Assembly: GCA_017417055.1 (NCBI GenBank)
Contig: JAFPZX010000015.1
Span: forward strand, 1 to 42,407
From: Anaerolineaceae bacterium
GTDB lineage: Bacteria > Chloroflexota > Anaerolineae > Anaerolineales > Anaerolineaceae
DNA: 42,407 nt
Reading direction: 5' to 3'
Shown: piece by piece, positions 1 through 42,407 of the stretch
Layout: the number at the start of each line of letters is the position of its first letter
Numbering within the stretch: position 1 is the stretch's first letter
Program-made: the position numbers and the translations under genes
Notes under the pieces: generated by a model
Database searches by the model: none
Told to the model about the DNA's origin: nothing
What the model saw: the letters and a program-made list of their open reading frames with translations, nothing else

Positions 1-219
1 ATTGATCTTCGCCTTCAGCAGGGTCGGGTAATCACTCTGGGTGGTTTCATAGTTGATGGTGACATCCGGAGCGACAGTCTTGTATTCTTCGATCAGGGTG
101 TTGATGGCATCGGCATATTCCGGGCTGGGGATGAACATATAAATATCCGCAGCGGAAACCGCACTGACAAGCATTGCTGCAAAGATGCAGACGAGCAATA
201 ATACATTGATTTTCTTCAT
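1..219 (-). CDS. Sugar ABC transporter substrate-binding protein (partial, N-terminus only)
   Basis: The ATG at 219 opens 73 codons that run off the left edge. The protein begins with a Lys-Lys signal peptide and a hydrophobic stretch ending in a VSA/AD-type cleavage site. There is no lipobox Cys, so anchoring by lipid is not evident. After it comes a mature start of the kind seen in family 1 extracellular solute-binding proteins (a beta strand, then a helix with the residues DAINTLIEEYK and a further strand). It lies downstream of two sugar permease genes on the same strand, so it is probably the binding component of that importer. The ligand cannot be told from this fragment. Confidence 0.8.
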   Translation of the reverse strand, partial: MKKINVLLLVCIFAAMLVSAVSAADIYMFIPSPEYADAINTLIEEYKTVAPDVTINYETTQSDYPTLLKAKIN

Positions 220-243
220 TTTTTTCTCCTTTTTTTCTTAGCA

Positions 244-350
244 GGGGATAGGATATAGGATATAGGGGATAGTGATATCAGGCTTCAAAACTTCACTCCT
301 CATTCCTAACTCCTCACTCCTAACTAATTTCTTACTTCTTACTATTCTCT
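244..350. repeat. Heptad-phased repeat arrays between permease and binding-protein genes
   Basis: Two short arrays with a 7-base period. At 244-271 the units are GGGGATA, GGATATA, GGATATA, GGGGATA. At 294-342 they are CACTCCT, CATTCCT, AACTCCT, CACTCCT and AACTAAT, followed by TTCTTAC twice. They fill most of the 129-base gap inside the ABC operon and touch the stop codon of the upstream permease. Confidence 0.85.
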
Positions 351-1188
351 ATCCTTTCACCGCGCCGGCTACGACACCTTCGATGATGTATTTCTGCAGC
401 AGGATAAAGACGATGATGGAAGGCACGATCGCCAGCACCATGGAAGCCATGGCGTACTGCCACTGCGTATTGAACTGTCCCACAAAAGTATAGGCGGAAA
501 GCACCAGCGTTTTGGTCTTGGCACTGGAATTCACCATCAACAGCGGCAGCAGGAAGTCATTCCAGATCCACATCACATCCAAAACGATAACGGTAATGGT
601 GACGTTTTTCAGCAGCGGGAAAATCACGCTGAAGAAGGTCCGGATGGTGGAAGCACCGTCGATCTTGGCGCTCTCGTCGATTTCCTTCGGGATGGTATGC
701 AAAAAGTTGCAGTAGATGAAAGTCGCCATTGGAATGCCGAAGCCCCAGTACTGGATACCCAGTCCCCAGATAGATCCGGAAAGATGAAGCACGTTCATCA
801 CCTTCAGCAACGTGATCATGATGGTCTGGAAGGGAATCAGCATCGGGGTGATGATGAGCGTGTGGATAAAATTCGTATAGCGATTGGGGCGTCTTTCGAT
901 AATATAAGCCGTGAAGGATGAGAAGAAGACGATCCCTGCGATCCCTACAACCGTGATGATCACGTTGTTCAGGAACAGGCTCCAGTAATTCATCTTGTCC
1001 ATCACATAGGAATAATTTTTCCACTCGATCTTTGAAGGCAGCGCGATGACATCCATCACGACTTCGCGGAACGGCTTGACAGAATTCATGAACATCAAAA
1101 AGACGGGATAGATGTAAACCAGGCCGACAATGACGATGATCACTTCCAGGATCACCAGATATAAACGTCTTTTATCTGCTCTTGTCAT
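349..1188 (-). CDS. Carbohydrate ABC transporter permease (MalG/UgpE type)
   Basis: 279 residues with about six membrane helices. The EAA loop that docks with the ATPase is visible as ESAKIDGAS followed by FFSVIFPLL, at about residues 193-215. The N-terminal part (helix one followed by PFREVVMD) and the length are typical of the second permease of CUT1 sugar importers. Its ATG overlaps the stop of the upstream permease by four bases (ATGA), so the two are translationally coupled. It forms the membrane channel with that protein and takes sugar or oligosaccharide from the binding protein encoded just downstream. No ATPase gene is in the window; CUT1 systems often share one MsmX/UgpC-type ATPase encoded elsewhere. 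Confidence 0.92.
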   Translation of the reverse strand: MTRADKRRLYLVILEVIIVIVGLVYIYPVFLMFMNSVKPFREVVMDVIALPSKIEWKNYSYVMDKMNYWSLFLNNVIITVVGIAGIVFFSSFTAYIIERRPNRYTNFIHTLIITPMLIPFQTIMITLLKVMNVLHLSGSIWGLGIQYWGFGIPMATFIYCNFLHTIPKEIDESAKIDGASTIRTFFSVIFPLLKNVTITVIVLDVMWIWNDFLLPLLMVNSSAKTKTLVLSAYTFVGQFNTQWQYAMASMVLAIVPSIIVFILLQKYIIEGVVAGAVKG

Positions 1189-2066
1189 AATCCCACATCC
1201 CTCTTATTGAAAGCTTTCAATACAACCTGCGTCAGAATCAAAACGAACAGGAAATATATAATAGATTCAGCGGATCCCAGCCCGTAGTTGTTGTTCTGGA
1301 AAGCCTCACGGTAAATTTCCAGTGTAACCGAAGCGGTCGCTTTTCCCGGGCCTCCCTGGGTCAGTGCCAGAATGATGTCGAATACCTTCAGCGAATTCGT
1401 CAGCGACATGAACACACAAGTCGTGACGGAAGGCCAGAGCATCGGGAAAGTGACAGAAAAGAATTTCCGCAGCCCGGTTGCACCGTCCACCGTCGCTGCC
1501 TCAAGGATGTCACTGGGGATTGCCTGGAGACCTGCGATATACAGCACAATGTAAAACCCGACGGACTGCCAGATCCCAACAAAAGCGACAGAATAAAAAG
1601 CCAGGTTTGGATTCCCAAGCCAGCTGAGGTTCAGCCACTGCCAGCCGGTCATCTCAAAGAGTTTGGCAAAACCCTGAGAAAAGATGAACTTCCAGATGAA
1701 ACCGACAATCGTCATCGACATGATGTACGGGATGAAGAAAACCCCGCGCATGACGTTCGCCAGTTTGAATTTCTGCGTCAGGGCAACAGCCAAGGCCAAC
1801 GCAAAGATGTTGGCAAAAATAATGAATACTATGGTGTATTTGGTGGTAAACAGGATGGAGTTGAGAAAATTGCTGGAGGCATCCGTAAAGATGGTCACAA
1901 AGTTCTGAAATCCGATAAATTCCGGCTGTTTCGAGATACCGTTCCACTTTGTCAGCGAATAGTAACCACTGAGAATAAAGGGAATGTAAATCGTAGCAGA
2001 TACGAGAATCACCGCCGGCAGCGTAAATAATACATTCTCGATTTGCTCTTTGCGTTTTGCTCCCAT
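1185..2066 (-). CDS. Sugar ABC transporter permease (MalF/UgpA type)
   Basis: 293 residues, six predicted membrane helices. The N-terminus (FTLPAVILVSATIYIPFILSGYYS) is the usual first helix of UgpA/LacF-like permeases. The EAA loop reads EAATVDGAT followed by FFSVTFPML near residues 190-210, and the segment LTQGGPGKAT is a familiar family signature. It is the first gene of the leftward operon permease-permease-binding protein and couples by a 4-base overlap to the next gene. The control region at 2067-2516 contains several inverted repeats that may regulate it. Substrate is not determinable; plant or microbial oligosaccharides are plausible but this is inference. Confidence 0.92.
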   Translation of the reverse strand: MGAKRKEQIENVLFTLPAVILVSATIYIPFILSGYYSLTKWNGISKQPEFIGFQNFVTIFTDASSNFLNSILFTTKYTIVFIIFANIFALALAVALTQKFKLANVMRGVFFIPYIMSMTIVGFIWKFIFSQGFAKLFEMTGWQWLNLSWLGNPNLAFYSVAFVGIWQSVGFYIVLYIAGLQAIPSDILEAATVDGATGLRKFFSVTFPMLWPSVTTCVFMSLTNSLKVFDIILALTQGGPGKATASVTLEIYREAFQNNNYGLGSAESIIYFLFVLILTQVVLKAFNKRDVGL

Positions 2067-2207
2067 ATCGGTTCTGTCATTCCTTTCTGAAAGAAATAGG
2101 ACACATCAATTTTACATTAGCAATGACAAACGAACATCATAAAAATCAGGTGATGAAAATAATCTGTTTTCCCAAAGAATCAGATATGAATATCAATTTC
2201 TGGGATC

Positions 2208-2230
2208 AGTTTTGCATATAACGCAAAACT
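2208..2230. promoter_or_regulatory. Inverted repeat, possible operator
   Basis: AGTTTTGC and GCAAAACT form perfect 8-base arms around the 7-base centre ATATAAC. The size fits a dimeric regulator site between the leftward sugar ABC operon and the rightward sortase-fusion gene. No T-run follows, so a terminator is less likely. Confidence 0.5.
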
Positions 2231-2241
2231 ATCCATCTTCT

Positions 2242-2281
2242 TTCAGGAAAATTATTCAACGATTTCCTGAACAGATAATTT
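2242..2281. promoter_or_regulatory. Nested inverted repeats
   Basis: TTCAGGAAA (2242-2250) pairs with TTTCCTGAA (2263-2271), nine of nine bases, around a 12-base loop. AAATTAT (2248-2254) can alternatively pair with ATAATTT (2275-2281). The two pairings exclude each other. They could be regulator sites or a switchable RNA structure if transcribed; the sequence alone does not decide. Confidence 0.4.
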
Positions 2282-2296
2282 TTGACAAAAACGCCC

Positions 2297-2351
2297 TTGA
2301 CAACTTCGCAATTGTGAAAATATGCTTATAAAATACCTTCGCAATTGTGAA
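2297..2351. promoter_or_regulatory. Putative rightward promoter with two palindromic operators
   Basis: The imperfect palindrome TTCGCAATTGTGAA occurs twice, at 2305-2318 and 2338-2351, with centres exactly 33 bases (about three helical turns) apart. The first copy sits between a TTGACA box (2297-2302) and a TATGCT box (2321-2326), spacer 18. The second would cover the start site. This is the classic geometry of repression of a rightward promoter. The same sites could instead control the divergent sugar transporter by a LacI- or ROK-type regulator; I cannot see which. Confidence 0.5.
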
Positions 2352-2450
2352 ATAAAGCGGGAAAAAGGCTTTATTTTCCTTCCCTATTACATGTCAGCTG
2401 TTTTATAAAATTTACGTGAAAGTTCAAAACCAGGCAGTGAAAAACACGTA

Positions 2451-2479
2451 TTGATCTTGGCGTAAATATTGCATAAAAA
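2451..2479 (+). promoter_or_regulatory. Possible second promoter for the sortase-fusion gene
   Basis: TTGATC (2451-2456), a 17-base spacer and TAAAAA (2474-2479) lie 80-110 bases before the ATG at 2562. The match is moderate in an AT-rich stretch, so this may be chance. Confidence 0.3.
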
Positions 2480-2561
2480 GTTAATGATTTATGCTGTATA
2501 AAATCATAAATTTTTTTTGTGTCCAGATAACTTTCCCGGAAAAGGGAACAAGGAGAATGTC

Positions 2562-5500
2562 ATGAGAGCGCGTTGTTCAATAATAATTTGCTGCCTTTTA
2601 TTTTTTATCACCGGTATCTTTTCAGCCTTTGCCGATGATCCGGTAACCATGTCCAATGATGGGTCAGATGCTGTGGGACAGCTGAAAATTCTTGCCCGTT
2701 ATAACGATTCCATGCAGTTTTATGACGGACATACCTATCTGCTTTTTACATCCTATCAGGATGGCATCACCATCACAGTACCGGATCTTTATGCCGGTTA
2801 CGAGATCTCTGACCGTTATTACAGCGACATCCGTGCTGATATTTCATATGGCTCAAACCACACCGGCACTGACACGGATAAATATTTCACCTTCAACAAG
2901 GAAATGAAAACCGTGACACTGGACCGCGGGGAGATCGTTACCATCGGGATGTACCGCGATTTTGACCTTTCTATTGCTCAGGCTGCTCTTGGGACAATCA
3001 TGAACAGCTCCGCCTGGACAAAATTGGAAAGCGCGGGTAAAGGTGCAGTTGTAAAAACCATTTTTGACTTTCTTGATTCAGGTACCATCTCCGCGGAAGA
3101 AGCATTGGCCCGGATACAAGCCGTTTTTGAGGAAATCGGAGCTGATTTCAATTTGCTGATAGACGGCGTCGTCGACGGCGGCGTCTGCTTCAACCGTGAA
3201 CTTTACAATCAGAAGCTGGAATGGGATCAGTTCGAAAACGTCACTTATGAACTGGACATCACCCGCGAACAGCTCGAAGCCATGGTCAGCACCCTTTCCG
3301 GGAACCTCAACAAATTCTCCATAATCAAAAACAGCTGTGCCACCGTGGCGGTAAAGGCATGGAACGCGGCTGTTGGTGCCGATTCAGAATTGGCGCTGGA
3401 TCCCACCGGGGAAGGGATTTTTGCCCTGGTCGATGCACCCAAGGGTTTACGAGATGACATGGTAGAAAAACTGGACGTGTATTTGAACACTTCAGAGGGT
3501 GTTGAAGAACCAAATGCATTTTTCCGGGACGATACCGGTTATGTCTATGTCAGCGCACCGGAAGTCGTCAACCCGGTTGAATTCACTTACGCGGATAAAT
3601 CAATCCGGGTCGATGAATCAAAAACAAAAATGGCCACACTTGTCAACGCAGCCAAAGCGGGAAGCAGTGTATCCTACAACAAAGAAGAACAAATCATCCC
3701 GGTCACAGTGGTAAAAACCATAAACGGGAAATCTGCAGTGATTGAGAAGGTTGTATTCTCTGTCAACGGCACGGATATTACTGTTGATTCCGACAACATT
3801 CCCGAAACCGGGATCTGGTTCAATGTGAGATTCTATAACGCACAGGAAGGCGAAGAATACTATATCACCGACGCAGAGGGTCACGCGCTCCCCAGTGATT
3901 ATTCGGAGGAAGAAGATTATGTCAGTTTCCTGACAACTTCGCTGCCTGTTTCATTCACCGTTGTCGGCAGCTCCGAAGGCAGAAATAATATTCTCAAAAC
4001 CACGGTGATCAACGGTGAAAATTTGCAAACCGGTACCACCACGGAAGTTTATATCAAACAGAACGGCGAAAACGTGCTGCTCAGCGACTTTGCTGAAGTG
4101 ACTGCGGGTACAATGATTTACATCAAACCGGTCGTTGACCCGGATGAACTCAGCTATGCTCTTATAGACATCACGTTGAATGGTGAGACCATCATGGTTG
4201 ACGACAACTATGATGCCGCAGAAGGCGCCTATACCATGGTCATGCCCGGCGGCTATTCACAGCTCAACCTTATCTACCAGCCGGCGGTGGTTTATGCGAA
4301 AGTGGATCATAATATTCTTCAGGTTTCTGTAGGGGAGACGCTGAGCGCTCCGAATTTCGCGGAACTGCGTTACGGAGCGGAAACGGCCAAGACCCTGGGA
4401 CCTGAGAATGTCCGCTGGAAGTTTATCGACAACGCAGATGACGTTTTGGAATTTGCGGACAATACAAATAAAACCCTGAAGTCGCTCAAAGAAGGCAAGG
4501 CCGTCATCTGGGCAGGTGTTGACAGCAATGATAACATTGGTATTCCTTTCACAGTGGAGGTCTGCGAAAACACCAGTGATATGGTATGGGTTACTTTCAA
4601 TGAAGGGGACTTCATTGTGACAGCACAAGCTCCCGGTGGAGAAGTCAAAGAAATTCCTTACTCCGGCTATAAGGTGAAAAAGGGATCTGAGCTGACCATC
4701 GTCCCGCAGCAGACGGATAGCCGGGTCATCTCCGGTGTGATGGCCAACGGAAAATTCATTCCCGTCGGTGAAAAGATCATTGCCGAGAGCAATACAGATA
4801 TCGCTGTTGCCTTCCTGAACGCTTCCATCACCGGGGTTCCGCGCAGCATTAACCTTGACCAAAAAGGTGACAGCTATCAGCTGAACGCGGAGGTTGATTA
4901 CGGAAAGCCGCTGAACCTGGTTCTCCCGGTCTATGACGGCAGCATCCGCTATGAATCCTCTGATCCGGATATGGTCTCGGTGGACGAGAACGGGTTGATC
5001 ACCGTCACGGGTGATGTCCCGGCGGGCGGGAAAGCTGTGATCGTGACTGCTTATGCCGGTTCTTCCAATGACATGGTATCCGCTTCCTGCAAGGTGATCC
5101 TCGGCAATTATGACGGAGAAAAGATTGTCGGAAAACTGACTGTCAATGCCCGTCCGATCCAACAGATTCAGCTTATCGCTCACGGAGCAATCACTTTCAC
5201 GGCTTATGAAGATCTGGACCTGAACATCAGCTACTATCATTACTACAAACCCACCGAAAAATTTGTCAGTCTGATGAAAGATTATGAAGAGAATCCCGGA
5301 AAATACAGCTCCGATCCTGCTCTTTACAATAATGATGAGCTGGGTCTCGGGCCGACAGAAGTTCGTGAGAAGATTTATTTTGAGGATAAATTCAATGATT
5401 CTAAATCAAAGCCTAAGAAGGTATCGCTGAAATGCGGGGAAAGCATTACGCTCTCTAATTATGGTTACGGCAACACCAACCTGAAAACGATATTCCTGGC

Positions 5501-6647
5501 TTTGGAAAACAGCAGTATTTCATCCAGTGTAAACGCGCAGGAACTCATAAAGCAGCTGAAAAATTATTTTGCCGGTGAGGAAATGGATGGAACGGCTGCT
5601 TATGACAGCTTGTTTGCGACGCTTGTCGAAATTATTGCCATCACACGTCAGACCGGAGTGAATCCTGCGGACGGACAATCAGCCGGAGGTTTGGACATCA
5701 ATCGTGAAGCTTACAACCAGTTCAGGAGAGATGATTCCCAACTGCCGAATCATTATTATTCCGTCGATATCACAAAAGATGAACTGACTAATCTGCAAAG
5801 TTATATCGGAGATCCCAAAAACAACTACTATTCCCTTTTCGTCAAAAACTGCGCCACAGGCACTGTGGAAATCTGGAATACAACATTGAGGGATCGTCCG
5901 GAACTTCATTTGACGGCCAACTATACCGGTATCGCAGCAGACCCTCAGTCACTTTATTTTGAACTCGGTCTAATGCAGCTGAAGCCCGGTCTGGATGGGG
6001 AAGCCGGTACCAATTTCTATCCGCGTCTTGTGGCAAGTGATGACCACTGTCCCGTTGTGCCCCCAACGCCGCCAACCCCTCCGACACCGGTTGATCCTGA
6101 TAATCCGCATTTTTATCGTTTGTGCACAGACTGCCTGCTGCCGGGAACAGGCTTCTCCGCTGTCCATGCCACAAGGCTTTCAGCACAGTCTGAGAAGCTG
6201 AATTACTCACCGCTGCAGATGCGCATCCAGATCCCAAGCCTGAACCTGGAAACCGAACTGGTGAACGTACCGCTCACCGGCAGCACCTGGCAGGTGGAAT
6301 GGCTGGGTGACCGTGCCGGTCTGCTTTCAGGTTCCGCACTGCCGGGGAAAGGCCTTTCTATCATCGCGGCACACAACACCCTGAATGATGCTGCTTACGG
6401 TCCCTTCGCCCTCCTCAGTACGCTGGATGAAAATGCCATGATCCTTGTCAACGATAAAAACAATCATTCTCAGATCTTCCGCGTTTTCGCGAATGAACTG
6501 CTTGACGCGGACGGCATGGACGAACTGCTCGCTATCGCTGAAAGAGAGGAAAACACATTGGCGCTTGTGACCTGCGAAAACGAAGATATGAATGGCGGAT
6601 ATCTCAACCGCCGCGTGATCTTCGCCAAAGCAGCAGGAGAATTGTAA
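2562..6647 (+). CDS. Secreted Ig-like protein with duplicated His/Asn-Cys module and C-terminal sortase domain
   Basis: The start is the ATG at 2562, preceded by AGGAG at 2551-2555; the frame is open upstream to a TTG at 2517, but that site has no ribosome binding site. The 1361-residue protein has a signal peptide (cleavage near AFA/DD). A module at about 30-300 recurs at about 860-1150: each copy has an early His (His57, His874) in a GHTYLLFTSYQD / AHGAITFTAYED segment, an NRExYNQ segment, and a late NSCAT / NCAT motif (Cys259, Cys1097). Between them are beta-rich regions, including an Ig-like (Big_2-type) stretch about 755-850. A proline-threonine linker leads to LPGTG (1193-1197) and then a sortase domain with His1271 (AAHNT), Cys1338 (LVTC) and Arg1350/1351. 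There is no C-terminal membrane helix. The sortase assignment is firm; the module's function is not known. Confidence 0.88.
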   Translation: MRARCSIIICCLLFFITGIFSAFADDPVTMSNDGSDAVGQLKILARYNDSMQFYDGHTYLLFTSYQDGITITVPDLYAGYEISDRYYSDIRADISYGSNHTGTDTDKYFTFNKEMKTVTLDRGEIVTIGMYRDFDLSIAQAALGTIMNSSAWTKLESAGKGAVVKTIFDFLDSGTISAEEALARIQAVFEEIGADFNLLIDGVVDGGVCFNRELYNQKLEWDQFENVTYELDITREQLEAMVSTLSGNLNKFSIIKNSCATVAVKAWNAAVGADSELALDPTGEGIFALVDAPKGLRDDMVEKLDVYLNTSEGVEEPNAFFRDDTGYVYVSAPEVVNPVEFTYADKSIRVDESKTKMATLVNAAKAGSSVSYNKEEQIIPVTVVKTINGKSAVIEKVVFSVNGTDITVDSDNIPETGIWFNVRFYNAQEGEEYYITDAEGHALPSDYSEEEDYVSFLTTSLPVSFTVVGSSEGRNNILKTTVINGENLQTGTTTEVYIKQNGENVLLSDFAEVTAGTMIYIKPVVDPDELSYALIDITLNGETIMVDDNYDAAEGAYTMVMPGGYSQLNLIYQPAVVYAKVDHNILQVSVGETLSAPNFAELRYGAETAKTLGPENVRWKFIDNADDVLEFADNTNKTLKSLKEGKAVIWAGVDSNDNIGIPFTVEVCENTSDMVWVTFNEGDFIVTAQAPGGEVKEIPYSGYKVKKGSELTIVPQQTDSRVISGVMANGKFIPVGEKIIAESNTDIAVAFLNASITGVPRSINLDQKGDSYQLNAEVDYGKPLNLVLPVYDGSIRYESSDPDMVSVDENGLITVTGDVPAGGKAVIVTAYAGSSNDMVSASCKVILGNYDGEKIVGKLTVNARPIQQIQLIAHGAITFTAYEDLDLNISYYHYYKPTEKFVSLMKDYEENPGKYSSDPALYNNDELGLGPTEVREKIYFEDKFNDSKSKPKKVSLKCGESITLSNYGYGNTNLKTIFLALENSSISSSVNAQELIKQLKNYFAGEEMDGTAAYDSLFATLVEIIAITRQTGVNPADGQSAGGLDINREAYNQFRRDDSQLPNHYYSVDITKDELTNLQSYIGDPKNNYYSLFVKNCATGTVEIWNTTLRDRPELHLTANYTGIAADPQSLYFELGLMQLKPGLDGEAGTNFYPRLVASDDHCPVVPPTPPTPPTPVDPDNPHFYRLCTDCLLPGTGFSAVHATRLSAQSEKLNYSPLQMRIQIPSLNLETELVNVPLTGSTWQVEWLGDRAGLLSGSALPGKGLSIIAAHNTLNDAAYGPFALLSTLDENAMILVNDKNNHSQIFRVFANELLDADGMDELLAIAEREENTLALVTCENEDMNGGYLNRRVIFAKAAGEL

Positions 6648-6678
6648 TCAGAGAAACTACGAATAAATTGTTGTTAGG

Positions 6679-6742
6679 GGACGGTTTTGCGAGAAGCGCA
6701 GAACTGTCCTCTCACCTTCACCGGAATTAATCAGCGTTTTCC
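6679..6742. repeat. Dispersed hairpin element, copy 1
   Basis: GGACGGTTTTGCG (6679-6691) and CGCAGAACTGTCC (6697-6709) can form a 13-pair stem with two G-U pairs and a 5-base loop. The part 6699-6742 recurs at 40061-40104 with about four mismatches in 44 bases. Copy 1 follows the sortase-fusion stop by 31 bases. Confidence 0.75.
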
Positions 6743-6832
6743 GAAGGCAGTCATCAAATTGTTGAAGTTCAAGCCTTGTGTTGTGTTGATTATAAATCAC
6801 ATCAGTCCGGTTTAATGGATTAAGCCGATTAC

Positions 6833-6872
6833 AAAAAAGACAGTTTTGGAAAAGTCCCAAGCTGTCTTTTTT
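6833..6872 (+). terminator. Rho-independent terminator
   Basis: AAAAAAGACAG (6833-6843) pairs perfectly with CTGTCTTTTTT (6862-6872), with a further TTGG/CCAA pairing inside the loop; more T residues follow. It lies between the sortase-fusion gene and ssb. Confidence 0.85.
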
Positions 6873-6964
6873 GTTGTTTTTGTGTAATAATTCAATTATC
6901 GTATGTTTTTTTTATTCAGATAGTTTTTGAAAAACAGAAAACAGCAAAAAAAGCTAATGTACTC

Positions 6965-6991
6965 TTGACAAGCTGAAATTTCGTGTAAAAT
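6965..6991 (+). promoter_or_regulatory. Probable ssb promoter
   Basis: TTGACA at 6965-6970 is a perfect -35 box; TAAAAT at 6986-6991 is the best -10, giving a short 15-base spacer. It is about 50 bases before the ssb start. Confidence 0.5.
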
Positions 6992-7041
6992 TGACTCATA
7001 AATAAATTTTTGAACCGTGAAACGAATTAGGAGTAATTAAC

Positions 7042-7536
7042 ATGTTTCATACTATTATCATCGTCGGTAACGTTGGACGTGATCCAGAAATGCGCTATAC
7101 ACCATCAGGACAGGCAGTAACATCCTTTAGTGTTGCAACAAGCCGAAATTACAAATCACAAGGTCAGACCGTTAAAGAAACGATCTGGTTCCGCGTTACC
7201 TGTTGGGGAAGACAGGCTGAAGTTGCCAGTAATTATGTCAAAAAGGGACAGAAAGTTTTGGTCGAAGGCCGCCTGGTAGCAGATGCATCAGGCAATCCGC
7301 GTACTTACACCCGCAGCGACGGAACAATCGGTACGTCATTTGAAATCACCGCATCCAATCTGCAGCTTCTTAGCAGCCGTGCTGAATCCGAAGGCGGTTA
7401 CAATGGCGGCGGATATGGCCAGTCAACCGGTTCTATGGGGAATACCTATGGAGGCAGCTCCGATATGGGAAGCGGTGGTATATATGAAGACCGCGAACCG
7501 TCAGATCTCGGCGACGACGACAACATTCCGTTCTAA
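7042..7536 (+). CDS. ssb: Single-stranded DNA-binding protein
   Basis: 164 residues. The OB fold fills about residues 1-112, starting with the family's IIVGNVGRDPEMRYTPSG and including TIWFRVTCWGRQAE and YVKKGQKVLVEGRL. A Gly-rich flexible tail follows and ends in the acidic tip DDDNIPF, which binds partner proteins in bacterial SSBs. AGGAG at 7029-7033 sets the ATG at 7042. It coats single-stranded DNA during replication and repair. The translin-family gene begins only eight bases after its stop, so the two are very likely one transcript ending at the terminator at 8257. Confidence 0.98.
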   Translation: MFHTIIIVGNVGRDPEMRYTPSGQAVTSFSVATSRNYKSQGQTVKETIWFRVTCWGRQAEVASNYVKKGQKVLVEGRLVADASGNPRTYTRSDGTIGTSFEITASNLQLLSSRAESEGGYNGGGYGQSTGSMGNTYGGSSDMGSGGIYEDREPSDLGDDDNIPF

Positions 7537-7544
7537 GGCACACC

Positions 7545-8177
7545 ATGTCACGAATTACCGAAATTGCGGAAGCTGCCCATAAGGATTTTGAAGCGCGCAC
7601 ACTGGCGCGTGATGCGGCTCTGACCCGCTCGCGGGCACTGATCCGTCACAGCGCCAACGCCATCCGCGCTATTCACCGCAGTGAATCGGAACTTGCCCAT
7701 GAGCATCTGACCGAAGGGCGGAAGATTGTCGACGCGCTCAAAGCTGACCTGGCAATCTATCCTGACCTGTATTATGCCGGGTATACACAGGATGCCATCA
7801 AGGAATTCTGCGAAGCAACACTCACCACCGCTTACATCGAAGGACGTGAGATCCCGACACCGGAAGAAATGGGAGTCGTCACCTCCACTTACCTGCGTGG
7901 AATGGCGGAAACTCCGGGTGAACTGCGCAGACGCTGCATGGATATCCTGCGCATGGGGTATTCCGATGAAGCCGAACGGCTCCTTGCCCAGATGGATGAA
8001 ATCTATTCCATCCTGGTCACCATGGACTATCCGGACGCTGTCACCAACGGACTGCGCCGGCAAACCGACCTGCTGCGCGGCATTGTGGAGCGGACCCGTG
8101 CGGATTTGACGCTCAGCCTGCGGGAAGATAAGCTCAAGGAATTGTTGGCAAAGGCAATTGAAGTTTACGGGAAATAA
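7545..8177 (+). CDS. Translin family protein
   Basis: 210 residues, all-helical. It carries the block typical of prokaryotic translin/TRAX-like proteins: YIEGREIPTPEEMGV at about 103-117, YLRGMAETPGELRRR about 121-136, and near the C-terminus GLRRQTDLLRGIVERTRADLT. The eukaryotic relatives assemble as octameric RNA- and ssDNA-binding shells (the C3PO RNase when TRAX is present); acidic residues are conserved here but I cannot assign the catalytic set with certainty. The ATG lies eight bases after ssb. That linkage suggests a role with single-stranded nucleic acid, which is inference. Older databases may label such proteins haloacid dehalogenase; nothing here supports that. Confidence 0.85.
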   Translation: MSRITEIAEAAHKDFEARTLARDAALTRSRALIRHSANAIRAIHRSESELAHEHLTEGRKIVDALKADLAIYPDLYYAGYTQDAIKEFCEATLTTAYIEGREIPTPEEMGVVTSTYLRGMAETPGELRRRCMDILRMGYSDEAERLLAQMDEIYSILVTMDYPDAVTNGLRRQTDLLRGIVERTRADLTLSLREDKLKELLAKAIEVYGK

Positions 8178-8256
8178 GTTGTAAGTTGAAAGGGAAAAGA
8201 ACAGTTTTGTGAACCTGATTGATTTCTCTCAACTTTATTATTGAACACAATATTTA

Positions 8257-8288
8257 AAATGCCTCTTTTTGGGAGGCATTTTGTTTTT
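8257..8288 (+). terminator. Rho-independent terminator after the translin gene
   Basis: AAAATGCCTC (8257-8266) pairs with GAGGCATTTT (8273-8282) and is followed by GTTTTT. It ends the ssb-translin unit and lies just before the split nuclease genes. Confidence 0.9.
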
Positions 8289-8299
8289 CCGGATTGATT

Positions 8300-8581
8300 A
8301 TGGCAGAAAAGAGATATATAACGGCTTCCGAAATTGGTTTATACACATTCTGTCCACGTGCCTGGGCTTTAAAGCAGTTGGATTGCGAGTCAGATGCTCA
8401 TTGGGAGATGGAAAAAGGAAAAGAATTTCATGAGCAGATCGGACAACGGGAAATCCAAAGAGAAATAGAAAATCAGCCCCAACAACAACGGATAAACAGA
8501 CGGATCCAATTTATTACCAAAGCTATCGCTATTGTTTCATTGTGTCTGATTATTACATTGATTACATTCTTGTTGAAATGA
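8300..8581 (+). CDS. Cas4-like nuclease, N-terminal half with membrane segment
   Basis: 93 residues from the ATG at 8300 (TTG at 8294 is also open; no clear ribosome binding site for either). The opening ITASEIGLYTFCPRAWAL is the standard N-terminus of Cas4/Dna2-type PD-(D/E)XK nucleases, with the first iron-sulfur Cys at Cys18. GKEFHEQI supplies the motif I His (His44). The rest is a charged stretch, then one hydrophobic helix (about 70-92) right before the stop. The active-site Asp, Glu, Lys and the other three cluster Cys are absent here; they are in the next gene, which overlaps by four bases (ATGA). Alone it should be inactive. It may be half of a two-chain enzyme or the product of a recent frameshift. 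Confidence 0.75.
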   Translation: MAEKRYITASEIGLYTFCPRAWALKQLDCESDAHWEMEKGKEFHEQIGQREIQREIENQPQQQRINRRIQFITKAIAIVSLCLIITLITFLLK

Positions 8582-9120
8582 ACAGGGAATCTTTTTTACT
8601 TCTTGCATTAGGATTAGCTTTTCTGCTGTTTCTCCTGTGTTTATGGCTGAAAAGACTTAAAAGGGACCAGACAAAAATTGTCAGTCAGGATTTGACTTCA
8701 AAAAACAAATTATTATCTGTAAAAAAATCCGAGACTTATTACAGTAAAAAATACGGGATTGCGGGTAGACCAGATGAAGTAAAAGAGGAATGTGGAGAAT
8801 GGATTCCCTATGAATTCAAGAGCTCTGTTTATAAAGGCAGAGTCTATCCCGCACATATTATGCAGCTTGCAGCCTATTGCCTTTTGATAGAAGATACAAA
8901 AGGGTATAAACCTTCTTACGGGATTATCGAATATCAAAACCACAGAGAACCAATTTATTACACGAAGGATCTGCGTGCAAATCTGCTGACGCAAATAAAA
9001 AAAATCAGAAATGAAAATCCAGAGGAAAAAGACCTGCCTCCGGTATGTGAAGATACACGGAAATGCCGTCACTGCGGTTATGCCTGGTACTGCCATACAG
9101 AACAAAAACGGCTGTTCTGA
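8578..9120 (+). CDS. Cas4-like nuclease, C-terminal half with membrane segment
   Basis: 180 residues. I prefer the ATG at 8578, which overlaps the previous stop as ATGA; an upstream TTG- or GTG-type start near 8542 is possible. One membrane helix (about 6-25) is followed by the catalytic core: GRPD (Asp66), EFK (Glu79, Lys81), the QLAAYCLL helix (Gln96), and cluster cysteines Cys163, Cys166 and Cys172 with the C-x2-C-x5-C spacing seen in Cas4. An extra Cys157 precedes them. The fourth ligand and the motif I His are in the upstream gene. The two membrane helices would form a tight hairpin if the chains were joined. No cas genes or CRISPR array are near, so this is a solo Cas4-type protein; its role is unknown. 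Confidence 0.78.
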   Translation: MNRESFLLLALGLAFLLFLLCLWLKRLKRDQTKIVSQDLTSKNKLLSVKKSETYYSKKYGIAGRPDEVKEECGEWIPYEFKSSVYKGRVYPAHIMQLAAYCLLIEDTKGYKPSYGIIEYQNHREPIYYTKDLRANLLTQIKKIRNENPEEKDLPPVCEDTRKCRHCGYAWYCHTEQKRLF

Positions 9121-9126
9121 GGCTCA

Positions 9127-9158
9127 TTTCTTATTTCTTATTTCTTACTTCTTATTTT
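9127..9158. repeat. Heptad-phased repeat (TTTCTTA units)
   Basis: TTTCTTA three times, then CTTCTTA, in perfect 7-base phase at 9127-9154, starting seven bases after the split nuclease stop. Confidence 0.75.
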
Positions 9159-9200
9159 CAATTATAGTAAAATTCACCTGGTTATAATTCATGGAAATAC

Positions 9201-9229
9201 GGGGTCTGTACCTTTAAGGGACTGTCCCC
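9201..9229. repeat. GGGACAG-type hairpin element
   Basis: GGGG...CCTTTAAGG...CCCC imperfect palindrome containing GGGACTGTCCC. It belongs to a dispersed family also seen near 13527, 14855 and 18610. It lies 35 bases before purA and could affect its leader RNA. Confidence 0.5.
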
Positions 9230-9263
9230 TTTGACGTAAGCATGAGAATTTCTGGAGGACAAA

Positions 9264-10541
9264 ATGACAGTCAGTGCTATTGTTGGTGTCAACTGGGGTG
9301 ATGAAGGCAAAGGCCGTATGGTCGACCTGATCGCTGAAGATTATGATGTTGTGATCCGCTATCAGGGCGGGAACAACGCGGGACATACGGTGGTGAATGA
9401 GTACGGAAAATTCGCCCTGCATCTGCTTCCTTCCGGTATCTTCCGACAGAACGTTGTGAATGTACTGGGAAACGGAACGGTCATCGACCCGCAGGCGCTG
9501 TGCGGTGAAATCAAAAACGTCACAGACAAAGGTCCGGTAATCGGCCCCGAAAATCTGAAAATCAGCGACCGTGCCATCATCGTCTTCCCCTATCACCGGG
9601 ATCTGGATGAACTGGAAGAAGCCCGTCTGAAGGACGCCAAATTCGGTTCCACCAAACGCGGCATCGCGCCGGTTTACAGCGACAAATATCAGAAAAAAGC
9701 CATCCAGATGGGTGAACTCCGCGACATGGCGAAACTCCGCAAGCGTTTGGAAGGTATCGTCGAATGGAAAAATCTGACGCTCAAAAACATCTACAACGCA
9801 AAGACCTACACCGTCGATGAACTGATGGCATGGCTGGAAGAATGGGGCACTCCGCTGCTCCCGCACATCTGCGACACCGGCATTCTGCTCCGCGAAGCGG
9901 AAAAGGCCGGCAAGAGCATCCTCTTCGAGGCACAGCTCGGCGCCCTGCGCGACATCGACTTCGGTATCTATCCGTTCACATCCTCTTCATCCCCAATCGC
10001 CGCTTATGCCCCGATCGGCTCCGGCGCACCCTGGCTGAAGATCGACTCCGTAATCGGTGTGGTGAAGGCGTACTCCACCTGTGTCGGAGAAGGACCCTTT
10101 ACCGCAGAATGGTTCGGTGAAGACGCGGAAAAACTGCGTGAAGCCGGCGCCGAATATGGTGCAGCTACCGGCCGTCCGCGCCGTGTTGGCCCGGTGGATA
10201 TCGTAGCCACCCGCTACGGTGCCCGCATGCAGGCAGCCACCTGCATCGCCCTGACCAAGCTCGACATCCTTTCCTACATGGATGAGATCCCGGTCTGCAC
10301 ACAGTACGAACTCAACGGCGAACTGACCGATGAATTTCCGTTCCCGGCTAACCTTGCCGAGGCCAAGCCCGTCATCAAGACTGTCCCAGGTTGGAAGACC
10401 GATATCAGCGGTGTCCGAAAATATGAAGACCTGCCGCAGGCCTGCCGTGATTACATCGAATATCTCGAAAAAGAGATCGGCTGCCCGATCACTTATGTTT
10501 CCGTTGGTGCGGAACGCGACGCCATCATTGTGAGAGACTGA
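9264..10541 (+). CDS. purA: Adenylosuccinate synthetase
   Basis: 425 residues, the usual size. It joins IMP and aspartate using GTP to make adenylosuccinate, the first committed step to AMP. The P-loop-like GDEGKGR with the catalytic Asp is at residues 12-18, GGNNAGHT with the catalytic His near 34-41, and the C-terminal TKLDIL guanine-recognition motif is present. GGAGG at 9254-9258 sets the ATG at 9264. Its stop overlaps the purB start by one base (TGATG), so both AMP-branch enzymes are made together, with hpt further down the same strand. Confidence 0.98.
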   Translation: MTVSAIVGVNWGDEGKGRMVDLIAEDYDVVIRYQGGNNAGHTVVNEYGKFALHLLPSGIFRQNVVNVLGNGTVIDPQALCGEIKNVTDKGPVIGPENLKISDRAIIVFPYHRDLDELEEARLKDAKFGSTKRGIAPVYSDKYQKKAIQMGELRDMAKLRKRLEGIVEWKNLTLKNIYNAKTYTVDELMAWLEEWGTPLLPHICDTGILLREAEKAGKSILFEAQLGALRDIDFGIYPFTSSSSPIAAYAPIGSGAPWLKIDSVIGVVKAYSTCVGEGPFTAEWFGEDAEKLREAGAEYGAATGRPRRVGPVDIVATRYGARMQAATCIALTKLDILSYMDEIPVCTQYELNGELTDEFPFPANLAEAKPVIKTVPGWKTDISGVRKYEDLPQACRDYIEYLEKEIGCPITYVSVGAERDAIIVRD

Positions 10542-11950
10542 TGCACGACATCTACGAAACCCCATTGGGTACCCGCTATGCATCCAAACAGATGCAGCAG
10601 CTCTTTTCGGCTGATACACGCTATCAGACCTGGCGGAAACTCTGGGTAGAGCTTGCCCGGGCTCAATCAGAGCTCGGGCTGCCCGTAACCCCGGAACAGG
10701 TCGCTGAACTGGAAGCTCATATCACGGACATTGACTACGAAGCCGAACGCGAGAAAGAAAAAGAAATCCGCCATGATGTCATGGCGCATATTTATGCCTA
10801 TGGACTGGTCTGTCCCAACGCCAAAGGCATCATCCATCTTGGCGCGACCAGCTGCTATGTCACGGACAATGCCGATTTGATCATCTACCGGGACGGACTA
10901 AAATCTATACGCAATTCAATACTGACAGTCATCTCAAACCTGGCTGCCTTCGCTGAGAAATATAAGTCACTGCCTACACTTGGCTACACGCATCTGCAGC
11001 CGGCTCAGCTGGTTACGGTTGGGAAACGTGCCTGTTTATGGATCCAGGATCTTTACATGGACCTTGCCGAGATCGACGACACCATCCACGCTATCAAGTT
11101 CCTCGGCTGCCGCGGCACCACCGGCACCGAAGCCAGTTTCCTGAGCCTCTTCAACGGGGACAGCGGCAAGATCGACGAGATGAACCGCCGAATCGCCTCC
11201 GCATTTGGATTTACGGAACTCTTTGACGTGTGCGGTCAGACCTATCCGCGCAAGCTGGACAGCCGCATCCTCAACGCGTTAAGCTCCGTAGCCCAGAGCG
11301 CTTACCGCTTTGCCAACGATATCCGCCTGCTGCAGCACATGCGTCAGGTGGAGGAACCCTTTGAAAAAGAACAGGTCGGCTCCTCAGCCATGGCTTACAA
11401 GCGCAACCCTATGCGTTCCGAACGGATCTGTTCCCTGGCCCGTTATGTGATGGCGGACGCGCTGAACGCTCCGATGACTGCCTCTGTCCAGTGGTTTGAA
11501 CGAACGCTGGACGATTCCGCCAACCGCCGCATCTCCCTGCCGGAAGGATTCCTGGCTGTGGATGGCATCCTGCGCCTGATGGCTAACGTCTCCGATGGAC
11601 TGCACGTCAATGAAAAGATCATTGAACGCGAAGTTCGTGAATATCTGCCTTTTATCGCCACTGAAAACCTGTTAATGAGTGCTGTCAAAGCCGGCGGCGA
11701 CCGTCAGCAAATGCACAAGGTCATCCGCCGCCATTCCATGGACGCTACTGCCCGCATGAAAGAAGGCCTGCCCGCTCACCTGCTGGAGGAGCTGGGAAAT
11801 GACCCTGAATTTGTCCTGAGCCATGACCAAATCGCTGAAGCCCTGGACCCCAAAGACTACATCGGCCGCTGCAAGGAACAGGTAGATTTTTTCCTTTCAA
11901 AACTGCCGAATGCTGAATCAATATCCGAAACAGATGAGATAAATTTGTAG
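10541..11950 (+). CDS. purB: Adenylosuccinate lyase
   Basis: 469 residues of the fumarase/aspartase superfamily. It splits adenylosuccinate to AMP plus fumarate, and SAICAR to AICAR. Visible are the substrate-binding IIHLGATSCYVTDNAD (near 103-118), GYTHLQPAQ (near 150), and the signature loop GSSAMAYKRNP with the catalytic Ser near 286-296. It is translationally coupled to purA. Its stop codon TAG lies inside the first unit of a heptad repeat (AGGTTTT AGGTTAT) that forms the left arm of the inverted repeat around the next gene. Confidence 0.97.
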   Translation: MHDIYETPLGTRYASKQMQQLFSADTRYQTWRKLWVELARAQSELGLPVTPEQVAELEAHITDIDYEAEREKEKEIRHDVMAHIYAYGLVCPNAKGIIHLGATSCYVTDNADLIIYRDGLKSIRNSILTVISNLAAFAEKYKSLPTLGYTHLQPAQLVTVGKRACLWIQDLYMDLAEIDDTIHAIKFLGCRGTTGTEASFLSLFNGDSGKIDEMNRRIASAFGFTELFDVCGQTYPRKLDSRILNALSSVAQSAYRFANDIRLLQHMRQVEEPFEKEQVGSSAMAYKRNPMRSERICSLARYVMADALNAPMTASVQWFERTLDDSANRRISLPEGFLAVDGILRLMANVSDGLHVNEKIIEREVREYLPFIATENLLMSAVKAGGDRQQMHKVIRRHSMDATARMKEGLPAHLLEELGNDPEFVLSHDQIAEALDPKDYIGRCKEQVDFFLSKLPNAESISETDEINL

Positions 11951-11963
11951 GTTTTAGGTTATA
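11949..11963 (+). repeat. Left arm of 15-base inverted repeat around the four-helix-bundle gene
   Basis: AGGTTTTAGGTTATA, two heptad units, is the exact reverse complement of 12412-12426. Together the arms bracket the inserted gene between purB and hpt. Confidence 0.85.
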
Positions 11964-11977
11964 AAGGCTTACGATAG

Positions 11978-12364
11978 ATGGATATTATAAATAATTATAA
12001 AGATTTGAAAGTATGGCAAAAATCCATGGATTTAGCCTTTATGGTATATAGGCTGGTTAAAATTTTGCCAAGGGAAGAATTATATTCTTTGTCCGATCAA
12101 ATGAGGAGAGCAGTTGTTTCAATCCCCTCGAACATTGCAGAAGGCTGTCAACGTGGATCTATTAAAGAATATATACATTTTCTATATATTGCGAAAGGCT
12201 CATTGGCTGAACTTGAAACACAATTATTATTATGCAAAGGGTTTGGTTATATAAACAGGGAGCAAACTGATCCTATTGAGGCCCAATGTATGGAAGTTAC
12301 CAAAATGCTAAATATGTTGATAAATAATTTGCAACAAAAAATAAATAAAGGAGATACAAAATAG
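11978..12364 (+). CDS. Four-helix-bundle protein (23S rRNA intervening-sequence protein family)
   Basis: 128 residues. The protein has the family landmarks: YKDLKVWQKSMDLAFMVY at the start, LSDQMRRAVVSIPSNIAEG with the invariant SIPSNIAEG turn, and LGSLAELETQLLL-like helix three (here KGSLAELETQLLLCKGFGYI). Members occur inside 23S rRNA intervening sequences and as free-standing genes, often next to repeats; the fold is shared with the Avd proteins of diversity-generating retroelements. Biochemical role is not settled. The gene is much richer in A+T than purB and hpt on either side, its start has no good ribosome binding site, and a perfect 15-base inverted repeat flanks it, which together suggest insertion into a purA-purB-hpt cluster. 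Confidence 0.88.
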   Translation: MDIINNYKDLKVWQKSMDLAFMVYRLVKILPREELYSLSDQMRRAVVSIPSNIAEGCQRGSIKEYIHFLYIAKGSLAELETQLLLCKGFGYINREQTDPIEAQCMEVTKMLNMLINNLQQKINKGDTK

Positions 12365-12427
12365 GTTATAAGTACACCAGGCAATTCGGTCATACCCTAA
12401 AACCTATAACCTATAACCTAAAACCTG
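12362..12427. repeat. Heptad repeats and right arm of the inverted repeat
   Basis: TAGGTTATAA begins at the stop of the previous gene; AAACCTA, TAACCTA, TAACCTA, AAACCTG run in exact 7-base phase at 12400-12427. Bases 12412-12426 complement 11949-11963. The array ends five bases before the hpt start and leaves no room for a normal ribosome binding site. Confidence 0.85.
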
Positions 12428-12432
12428 AAATT

Positions 12433-12984
12433 ATGAAAATCACGAACGAACAAAACGATATTGAACGTGTGCTTTACACGGAAAAGGCCATTGCGGCCCG
12501 GGTGGAAGCGCTGGGTGCCGAAATTACTGAGGATTTTAAGGGTAAAAATCCGATCGTCGTCTGCATTCTGAAAGGCGCCAGCTTCTTTTATACGGACCTG
12601 TGCCGGTCGATCAAGACCGACATTTATATGGACTTCATCTCCGTTTCCAGTTACGGGGCTGATTCCAAGAGTTCCGGCGTCGTACGCCTGGTAAAGGATA
12701 TCAACACCAACATTACCGGCCGGGATGTGATCCTGGTGGAAGACATCATTGACTCCGGTCTGACGCTGAATTATCTGAAGGATTTCTTTGGTGCCCGCCG
12801 TCCGGCATCCTTCAAGACGGTTTGTCTTCTGGAAAAAGAAGGCCGCAAGAACACAAATTTTCAGGCGGACTACCTCGGCTTCCGCATTCCCAATGAGTTC
12901 GTCGTCGGCTACGGCCTCGACTATGCCGACCACTACCGCAACCTGCCCTACATCGGCGTGCTCAAAAAAGAGTGCTACGAGTAA
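12433..12984 (+). CDS. hpt: Hypoxanthine phosphoribosyltransferase
   Basis: 183 residues, normal for the family. It salvages hypoxanthine (and usually guanine) with PRPP to IMP (GMP). The PRPP-binding loop VILVEDIIDSGLTL is at about 99-112, the flexible-loop SSYGADSKSSG near 73-83, and the base-binding FVVGYGLDYADHYRNLPYIGVL at the C-terminus. It lies downstream of purA and purB, and feeds IMP directly to PurA. No ribosome binding site precedes the ATG; the upstream 33 bases are heptad repeat, so expression may rely on the altered leader. A terminator follows at 12999. Confidence 0.96.
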   Translation: MKITNEQNDIERVLYTEKAIAARVEALGAEITEDFKGKNPIVVCILKGASFFYTDLCRSIKTDIYMDFISVSSYGADSKSSGVVRLVKDINTNITGRDVILVEDIIDSGLTLNYLKDFFGARRPASFKTVCLLEKEGRKNTNFQADYLGFRIPNEFVVGYGLDYADHYRNLPYIGVLKKECYE

Positions 12985-12998
12985 AATAAGAAATAGCT

Positions 12999-13040
12999 AC
13001 AGCTCAGACAACAAAATCTGAGCTGTATTTATATTTCTTT
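12999..13040 (+). terminator. Rho-independent terminator after hpt
   Basis: ACAGCTCAGA (12999-13008) pairs with TCTGAGCTGT (13017-13026), followed by an AT-rich, T-rich tail. It ends the purine cluster. The rest of the gap to 13277 is AT-rich with no further gene that I can see. Confidence 0.85.
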
Positions 13041-13277
13041 TACTGAAGTAATTCTACTCACGCTTCACACCGGGTCTTTCTTTCTGCTGTCATCCAGCCA
13101 ACACAAAAAAAAACTGAAAAGTGTGATTCTTCCTTTTTTATTAAGACACCCTTTTTTATAATTTAGACCAACATGACCAGTTTTAATTTATTATCCAATA
13201 AATTAAAACCTTCCTCAAGGAAAAAAATTCATTGGTTTTTTAGTTTTTAGCTCTTTCAAATATGATAAAATCATCTT

Positions 13278-13511
13278 ATGAAGCTGATTGAAACCAAATG
13301 TCCGAATTGCGGCGCGGAGATGGAAATTGTTTTGGAACAAGGGTGTGTTGTGTGTCCGTACTGCGGCAGCAATATGATGATCGAACAGGGCACGGCAGAA
13401 TCAGCTGCGCCTGTACAGGACAAAAAACAGGCAAAAGCCAAAGCCAAAGAAGAGAAAAAACAGGCCAAGCTGCTGGTAAAAATGGAAAAGAACAAAAACA
13501 AACGAGAATAA
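13278..13511 (+). CDS. Small zinc-ribbon protein with basic helical tail
   Basis: 77 residues. Two CPxCG knuckles, CPNCGAEM (about 8-15) and CPYCGSNM (about 29-36), form a zinc ribbon. The rest is a Lys/Ala/Glu-rich helix (KKQAKAKAKEEKKQAK) with coiled-coil character. No ribosome binding site precedes the ATG; a TATGAT box at 13261-13266 sits so close that the transcript may be nearly leaderless. The ribbon suggests nucleic-acid or protein contact. I do not recognise a specific family and no function is claimed. Confidence 0.7.
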   Translation: MKLIETKCPNCGAEMEIVLEQGCVVCPYCGSNMMIEQGTAESAAPVQDKKQAKAKAKEEKKQAKLLVKMEKNKNKRE

Positions 13512-13526
13512 TGCGAGAAATTCCTC

Positions 13527-13550
13527 GGGACAGGCCCGTGGGACTGTCCC
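13527..13550. repeat. GGGACAG...CTGTCCC hairpin element
   Basis: A 24-base palindrome: GGGACAG pairs with CTGTCCC, then CCC with GGG around a 2-base loop, with one mismatch. No T-run follows directly. It lies between the zinc-ribbon gene and the oxidoreductase and matches other copies in the window. Confidence 0.7.
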
Positions 13551-13605
13551 CCGCTGTGACCTGTTCCAGGCCCTGGGTGAGTTTGAAATAAAGGAATAAT
13601 ACCAA

Positions 13606-14172
13606 ATGATACTGTTTATCAATGCCTGTGTACGAAAAGAATCACGAACCAAGCGGCTGGCGGATCACGTGATTGCGAGCCTTGCGGATAAGGATATCAA
13701 AGAGATTCGTTTATGGGAAATGCCGCTTCCGAAAGTGGATGAGGCTTTCATCAACAGACGGACCGCTTTCTGCAATAGAGGTGATTTTTCCGATCCGATT
13801 TTCGTCCCCGGAAAAGATTTTGCGGCCGCTGATACTATTGTGATCGCCGCACCTTATTATGATCTATCTTTCCCCTCCGTACTGAAACAGTACCTGGAAC
13901 AGATCTGCGTGACCGGACTTACCTTTTTTTACAATGAACAAAACATCCCGGAAGGATTGTGCAAAGCTCGGAAACTCTATTACATCACCACCGCCGGCGG
14001 TCCCATCATCAACGATGACTACGGTTATGGGTATATCCGTGAACTGGCAAAAACCTTTTTCAGTATTCCGGAAATCATTCAGGTAAAAGCAGAAATGCTC
14101 GATGTTATCGGCTTTGATGCGGAAGCCATTCTGGCAGAGACAATCCGAAAATTTGACAACAATGAATTTTAG
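13606..14172 (+). CDS. NAD(P)H-dependent flavin oxidoreductase (flavodoxin-like fold)
   Basis: 188 residues. The N-terminus MILFINACVRKESRTKRLAD is the phosphate-binding beta-alpha start of the Flavodoxin_2 / AzoR family, and DTIVIAAPYYDLSFPSVLKQYLEQI with the later TTAGGPI loop (near 126) fits the FMN site. Such enzymes use FMN and NAD(P)H to reduce quinones or azo compounds. AGGA about ten bases upstream supports the ATG at 13606. It stands alone and a strong terminator follows at 14249. The true substrate cannot be inferred. Confidence 0.85.
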   Translation: MILFINACVRKESRTKRLADHVIASLADKDIKEIRLWEMPLPKVDEAFINRRTAFCNRGDFSDPIFVPGKDFAAADTIVIAAPYYDLSFPSVLKQYLEQICVTGLTFFYNEQNIPEGLCKARKLYYITTAGGPIINDDYGYGYIRELAKTFFSIPEIIQVKAEMLDVIGFDAEAILAETIRKFDNNEF

Positions 14173-14248
14173 AAAGTGATGAGGCATACCCCGGGATCGT
14201 TCCAATTCATGATTGTTCTATATCCATACCACATTTTTAACAAAAATC

Positions 14249-14275
14249 AAGGGACAACATTGTCCCTTTTTTTTT
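14249..14275 (+). terminator. Rho-independent terminator
   Basis: AAGGGACA (14249-14256) pairs with TGTCCCTT (14261-14268) around a 4-base loop, followed by at least eight T. It ends the oxidoreductase transcript. Confidence 0.92.
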
Positions 14276-14383
14276 CTGATTGTAGGATTACCATTGATAT
14301 GTAACAGTCAGAGAAAAAAAGGAAGCGAATAGAAACCAGTCTATAATTAAGTCGCCAAACCAACAAGAAAGGAACTATTCGCA

Positions 14384-14769
14384 ATGAAAACGATAACACA
14401 GAAAATGAAATTTCGAGAATCTTTATTACGGTATGCAGAAAAAAATGGAGTAACGAAAGCTTCCATAAAATATAATGTCAATCGACAATATGTATATCGA
14501 TGGAAAAAAGCGGTATGACGGTACTATAGAATCTCTGGCAGACCGATTCCATCGGCCTAAATCGCATCCAAAACAACACACGCAAGAAGAGATAAAAATG
14601 ATCAAAAAACATGCGCCGGCGTAACACGAACGCTGGATAGGTTGTGTTCTGGGTAAAACTTCGACAGAAAGAATACACCAGGTCGATAACAGGTCTATAC
14701 CGGATACTAAAACGCTTGGGACAAATCCCAGAAAAACTGCCTACCCCGAAATATATTTCCAAATTTTTC
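14384..14769 (+). pseudogene. Decayed IS transposase (HTH plus start of integrase core)
   Basis: Three frames must be joined. From 14384 comes a helix-turn-helix start (MKTITQKMKFRESLLRYAEK, ending RWKKAV and a stop). A second frame from about 14507 reads KRYDGTIESLADRFHRP, ending at a TAA. A third gives FWVKLRQKEYTRS and LYRILKRLGQIPEK before a stop near 14769. This order is that of an IS3/IS481-like transposase whose catalytic DDE core has been lost. GCGAATAG (14325-14332) and CTATTCGC (14375-14382) form an inverted repeat just before the start. It is a relic and cannot encode active enzyme. Confidence 0.8.
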
Positions 14770-15061
14770 TGAAAAAAGGGCAGATTGATTGAAACAACCG
14801 TCCTTACACATTTACAAAAAACTGTAACTATTCAGAGCCTAAGTGCCGCACAAAGGGACAGGCACACTCATGTCGGTTTCGCGACACTCGGTACCAGTCC
14901 CCGATGTGCTCCATCCTGAATAGAAACAAAGTATTTCGTTTGTTTGGCTGCGGCTTGGACTGTCCTCCCGGGGCACAGGCCCGCAAAGCGTTCCATCCCC
15001 CTGCAACCTGGGGACTGGACCCGGAGGGGCCTTATACCCGCTTCACGAACACAAAAGAAAA
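14770..15061. other. Gene-free relic region with hairpin elements
   Basis: No gene recognised. It holds a GGGACAGG...CCAGTCCC inverted element at 14855-14901 and a GC-rich block (about 14960-15040) with GGACTGTCC- and GGGGACTGG-like words. It separates the decayed IS from the terminase fragment, so it is probably a graveyard of mobile DNA. Confidence 0.55.
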
Positions 15062-15162
15062 ATGAACATAATTAAACGAATAAAAATGAATATAATGGAT
15101 TCGGTAACCTGGGCTATGACAAAAAGCAACAGCTATATGCGTTCGTATCAGGCGAATGCGAT

Positions 15163-15643
15163 GGTGACAAAATACAAGAACCGAGTGACGCCGATCGACA
15201 TCACTGCTGCCAATAAGACAAAGATGGCTTGGGATTTCCTCGCCATGCTCGACACCGGCCACTGGCAGGAGCACAAGGGTGACGAGATCAACGTCCTCAA
15301 GTCCAGTTTCATGCCGGGCAAAGAGCCCTATGAAATCCTGATGGAGCCGGAACTGCTGCAGCAGATGTTTTATCGTGAATTGCGGGGCTGCCGCATCGAA
15401 CCCACCGGGAAGCAGTCCAATGTCCGCTGGGGCGTCAAAGACGGAACCCGTAACCATACCACCGGACGCATTCTTCATGACGATCTGGTGATGTCCGCCG
15501 CCCTTGCTGTTTTTGAGACGAGCACGCTGCCGATCCGCAATCATTTCGAAGGCCTGACAGAGCATTATGAGAATCTGCAAAAATTTACGAACGCAGAATG
15601 CGCCGGGAAATGGGACCAAAGTGGAGATAAAAATAGGCAATAG
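15163..15643 (+). pseudogene. Broken C-terminal fragment of a phage terminase large subunit
   Basis: From 15163 the sequence matches the reverse complement of the partial gene at 41852-42406 (nearly 90 percent by eye). It encodes the nuclease-domain C-terminus, including QMFYRELRGCRIEP, VRWGVKDGTRN and the HDDLVMSAAL motif with acidic metal ligands. Upstream of 15163 the similarity stops abruptly, so the ATPase domain and the first nuclease Asp are missing. Near the end an A-run has five A where the other copy has six; this shifts the frame and replaces the normal tail (YERRMRREMGPYWR) with an unrelated one. The open frame from 15062 is therefore a chance join. Heptad repeats start just after it. 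Confidence 0.82.
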
Positions 15644-15868
15644 GCATTAGGCAATAGGCAATAGGATATAGGGGATAGGAGGGTTGGAAGGAGTCTGCAG
15701 CTTCGCTGCAGTGAGGAGTGAGGAATTAGGAGTGAGAAGTTAGGAGTAAGGAGTGACTGGTGTTTGGTTGTTAGTGTCTGACAACTGACCACTGGACACT
15801 GGCTGCTGACTGCTGAACACTGACTGCCAGTTTCCAGTCCCAAATCCCCAATCCTCAGGCCCTAAGCA
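15632..15868. repeat. Composite heptad-repeat array (four unit families)
   Basis: Consecutive 7-base units: AATAGGC, ATTAGGC, AATAGGC, AATAGGA, TATAGGG, GATAGGA; then a CTGCAGC-TTC-GCTGCAG hairpin; then GGAGTGA, GGAATTA, GGAGTGA, GAAGTTA, GGAGTAA, GGAGTGA; then CTGACAA, CTGACCA, CTGGACA, CTGGCTG, CTGACTG, CTGAACA, CTGACTG; and last CCAAATC, CCCAATC. The phase is strict within each family while bases drift. Confidence 0.92.
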
Positions 15869-15920
15869 GGATATTGGTATAATCAGTGTGTTTATCGATA
15901 TAGGGTTTATAAGGAATAAC

Positions 15921-16832
15921 ATGGAAAAAATATTTCAAGACAATCGATATAAAACGCTGCTGGCAGTAATCTGTTCGGTGGGATGGTCTCTGGCTTATCC
16001 GTTCATCAAATTGGGGTATCAGACTTTTCAAATCGCGTCAGATGATCTGGGCGGGAAGATTTTGTTCGGCGGTTTACGCTTTTTTCTGGCCGGCATATTT
16101 GTCATGCTTTTCTGCGCTTTCCGCAAAATCGGGTTGGAGATCAAGAACAGGAATGACCTGTGGTGGTTGTTCCTGTTGGCGCTGGTGAACACCGCTCTTC
16201 ATTACACTTTTGCCTACATCGGACTGGGTTACAATTCCAGTGCTCGATCCACTATTCTGGATTCACTGGGCGGATTCATTCTGATCTTCCTCTCGGCTAT
16301 GATTTTTCCCGACGATACCATGACCATTCGGAAAATTATCGGATGCTTGTTAGGCCTGGCAGGGATCATTATGATCAATGTTCATCCGGGTGAGGATCTG
16401 TTCACAGATGTTACCTTTCGGGGTGACGGGATGATTTTGCTGAACGCGGCTTTTTCTGCCCTGGGCGGCATTATCACCCGGATCGTTTCCAAAAAGATGA
16501 ACATCATGATGGCAACCGGACAGAGCATGATGATTGGCGGCGCTATGATGATAACCACCGCACTGGTTATCGGACCATCCCGTCCGTGGGTCATCACGAT
16601 ACAGGGACTGCTGATCCTCCTTGTTCTGATCCTCATTTCCGCGGTCTGTTTTGGGATCTATAATGAACTGCTCGCCTGGCATCCTATCAGCGAGATTGCC
16701 ATATACAATGCGCTGATTCCCGTTCTGGGCGTCATCTTCGCCGCGCTGATCCTGAATGAGGAACTGAAATGGCAGTATTTTCTCTCTGTCCTGATGGTGG
16801 CCGCAGGAATATATCTGGTGAATCGGAAATAG
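15921..16832 (+). CDS. EamA/DMT-family transporter
   Basis: 303 residues from the ATG at 15921, chosen over an open frame from 15888 because AAGGAA at 15911-15916 precedes it. Ten hydrophobic helices form two EamA repeats: the first ends near ILDSLGGFILIFLSAMIFPDD, the second near YNALIPVLGVIFAALILNEELKW, the latter a typical EamA end. Members export or exchange amino acids, metabolites or nucleotide sugars; the substrate is not visible. Its stop TAG overlaps the first bases of an inverted repeat that separates it from the convergent rnhB. Confidence 0.92.
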   Translation: MEKIFQDNRYKTLLAVICSVGWSLAYPFIKLGYQTFQIASDDLGGKILFGGLRFFLAGIFVMLFCAFRKIGLEIKNRNDLWWLFLLALVNTALHYTFAYIGLGYNSSARSTILDSLGGFILIFLSAMIFPDDTMTIRKIIGCLLGLAGIIMINVHPGEDLFTDVTFRGDGMILLNAAFSALGGIITRIVSKKMNIMMATGQSMMIGGAMMITTALVIGPSRPWVITIQGLLILLVLILISAVCFGIYNELLAWHPISEIAIYNALIPVLGVIFAALILNEELKWQYFLSVLMVAAGIYLVNRK

Positions 16833-17017
16833 GTTTCAGGTGTCAGGCTTTAGGTTTTGAGGAATAGGATAGGACTTGGAGTTTGGGACTGAAAGAGTGA
16901 GGAGTTAGGTGTGGCTGGTGACTTGAAAGTAAGGGGTGAGGAGTTAGGAATGAGGAGTGACTAAGGCTGGACACTGACCACTGGCATCTGGTCACTGACA
17001 TCTGACACCTGAAACCT
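16831..17017. repeat. Heptad array closed by a 16-base perfect inverted repeat
   Basis: AGGTTTCAGGTGTCAG (16831-16846) is the exact reverse complement of 17002-17017. Between them run degenerate 7-base units: GAGTGAG, GAGTTAG, GGGTGAG, GAGTTAG, GAATGAG, GAGTGAC, then CTGGACA, CTGACCA, CTGGCAT, CTGGTCA, CTGACAT. The element fills the whole space between the stop codons of the EamA transporter and rnhB and could work as a two-way terminator. Confidence 0.9.
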
Positions 17018-17019
17018 GA

Positions 17020-17748
17020 TTAAAACAGTGTCAATTTGTCGGCAAGGGGACGGAAGCTGCGGCGGTGGATTGGGCAGGGACCATACTGCGCGAGCATTTC
17101 CTGATGGAGTTTGGTCCCATATCCTTTGTGCAGATCAAAGCGATATTGTGGGTAAAGCTCCGCGGCAGTGATGCGCATAAAGCGGTCCCGGGTTACCTTG
17201 GCGAGGACTGAAGCACAGGCAATGGAGAGCGAAAGCATATCACCGTGCTTGATGCCGGTTTGCGGAATGGTCACGTCGTGGAGACGTACATAATCGATCA
17301 GCAGATGGACCGGCTGCGGCTTCAGAGCTTCGATTGCCCGCTTCATGGCATTTTTCGTGGCATTCAGGATGCCGATGCGGTCAATTTCCTCCGCGTCTGC
17401 TTCACCCACAGCCCAGGTTTGTGCTTCTGCTTTGACGACATCAAACATGGCTTCCCGTTCCACCGGCGTCATCAGTTTGCTGTCACGGACGCCTTCCAAC
17501 CGGTTCAGAATGTCCGGGTCCGCAGGCAGAATTACCGCTCCCGCTGTAACCGGTCCGGCCCAGGAACCCCGCCCGGCTTCATCGATCCCTGCAATCAAGA
17601 GGAATCCCTGATGCCATAGGGCAGATTCATAGTCTAAGGTGGGAGAAGGCTTATGACATTCAGAGTTAGGAGCTGGAAGGAAGGAGTGAGGGGTGATGAG
17701 TGAGGAATGAGGAACAACAGATAAATGGTCAGAAATTTTTTGTGTCAT
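17020..17748 (-). CDS. rnhB: Ribonuclease HII with repeat-derived N-terminus
   Basis: 242 residues. It removes RNA from RNA-DNA hybrids and single ribonucleotides from DNA. The metal site is visible: GIDEAGRG (Asp56, Glu57), VRDSKLM, LLIDYVRL, and DLHKGYGTKLH near the end. The family core starts at about residue 36 (PTLDYESALWHQGFLLIAGID). There is no ATG, GTG or TTG in frame between 17748 and that core, so the ATG at 17748 is the only plausible start. The resulting extra 30 residues (including PHSSLITPHSFLP) are translated from a heptad repeat at about 17655-17715. The gene is convergent with the EamA gene and 33 bases downstream of the glycosyltransferase. Confidence 0.93.
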   Translation of the reverse strand: MTQKISDHLSVVPHSSLITPHSFLPAPNSECHKPSPTLDYESALWHQGFLLIAGIDEAGRGSWAGPVTAGAVILPADPDILNRLEGVRDSKLMTPVEREAMFDVVKAEAQTWAVGEADAEEIDRIGILNATKNAMKRAIEALKPQPVHLLIDYVRLHDVTIPQTGIKHGDMLSLSIACASVLAKVTRDRFMRITAAELYPQYRFDLHKGYGTKLHQEMLAQYGPCPIHRRSFRPLADKLTLF

Positions 17749-17790
17749 GAGTTCACTCTCTGATTTCCGATTTCTGATTTCTTATTTGTA
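17650..17790. repeat. Heptad repeats overlapping the rnhB 5' end
   Basis: On the plus strand: GAGTTAG, GAGCTGG, AAGGAAG, GAGTGAG, GGGTGAT, GAGTGAG, GAATGAG inside the rnhB frame, and TGATTTC, CGATTTC, TGATTTC, TTATTTG at about 17759-17787 in front of it. Confidence 0.85.
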
Positions 17791-18510
17791 CAGCCCTTTG
17801 CGGTAATTTTTGCGGATCTGGAGCAATTCGCGGAACATTTTGAGCGAGTCCTGGATCACATTGATCTTGCTGTTGCCGTCATAATACCATTGTACCGGAA
17901 CCTCGACGATCTTATAACCGAATTGTTTGGCGATGAACAAAACTTCGGCGTCAAAAGCCCAGCCGTTGATGCGCTGAACGCTGAAGAGTCTCTGTGCTGC
18001 TTCCGCAGAAAAGCTTTTGAAGCCGCACTGTGTATCATGAATTTGGGGAAGTCCGAGGAGGATACGAACGATCAGGTTGAACACACGGCCGGTGAAATGA
18101 CGGGTAACCGGTTCGTTGTAACGGACAGCTCCTTTTACCTCTCTGGAGCCGATTGCCACATCATAGTCCGAAAGGATCGGCGGGATAAAGTTTCGAACTT
18201 CGCTGATGGGCATAGAAAAGTCTACATCGGCAAACATGCGGTATCGTCCATGCGCTTCCAGCATGCCTCGGCGAACAGCATTTCCCTTCCCGGGGGTTTG
18301 TTCCTTCAGGACAGTCAGCCAGGGATATTTGGCGGCATATTCCTGCCCCAGTTCGTAGGTGCGGTCTTTGCTGCCGTTTTCAACCAGGATCACTTCAATG
18401 GGATCCGGATAGGAGGCAACAAAACTTTCGACCTTTTCCATACATTCGGGAAGGCGCTTTTCTTCGTTGTATGCCGGTAAAATCAGCGAAAATAAAATGC
18501 TCTTTTCCAT
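17782..18510 (-). CDS. Family 2 glycosyltransferase (polyprenyl-phosphate sugar synthase type)
   Basis: 242 residues from the ATG at 18510; an in-frame ATG at 18528 would add six residues, and neither has a clear ribosome binding site. The GT-A fold shows LPAYNEEKRLPE at the start, the metal-binding ADVDFS near 96-101, and CGFKSFSAEAAQRLF plus WAFDAEVLF, the pattern of dolichyl-phosphate beta-glucosyltransferase (ALG5) relatives. It likely moves a sugar from a nucleotide donor to a lipid phosphate carrier, which GT-C enzymes like those at 24289-29524 could use. No C-terminal membrane helices are present. Confidence 0.88.
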   Translation of the reverse strand: MEKSILFSLILPAYNEEKRLPECMEKVESFVASYPDPIEVILVENGSKDRTYELGQEYAAKYPWLTVLKEQTPGKGNAVRRGMLEAHGRYRMFADVDFSMPISEVRNFIPPILSDYDVAIGSREVKGAVRYNEPVTRHFTGRVFNLIVRILLGLPQIHDTQCGFKSFSAEAAQRLFSVQRINGWAFDAEVLFIAKQFGYKIVEVPVQWYYDGNSKINVIQDSLKMFRELLQIRKNYRKGLYK

Positions 18511-18528
18511 ATGCAATAATATTACCAT

Positions 18529-18771
18529 AATTTGGAAAAGAAATGAAAGTTAGAGGAATAAGTAAATGTAAAAAGATTGTTGCTGAGGTATTATTCGCGG
18601 CGAATTCACAGGACAGGCCCAAGGGCTGTCCTACTTGGAACACATATGGGTCAAATCCGTGTATAGCTGTGACGATTCATAGAGTACATAGAGCAGCTCT
18701 AACACTGCCATGTACCGGACCCAGCAGAACTATACGACGTACTTCGTTCTGATAAAATCGGCTGAACTGTG
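18529..18771. other. Gap with a GGACAG hairpin and no gene
   Basis: No gene seen. AGGACAG...CTGTCCT at 18610-18632 is another copy of the small hairpin family. Bases 18660-18750 have an ACATAGAG/TACATAG texture but no clear repeat or RNA gene. Confidence 0.5.
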
Positions 18772-18831
18772 AATAAAAACAGCGGGGAGATTCGCCCGGA
18801 GTCATACGGAACCGGTCAAAACACCCCGCTG
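18772..18831 (-). terminator. Terminator for the solute-binding lipoprotein gene
   Basis: On the minus strand CAGCGGGG (18831-18824) pairs with CCCCGCTG (18787-18780), followed by TTTTTATTC. It lies just after the stop at 18851. Confidence 0.8.
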
Positions 18832-18850
18832 ATACAAAACAGCTTGATTT

Positions 18851-20488
18851 CTATTTGTAATAAATCTTAGCGAGATCGATCACGAACAGAGGGTAGAAGA
18901 TGTAGCCGTCCAGTTTTTTGCTGATGACCGTCAAGTCATTCGGGTCCATCAGGTAAACGTTAGCCGCGTCATCGGAGAGGATTTTTTCCGCCTGTTTGTA
19001 AAGTGCGGTCTGTTCTTCTTCGTTTGTTGCAGCAAAGGCTTCTTTCAGCACCCGGTCATATTCCGGATCGTTGAAGTTGATCATGTTTTTGCTGTTATCA
19101 GAGATCCAGCGTTCCAGCAGCGCGCGTGCCGTCAGGAAGGAGGCATCAAAACCAACAACGGTTGCTTCAAAATTGCGTCCCTGATAAACGTCGCTCAGCC
19201 AGGTTGCCCATTCAACCAGGTTGATCTTTGCGTCAATGCCGACGTTCTTCAGCTGTTCAGCGATGACCTGAGCGGCATTGACATGCACCGCATAGTTGGA
19301 GGGGGCTGTGATGGTCAGAGAGAATCCGTCCGGATAGCCGGCTTCTGTCAGCAGTTCTTTGGCCTTTTCAGGGTTATACGGGTAAGCATCCGCCAGTTCA
19401 GGCATAAAGTATTTGCCAAAGGACGGATAAATGCTGGACCCAATAGGTGTACCCAATCCGTCGTTGGTGATGAGCATGACGTCTTCCACGTTGACCGCAT
19501 AATTCAGCGCCTGACGGACTTTCAGGTCATTCAGCGGTTCTGCGGCGTTGTTGAGGTAAAGCGCCTGGACCAGATTGGTCGGGGACTCGAGAAGCTCATA
19601 TTCATCGCCGATCTCCTGCACGTCGGAGGCTACACGGTGGACGCTCAGGTCAACGGAGCCGCTGCGCAGCGCCATCACCAGGGCGTCGGTGTTTTCAATG
19701 ATTCTGAAGGTGACTTCATCCAGATAGCCCGGCGTGCCCCAGTAGTCCGCGAATTTTTCCAGGACGATATTTTCCTGGACCGAGCGGGATTTGAACTTGT
19801 ACGGACCGGTTCCGATCGGGAATGTTTCCTGATCCGCGTAGTCGTGAGGAATGATGGCGGTGTTCAGATAGGCCAGGTATTCGATGTTCGGGGCTTTCAG
19901 CTTGATTTCGACTGTGTCGTCATCAATGGCAGTCACTGTGTCAATTTCAGCGTAGGCGGAAAGGAGCGGGACACCGGTTTCCGTACCGCGGCATTTGTCA
20001 AGGGTGTAAATCACATCTTCCGCAGTCAGGTCCGCACCGTTATGGAACTTGACACCCTTGCGGATATGGAAGGTGAATGTGGTGGCGTCATCGGAAATCT
20101 CAAAACTCTCCGCCAGCGCCGGGACAAAATTACCGTCCGGATCGGCTTTGACCAGACCTTCAAAGATGTTGAAGAAGATTTCGCGCTTTCCAGCAGAGGT
20201 GGATGTATGCGGGTCCAGGCTCTGGTCCAGATCCTGGGAAATCGCAATTGTGATGCTCCCGCCTGCTTTGGGTGCAGCAGCGGCTTCCGCTGTGGTTCCG
20301 CTGTCTGCTGCTGTTTCTTCAGAGACTGCGGCTTCTTCACTTTTTTCTTCCACCGCCGGTTCTTCTGCGGGGACAGGGGTTTCAGTCGGCGGTACCGCTG
20401 TCGGTGTTGCCGCCGGTTTGGAACTTCCGCAAGCGCCAAGCATCAGCGCCAGGGAAAGTGTCAGACATATAATGATGATTTTTTTCAT
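18851..20488 (-). CDS. Family 5 ABC solute-binding lipoprotein (peptide/nickel type)
   Basis: 545 residues. The signal ends in the lipobox LGAC with Cys20 as lipid-anchored residue. A Pro/Thr/Glu/Ala-rich linker (about 21-72) follows, common in Chloroflexota lipoproteins. The mature domain is SBP_bac_5: AGGSITIAISQDLDQSLDPHTS, FNIFEGLVKADPDGN, FTFHIRKGVKFHNGADLTAEDV and LNNAAEPLNDLKVRQALNYAVN. It binds oligopeptides or similar ligands for import. No cognate permeases or ATPases are nearby, and a terminator (18772) and its own spacing suggest a single-gene unit, so it is an orphan that may serve a distant transporter. AAGGAT precedes the ATG. Confidence 0.94.
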   Translation of the reverse strand: MKKIIIICLTLSLALMLGACGSSKPAATPTAVPPTETPVPAEEPAVEEKSEEAAVSEETAADSGTTAEAAAAPKAGGSITIAISQDLDQSLDPHTSTSAGKREIFFNIFEGLVKADPDGNFVPALAESFEISDDATTFTFHIRKGVKFHNGADLTAEDVIYTLDKCRGTETGVPLLSAYAEIDTVTAIDDDTVEIKLKAPNIEYLAYLNTAIIPHDYADQETFPIGTGPYKFKSRSVQENIVLEKFADYWGTPGYLDEVTFRIIENTDALVMALRSGSVDLSVHRVASDVQEIGDEYELLESPTNLVQALYLNNAAEPLNDLKVRQALNYAVNVEDVMLITNDGLGTPIGSSIYPSFGKYFMPELADAYPYNPEKAKELLTEAGYPDGFSLTITAPSNYAVHVNAAQVIAEQLKNVGIDAKINLVEWATWLSDVYQGRNFEATVVGFDASFLTARALLERWISDNSKNMINFNDPEYDRVLKEAFAATNEEEQTALYKQAEKILSDDAANVYLMDPNDLTVISKKLDGYIFYPLFVIDLAKIYYK

Positions 20489-20581
20489 TCGTTTCTTGAT
20501 CCTTTCGTTTCTTTTGAAATAATAGAAACCAATGTTTAGTTATAACAAATTTTTACATATTATTTCAATAAATATGACCGG

Positions 20582-21493
20582 TCAATCGTCATTCCGGATA
20601 AGACCCATCTGCCTCAGGAGGGATTCGTTGTCACGCCAGTTTTTCATCACCTTCACCCGCAGCTCGAGGAAAATCTTCCGGCCGGTGAGCTTTTCAATTT
20701 CCCGCCGGGCATCCTGGCCGATTTTTTTGATCATTTCACCATTTTTCCCAATCACAATTCCCTTGTGCGATTCCCGGTCCAGCAGCAGGGTGGCGTTGAT
20801 GTAGGAATTCGACTCTGTCCGGTCTTTGTATTCCTCGATTCGGACAGCAATAGCGTGTGGTATCTCATCGTCCAGGTTCCTCAGCAGGCTCTCACGGATC
20901 AGGTCCACCGCGATTTCCCGCTCATAGAGATCAGTGATCTGTTCCGGGTCATAGTATTCCGGTCCCTCGGGTAAACGTGATTTTAGTTCAGCCAACAGTT
21001 CCGGAATACCGGCACCGGTGCGGCAGGAAACCGTGAGCCGTTTTGCCCCGGGAAGGAGTTTTTTATAGAAATTTTCGTTCTCGGCCAACTGGTTTGGTTT
21101 GACCAGATCGCATTTGTTCAGGACCATGATGACCTTTTCCTCCGGTCCCCCGGCCTTGATCCGCTCTGCGGCAATTTCATCCTCTTTGTTGGGTTTTCCG
21201 GAAACATCCACGATCCATAACACGCAGTCAGCATCGCTGATGGTTGCGATGGCGGCCTCGTTCATCACTTCACCCAGCCTGGATAGCGGTTTATGGATTC
21301 CGGGTGTGTCCATAAAGATCATCTGGCAGTCTTCATCGCTCAAAATGCCCAGCTGTACCCGCTGCGTCGTCTGAGGTCTGGGCGAAACCGCCGCGATTTT
21401 CTGCCCCAGCAGCAAATTGATCAGGCTCGATTTTCCTACATTCGGGCGGCCTGCTACACAGATAAAGCCTGAATGAAACTTATTTTCTTCCAT
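20582..21493 (-). CDS. era: GTPase Era
   Basis: 303 residues, normal for Era. Motifs: GRPNVGKSSL (G1, about 14-23), DTPG (G3, near 61), NKCD (G4, near 126) and SCRTGAG (G5). A C-terminal KH domain contains GIVIGKNGEMIKKIGQDARREIEKL. Era binds the 3' end of 16S rRNA and helps mature the small subunit. GGAGG sits four bases before the ATG. Its first 14 bases overlap the end of the GIY-YIG gene, so the two are probably cotranslated. Confidence 0.97.
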   Translation of the reverse strand: MEENKFHSGFICVAGRPNVGKSSLINLLLGQKIAAVSPRPQTTQRVQLGILSDEDCQMIFMDTPGIHKPLSRLGEVMNEAAIATISDADCVLWIVDVSGKPNKEDEIAAERIKAGGPEEKVIMVLNKCDLVKPNQLAENENFYKKLLPGAKRLTVSCRTGAGIPELLAELKSRLPEGPEYYDPEQITDLYEREIAVDLIRESLLRNLDDEIPHAIAVRIEEYKDRTESNSYINATLLLDRESHKGIVIGKNGEMIKKIGQDARREIEKLTGRKIFLELRVKVMKNWRDNESLLRQMGLIRNDD

Positions 21494-21764
21494 TTTCCTC
21501 CCTGTTGATCAGCGACAGTTTTTGGCTGCGCGTCAAGGATTTGATTTGTAATTCCCGGCGGAGTGCGTCACCTTTTTCCCCGATGAGCTCACTGAATACC
21601 AGTTCGACCGGGCATCGTGAGGCAGTGTATGCGCCGCCCTTCCCTTTATTATGGACGGCGATCCTCCGTTCAAGGTTGTTTGTGATACCTGTATAAAGCG
21701 TACCGTCGCTGCAGCGGACGATATAGCAGTAATAAGGAGCGTTCTCTTCCGATTCTTCCGTAAT
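21480..21764 (-). CDS. GIY-YIG nuclease-superfamily protein without a standard start codon
   Basis: The minus-strand frame from 21764 to 21480 encodes about 94 residues with YYCYIVRCSDGTLYTGITNNLERRIAVHN (the GIY-YIG core with the catalytic Tyr and Arg) and KGGAYTASRCPVELVF, as in the UvrC-like YhbQ family. The frame is clean, yet between the stop of the site-2 protease (21782-21780) and the domain there is no ATG, GTG or TTG. GGAGG at 21770-21766 precedes ATT (21764) and ACG (21761). Options are initiation at ATT or ACG, read-through of the in-frame TAG giving a protease-nuclease fusion, or loss of the start. The end given here assumes ATT. These small proteins are thought to act in DNA repair, but their roles are unclear. 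Confidence 0.8.
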   Translation of the reverse strand: MTEESEENAPYYCYIVRCSDGTLYTGITNNLERRIAVHNKGKGGAYTASRCPVELVFSELIGEKGDALRRELQIKSLTRSQKLSLINREENGRK

Positions 21765-21779
21765 TCCTCCGTCAGGATT

Positions 21780-22430
21780 CTATCGCCCCACCAGCAGCCG
21801 GTAAAGCGCAAAACTCAGATTGCCGACAAAATTGTCCATAAAATTTACGCCCAGATAAGGCAGAACGAAGAAGCAAAGCATCAGGATCTTTGTTCCCTGT
21901 GATTGGATCCTGTACCAGGTTTCCCGGAAAGACTCCGGGATAAAATACCCCACAACCTTTTCCCCGTCCAGCGGAGCGAGCGGGATCAGGTTGAAAACCA
22001 TCAGGCTCAGGTTCGTCCAGATGAACTGACTCAGAAAATAAGCCGGTCTCGGCATCCATGAAAGCCCAAAGGGATAAGCATTCGTTCGGATCACACCGGA
22101 CCGCAGCAGCACCGCTCCGATGATTGCCAGCAGGAAATTCGCACAGGGACCCGCAAGCGCAACGAGCATCATTCCGGCCTTGTTTTTGCGGGTAACAGCG
22201 TACGGATTTATCCGCACCGGTTTTGCCCAGCCGAACCCCGCGAAAATCAACAGGAGACAGCCCCACGGATCCAGATGGCGCAGGGGATTGAAGGACAGCC
22301 GTCCATCCAACCGCGGCGTATCATCTCCCAGCCACACAGCGACCTGTGCATGACTGTACTCATGGAACGTAAACGCTATCAGCAGCGTTATTACGCGGGA
22401 AATCAATAAAGCAGGATTCATATTCAGCAT
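21780..22430 (-). CDS. Site-2 protease family (M50) membrane protein
   Basis: 216 residues with about five membrane helices. FTFHEYSHA (about 20-28) is the HExxH zinc motif in a helix, and NLIPLAPLDGEK (near 145-156) is the matching LDG motif that supplies the third ligand. This is the short, PDZ-less type common in Chloroflexota. It would cut substrates within the membrane; the substrate is unknown. The stop TAG is in the same frame as the GIY-YIG gene right behind it, without a normal start codon between. The ATG is about 75 bases after the asparaginase stop, so it may be in the same transcript. Confidence 0.92.
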   Translation of the reverse strand: MLNMNPALLISRVITLLIAFTFHEYSHAQVAVWLGDDTPRLDGRLSFNPLRHLDPWGCLLLIFAGFGWAKPVRINPYAVTRKNKAGMMLVALAGPCANFLLAIIGAVLLRSGVIRTNAYPFGLSWMPRPAYFLSQFIWTNLSLMVFNLIPLAPLDGEKVVGYFIPESFRETWYRIQSQGTKILMLCFFVLPYLGVNFMDNFVGNLSFALYRLLVGR

Positions 22431-22505
22431 GGTGCAATTATAACGGGTATCAGGAATCAGTAGAGAAAAATAAGGAATGGGAATCTGTCACTGTTGTTTT
22501 TACCA

Positions 22506-23495
22506 TCAATAGCTTTCAAAAATGTCGCGGATTGACTGGATATCATTTGTCTTCGTCAATGCCAGCATCAGCAGAATTCTGGCTTTTTGCGGATTCAGTG
22601 TATCCCCGGAGAGGACATTGGAAGGAACCGGACGATGGAGCGTGACAATTCCGTCGTGGATTCGTGAAGTAATGACGATTGGTTTCCCAAATTGTTCAAA
22701 ATTTCGCATTTCCTGTTCCCATTTCAGGCTCATTTCGCCGTTTCCGGCACCGGCAATAATCAAACCGTCTGACTTCATATATTGGAAACGCAGCGTTTCC
22801 GGGTCGGCATCGACATGAAAATAAGAAATAGCTACCTTTGGCAGCTCTGTGAAATCAGACAGGTCAAATTCAGAATCAATAGTGTGTTTTTTCACCGGTG
22901 CGTTATAAAAATAAGGTTTTGTATCCCGAATATAGCCCAGACAGCCAAAATCATCCGAAGAAAACGCATCCACGTGGAACGTACTCCCTTTCTGAACATC
23001 CCGAGCTGAATAGATCGCGTCAGAAAAAACGGCCAACACGCCTTTTCCAACTGCTTTTGGACTGGCAGCCAGCGCAACAGCCTGATAGAGGTTGAAAGGG
23101 CCGTCCGGACTGAGCGCTGTTGCCGGACGCATCGCCCCCGTAATTACCACCGGTTTTTTGGTTTTTACGGTCAGATTCAGGAAAAAGGCGGTTTCTTCCA
23201 GCGTATCAGTACCGTGTGTAATGACAAATCCTGCGATGTCATCCCTTTGCGCAAGCTCATTGATCCGCCGAGTGAGCCGCAGCCAGTCTTCCTGCGTAAT
23301 ATCGTCGCTGTTGACATTGGCAATCTGTTCCCCAATCAGCCATGCCAGATCCTTCAACCCCGGAACGCCAGTGATCAGCGCTTCAATATCCATGCCTCCG
23401 CTGAAATAGCCGGTTGTCATTCCCGGTTCGCCAACACCTGCAATCGTTCCCCCGGTCCCAAGGATCACCACTTTCTGAAGGTCTTTCTTACTCAT
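22506..23495 (-). CDS. L-asparaginase
   Basis: 329 residues of the bacterial asparaginase/glutaminase family. Both catalytic Thr motifs are present: ILGTGGTIAG at about 11-20 and ITHGTDTLEETA at about 92-103. VITGAMRPATALSPDGPFNL and the C-terminal domain also fit. It hydrolyses asparagine to aspartate and ammonia. I see no signal peptide, so it is likely cytosolic (type I-like). Its start overlaps the surE stop by four bases. Aspartate is a substrate of PurA, but the operon places it with surE and glycosyltransferases, so no functional link is obvious. Confidence 0.95.
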   Translation of the reverse strand: MSKKDLQKVVILGTGGTIAGVGEPGMTTGYFSGGMDIEALITGVPGLKDLAWLIGEQIANVNSDDITQEDWLRLTRRINELAQRDDIAGFVITHGTDTLEETAFFLNLTVKTKKPVVITGAMRPATALSPDGPFNLYQAVALAASPKAVGKGVLAVFSDAIYSARDVQKGSTFHVDAFSSDDFGCLGYIRDTKPYFYNAPVKKHTIDSEFDLSDFTELPKVAISYFHVDADPETLRFQYMKSDGLIIAGAGNGEMSLKWEQEMRNFEQFGKPIVITSRIHDGIVTLHRPVPSNVLSGDTLNPQKARILLMLALTKTNDIQSIRDIFESY

Positions 23496-24274
23496 AGAGA
23501 GGCTCCCGTCTCCCAGTCCCAGACAAGCATTTTTCCCAGCACCTCGTAATCAGTCATATCCTGCCGGATTGGGGTGACACTGATATAACCCTCTTTCATA
23601 ACCTTTCCGTCAGTATTCTCTTCATCCGTGTTTTCCGGTGCATCGCTGCCAAACCAGTAATAAGGACGACCGAAGGGATCTTTTTTTCGGATCAGAATGT
23701 CATTGTAGATTCGGGTACCGCTCCTGCTGACACGAATCCCACGAATTTTCTCCAAAGGCAGATTCGGACAATTAACGTTCAGAAAAGTAAATTTCGGAAG
23801 AGTGTGTTTACGAAGATAATCAATAATGCGTGGAAGGGCCCAAATCGCAGGACTGAAATCAATAAGTTCCTGCTTCATGCGTGGGCAATCGATCGAAAAC
23901 GCTGCTGCCGGCAGATTCCAAAAAGTTGCCTCCGCGGCAGCCATCACCGTTCCGGAATATGTGAAATCCTGGCTGAGATTCGGTGTTGGATTGATGCCAG
24001 AAAGCAGCATATCTACAGGTTCTTCCAAAAAACCAAGCCCGGCTAACGCAGAGCAATCGGACGGACTGCCATCCGTAACCCAGGCAGCATCCGCTTCGGG
24101 AAAGTCATAGGGATCGACACGCAGCGGACGCCCAATAGATTTGGAATGTCCGCAAACAGACCAGTTGCGGTCGGGAGCAATGATGGTTACTTTACCAAAA
24201 TTCCGTGCAGCCTTTGCTAAAGCGTGAATTCCCGGTGCCTGGATTCCGTCATCATTTGTGATTACGATGTGCAT
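23492..24274 (-). CDS. surE: 5'/3'-nucleotidase SurE
   Basis: 260 residues. The N-terminal metal site TNDDGIQAPGI is at residues 5-15, DRNWSVCGHSKS (with the conserved Ser) near 35-46, and LSGINPTPNLSQDFTYSGTVMAA provides the second metal-binding Asn. SurE dephosphorylates nucleoside monophosphates and short polyphosphates and is tied to stress survival. AGGAG eight bases upstream supports the ATG at 24274. It is coupled to the asparaginase gene (ATGA) and follows the GT-C gene by 14 bases. Confidence 0.95.
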   Translation of the reverse strand: MHIVITNDDGIQAPGIHALAKAARNFGKVTIIAPDRNWSVCGHSKSIGRPLRVDPYDFPEADAAWVTDGSPSDCSALAGLGFLEEPVDMLLSGINPTPNLSQDFTYSGTVMAAAEATFWNLPAAAFSIDCPRMKQELIDFSPAIWALPRIIDYLRKHTLPKFTFLNVNCPNLPLEKIRGIRVSRSGTRIYNDILIRKKDPFGRPYYWFGSDAPENTDEENTDGKVMKEGYISVTPIRQDMTDYEVLGKMLVWDWETGASL

Positions 24275-24288
24275 ATGGTTTTCTCCTT

Positions 24289-26118
24289 TCAGCGGTGAAT
24301 CTGATAAAGGCAGTAGGATTTGTAATACCCATCTGAGCAGCGGACCTGTTCACATTTCCCGTCCGCAATGCAATGTTCGATAAGTTCTTTGGACGGATCA
24401 GTATTGTTCGGCATGATAACAGGAAGCAGCATCCAGTTGATTTTGTCCTGCTCCAGTACGGATCTAACCTGAAACGTGTCTGTTAATTCAGCGGAAGAAC
24501 AGCATTCCTCATATCCGGGCAGGAACCAGGCCGGATAATCTGTATAAATATCATATCCATTATGGCTTTCGCCAAAAATATCGTAAATGAGCTCATTATT
24601 CAGGCGTTCTCCAAACAAGGCTTTCTGCTTTGTACGCTGATCTTCCTGCAGTTTATGGTTTGGAAAAAAATGAATCAGAGCGAAAATCAAAACCACTGCA
24701 GCCGCAATTCCAAACACAATCCAGGAAATTCTGAACATTCTCAGTCTTGCAAACCATCTCATCAGAAAAGAACCAAATCCAGAGACAGCTAATCCACAAA
24801 GCATAGACACAAATGGTAAGGCAAGTCCCAGATTCCGTGCGTCATAACTGTAAAAAATTGCCCAGATTATTGTCAGCGGCCAGACCATCAATGAGAATAT
24901 CAGTCGATAGCGTTTCGGAACAAAACACAATCCTATCAAACCGACAAGGAAGCAAACAGCATATTTACCTAGCGTATCAGCTGCCAGTCTGAGCCTGTGA
25001 CGAATATCATAGCTTTCATTAAACTCCACAATTCCATGTGCGATTAATTCCCGCTCAGTTCCCTGTGTATTGTAAAGCATGCAATGCAGATACCAGGGCG
25101 CTATGATTACCAGAACAGCGGCGGATATTCCAAGCCATTGCCTGCCGGAAAAACTTCTGACAGCTTCGGGAAATAATATTCGCCATGCCAAAATGATTAC
25201 AGGAACTGTGATCAAGCCACTCTGTTTGGTGACTGCAGCTCCTGCTGCAAAAATGGCCGACAAAATGATGGCCTTTCTTTGGCATGGCAGCTCCCGCTTT
25301 TCCGCTTTCAAAAGAGTGTAAAAACTCAGCAGACCCATAGCCGCAGCAGGAACATCCATATACCCGTCAAAAAGACCGTCTCCAAGCAGCTTTTTCATCA
25401 TAAACCGGCTAATCACAGCCGCTATAAAGAAGCCACAATCCCTCCGCTGAAAACCCAGGTCAAACAACATCAGCTCTATCATCAGGAAAAACAGCGGCGG
25501 GGTGAGCGTATTGAAAAACTGTACCGCTCCGTTCCCTTGAAGGACATAGGAAACAGACCAATTCGCAGGGACAAGCTGTGGATACATTCCTCTAACATTC
25601 GGGACCGTCCCGTCGGACCAAATCTCCGCGTATCTGTTCCAGGAAAACAAAGTATCCCAACCGCTGAAAACTGTCCCGAAATTCAAACGGCAAAGGTGCA
25701 AGCCCCAGATCACACCTGACAAAGCAAAACACCCGCTTATCACCCAAACCCATTTTTTTAGAATTTCTGAAACTTTTTCAGTATGGATTGTCAAAAAATC
25801 TCTCAATGGCTTCAGTTCTGCAAGAAATCCATCAGAAAAAGTGCTGAACACATCACGCAGCGGGCTTTGCAGAAACCTGCGGTAAGAAAATGCAAGCAAA
25901 ATCAATTCAATAATAATCAATGCCAATAATACAGCACGATTATAAAGATGCAATGCAGCCAGCGCGAAAATAAACAAATAATTGGCGATCAGGCTTAGGG
26001 GGAACAACTGAATCATTTGCTCGAGGATCCCACCGTGCAAACCGCAGTACTTTCGGATAAGCAGTCCCGGCAAGATTGTAATTTGAAGCAGACCCAATAC
26101 TCCTAAAAAGATCAGCAT
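24289..26118 (-). CDS. GT-C-type membrane glycosyltransferase-like protein
   Basis: 609 residues with about twelve hydrophobic helices and a soluble C-terminal part (about 480-609). The first long loop has SGWDTLFSWNRYAEIWSDG, placed where GT-C enzymes keep their acidic catalytic motif, and YSYDARNLGLALP resembles the YDARY block of ArnT/PMT relatives. It would use a lipid-phosphate sugar on the outer face of the membrane. Donor and acceptor are not known. The start overlaps the previous stop by one base (TGATG). It is the third of three such proteins in a row. Confidence 0.75.
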   Translation of the reverse strand: MLIFLGVLGLLQITILPGLLIRKYCGLHGGILEQMIQLFPLSLIANYLFIFALAALHLYNRAVLLALIIIELILLAFSYRRFLQSPLRDVFSTFSDGFLAELKPLRDFLTIHTEKVSEILKKWVWVISGCFALSGVIWGLHLCRLNFGTVFSGWDTLFSWNRYAEIWSDGTVPNVRGMYPQLVPANWSVSYVLQGNGAVQFFNTLTPPLFFLMIELMLFDLGFQRRDCGFFIAAVISRFMMKKLLGDGLFDGYMDVPAAAMGLLSFYTLLKAEKRELPCQRKAIILSAIFAAGAAVTKQSGLITVPVIILAWRILFPEAVRSFSGRQWLGISAAVLVIIAPWYLHCMLYNTQGTERELIAHGIVEFNESYDIRHRLRLAADTLGKYAVCFLVGLIGLCFVPKRYRLIFSLMVWPLTIIWAIFYSYDARNLGLALPFVSMLCGLAVSGFGSFLMRWFARLRMFRISWIVFGIAAAVVLIFALIHFFPNHKLQEDQRTKQKALFGERLNNELIYDIFGESHNGYDIYTDYPAWFLPGYEECCSSAELTDTFQVRSVLEQDKINWMLLPVIMPNNTDPSKELIEHCIADGKCEQVRCSDGYYKSYCLYQIHR

Positions 26119-27743
26119 CAGTTCCCTTCTTTCATAACATAAACCATACCGTCATCTCCATCAAAAATTATGTTGAGGTTTTCAAAAAGAGCGGTAATGC
26201 GATCATGCGTTTTTTCTCCATATATATCCGCCATCTGGTCTTCAAATGAATCAAAAACGACCAGGTAAGCATTTCCCTTGCGGAACGCCTGACGGCTCAA
26301 ATCGTTTTCTATACCAAAATCACTCTCATATGCGTAATAAACCCGATCCGGTTCGCTGACATAAACTTCATGCATCGGCCATGACTTTCGATCGAGCAGA
26401 TACAGTAACGCTGTTTCCTCGTTTGTAACGATAGGCGTATCTTCCGAAATATTTTTCTGAATATACGCAATTGTTTCGGAATTCTTCCATGCTGTGGAGT
26501 TATATCCAAGTCCATCGATCGCATTCTGATTGGCAATTCGAACTCCCCGGTAACAATTGAAAATTGTAAAAAGGAACAAAGCTGTATTGAAGATAAAAGA
26601 ACGGGAAAGACGATGATTATATTCTTCAAACAGGCAGAACAGCAAATAGATCATCCAGAAATTTGACACATACACAGGCAGCAACATTCTGGTATTGATT
26701 GTAATCGGAGGATAGGTGTTCAGCGAAACATAAACAATCAGCAGCAGGTAAACAATATTAAAACATGCAAGCAGGAAAAACATTCTCGCATAACGGGGAT
26801 ATTGCGTACCGCCGCGTAGCGCAATCACAGCTCCCACAAGAAAACCAATGGAAAACAAAACTATACAGACGGAGATAATTGAAGCCAAAATATCAGGCAT
26901 TGTCACGGAAAGCGATTCCGGCATGATCCAAAGCGTGAAAACATGCTTTATTTTCGGGATAAAGGCTTCCCACAGTTCTCCAAATCTGCCGCTTATCATA
27001 GATCGGGACGAAATCGTATTGGTTTGGGTAAAATCCATCACCAGCCATACGATCATTGGCGCAGCAGCAATTCCGCCAAAGCAAACAGCGGAAAGAAAAC
27101 GATCTTTAAGTCTTTCACCCTCAAAGAATAAAATCAGCAGCACAGCTGCCCCGATAAATGCTGCGGAAGAATAGCGTGTCAAAAAAGACAGACCCAACAG
27201 GGCAGCAGAAATCCAAAACAGCAGACGCCTGTTTTCGATCAAGCCTTTTTCCAGCAGAATGAATCCTCCAAAACCCAGTAAAATAGCCAATGGTTCAGAC
27301 ATTGCCCATGAGTATGCGGGGATCATTATCGGAGAACCGGCCAACAATAATCCAAGCAGTAATCCCGGAAACAAACGTTCGGATATCCGCAGTGTCCAAA
27401 ATGTCAGCAAAAAAATCAGACCGGCAAAAAAGATGAGGTTTAGGACCAGTGCCACAAAAGATAGATTTGATGTGAAAAGCCCGAAGAATGCAAGAACCAG
27501 CGAATAAAACGGCGGGAAATAAGGGATCAGGCGAAAATCACCGGCAGCATTGATGAGTCCAAGACCCTTCCCTGCAAGGAGATTCCGCGCACTGGTGATA
27601 TAAATGGTTGCATCACCGCCGACACCGACTCCCTGTGACATGCTGATAAACAAAATTCCTGCACCCGCTGCCGCGCAAATCAGAGCCGCGATGATCCACG
27701 TACCGGTTTGTTTTTTGTTATAACTCTTCGTATATCCGTACAT
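26118..27743 (-). CDS. Glycosyltransferase family 39-like membrane protein
   Basis: 541 residues with about eleven membrane helices. Loop 1 carries GGDATIYITSARNLLAGKGLG and later YFPPFYSLVLA, a pattern frequent in PMT_2/GT39-like proteins, where the acidic residue is thought catalytic. The C-terminal part (about 440-541) is soluble and includes EDTPIVTNEETALLYLL. It probably attaches a sugar from a polyprenyl-phosphate carrier to a cell-surface glycan or protein. Eleven bases separate it from the upstream gene and it overlaps the downstream one by a base. Confidence 0.8.
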   Translation of the reverse strand: MYGYTKSYNKKQTGTWIIAALICAAAGAGILFISMSQGVGVGGDATIYITSARNLLAGKGLGLINAAGDFRLIPYFPPFYSLVLAFFGLFTSNLSFVALVLNLIFFAGLIFLLTFWTLRISERLFPGLLLGLLLAGSPIMIPAYSWAMSEPLAILLGFGGFILLEKGLIENRRLLFWISAALLGLSFLTRYSSAAFIGAAVLLILFFEGERLKDRFLSAVCFGGIAAAPMIVWLVMDFTQTNTISSRSMISGRFGELWEAFIPKIKHVFTLWIMPESLSVTMPDILASIISVCIVLFSIGFLVGAVIALRGGTQYPRYARMFFLLACFNIVYLLLIVYVSLNTYPPITINTRMLLPVYVSNFWMIYLLFCLFEEYNHRLSRSFIFNTALFLFTIFNCYRGVRIANQNAIDGLGYNSTAWKNSETIAYIQKNISEDTPIVTNEETALLYLLDRKSWPMHEVYVSEPDRVYYAYESDFGIENDLSRQAFRKGNAYLVVFDSFEDQMADIYGEKTHDRITALFENLNIIFDGDDGMVYVMKEGN

Positions 27744-27754
27744 TATTCGTTATA

Positions 27755-29524
27755 TCACTCCTTATTCGCCGGTGTATAAACATAAATTCCGTCAAATATG
27801 CCCTCACAATTGAGTCCTAATGCTTCCGCCGTTTTGTACAGTTCCTCGGGAGATCCCCAGGGGACTGTTCCCTCATAGATCGCCTGTACCAATTCACCTT
27901 CTTCAACAAGGAAAAAAGATACATCCAGTTCATTTGCAAGGTTCAGGCTCTCTTCTGAAGGAAAACCATCCATCACGCCGCGGATACGCTGATACTGCTC
28001 CGTAGGGAAGGCATTGAAAAAACCGCCAATAAAAGGTTTTTCATTATAAAGCGTGTAATAAGTTCCCGCCTGGTCATCATTCAGATAGAATGGATACCGC
28101 ATAACAGACCCATTCTCCGAACGTTTGGAAAGCCACTCATCCACCGGACGGGCACTGATTTCTGAAAAGGAAGTCTGTGTCCGGGGCAGAAAATCCAGTA
28201 TCACCAACAAAAGAACGACGCCAATCAGAATTGACTGTTTCCTTTCAGAATATTTTTCAATTCCGAGCAGCGCATACCCGGCGCCGGCAGCAACAAACAG
28301 CAGGGCAAATACTCCGAATCGCATCATCGCCCGGAGTTTCGCAAAAAACGGGAAATATTTGAAGAAAAAGAAGCCCGGCAGCAGGATTGGCATCGTTTCC
28401 CGCCCCAGTTTCTCTGCTAAAAATCCGGGAAGCGTTAATTCTATAGCTTTCGCGTTCCAATGAAGATCAGTCCCCATAGAAAGAACAACAGCGATTACAA
28501 TGCCTGTGACAAGCATCTGCCGCTCCCAGCGGTGCTTTTTTCCACGGGTGAGCATAGCGTACAAAAACAAAGCCAGGGAAACAAACCCGACATACAATGT
28601 TGCCTCGATCCAGATATCGCGGTTGAAATGACTTCCGACCCATTTGCCAGATAAGAAATGAGTCGTACCGGGCAGCAGATAGTCACTCAGCCCGGCGGAA
28701 TACATGCGAACGCCGCCCCAATCACGGTCCGGCATTCCGCCTGCTCCGGCAAGCTGCAGAAAAGGAAGTTCCGCAACCAGTAAAAGCGGAATTGAAAACA
28801 AAAGAAACAAGCCAAAGCTTTTCCAAAAAAAACCATTCTTCAATTTTTTCCGGTCATGGATCAGAATCATCCAGATCATCTGAAACCCGGCTGCAATCAC
28901 CATCATGAAGAAGTAATATTGCGATGTAAGCGCAGTTAATCCCAATCCGGCTGCGGCCAACAAAGCAGGCTTTTTCCGAACTTTACGCTCTTCACCCGGT
29001 TTAAGCAGATCAAACCAGCCCCAAAAGAAAAGCGGCAGCCATTGCGTCCCGGAGAGATTGAGATGTCCTGCGAGGAAATGTGCCTGACGGTACGGCAGAC
29101 AGGCAAAAATAGTACCGCTCAGCAACCCGGCAGCAGCCGAACCGCTCAGGTGACGCAACCAATAAAAGGTGATGACGCCGGAAAGGACAAAGCTCAGCAG
29201 CATAACAGCATTGTAAGCAAAAGTCTCACTGCCCAAAAAGGAAAAAATCTGTCCAAAAGCCAGCTGCGCGGGCGTGATCTCGGTATGAGCCATATTCCAG
29301 CCTTCCGGATAGTTGAGGAACCAGACATTCATAGGATCCACGCCCAATGTGAACAACGCTTTTTTGACCCAGCCAATCATCCAGATAAAATAAATATTAT
29401 CGCCAATCTCACCGGCGACCTCATTTTCCATTTTCAAAATGAGCGGACGCGTGAAGAAAATGGCCAGGAAAACAAACCACAGCCAGATCAGCCAGTCAAA
29501 GTTACGCTGTTTTTTCCCGGACAC
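27755..29524 (-). CDS. GT-C/YfhO-like membrane glycosyltransferase-like protein
   Basis: 589 residues with twelve or more membrane helices. It starts with a short cytosolic segment, then a first outer loop with GEIGDNIYFIWMIGWVKKAL and NYPEGWNMAHTE, a layout found in large families of uncharacterised GT-C-like proteins. The C-terminus from about 480 is soluble and ends in a YVYTPANKE tail. A glycan role is inferred from fold and neighbours only. Three bases separate it from the Gfo/Idh/MocA gene, so the two belong to one operon. Confidence 0.7.
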   Translation of the reverse strand: MSGKKQRNFDWLIWLWFVFLAIFFTRPLILKMENEVAGEIGDNIYFIWMIGWVKKALFTLGVDPMNVWFLNYPEGWNMAHTEITPAQLAFGQIFSFLGSETFAYNAVMLLSFVLSGVITFYWLRHLSGSAAAGLLSGTIFACLPYRQAHFLAGHLNLSGTQWLPLFFWGWFDLLKPGEERKVRKKPALLAAAGLGLTALTSQYYFFMMVIAAGFQMIWMILIHDRKKLKNGFFWKSFGLFLLFSIPLLLVAELPFLQLAGAGGMPDRDWGGVRMYSAGLSDYLLPGTTHFLSGKWVGSHFNRDIWIEATLYVGFVSLALFLYAMLTRGKKHRWERQMLVTGIVIAVVLSMGTDLHWNAKAIELTLPGFLAEKLGRETMPILLPGFFFFKYFPFFAKLRAMMRFGVFALLFVAAGAGYALLGIEKYSERKQSILIGVVLLLVILDFLPRTQTSFSEISARPVDEWLSKRSENGSVMRYPFYLNDDQAGTYYTLYNEKPFIGGFFNAFPTEQYQRIRGVMDGFPSEESLNLANELDVSFFLVEEGELVQAIYEGTVPWGSPEELYKTAEALGLNCEGIFDGIYVYTPANKE

Positions 29525-29527
29525 GGC

Positions 29528-30520
29528 TTAATTCTCCCTATAACTGAGAATACGTTTTTCACTCCAGGAACGGCGGACCAGTTCCACCATGCGCTGTACA
29601 GCAATCCCGTCTTCCAATGTGCAGGAAGGCTTTTCTGTTCCGGCAGTGATCTTGATAAACGTACGCAGTTCCTCTAAAAACATATTATTGCGGTCATAAA
29701 CCGGATCCGGAGCAATTTGTTCAACAGAACTATCCGGCATTGCCAGTGTCAGAACGCCGTCCAGATTATTACAGGCCAAACGTCCTTCACTGCCGATAAC
29801 TTCCAACCCGTTCCGTGCCGGCCGGCTGTAATAATCGAGGTGAATACTACCAATCATACCATTGTCCATCCGCAAACCGATTTCCGCGATATCATCCACA
29901 TCCAGATCCAGTTCACTGATTTTTCCGTTCATTGCCCAAATCCATTCAGGATCGCCAAAAAACCAGCGGATATAATCCAGCGGATGAGAAAGTGTGAGCA
30001 AAACTCCGCCGCCAAGGTCTTTGCGGGCACTGTAACTGCCGCGATAGTCTTCCCACGGATGCCAACCAGGAAGATATTCACCCCATTCCGCACGAAAAGA
30101 AAGCGGCTTCCCGATTCGCCCGGAACGAATCATTGAAAGCATCTGGCTCAATCCGGGATGAAAACGGAACTGGAAGCCCATCTGAAACCGACCGCTGTTA
30201 CAGCTCATCGCATCCTGCAAATCGGATAAATGTTCAAAAGAATCAGATACCGGTTTTTCCATAAATACCGCGCATCCTGCTTTCATGGCAGGGATCGCGG
30301 CATCCAGATGCAAAGCCGTCGGATTGGCTATAATCACCCCGTCCGGACGGTGCGACAATGCGGCTTCGATTGTAGTCTCAACCGGAATATCTTTGATTTC
30401 ATCATCCGGCAGCGTACTTTTGTGAGAGCGCAGCAAAACGATATCTTTTTGTCCTAATTCAATCAAATTCCGCAGATGACGTCTGCCAATAGAACCATAT
30501 CCCACAACCAGAAATCTCAT
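29528..30520 (-). CDS. Gfo/Idh/MocA-family oxidoreductase
   Basis: 330 residues. The Rossmann start is FLVVGYGSIGRRHLRNLIELG (GxGxxG, about 3-23), then the NAD(P)-contact VIIANPTALH and the EKPVSDSFEHL motif (Lys near 95) typical of the family. The C-terminal domain includes GGGVLLTLSHPLDYIRWFFG with the His that acts in sugar oxidoreduction. It opens the leftward operon of GT-C proteins, which suggests it makes or modifies a sugar for their glycan, an inference. The ATG follows AGGAG. No partner sugar-nucleotide genes are visible. Confidence 0.9.
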   Translation of the reverse strand: MRFLVVGYGSIGRRHLRNLIELGQKDIVLLRSHKSTLPDDEIKDIPVETTIEAALSHRPDGVIIANPTALHLDAAIPAMKAGCAVFMEKPVSDSFEHLSDLQDAMSCNSGRFQMGFQFRFHPGLSQMLSMIRSGRIGKPLSFRAEWGEYLPGWHPWEDYRGSYSARKDLGGGVLLTLSHPLDYIRWFFGDPEWIWAMNGKISELDLDVDDIAEIGLRMDNGMIGSIHLDYYSRPARNGLEVIGSEGRLACNNLDGVLTLAMPDSSVEQIAPDPVYDRNNMFLEELRTFIKITAGTEKPSCTLEDGIAVQRMVELVRRSWSEKRILSYREN

Positions 30521-30587
30521 ATCTTTTCTCCTGACTTTTTCTTATCCAATTTTACTATAGCTTTGTCCAATCAACCTGTACTTAAAC

Positions 30588-30622
30588 GTCACTCCGCCTT
30601 GCTTTACAGCAGGGCGGGTGAC
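30588..30622. repeat. Strong isolated hairpin between operons
   Basis: GTCACTCCGCCTTGC and GCAGGGCGGGTGAC pair over 14 positions (one bulged T, one G-U) around TTTACA. No T-run follows on either strand, so it is a structured boundary element rather than an ordinary terminator. Confidence 0.65.
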
Positions 30623-30654
30623 ATATGATTAGAGGAGATATGGTTTTAACGAAC

Positions 30655-32151
30655 TTACAAAGTATTATGTTCCTCAAAAGGATCGATGGTACCGGCTCCT
30701 TCGAGATCAGCATTTGCTATGTACGAGGAAACCGTTATGGTGTATTCTCCTGTACCCTGAACGTAAATCGTTCCATCGGTTCCGAGAATCGTCACAGAAT
30801 TGCCTGACGGATCCACAATCGTTCCCGCATTTTCGAGATTTGTCACAACACTGTTATCGGTCACGATCCAGGTGGAAGTATTATCGATCACAACACGGCT
30901 GTATCCATTTCCACCCACGCCGGCGCAGGACTCGTCATCAATAACGGCACCGGTCAGCACACTGCCTTGTGTCAAATAGAAATCAAGCGTTGAAATGCTG
31001 TCCCAAATCACATCGCCATTCATCTGCTGGGCGATTGCGGTAAAGTTAGTATTGGCACCATTGCTGCCGCTGCTTCCCCAGCCGCGCTGATTGGTGTTGC
31101 CAGTCACACGGAGGAAGTATTCCGAATCTTCAGACGCTTCAATTTCAACATCGCTGATGACAAACTCACTCTCAGTGTTGGTTGAATAGAAGACGCCGCC
31201 ATTTTGGCTGATCAATTTGCCGCCGCTCATGGTAAACGTACCCTGGCCGACCTGGCTGTCACCGCTCATGGATTGATACAAAATCACTGTCCATGTATTG
31301 TCATTCTGTTCCTGATCCGGCATGTTCCCGGTGAGCGTACTGTTATAAAGGCGGACAGTATTCAGACCTTCAAGGCAAAGCGCTTCGGAACCGGTCGCTG
31401 TCAACTCAGCGTTGTTGATCGTGATATCCGCAGTGACATAAACTGCCGGAGAACCGGAGCCATTGGATGTATAACTGCCGCCGTCAACGATCATTGTACC
31501 CGAACCGCGGTCTGATCGAATCGCAGCAGATGAACCGCCATTGGTGTTAATGGTGAGGTTTGCCGCGTAAAGTTTGCCGCCGCCGGCCACATGGATCCCG
31601 CCGGATGTTCCTTTTTCGGTGTTGATCGTGCTGTTGGAGACATAAACGACCCCATCACCATAGGAGAACACACCGGCGCCACCGGCTGAATCCGTATCAA
31701 TGCTCACATTGTCAATGGTCAGTACGCCGCCTGTTGCCAGCACAGCCGCACCGACACCGTAAAAACTGCTGTTGTCTCCGCCGGTCGAGTCACTTGAGAC
31801 CCGGGTCACAGAAGCATCGCTGTAACTGACCTTCCCGTCAGTCACAAGAAGCGCATTTTCATCACTTCCGATCGATTCCAAGTTCTGGTTTAAAACAGTA
31901 TCACTGTTGATAGTCAGCACCGCGTCATATTCTCCGGAAAAACTGGACATACCGCCTGGCATTCCTCCGGGACCGCCTTTTCCATCCGGTTTTCCACCGG
32001 GGCCGCCCATACCGCCGCCAAAACCATCCGGAGGTGTACCCTCCGGCATTCCTCCGGACGGAGGCTCCGGCGGATTCCCCTGCTGTGCAAAAGCAGGAAC
32101 ACAAGTCAGCAATAAACTAAAAATAATGATAATATGCAAAACCTTTTTCAT
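30655..32151 (-). CDS. Secreted Gly-rich beta-solenoid protein
   Basis: 498 residues from the ATG at 32151, which begins a clear signal peptide (MKKVLHIIIIFSLLLTCVPAFA/QQ); the frame is open to 32217 but those residues are charged and do not fit a secreted start. Residues about 25-75 are Gly/Pro/Met-rich (GGMPEGTPPDG, GGMGGPGGKPDG). The rest is a ladder of short beta repeats with Asn, Ser, Thr and Gly, including STGGDNSSFYGVGAAVLATGG, GGIHVAGGGKLYA and GSGTMIVDGGSYTSNGSGSP, as in right-handed beta-helix surface proteins. Similar proteins occur in gut Firmicutes. It could be an adhesin or polysaccharide-binding protein; no active site is evident. Confidence 0.8.
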   Translation of the reverse strand: MKKVLHIIIIFSLLLTCVPAFAQQGNPPEPPSGGMPEGTPPDGFGGGMGGPGGKPDGKGGPGGMPGGMSSFSGEYDAVLTINSDTVLNQNLESIGSDENALLVTDGKVSYSDASVTRVSSDSTGGDNSSFYGVGAAVLATGGVLTIDNVSIDTDSAGGAGVFSYGDGVVYVSNSTINTEKGTSGGIHVAGGGKLYAANLTINTNGGSSAAIRSDRGSGTMIVDGGSYTSNGSGSPAVYVTADITINNAELTATGSEALCLEGLNTVRLYNSTLTGNMPDQEQNDNTWTVILYQSMSGDSQVGQGTFTMSGGKLISQNGGVFYSTNTESEFVISDVEIEASEDSEYFLRVTGNTNQRGWGSSGSNGANTNFTAIAQQMNGDVIWDSISTLDFYLTQGSVLTGAVIDDESCAGVGGNGYSRVVIDNTSTWIVTDNSVVTNLENAGTIVDPSGNSVTILGTDGTIYVQGTGEYTITVSSYIANADLEGAGTIDPFEEHNTL

Positions 32152-32267
32152 AAGGTCAATTATTTCCTTTCGATTCTTTGTTCCAACGAACATTTTCATT
32201 TCTTTATTTGTTATCATACGCCATTAACCTTAGATAGAACTTAGAATCTTTCAGAAACACAGCAATT

Positions 32268-32597
32268 TTATGGAATCACCGTAACTGAGACAGCCGTTCC
32301 TCTCACCGGAGACGCTGGAGCCGGAAAATCAGGTTTGAGTCCTGTTTTGCGTGTCAAAAAGAGCGCCAAAAGGAGCAGAAAAAGGAAGACAACAGAAATC
32401 AGGAAAACCAATTTGATTTTTAACTTTTTCGGCAAAATCGGACGGGAAATTTTTCCGGTATTTTCACAGAAAGCACATATTTTCCGGTCCAACGGTATCT
32501 CCCTTCCGCATTTCGGACAAAAACGGATAACATTTTGCCGTTCATCATCCGGCAGAGAAAAACGCTCCTGAGCAGTCAGATGGATTTTTTCACTCAC
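32268..32597 (-). CDS. Zinc-ribbon membrane protein
   Basis: 109 residues from a GTG at 32597 with GGAG five bases before it. A zinc ribbon, CPKCGREIPLDRKICAFC (about 27-44), precedes one strong membrane helix (about 62-82); a Pro/Ala-rich tail follows. Topology predicts the ribbon in the cytosol. The family is not one I recognise; similar ribbon-helix proteins are widespread and of unknown function. It lies between the S9 peptidase and the beta-solenoid gene. Confidence 0.75.
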   Translation of the reverse strand: MSEKIHLTAQERFSLPDDERQNVIRFCPKCGREIPLDRKICAFCENTGKISRPILPKKLKIKLVFLISVVFLFLLLLALFLTRKTGLKPDFPAPASPVRGTAVSVTVIP

Positions 32598-32658
32598 AGC
32601 GGCTCCGTCATTACCTCAGACTTGATTCCAATTTATTCATCCCAAAAACCGTCTCCGG

Positions 32659-34491
32659 TCACAAATACTGCTGCAAAAACTGATGCAGAGTAATCAGATA
32701 ATCTTTGATGTGTTCCGGTTTGCGGAAACCATGGCCTTCCCCTTCGTAAAGTTTGAAGACATGCGGGACGTGAATACGGCTCAGCAGTCCTTCGGATTGT
32801 TCCTTCGGCACTACTACATCTTTGTCACCCTGGAAGATAGCCAGAGGTACCGCAATGTTCTCCGCATGATAAAGCGGAGACCAGGCATAATATTTCTCTT
32901 CCGCCTCAGGCAGTTTTCCGGTCAGACTTTCTGTGTAATGAAGTTCCAGTTTCCAGGTAGACCGCGCCAGCCCGAACAGATCGGAAACACCGTAAAGCGA
33001 AGCACCAGCAGCATAAACATCCGGATATTGCGTGAGGACATTCAATACCGTAAAGCCGCCCGCGCTGCCGCCGGTGATAAGCAGACGTTTTGGATCTGCA
33101 AGCCCTTTTTGACCGAGATACTTCGCAAGCGACACTGCGTCTTCCGTATCATACTCTCCCCAATGACCGTTGAGACTTTCAAGATAGCTGCGTCCGTATC
33201 CTGCTGACCCGCGATAATTCAGACGAACATAAGCATAACCGAGCGAACAGAAATAAGCAGTTTCAGCAGAAAAACTCTGGTCTGCTTTCCCGGTAGGACC
33301 GCCATGGATCTGTACGATAGCCGGCGGAGCGCCATGCCATCCGTAATCCGGACTGCATGGTGGATAATACAGCCCGTAAACCATCGTCCCGCCCTTTGTC
33401 TTCCAGCTGATTTCACGCGGAAGGGAGACAAAAGAGGGATCAAGCTTCAAATCATTGACGCGGTAAACGACCTCATAATCTCCCCGGTACATCACAATAA
33501 CCTGGGAAAAGTCCAGCGGTCCGGCAGCAATCGCAGCCACAGCACCGTCTGCTGAAACACGGACCTGTTCAAAAGAAGTCAGATGATCCGGCGAGATTTT
33601 TTGATCAATGCCGCTCAGCGGATCATATTTCCAAATCTCACTGACGGTATCGCGAATCCGGGTGTAAGCGATCCGGCTGCTGTCCGCAAACCAGCCATAA
33701 GAACAATTACCCTGTGTAAAGGCCGGTACGGAAAGAGAAAAACCATTGCCATGGATCAGTGTCCGTTTCTCTCCGCTTTCGAGATTGTAAATAACAAGAT
33801 CTTCCCAGTCACCGGAAGCAGCAATAAAGGCGAGTTTTTTCCCGTCAGGAGAAAAATGCGGCTGCGATGCAGGATCATTTGTTCCCCCTGCGATACAGCG
33901 GATATTTTTCAGCTCCATCGTTTGCGGTTCGATATCAGCCAGCATCACACGGGATCCGCTCCAGGGCATTTCCGGATGATCCCACTCCGCCCAGGCAAAG
34001 CAGCTGCCATCCGGGCTCCACTCCCCCTGCATATAAAAATCAGCACCTTTGACCCAAATCCGAGGCCAGTCATAATTCTGTAAATCAAGCAATGCAATCT
34101 GGTCATGGTTCCCGTCAGATGTAACATAGGCCACATATTTTCCATTGGGACTGATTGCCGGTGTCGAGCGGTCAAATCGGTCATTCGTCAAAGGAATTGC
34201 TTGATCAGACCCCTTGCGGACACAGAACAACCCATCGCTTCCGGAGCAGAATACTGTCAGATCTCCATGTACATCAAAATCACCACCTCCATATCCGACA
34301 CTGCCGTAAACTGCTTTTCCGGTTTCCACTTTTTCGAGCGGCTGACCTTTCAATTTGCGGTATAAATCTGATTTTGCGGTAAATGTCAAACCGCTGCTGT
34401 CATCATTCCATTTCAAATCCGAGACACGAGCCCGGTTCGCGACCAGATCCGCGTCAATATGTCCGTTCCATAAACCATAAGGGAGCTGCAT
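32659..34491 (-). CDS. S9-family prolyl oligopeptidase / acylaminoacyl peptidase
   Basis: 610 residues. The N-terminal half (about 30-340) is a beta-propeller with repeats such as FSPDGKKLAFIA, ISPNGKYVAYVTSDG and WSPDGSCFAWAE. The C-terminal alpha/beta hydrolase has the nucleophile elbow GGSAGG (Ser476), the Asp in FQGDKDVVVP and the His in YEGEGHGF. HGGPTGKAD and RGSAGYGR complete the oxyanion region. It cleaves short peptides, probably in the cytosol since no signal peptide is seen. GGAGG lies five bases before the ATG and a strong promoter is at 34544-34572. Confidence 0.95.
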   Translation of the reverse strand: MQLPYGLWNGHIDADLVANRARVSDLKWNDDSSGLTFTAKSDLYRKLKGQPLEKVETGKAVYGSVGYGGGDFDVHGDLTVFCSGSDGLFCVRKGSDQAIPLTNDRFDRSTPAISPNGKYVAYVTSDGNHDQIALLDLQNYDWPRIWVKGADFYMQGEWSPDGSCFAWAEWDHPEMPWSGSRVMLADIEPQTMELKNIRCIAGGTNDPASQPHFSPDGKKLAFIAASGDWEDLVIYNLESGEKRTLIHGNGFSLSVPAFTQGNCSYGWFADSSRIAYTRIRDTVSEIWKYDPLSGIDQKISPDHLTSFEQVRVSADGAVAAIAAGPLDFSQVIVMYRGDYEVVYRVNDLKLDPSFVSLPREISWKTKGGTMVYGLYYPPCSPDYGWHGAPPAIVQIHGGPTGKADQSFSAETAYFCSLGYAYVRLNYRGSAGYGRSYLESLNGHWGEYDTEDAVSLAKYLGQKGLADPKRLLITGGSAGGFTVLNVLTQYPDVYAAGASLYGVSDLFGLARSTWKLELHYTESLTGKLPEAEEKYYAWSPLYHAENIAVPLAIFQGDKDVVVPKEQSEGLLSRIHVPHVFKLYEGEGHGFRKPEHIKDYLITLHQFLQQYL

Positions 34492-34543
34492 GATATCCTC
34501 CTCAGAATATTCTAAATAATTTAATCCTGTTCTACTATTTCAT

Positions 34544-34572
34544 AGTATACAAGAAAAAAAGACTTTCGTCAA
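34544..34572 (-). promoter_or_regulatory. Sigma-70-like promoter of the S9 peptidase gene
   Basis: On the minus strand TTGACG (34572-34567), a 17-base spacer and TATACT (34549-34544). It is the best promoter match in the window, about 53 bases before the ATG. Confidence 0.8.
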
Positions 34573-34716
34573 TAGCCAATTTGTAGACGCTGAACAATAA
34601 TCACAAATCATTGACCACTGAATCCCCAAATCCGCAAAATAGTGTATGATTAGCACCGTTATGTTTGGTACTATCCTTGCACTAAATAAGGGAAAAGGAC
34701 ATTGTGAGGTGCAATA

Positions 34717-34956
34717 ATGTGTAAAGACAAAAAAATGTTCGCGCTGATCATCGCGATTTTCCTCTCAGTCTTGTTTATAACGGGATGGGTTTTTGCAGAT
34801 CGGAACGTAATGGATCTGATCAATGTGACCCCAATCCTTGAGATGAAAAATACGGCTTCAGCGCCCGCCCCGGTCACTGTTTCGGATGTTCCCGCTGCTG
34901 TTGTTCAGGCTCCGGAATCTGAAATTTGTACGATAGGCGAAGAAAACTGCCGCTAA
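34717..34956 (+). CDS. Small protein with an N-terminal membrane helix
   Basis: 79 residues. Lys-rich start, one hydrophobic helix (about 8-28), then an outer segment rich in Ala, Pro and Val (SAPAPVTVSDVPAAVVQAP) and two Cys near the end (CTIGEENC). GAGGTG five bases before the ATG and a terminator 30 bases behind the stop support it as a real single-gene unit. I do not recognise the family. The two C-terminal Cys could form a disulfide outside the cell. Confidence 0.65.
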   Translation: MCKDKKMFALIIAIFLSVLFITGWVFADRNVMDLINVTPILEMKNTASAPAPVTVSDVPAAVVQAPESEICTIGEENCR

Positions 34957-34986
34957 ACACTGATCATCGCAGGTCAATTTGCAAGG

Positions 34987-35010
34987 AAGGCGCGTCGGCG
35001 CCTTTTTCTT
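34987..35010 (+). terminator. Rho-independent terminator
   Basis: AAGGCGC (34987-34993) and GCGCCTT (34998-35004) form a GC-rich stem with a 4-base loop, followed by TTTCTTTT. It lies between the small protein and the convergent fliB-like gene. Confidence 0.9.
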
Positions 35011-35013
35011 TTC

Positions 35014-36267
35014 TCAACAGAGAACCGGACTGTTTCCCGGTTTCCCGTCTCCAATAAACATCAAATCCGCATAACGGTCAGCGCAGCGGGCAAACCAGTC
35101 CGGATAGTGCCACCAGGTTTTGTCTGCGCTGATAACGGTCTTCAGAAAACGGGCTTCATCCATGCCCTGGCTCATCAAAGCAGTCTGAGCCAGCTGTACC
35201 CGCAGAAAAAGATACCAGACCCGCAGCAGCGCTGCTTCATGCCGCAGAATATCCGGAACGCTCAGCGGACCGTTCTGACAGCGATAAAACTGCTTGAAGC
35301 TGTCAGAAAACACATAATGGACCATGAAATTTTCAATGAGATGCTCATTTTGAATCAAAAACGGCTCCATGATGCGGCATCCTTCAGAATAATTTCCGGC
35401 CAGAACAGATGCATACCCATCCCTTCCGCCCGCGAGCAGACGGGTAAACTCTGCCGCTCCCTGAGCTCCCTTTTCCAAAGCTTCTCCAACCGGGTCAAAA
35501 ACCGCAAGATAAACCTTCATCAGGCCTGTTGGATCTTCCGTTTCCCGGATTGGAACCATCACCGCGTCCATCTTCTCTGCAAGTTTTCGGATGTCGTCCC
35601 CGTCAGGATGGGGCAGCTTACTGATCCTTTTCAGAAAGCAAACCGCACGTGCCAGCCGCTGACGGATGGAAAAACCACGCTGCTGCAAAAGCATACAAAG
35701 AGATGCAACGACTGTTTCCCGGTTCCGCATCAGCATTGCCGCGTCAGGATCAGTCATCAGCGAAGTCACAAGCCATTCCGCACCGGGATCGATTTCTGCC
35801 TCAAAACTGAGAAATGCGGCAGGCTCCCGATGCAGCAGCGCAAGCCGGGCACATTCCGGACAGGAGAGGCAGGCGCTCATGCAAAGATGATCATCGATCT
35901 GCCAAAAAGTACGCGGATGAAAATAACAGGTATCGCACAGGATATACGCCCCGTATTTCTTTTGCAGGCGGCATTCCCCTCTCTCATTGAGCAGCGGGCA
36001 GCGTTCATCCGGCTCCTTGAGCAGCTGCAGCCGATACAATGTTTCCACATGTCTTTTCCCCGGATGCCGCACCCGGATTTTATGCAGCAGCCGGTCCAGA
36101 ATTGATTGAAGTTCGGGATCACCCAAATGAGTATACGATTCCGCGTGACCGGAATCAACATCAATATTCCACCGCTGGCAGCAACTTTCCGGACAATCTC
36201 CCGCAATACAGGAAAAGTCTTTCATCCAATCAGGTGCGGTCAGGAGCCGCCGGTCGTAATAACTCAT
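35014..36267 (-). CDS. FliB-family (flagellin lysine-N-methylase-like) protein
   Basis: 417 residues. The Cys-rich pattern is that of FliB: FSCIAGDCPESCCQRWNI (about 18-35), CPLLNERGECRLQKKYGAYILCDTCYFHPR (about 89-118), and CLSCPECARLAL near 134-146. FliB in Salmonella methylates lysines of flagellin; many relatives occur in bacteria lacking flagella, where the target is unknown. No flagellar gene is in this window. Its ATG overlaps the sucD stop by four bases (ATGA), so it is translationally coupled to succinyl-CoA synthetase. The many Cys suggest a metal or iron-sulfur centre; this is inference. Confidence 0.82.
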   Translation of the reverse strand: MSYYDRRLLTAPDWMKDFSCIAGDCPESCCQRWNIDVDSGHAESYTHLGDPELQSILDRLLHKIRVRHPGKRHVETLYRLQLLKEPDERCPLLNERGECRLQKKYGAYILCDTCYFHPRTFWQIDDHLCMSACLSCPECARLALLHREPAAFLSFEAEIDPGAEWLVTSLMTDPDAAMLMRNRETVVASLCMLLQQRGFSIRQRLARAVCFLKRISKLPHPDGDDIRKLAEKMDAVMVPIRETEDPTGLMKVYLAVFDPVGEALEKGAQGAAEFTRLLAGGRDGYASVLAGNYSEGCRIMEPFLIQNEHLIENFMVHYVFSDSFKQFYRCQNGPLSVPDILRHEAALLRVWYLFLRVQLAQTALMSQGMDEARFLKTVISADKTWWHYPDWFARCADRYADLMFIGDGKPGNSPVLC

Positions 36268-37127
36268 TTCAGTAAATCGATCAACTCCATCCAGTTTGAC
36301 GTCGCTTTAATCCCGGCTGTCTTGAAGGCTTCCAGTTTTTCACGGGCAAGACCGATGCCGCCCTCGATAAAGGCGCCCGGATGCGTAGTACGCTTTCCTT
36401 CCGGAATACTCATCCCGGCGACATAAGCGACCACCGGTTTGCTCATCTGGTACGCTACATATTTGGCAGCCCGTTCCTCTTCAAGTCCACCGATTTCACC
36501 CATCAACAGAACCTTGTCGGTATAAGGATCCACCTCGAACATCTCGAGAACGTCCACAAACGTGGTCCCGCAAATCAAATCGCCTCCGATTCCCACACAG
36601 GAGCTTACGCCCAGTCCGGCACGTTTCATGCGGTCCATGGTCATATAGGCAATCGTAGAGGAGCGGCTGACAACACCAATTCGTCCCGGGATCACACAGT
36701 CAGAGGGATAGATCCCGACCTTCTGTTCCCCGGGATTGATCACCCCCGGACAGTTCGGACCAAGCAGCCGGACACCTTTGGTTTTCATATAGGCATTAAC
36801 TTTGATAATGTCCTGCACAGGGATCCCATCCGTTACGGAAATGACCAGCTCCACTCCGGAATCCGCAGCTTCATAAAGCGCGTCAGTAGCCTGATGAGCC
36901 GGGACAAAGACGATGGACGTATTCGCCTCGGTAGCCTCAACTGCCTGTTTCATGCTGTCAAATACCGGGACTTTTTCATCCAAAACCCAGCTGCCGCCTT
37001 TTCCGGGCGTAACACCGGCAACGATCTGCGTCCCGTAATTCAGCATATCGCGGGAATGCAAACCGGCTTCGCGGCCGGTTATACCCTGAACGATCACCCG
37101 GGTAGACTTATTGATTAAAATACTCAT
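36264..37127 (-). CDS. sucD: Succinyl-CoA synthetase (ADP/GDP-forming) alpha subunit
   Basis: 287 residues from the ATG at 37127 with GGAG nine bases before it; the longer open frame to 37163 is not needed. The CoA-binding TRVIVQGITGREAGLHSRDMLNYGT is at about 9-33, LLGPNCPGVINPGE near 118-131, and the phospho-His segment is GKRTTHPGAFIEGG near 248 (the more usual form is GKRMGHAGA, so this one diverges but keeps His). With SucC it interconverts succinate plus CoA and succinyl-CoA with nucleotide phosphorylation. It overlaps sucC by 20 bases. Confidence 0.95.
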   Translation of the reverse strand: MSILINKSTRVIVQGITGREAGLHSRDMLNYGTQIVAGVTPGKGGSWVLDEKVPVFDSMKQAVEATEANTSIVFVPAHQATDALYEAADSGVELVISVTDGIPVQDIIKVNAYMKTKGVRLLGPNCPGVINPGEQKVGIYPSDCVIPGRIGVVSRSSTIAYMTMDRMKRAGLGVSSCVGIGGDLICGTTFVDVLEMFEVDPYTDKVLLMGEIGGLEEERAAKYVAYQMSKPVVAYVAGMSIPEGKRTTHPGAFIEGGIGLAREKLEAFKTAGIKATSNWMELIDLLK

Positions 37128-38265
37128 TGCTCGGCGCTCCGATGAATTCAAAGACTTTATCAACAGCTTCAGGCATATCCGGTACCGTCGCGATCAAAGA
37201 ACCTCTCAGCATTTCCAAAGCTTTATCGGAATTGGTACCGCTGAACCGAACGATAGTAGGGATTTTCCGTTTATTGCTGGAAAGGGACCTCAGCAAACCT
37301 TCAGCCACCTTGTCGCAATGGGTTTTTCCGCCGTAAATATTCATGATGATCGCATCCACACGCGGGTCTTCATACAACAAGCGCAAGGCTTTTTCTGCCT
37401 TTTGATCATGAACACTGCCGCCCATATCCAGATAATTCGCCGGTCTGCCGCCGCGGTGGCGGACATAATCGATACAGCTCATGGTCAGCCCGGCGCCGTT
37501 TGCCAGTACGCCGATGTTGCCGTCCATCTTAAAGTAGCACATCCCGTATTTTTGGGCCTCATACTCGGTCATGTTGCTGATTGTCCCGAGCTGTGAATCA
37601 AAAAGGGTCTGCTGACGGAAAAACGCGTTGTCATCCACCGTGATTTTTCCATCGAGGACAAGCAGCCGCCCGTCAGTGGAAATTGCCAGCGGATTGATGG
37701 CAACCAGCAGTGCGTCCAGCTCACAGAAAATCTTCCACATCTGTAAACAGATTTCGAAGAGCTTCCGCTGATATTTCTGCGGAAAATTGCACCGGGATGC
37801 GAGATCGAATATCTGGAATTTCTGCAGCCCGATCAGCGGATCGATCCGTACCCGTTCCAGATTCTCATATAAAGAATTTGCGGCGGTTTCAATGTAAAGG
37901 CTTCCGCTGTCATACATCACGAGAACCGGGACCTGTTCCGCCCGGTCATAGGTGATAAGAATGTAATATTCCTCATCGATCATCACGGCTTCATCGATCA
38001 GCACTTTGCTGACAGGGATATCCCGGATTTTGGAGGAAAGTATATCTGAGGCAAATTCTTCTGCTTCCTCGGGTGTCCGGGCCAGACGGATGCCGCCGGA
38101 CATGCCGCGTCCCTCTGCCAAAACCTGAGCCTTGACAACTACCGGCGCATTGATCGTTTCCGCGATACGCTTAGCTTCACGGGCATAAGAGGTCACACGG
38201 CCGTCCGGTACGGGAATGCCGTATTGTTTGAATATATTTTTTAGCTGGTATTCCTGTAGTTTCAT
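37108..38265 (-). CDS. sucC: Succinyl-CoA synthetase beta subunit
   Basis: 385 residues from the ATG at 38265 (start MKLQEYQLKNIFKQYGIPVPDG); the open frame goes five codons further to a TTG. ATP-grasp domain with VVKAQVLAEGRGMSGGIRLA near 45-64 and the ADP/GDP-site residues, then the ligase domain GNIGVLANGAGLTMSCIDYVRHRGGRPANYLDMGG (about 246-281) and MNIYGGKTHCD. No ribosome binding site is seen; the leader consists of heptad-type repeat (38282-38350). It heads a sucC-sucD-fliB operon. Confidence 0.95.
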   Translation of the reverse strand: MKLQEYQLKNIFKQYGIPVPDGRVTSYAREAKRIAETINAPVVVKAQVLAEGRGMSGGIRLARTPEEAEEFASDILSSKIRDIPVSKVLIDEAVMIDEEYYILITYDRAEQVPVLVMYDSGSLYIETAANSLYENLERVRIDPLIGLQKFQIFDLASRCNFPQKYQRKLFEICLQMWKIFCELDALLVAINPLAISTDGRLLVLDGKITVDDNAFFRQQTLFDSQLGTISNMTEYEAQKYGMCYFKMDGNIGVLANGAGLTMSCIDYVRHRGGRPANYLDMGGSVHDQKAEKALRLLYEDPRVDAIIMNIYGGKTHCDKVAEGLLRSLSSNKRKIPTIVRFSGTNSDKALEMLRGSLIATVPDMPEAVDKVFEFIGAPSNEYFNQ

Positions 38266-38281
38266 AAAAATTGATGCCAAG

Positions 38282-38350
38282 TTTCAGGTGTCAGGTGTCA
38301 GTTTGAGGTCCAAAATTCTGATCCCCGGAACCTGATACCTGACACCTTGA
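38282..38350. repeat. Heptad-type inverted repeat between SPFH gene and sucC
   Basis: TTTCAGGTGTCAGGTGTCAG at the left, and CTGATACCTGACACCT at the right (38332-38347), can pair over 15 of 16 positions. The words are the same as those at 16831 and 17002, so this is the same family. Confidence 0.85.
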
Positions 38351-38353
38351 TTT

Positions 38354-39421
38354 TTATCCCTTCAAAAATTCATCCACAGATTCTTTACTGATGCGGTAAG
38401 CGCTTCCGATCTTGCGGGCTTTCAGATCGCCGGCTTGAATCGCGGCGACGATATCTTCCTCAGAAACCTTCAGCATCTGCGCGACTTCGGAAGGTGTCAT
38501 CACGCTCGGAGCATCAGCGGCGGCTGCGGCAGGTGTAGCAGCTGGGGCGGGAGCAGATTTCTGCTGTGCCTGTTGCTGCTGCATATTGAAAGCCTGGGTC
38601 ATATAGTTGCCGATACCCATTCCGGCACCGATTCCGGCTGTCAGACCGGCGCCGCCGCCTTCATTCTTTGCGGCATCACGCATCGCGTCGGCAGCCTGCA
38701 GCTGGGTGTAGGTGTGCATGTCGAGCATGCCCATGGCGCGCAGATCTTCCGCGGAAGTTTCAGACGGCTTGAGATTGGTGATATAGAAAGATTTCAACAC
38801 CAGACCAATAGCGGCAAAATCATCCTGAGCCTTTGCACGAACAGCGGTGCCCAGTTCTTCCGTCAGGCTGAGCAGCTGGAAGATGTTCTGTCCCTGGGCT
38901 GCCATGGTCGCCAGTGTATCCTGCAGCTTGGAAAGCAGCATGGAACGCAGGCGGTTTTCAATGGAAGTCATCGTATAACTGCCGGTAGCGCCGACGATTT
39001 GGGTAACAAACTGCTGCGGATTGGAAATTTGGAAGCTGTAGGTACCAAAACCCTGCAGCAAGGTCATGCCAAGACCCACACCGGCGTTCTGGACGATGAT
39101 CGGTTGTGCGGTGCCCCATTTGCGGTCGGCAAATTCGCGCATCGCGACATAATATACTTCCGCGGTGAAAGGTGTGCGGTTATTGAACGCTTGTCCCAGC
39201 AGACTCGTCAGCAGCGGCACATTCGCAGTGGAAATGGTATGTCGGCCGGGGCCGAGAACGTCAAGGGCTTTCCCGTCGCGGAAGAAAATCGCGTTCTGGG
39301 ATTCACGGACAATCACCTGAGACCCGAAACGCAGGTCGCAAATGCCTGTTTCCGGAAAGCGATGAACGATTTCATCCGGCATCTCGCTCGGATATTCAAC
39401 AACATCAAAAACACGTGCCAT
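38354..39421 (-). CDS. SPFH (band 7) protein with C-terminal excisionase-type HTH
   Basis: 355 residues. Residues about 15-245 form an SPFH domain of the YdjI/virion-core-like kind: RFPETGICDLRFGSQVIVRESQNAIFFRDGKALDVLGPGRHTI at the start and SYTMTSIENRLRSMLLSKLQDTL. A Gly/Ala/Gln-rich linker (about 250-305) follows. The end (about 305-354) is a MerR/excisionase-type HTH: VMTPSEVAQMLKVSEEDIVAAIQAGDLKARKIGSAYRISKESVDEFLKG. No membrane helix is present. The mix of a membrane-scaffold-like domain with a DNA- or protein-binding helix-turn-helix is unusual. AGGAG supports the start. It lies 18 bases after its coiled-coil partner gene. Confidence 0.85.
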   Translation of the reverse strand: MARVFDVVEYPSEMPDEIVHRFPETGICDLRFGSQVIVRESQNAIFFRDGKALDVLGPGRHTISTANVPLLTSLLGQAFNNRTPFTAEVYYVAMREFADRKWGTAQPIIVQNAGVGLGMTLLQGFGTYSFQISNPQQFVTQIVGATGSYTMTSIENRLRSMLLSKLQDTLATMAAQGQNIFQLLSLTEELGTAVRAKAQDDFAAIGLVLKSFYITNLKPSETSAEDLRAMGMLDMHTYTQLQAADAMRDAAKNEGGGAGLTAGIGAGMGIGNYMTQAFNMQQQQAQQKSAPAPAATPAAAAADAPSVMTPSEVAQMLKVSEEDIVAAIQAGDLKARKIGSAYRISKESVDEFLKG

Positions 39422-39439
39422 TGGTTATACTCCTGTAAA

Positions 39440-39967
39440 TTAGAGGTTCTGGGTCCCAAGTTTGACTTCCGCCCTGCGGTCGAGCGCGGTAATGCATTCC
39501 TGAGCTGTTTTGTTTAAATCTTTGATAGCGGCATCGATCCCATCGTTGGCTGCTACGCTGTCTTCTACTTTGTCGATGGATTTCTTGACCGCGTCGGCAA
39601 GGTCGAAAAGATAAAGGTCATAATCATACATCTGCTGCAAAGCGATATCGTCAACTTTCACAGCATCAAAAAGACCGGCATAACCATAGGCAGCCGTTTT
39701 GATCCGGTCCGCAAACTGGCGAATCTTCAGCGCTGCGGATTCCAGGTCGCTGAGATAAACAATTCCACTTCCTTTAGCAAGATCTTTTTCAATTGCGGAG
39801 ATGCGTCCCCACTGTTCGTTGAAACGCTGCGCGATATTTTCCCGGACAATTTTGTCGGTATCACGACGGTCTTCCAGTTTTTGGTACCCTTTAATACCGG
39901 GAATCTTTTCCACCAATTTCTGCAGTCCTCCCTTTTGGGAACTGACAAGATCACTCAAATTTTCCAT
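39440..39967 (-). CDS. Coiled-coil protein next to SPFH gene
   Basis: 175 residues, nearly all helical. Features are a short start with SQKGGLQKLVEKIPGIKGY, then a long amphipathic region with RRDTDKIVRENIAQRFNEQWGRISAIEKDL and later ADRIKTAAYGYAGLFDAVKVDDIALQQMYDYDLYLFDLADAV. No signal peptide or membrane helix. AAGGAG precedes the ATG by eight bases. Genes of this type sit beside SPFH genes in several bacteria, and the shared operon makes a partner role likely. Its function is not known. Confidence 0.75.
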   Translation of the reverse strand: MENLSDLVSSQKGGLQKLVEKIPGIKGYQKLEDRRDTDKIVRENIAQRFNEQWGRISAIEKDLAKGSGIVYLSDLESAALKIRQFADRIKTAAYGYAGLFDAVKVDDIALQQMYDYDLYLFDLADAVKKSIDKVEDSVAANDGIDAAIKDLNKTAQECITALDRRAEVKLGTQNL

Positions 39968-40035
39968 TGTTTTACTCCTTCCGGGGACAGGATTCCCCTT
40001 TCCTTCTGCATCTGAGGATACACTGATTAATTAAG

Positions 40036-40104
40036 GTGTGGCGTCGGTTTGCGCGATGTGCAGAATTGTCCTCTCGCCTTCACGGGAATTAATCTGCGTT
40101 TTCC
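40036..40104. repeat. Dispersed hairpin element, copy 2
   Basis: Bases 40061-40104 match 6699-6742 with about four mismatches in 44. The hairpin is weaker here. The element lies between the coiled-coil gene and the Rpn-family gene. Confidence 0.75.
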
Positions 40105-40125
40105 TAATTATAGTGCAGGTCTGTA

Positions 40126-40163
40126 CCATAAAAAATAAATTTTTGTAAATTTCAAAATTTATT
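40126..40163 (-). terminator. Possible AT-only terminator after the Rpn-family gene
   Basis: On the minus strand AATAAATTTT (40163-40154) pairs with AAAATTTATT (40143-40134), ten of ten, followed by TTTTTATGG. All pairs are A-T, so strength is uncertain. Confidence 0.45.
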
Positions 40164-40173
40164 CATAACCATT

Positions 40174-40980
40174 CTATGCAAAAGCGGGTTTCAGATAGGA
40201 TTCAGCTTCCTTTTTTGTGAGCTTAAATTCCTTCATAACTGTTTCAATTATTTGTTCATCGCTGTAATGAACCAAATCTCTGTACATTTTTATTGCCTGA
40301 AGGATTTTTCCTTCTTCACGTCCTTCCTCACGGATTTCGTTATCTCTCATGTTCAGCATCATATATTCCCGTCTCCTTTCTTCACTGCCTTTCACTGCGT
40401 TTACCGCATCGTCTAAAGCCTGACTGTAATTACCTGTTATTTCTTCATCCTTTAAATACATGATGATCTCTTTTAATTCAGCGCTGATTTCACCTTTTGT
40501 CCCATGGGTGTTGACGATAACTTTTGTGGTTTCATCACCAAAAGTCAGGTCAGGCTCTTCTTTACAGATATTTTCAAATGTATAAATATATCTTCCCCGT
40601 TCGAATGGATCATAATTGCAGATAAAGATCACAAAAGATTTTCTCAGTTCATTATACAAATCGCCCGGATTCAAAATACTGATATCGATGATTGACTGGT
40701 AATAACGCATTCGTTTGGGCAGGTGACGTTCATTCGTTGTCTGTACTTCCACGTTATAGATGTTTCCATTTTCATCAACAACATAAAGGTCAAGCCGGAC
40801 ACCCTTGGATTGATATCCCTTTTTTTCAGTTTTTTGCGGTTCCGTGAATTCTATCTTTTTTATCTTCACGCCAAGGATAAATTCCAACAACGGCCGGAGA
40901 AATTCTGTGTTTTCCATGACAGCCACGAACATATAATCGTCCATCAAAGTCAGTTCATCCAATGTTTTCTTTTTGTTCAT
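40174..40980 (-). CDS. Rpn-family recombination-promoting nuclease / PD-(D/E)XK transposase-like
   Basis: 268 residues. The core is RLDLYVVDENGNIYNVEVQ (Asp about 63, Glu-x-Gln about 78-80), preceded by LMDDYMFVAVMEN and followed by LPKRMRYYQSIIDISIL. The Gln in place of Lys in motif III is common in this family. The C-terminus has the EIREEGREEGKILQAIKMYRDL repeat typical of Rpn-like proteins. Escherichia coli RpnA is a DNA endonuclease that raises RecA-independent recombination; family members act as phage-defence or mobile genes, but the role here is unknown. AGGAGG precedes the ATG. The gene is AT-rich relative to its neighbours. Confidence 0.9.
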   Translation of the reverse strand: MNKKKTLDELTLMDDYMFVAVMENTEFLRPLLEFILGVKIKKIEFTEPQKTEKKGYQSKGVRLDLYVVDENGNIYNVEVQTTNERHLPKRMRYYQSIIDISILNPGDLYNELRKSFVIFICNYDPFERGRYIYTFENICKEEPDLTFGDETTKVIVNTHGTKGEISAELKEIIMYLKDEEITGNYSQALDDAVNAVKGSEERRREYMMLNMRDNEIREEGREEGKILQAIKMYRDLVHYSDEQIIETVMKEFKLTKKEAESYLKPAFA

Positions 40981-41004
40981 AAAATTCCTCCTGCGCCTGA
41001 TAAA

Positions 41005-41583
<579 letters not shown>

Positions 41584-41611
41584 TTAAATTTTATCATAAA
41601 TATTATAAATA

Positions 41612-41850
41612 GCGGCCAGTGGTCAGTGGCCAGTAATCAGTGGCCAGTAATCAGTGGCCACTGGTCAGTGATCAGTGTGCAGAGTTCAGAGTGCAGTTAA
41701 GCAATTGTTTTTATACGCAGCAGCCAGTCACCAGCCACCAGTCACTTCATACTCCTTACTCCTTACTTCTTACTCCTTACTTTTCCAGACCCAAATCCCC
41801 AGCCCCATACCATTTCCGATTTCCGATTTCTGATTTCTGATTTTCCTGCT
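41612..41850. repeat. Large composite heptad-repeat array
   Basis: Strict 7-base phase throughout: CAGTGGT, CAGTGGC, CAGTAAT, CAGTGGC, CAGTAAT, CAGTGGC, CACTGGT, CAGTGAT, CAGTGTG, CAGAGTT; then CCAGTCA, CCAGCCA, CCAGTCA; CTCCTTA, CTCCTTA, CTTCTTA, CTCCTTA; CCCAAAT, CCCCAGC; and GATTTCC, GATTTCT, GATTTCT. It fills the gap between pyrR and the terminase gene. Confidence 0.93.
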
Positions 41851-41851
41851 T

Positions 41852-42406
41852 CTACCTCCAATACGGCCCCATTTCCCGGCGCATTCTCCGTTCGTAAATT
41901 TTTTGCAGATTCTCATAATGTTCCGTCAGGTCCTCGATATGATTGCGGATCGGCAGCGTGCTCGTCTCAAACACCGCCAGCGCGGCGGACATCACCAGAT
42001 CGTCATGCAGAATACGACCGGTGGCATGGTCGCGGGTTCCGTCCTTCACGCCCCAGCGGACGTTGGACTGGTTCCCGGTGGGTTCGATGCGGCAGCCCCG
42101 CAGTTCGCGATAAAACATCTGCTGCAGCAGCTCCGGTTCTTTCAGAATCTCATAGGGTTCTTTGCCCGGTTTGAAACTGGATTTCAGGACGTTGATCTCG
42201 TCTCCCTTGTGCTCCTGCCAGCGGCCGGTGTCCACCATGGCGAGGAAGTCCCAGGCCATCTTCGTCTTGTTTGCCGCGGTGATGTCTATCGGCGTCACGC
42301 GGTTCTTGTATTTTGTCACCAGTATGTCGCTCAGCATAGCGCCCAGACCGGAGTGATCGATGATTATATGCTTCTGTCCCCACTGCTCAATATCCTGACA
42401 GATTCG
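41852..42406 (-). CDS. Phage terminase large subunit, C-terminal nuclease part (partial)
   Basis: The frame is open to the right edge (42406), so the first listed ATG (42337) is only internal. About 184 residues are visible: HIIIDHSGLGAMLSDIL with the first catalytic Asp of the RNase H-like nuclease, VTPIDITAANKTKMAWDFLA, then QMFYRELRGCRIEP, VRWGVKDGTRDHATG and HDDLVMSAAL with the last acidic pair. Large terminases package viral DNA; this is the cutting domain. No other phage gene is visible inside the window. A diverged, truncated copy is at 15163. The stop abuts a heptad array. Confidence 0.85.
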   Translation of the reverse strand, partial: RICQDIEQWGQKHIIIDHSGLGAMLSDILVTKYKNRVTPIDITAANKTKMAWDFLAMVDTGRWQEHKGDEINVLKSSFKPGKEPYEILKEPELLQQMFYRELRGCRIEPTGNQSNVRWGVKDGTRDHATGRILHDDLVMSAALAVFETSTLPIRNHIEDLTEHYENLQKIYERRMRREMGPYWR

Positions 42407-42407
42407 C

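Follow-up and report, generated by a model that had tools for sequence, protein, structure and literature searches.

Heptad repeat arrays of an Anaerolineaceae genome as probable ends and gene-less copies of a small intergenic element with a four-helix-bundle gene

Introduction

A 42,407-nt contig of an Anaerolineaceae bacterium (JAFPZX010000015.1, assembly GCA_017417055.1), hereafter the window, carries arrays of degenerate seven-base units between its genes, and the question that it raises is what these arrays are and what maintains them. A first-pass annotation had likened them to the short tandemly repeated repetitive sequences (STRRs) of heterocystous cyanobacteria, and had suggested that the conserved period reflects slippage, copying, or a protein that reads seven bases.

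Results

Period and location of the heptad arrays

When lags 1-30 were compared along the window, 22 or more matches in 28 were reached solely by lags 7, 14, 21 and 28. At 19/28 or above, eight lag-7 segments were recorded (238-361, 9116-9168, 12385-12439, 15624-15862, 16926-17022, 17675-17794, 38275-38309 and 41611-41854), and Tandem Repeats Finder returned period-7 rows at most of the array places named in the first-pass annotation, although its site near 11949 turned out to be a two-unit arm, below threshold and readable by eye. Several unit families are indeed stacked side by side in one array, as at 15624..15862. The gene-less arrays of the window, none of them assigned a strand, are the following.

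238..361: G-rich arm GGATAGGATATAGG, then the C-rich families TCACTCC and TTTCTTAC
9116..9168: ATTTCTT array, found at the same place in congener G156 and absent from congener G162
15624..15862: stacked array of AATAGGC and GGAGTGA, then CTGACCA and CCAATCC, in the order G-rich to C-rich
16831..17022: nested array, its outer arms TTTCAGGTGTCAGG and CCTGACACCTGAAA being inverted copies by eye (inverted score 16, below 17.1, the 95th percentile of mispaired arrays), with other families inside
17675..17794: AGGAGTG, then TTTCTGA
38275..38309: short TCAGGTG array, recorded both as a lag-7 segment and by Tandem Repeats Finder
41611..41854: stacked array of CAGTGGC, CAGAGTG, CCAGTCA, TACTCCT and ATTTCCG

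The G-rich arm of the first array is common to four species (G156, G162, G163 and the genome of the window), and its C-rich side differs between species. A heptad array at 17682-17715 falls in the 5′ end of an ORF at 17020-17748 on the minus strand, the true start of which is therefore probably downstream.

The genome to which the window belongs is a 4.41-Mb draft of 200 contigs, 85% complete with 5.5% contamination, of which 829 kb on 11 contigs were sampled. Autocorrelation at lag 7 against shuffled sequence, a check named beforehand, gave 93 arrays at a threshold of 20/28, or 11.2 per 100 kb, versus 0.0 per 100 kb in a block-shuffled version of the same 829 kb; lags 5, 8, 10, 11 and 13 gave 0-0.4 per 100 kb. 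Finer segmentation yielded 187 segments in 87 clusters and 34 heptad families, with arrays on 11/11 contigs sampled. Such a draft might be suspected of assembly or binning artefacts, an explanation that we find hardly credible: the arrays are not the fault of a single contig, because congeners have them too, and the same architecture is present in single-contig genomes (e.g. loci L077 and L080), in named isolates and in complete plasmids.

The arrays are intergenic and specific to period 7 in this genome. Segments lying mostly within ORFs number 20/187, though ORFs of at least 120 aa cover 86% of the sample, in line with the early claim that the arrays occur almost solely between genes. That they often begin at a stop codon was also borne out: where an array edge faces a stop codon, the two are within 10 bp of each other in 40/68 cases, versus 5/72 for edges that face a start codon. 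Any array at all is held by 70 of the 383 gaps of at least 40 bp.

Among the gene-less clusters, 11/87 contain an inverted repeat whose score passes the 95th percentile for mispaired controls, and 42/87 consist of a single segment. Because just these 11 clusters beat the mispaired control, the idea that every gene-less array is a clean hairpin was dropped. Pairs of same-family segments have inverted:direct ratios of 9:0 at 150-300 bp, but 4:4 at 60-150 bp and 2:4 at 20-60 bp. The multi-segment clusters run from G-rich to C-rich in 26/45 cases and in the reverse order in 1/45, with no sign change in 18/45; in multi-family arrays this order holds even where the families on the two sides differ.

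A four-helix-bundle gene between inverted heptad arms

One site in the window holds a gene between its heptads.

11942..11963, plus strand: upstream (5′) heptad arm, TAGGTTT-TAGGTTA, an inverted match to the downstream arm
11978..12364, plus strand: four-helix-bundle (4HB) gene, PF05635 (23S_rRNA_IVP)/TIGR02436, 128 aa (Pfam E 2e-41, TIGR02436 E 6e-40)
12392..12431, minus strand: downstream (3′) heptad arm, the reverse complement of TAGGTTA/TAGGTTT units

The first TAG of the upstream arm is the stop codon of the gene at 10541-11950, which we take to be purB, and the downstream arm ends just short of a phosphoribosyltransferase gene (“hpt”) at 12433. The element lies between these two protein genes and not in a 23S rRNA gene; its sole gene matches just 4HB families, and no recombinase was recognised within it. 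Elsewhere in the window, an ORF at 7545-8177 (plus strand) with a marginal Translin match (PF01997, 26.3 bits versus a cut-off of 25.9) adjoins an SSB gene and precedes a Cas4-like nuclease gene.

Five PF05635 genes, including that of the window, were found in the 85%-complete genome, and by inspection all five have inverted arms of the same family on both sides (TAGGTTA, CAGTAGT-like, AAATCGG, CAGAGTG and GGAGTGA, respectively). The inverted score of the window pair is 16, just under 16.55, the 95th percentile of mispaired arms; the full set of scores is 16, 20, 24, 17 and 28, with 4/5 above that percentile. In the lag test at a threshold of 18, both flanks register for 2/5 of these genes and the downstream flank alone for 3/5, because the upstream arms of the latter three are short or degenerate. 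Throughout the genus, 20/26 elements exceed the 95th percentile of mispaired arms and 6/26 do not, the set comprising 26 of 28 genes after removal of two without a readable frame. Thus, the gene-flanking arrays form inverted arms and are not free-standing microsatellites, and an interpretation as simple tandem repeats is also at odds with the inverted arms at several gene-less sites.

Our main reading, to which we assign a probability of roughly 0.6, is that the arrays belong to a small intergenic element that bears a 4HB gene and is related to the intervening sequences (IVS) of 23S rRNA, some of them as its ends and others as copies that lack the gene or have decayed.

A profile of eight such 4HB proteins (alignment A1) matches two relatives of solved structure, 2rld and 2gsc; both entries contain five chains, and 2gsc is reported as a pentamer. 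The window protein also weakly matches Avd (NF033474, E 2e-7; PF22296), a four-helix-bundle relative that is the accessory protein of diversity-generating retroelements (DGRs), and homology between PF05635 and Avd is noted in PMC10053308. Together with one partial RVT_1 in the genome of the window, these matches bring up the alternative that a reverse transcriptase, helped by an Avd-like 4HB protein, copies the arrays as in DGRs. RVT_1 is present in 36/61 genomes searched and was not found in 25/61, including 21/54 carriers of PF05635 (E <= 0.001), and because of these 21 carriers we have set this alternative aside as very improbable. Those in which no RVT_1 was found include near-complete genomes that have 4-22 4HB genes, e.g. 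G028 (22 copies, 99% complete), G018 (11), G120 (10) and G046 (4), as well as the single-contig genomes G074 and G106. Unlike a DGR, the arrays do not need RVT_1. The early suggestion of copying or of a protein that reads the seven-base period nevertheless pointed in the right direction, as a 4HB protein is encoded between the arms; what it does not need is a resident reverse transcriptase.

Inverted arms and a common inward core across bacteria

The association of heptads with the 4HB gene extends beyond this genus. The pan-bacterial set consists of the best 80 of at least 495 confirmed PF05635 relatives from genome contigs, and these best 80 belong to Bacillota, Bacteroidota, Spirochaetota, Proteobacteria, Cyanobacteriota, Patescibacteria and others. 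For these best 80 of at least 495 loci, lag 7 scores at 20/28 in 72/151 flanks within 400 bp of the gene versus 26/788 blocks at distances above 1.2 kb, and of the remaining non-harmonic lags in the near flanks none exceeds lag 8 with 9/151 (at most 6%); with 300-bp flanks, lag 7 registers in 71/152 for 4HB genes versus 26/431 for other ORFs of these loci. At 19 or more within 300 bp, both flanks register in 26/72 loci, one in 24/72 and none in 22/72 (best 80 of at least 495), though some loci have units of 8 or 9 bases instead. When the two flanks of a locus were matched with each other, 42/75 loci of the same best 80 lay above the 99th percentile for mispaired controls in the inverted sense, as opposed to 11/75 in the direct sense. 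Omitted from these counts were 9/160 flanks shorter than 400 bp, 8/160 shorter than 300 bp and, for arm pairing, 5/80 loci. At locus L095, the reading frame of the 4HB gene stays open through its upstream heptads and would yield a repeat of a seven-residue peptide, which may give rise to spurious N-terminal extensions when such genes are annotated.

Addition of 29 same-phylum and 26 genus loci to the pan-bacterial ones (best 80 of at least 495) gave a pooled set of 135, from which two loci without a frame were dropped. A readable arm is present in 111 of the remaining 133 (22/133 were dropped for lack of one), and in 68 of the 73 loci with both arms readable the arms are more alike inverted than direct (counts that include the best 80 of at least 495). 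When the 111 arms were aligned by rotation and read inward, they revealed a common core, Y-A-G-K-N-N-N, with Y at 83%, A at 84%, G at 88% and G/T at 80%. The information in this core is 3.82 bits, versus at most 2.85 in 20 column-permuted sets, and in the inward sense AG exceeds CT in 93 of the 111 arms, CT exceeds AG in 10, and 8 are ties. The N positions vary between elements and are largely common to the units and to both arms of one element. The strictness of the seven-base period, asserted in the first-pass annotation, does not extend to the wider family, in which some elements have units of 8 or 9 bases (L101, L104, L117, L130, L152 and L159) and 7 is not fixed.

To keep the window's own relatives apart, three loci of its phylum and one Thermomicrobiales locus were removed from the 64 pan-bacterial arms. 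The remaining 60 give 3.99 bits versus at most 3.05 in permuted sets, with 49 arms of AG excess, 5 of CT excess and 6 ties, and the conclusions on the core, on the profile and on the Mantel test are unchanged. Applied to the 187 dispersed segments of the window's own genome, the 60-arm profile scores a median of 3.16 versus 1.77 for permuted segments; the gene-less arrays are therefore tied to the gene-bearing element. Heptad similarity is correlated with protein similarity (Mantel r 0.16, reached by 0/2000 permutations, n=111; r 0.22, 0/2000, n=60), a weak effect that may owe something to common descent of whole elements.

Orthologous sites and turnover of the arms

The gap between purB and hpt was compared in five congeners, three of which have the gene and two a gene-less array. 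The gene-bearing arms are TAGGTTA in the window's genome, TAGGCAA in G156 and TAGGTTA in G162, and the gene-less arrays belong to other families, AAATGAG in G155 and TCAGGGN in G163. At a second site, C149a, the gene is present in 1/5 and gene-less heptad arrays in three: TAGTTGG in G156, AAATCAG in G155, which is close to the family of the window's genome, and a GTGAAAGG-like family in G163. In G162 an unrelated repeat takes the place of the heptads at C149a; there (locus L323) the gap is filled by a GC-rich palindromic repeat, about 150 bp long and present twice. A third site, next to ruvC, has the gene in the window's genome, G162 and G163, a gene-less hairpin array in G156 and a one-arm remnant in G155. 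In the gene-free congeners G160, G154 and G158 the extracts from this site are free of heptads and 69-73 bases long, anchor sequence making up about 50 bases of each; a fourth locus (L310) lacks one anchor. Visible decay of the gene, as expected of a selfish element, includes an internal stop in L032 and the shortened ruvC-site copy of G163.

Of the seven gene-less orthologous arrays, four (purB of G155 and G163, C149a of G156, ruvC of G156) have an inverted repeat that was reached by 0/300 shuffles; those at C149a in G155 and G163 were reached by 4 and 8 of 300 shuffles, and the ruvC remnant of G155 has none. In 10/12 comparisons an arm is more similar to its partner in the same element than to the orthologous arm, and both arms therefore change together. 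Since a site can be occupied anew by other heptad families, either a hotspot or pure turnover is possible. The protein tree of the 26 genus members does not tell whether site-mates are sisters. Comparison of occupied with heptad-free sites revealed no target duplication, the congener flanks being about 65-90% identical and too diverged to define a junction, nor did the congeners compared include two close relatives of which just one has a given copy.

An alternative is that the arms act as RNA, either as a stem cut by RNase III as in the 23S IVS or as a translational-regulator site, with selection on the hairpin as RNA. Some gene-less arrays come close to a perfect hairpin (G156 at C149a, -44 kcal/mol), the Coxiella IVS is reported in PMC4990558 to be cut out by RNase III, and both neighbours are co-directional for 50/64 4HB genes versus 80/153 other ORFs (best 80 of at least 495 loci). 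Gene-less arrays, however, show no bias to co-directional gaps (48/70 versus 253/383 of all gaps), and mismatches between arms on the sense strand are G-U-compatible in 109 cases versus 149 of A-C type (26 versus 32 when counted per element), the test having used 89/135 elements after 46/135 were dropped for an arm score below 17 or short flanks. With the G-U bias negative on these 89/135 elements we rejected a selected RNA stem, and consider this explanation quite improbable. The RNA duplex energy of 260-base flanks separated 7/26 elements from mispaired ones at 5%, which makes that test too blunt.

Gene presence and array load

Within the genus, PF05635 (E <= 0.001) is present in 5-8 copies in 5/14 genomes and in 0-1 copies in 9/14. 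At threshold, four congeners with the gene contained 25 arrays in 392 kb, versus 0 in 371 kb from four congeners without it; at laxer thresholds the gene-free congeners give 2 and 5 arrays, the level of other lags. The first 100 kb of G162, which has eight copies of the gene, contained no arrays, and a further 60 kb contained four, one of its stretches having been picked for a known hit, so that this is not a blind sample. Outside the genus, four arrays were found in 180 kb from five genomes with 4-22 copies versus two in 166 kb from five genomes with none, and the proposal that array load is proportional to gene copies therefore fails there.

In the phylum, PF05635 occurs in 48/151 genomes, that of the window included, and it occurs in 17/26 relatives, one of which is also in the 151-genome set; it was absent from 14/14 control genomes searched. 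Carriage by phages or plasmids was considered and rejected: phages gave no match to the PF05635 gene at E <= 1e-5, and the 32 matching plasmid records are nearly all cyanobacterial.

The principal competitor of the main reading holds that the arrays are ordinary heptanucleotide microsatellites produced by polymerase slippage, in which a separate 4HB element prefers to reside or is tolerated. One survey found heptamers to be more frequent than any other long simple repeats in the majority of genomes, and a slippage of 7 nt has been put forward (both as cited in PMC4679880); moreover, units are homogenised within an arm, and most gene-less clusters are without a clean inverted partner. Slippage, however, yields neither inverted arms, nor an inward Y-A-G-K core across phyla, nor a matched change of two arms, and the gene-free congeners sampled yielded no arrays at threshold. 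We therefore regard it as unlikely, though less so than selection on an RNA stem, and continue with the arrays as the ends and remains of a 4HB-gene-bearing element.

Discussion

Relationship to known repeats and elements

Like the STRRs of heterocystous cyanobacteria, the arrays described here consist of tandem, degenerate 7-base units in many intergenic copies. STRRs are described as tandem repeats that stand free, whereas in our main reading the arrays here belong with S23/4HB genes. The early comparison with cyanobacterial heptad repeats gains from the plasmid records: eight of the 32 matching ones were examined, two being near-identical loci of one strain, and their S23/4HB genes mostly have inward-facing heptad arms, such as TAGGGAG, TAGGGTG, CAGGGAA and CAGGTGA. 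The inverted scores of the eight loci are 32, 29, 29, 39, 10, 32, 26 and 15, and the direct scores 6, 8, 8, 69, 9, 9, 7 and 10, so that one locus is without a matched pair (10), one is weak (15), and one has a strong direct repeat besides the inverted one. On plasmids of Pseudanabaena galeata and Anabaena sp. 90 (L339 and L342), the 4HB gene lies between cas6 and cas4 with different heptads, which suggests repeated occupation of one junction; in Anabaena sp. 90, a type I-D cas1d follows the cas6-4HB-cas4 arrangement.

In REPIN-RAYT and MITE/IS systems, too, a few gene-bearing copies share one genome with many gene-less relatives, some of them palindromic. Those systems depend on a catalytic transposase, whereas no recombinase was recognised between the arms here. 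The terminal inverted repeats of transposons and MITEs have their counterpart in the gene-bearing elements, and only partly in the gene-less ones (11/87 clusters, 4/7 orthologous sites).

With the 23S rRNA IVS the elements have in common the PF05635 protein family and inverted ends around one small ORF, the pair in the window scoring 16 against a 95th percentile of 16.55; they differ from it in sitting between protein genes. Insertion inside 23S rRNA was rejected on a weak negative, in that none of four short conserved 23S motifs, searched as exact matches, occurred in 134 PF05635 loci scanned. In the Coxiella IVS, which RNase III reportedly excises, two to three GACAGAT heptads and a degenerate one are found right before S23p, according to PMC4990558; read as CAGATGA, this heptad is a Y-A-G unit, and its variable repeats before S23p are the nearest published hint at the association described here.

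Two further families of intergenic heptads may be compared. The TAACTGA repeats of Beggiatoaceae, Cyanobacteria and Bacteroidetes (PMC4679880) fit Y-A-G-K-N-N-N when their reverse complement is read as CAGTTAT; they lie near start codons and have been interpreted as possible translational sites, whereas the arrays here lie at stop codons. In the main text of that paper, S23, four helix, 23S and transposase are never mentioned. The genome-wide intergenic GGGAATC/GGGGAYT repeats of Xanthomonas and Nostoc, discussed as G-quadruplex formers in PMC4692102, differ in that GGGAATC is without the AG core of our arms; the S23p structure 2gsc comes from Xanthomonas campestris, a member of a GGGAATC-repeat genus. 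No published link between S23/IVP genes and heptad arrays was found in the literature searched, preprints and most subscription journals being outside its reach. The parts, an IVS-like gene and STRR-like arms, are known, and their union appears to be new.

A possible mechanism and its meaning

A full element would measure about 0.5 kb and consist of an arm of tandem 7-base units, the S23/IVP 4HB gene and a reverse-complement arm, with units that tend to Y-A-G-K-N-N-N when read inward from either end. The 4HB protein, whose solved relatives have five chains each, would bind the heptads of the arm DNA as a ring, joining the two ends. The element would be mobile, with host enzymes performing the chemistry, because its sole gene encodes no recognisable recombinase; a transposase acting from elsewhere in the genome may also be involved. 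Gene-less hairpins could have moved with the protein supplied in trans, or could be deletion copies, and the many one-sided, mixed-family arrays would be worn or nested remains. For the renewal of arms as matched pairs, our preferred guess is copying from arm to arm across a DNA hairpin.

In a wider formulation, which we put forward tentatively and at less than even odds, these elements would form a pan-bacterial class of enzyme-less mobile elements. A non-catalytic pentameric 4HB protein would recognise inward-facing YAGKNNN arrays at both ends and recruit host replication or repair to copy the element and insert it at gene ends; both arms would be rewritten together with a new heptad, giving each copy a private repeat family, and cyanobacterial STRRs, TAACTGA repeats and the 23S rRNA IVS would all be products of this one class.

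Such a system would connect two old puzzles of bacterial genomes. Heptad repeats were noticed decades ago and still have no accepted origin; S23/IVP proteins have solved structures and no known function. If both belong to a single system, they account for each other: the protein would gain a likely target in the arms, and the repeats would gain a maker. The intergenic regions of many bacteria would then have a mobile component directly at gene ends, and an old question would become testable with one protein and one short DNA.
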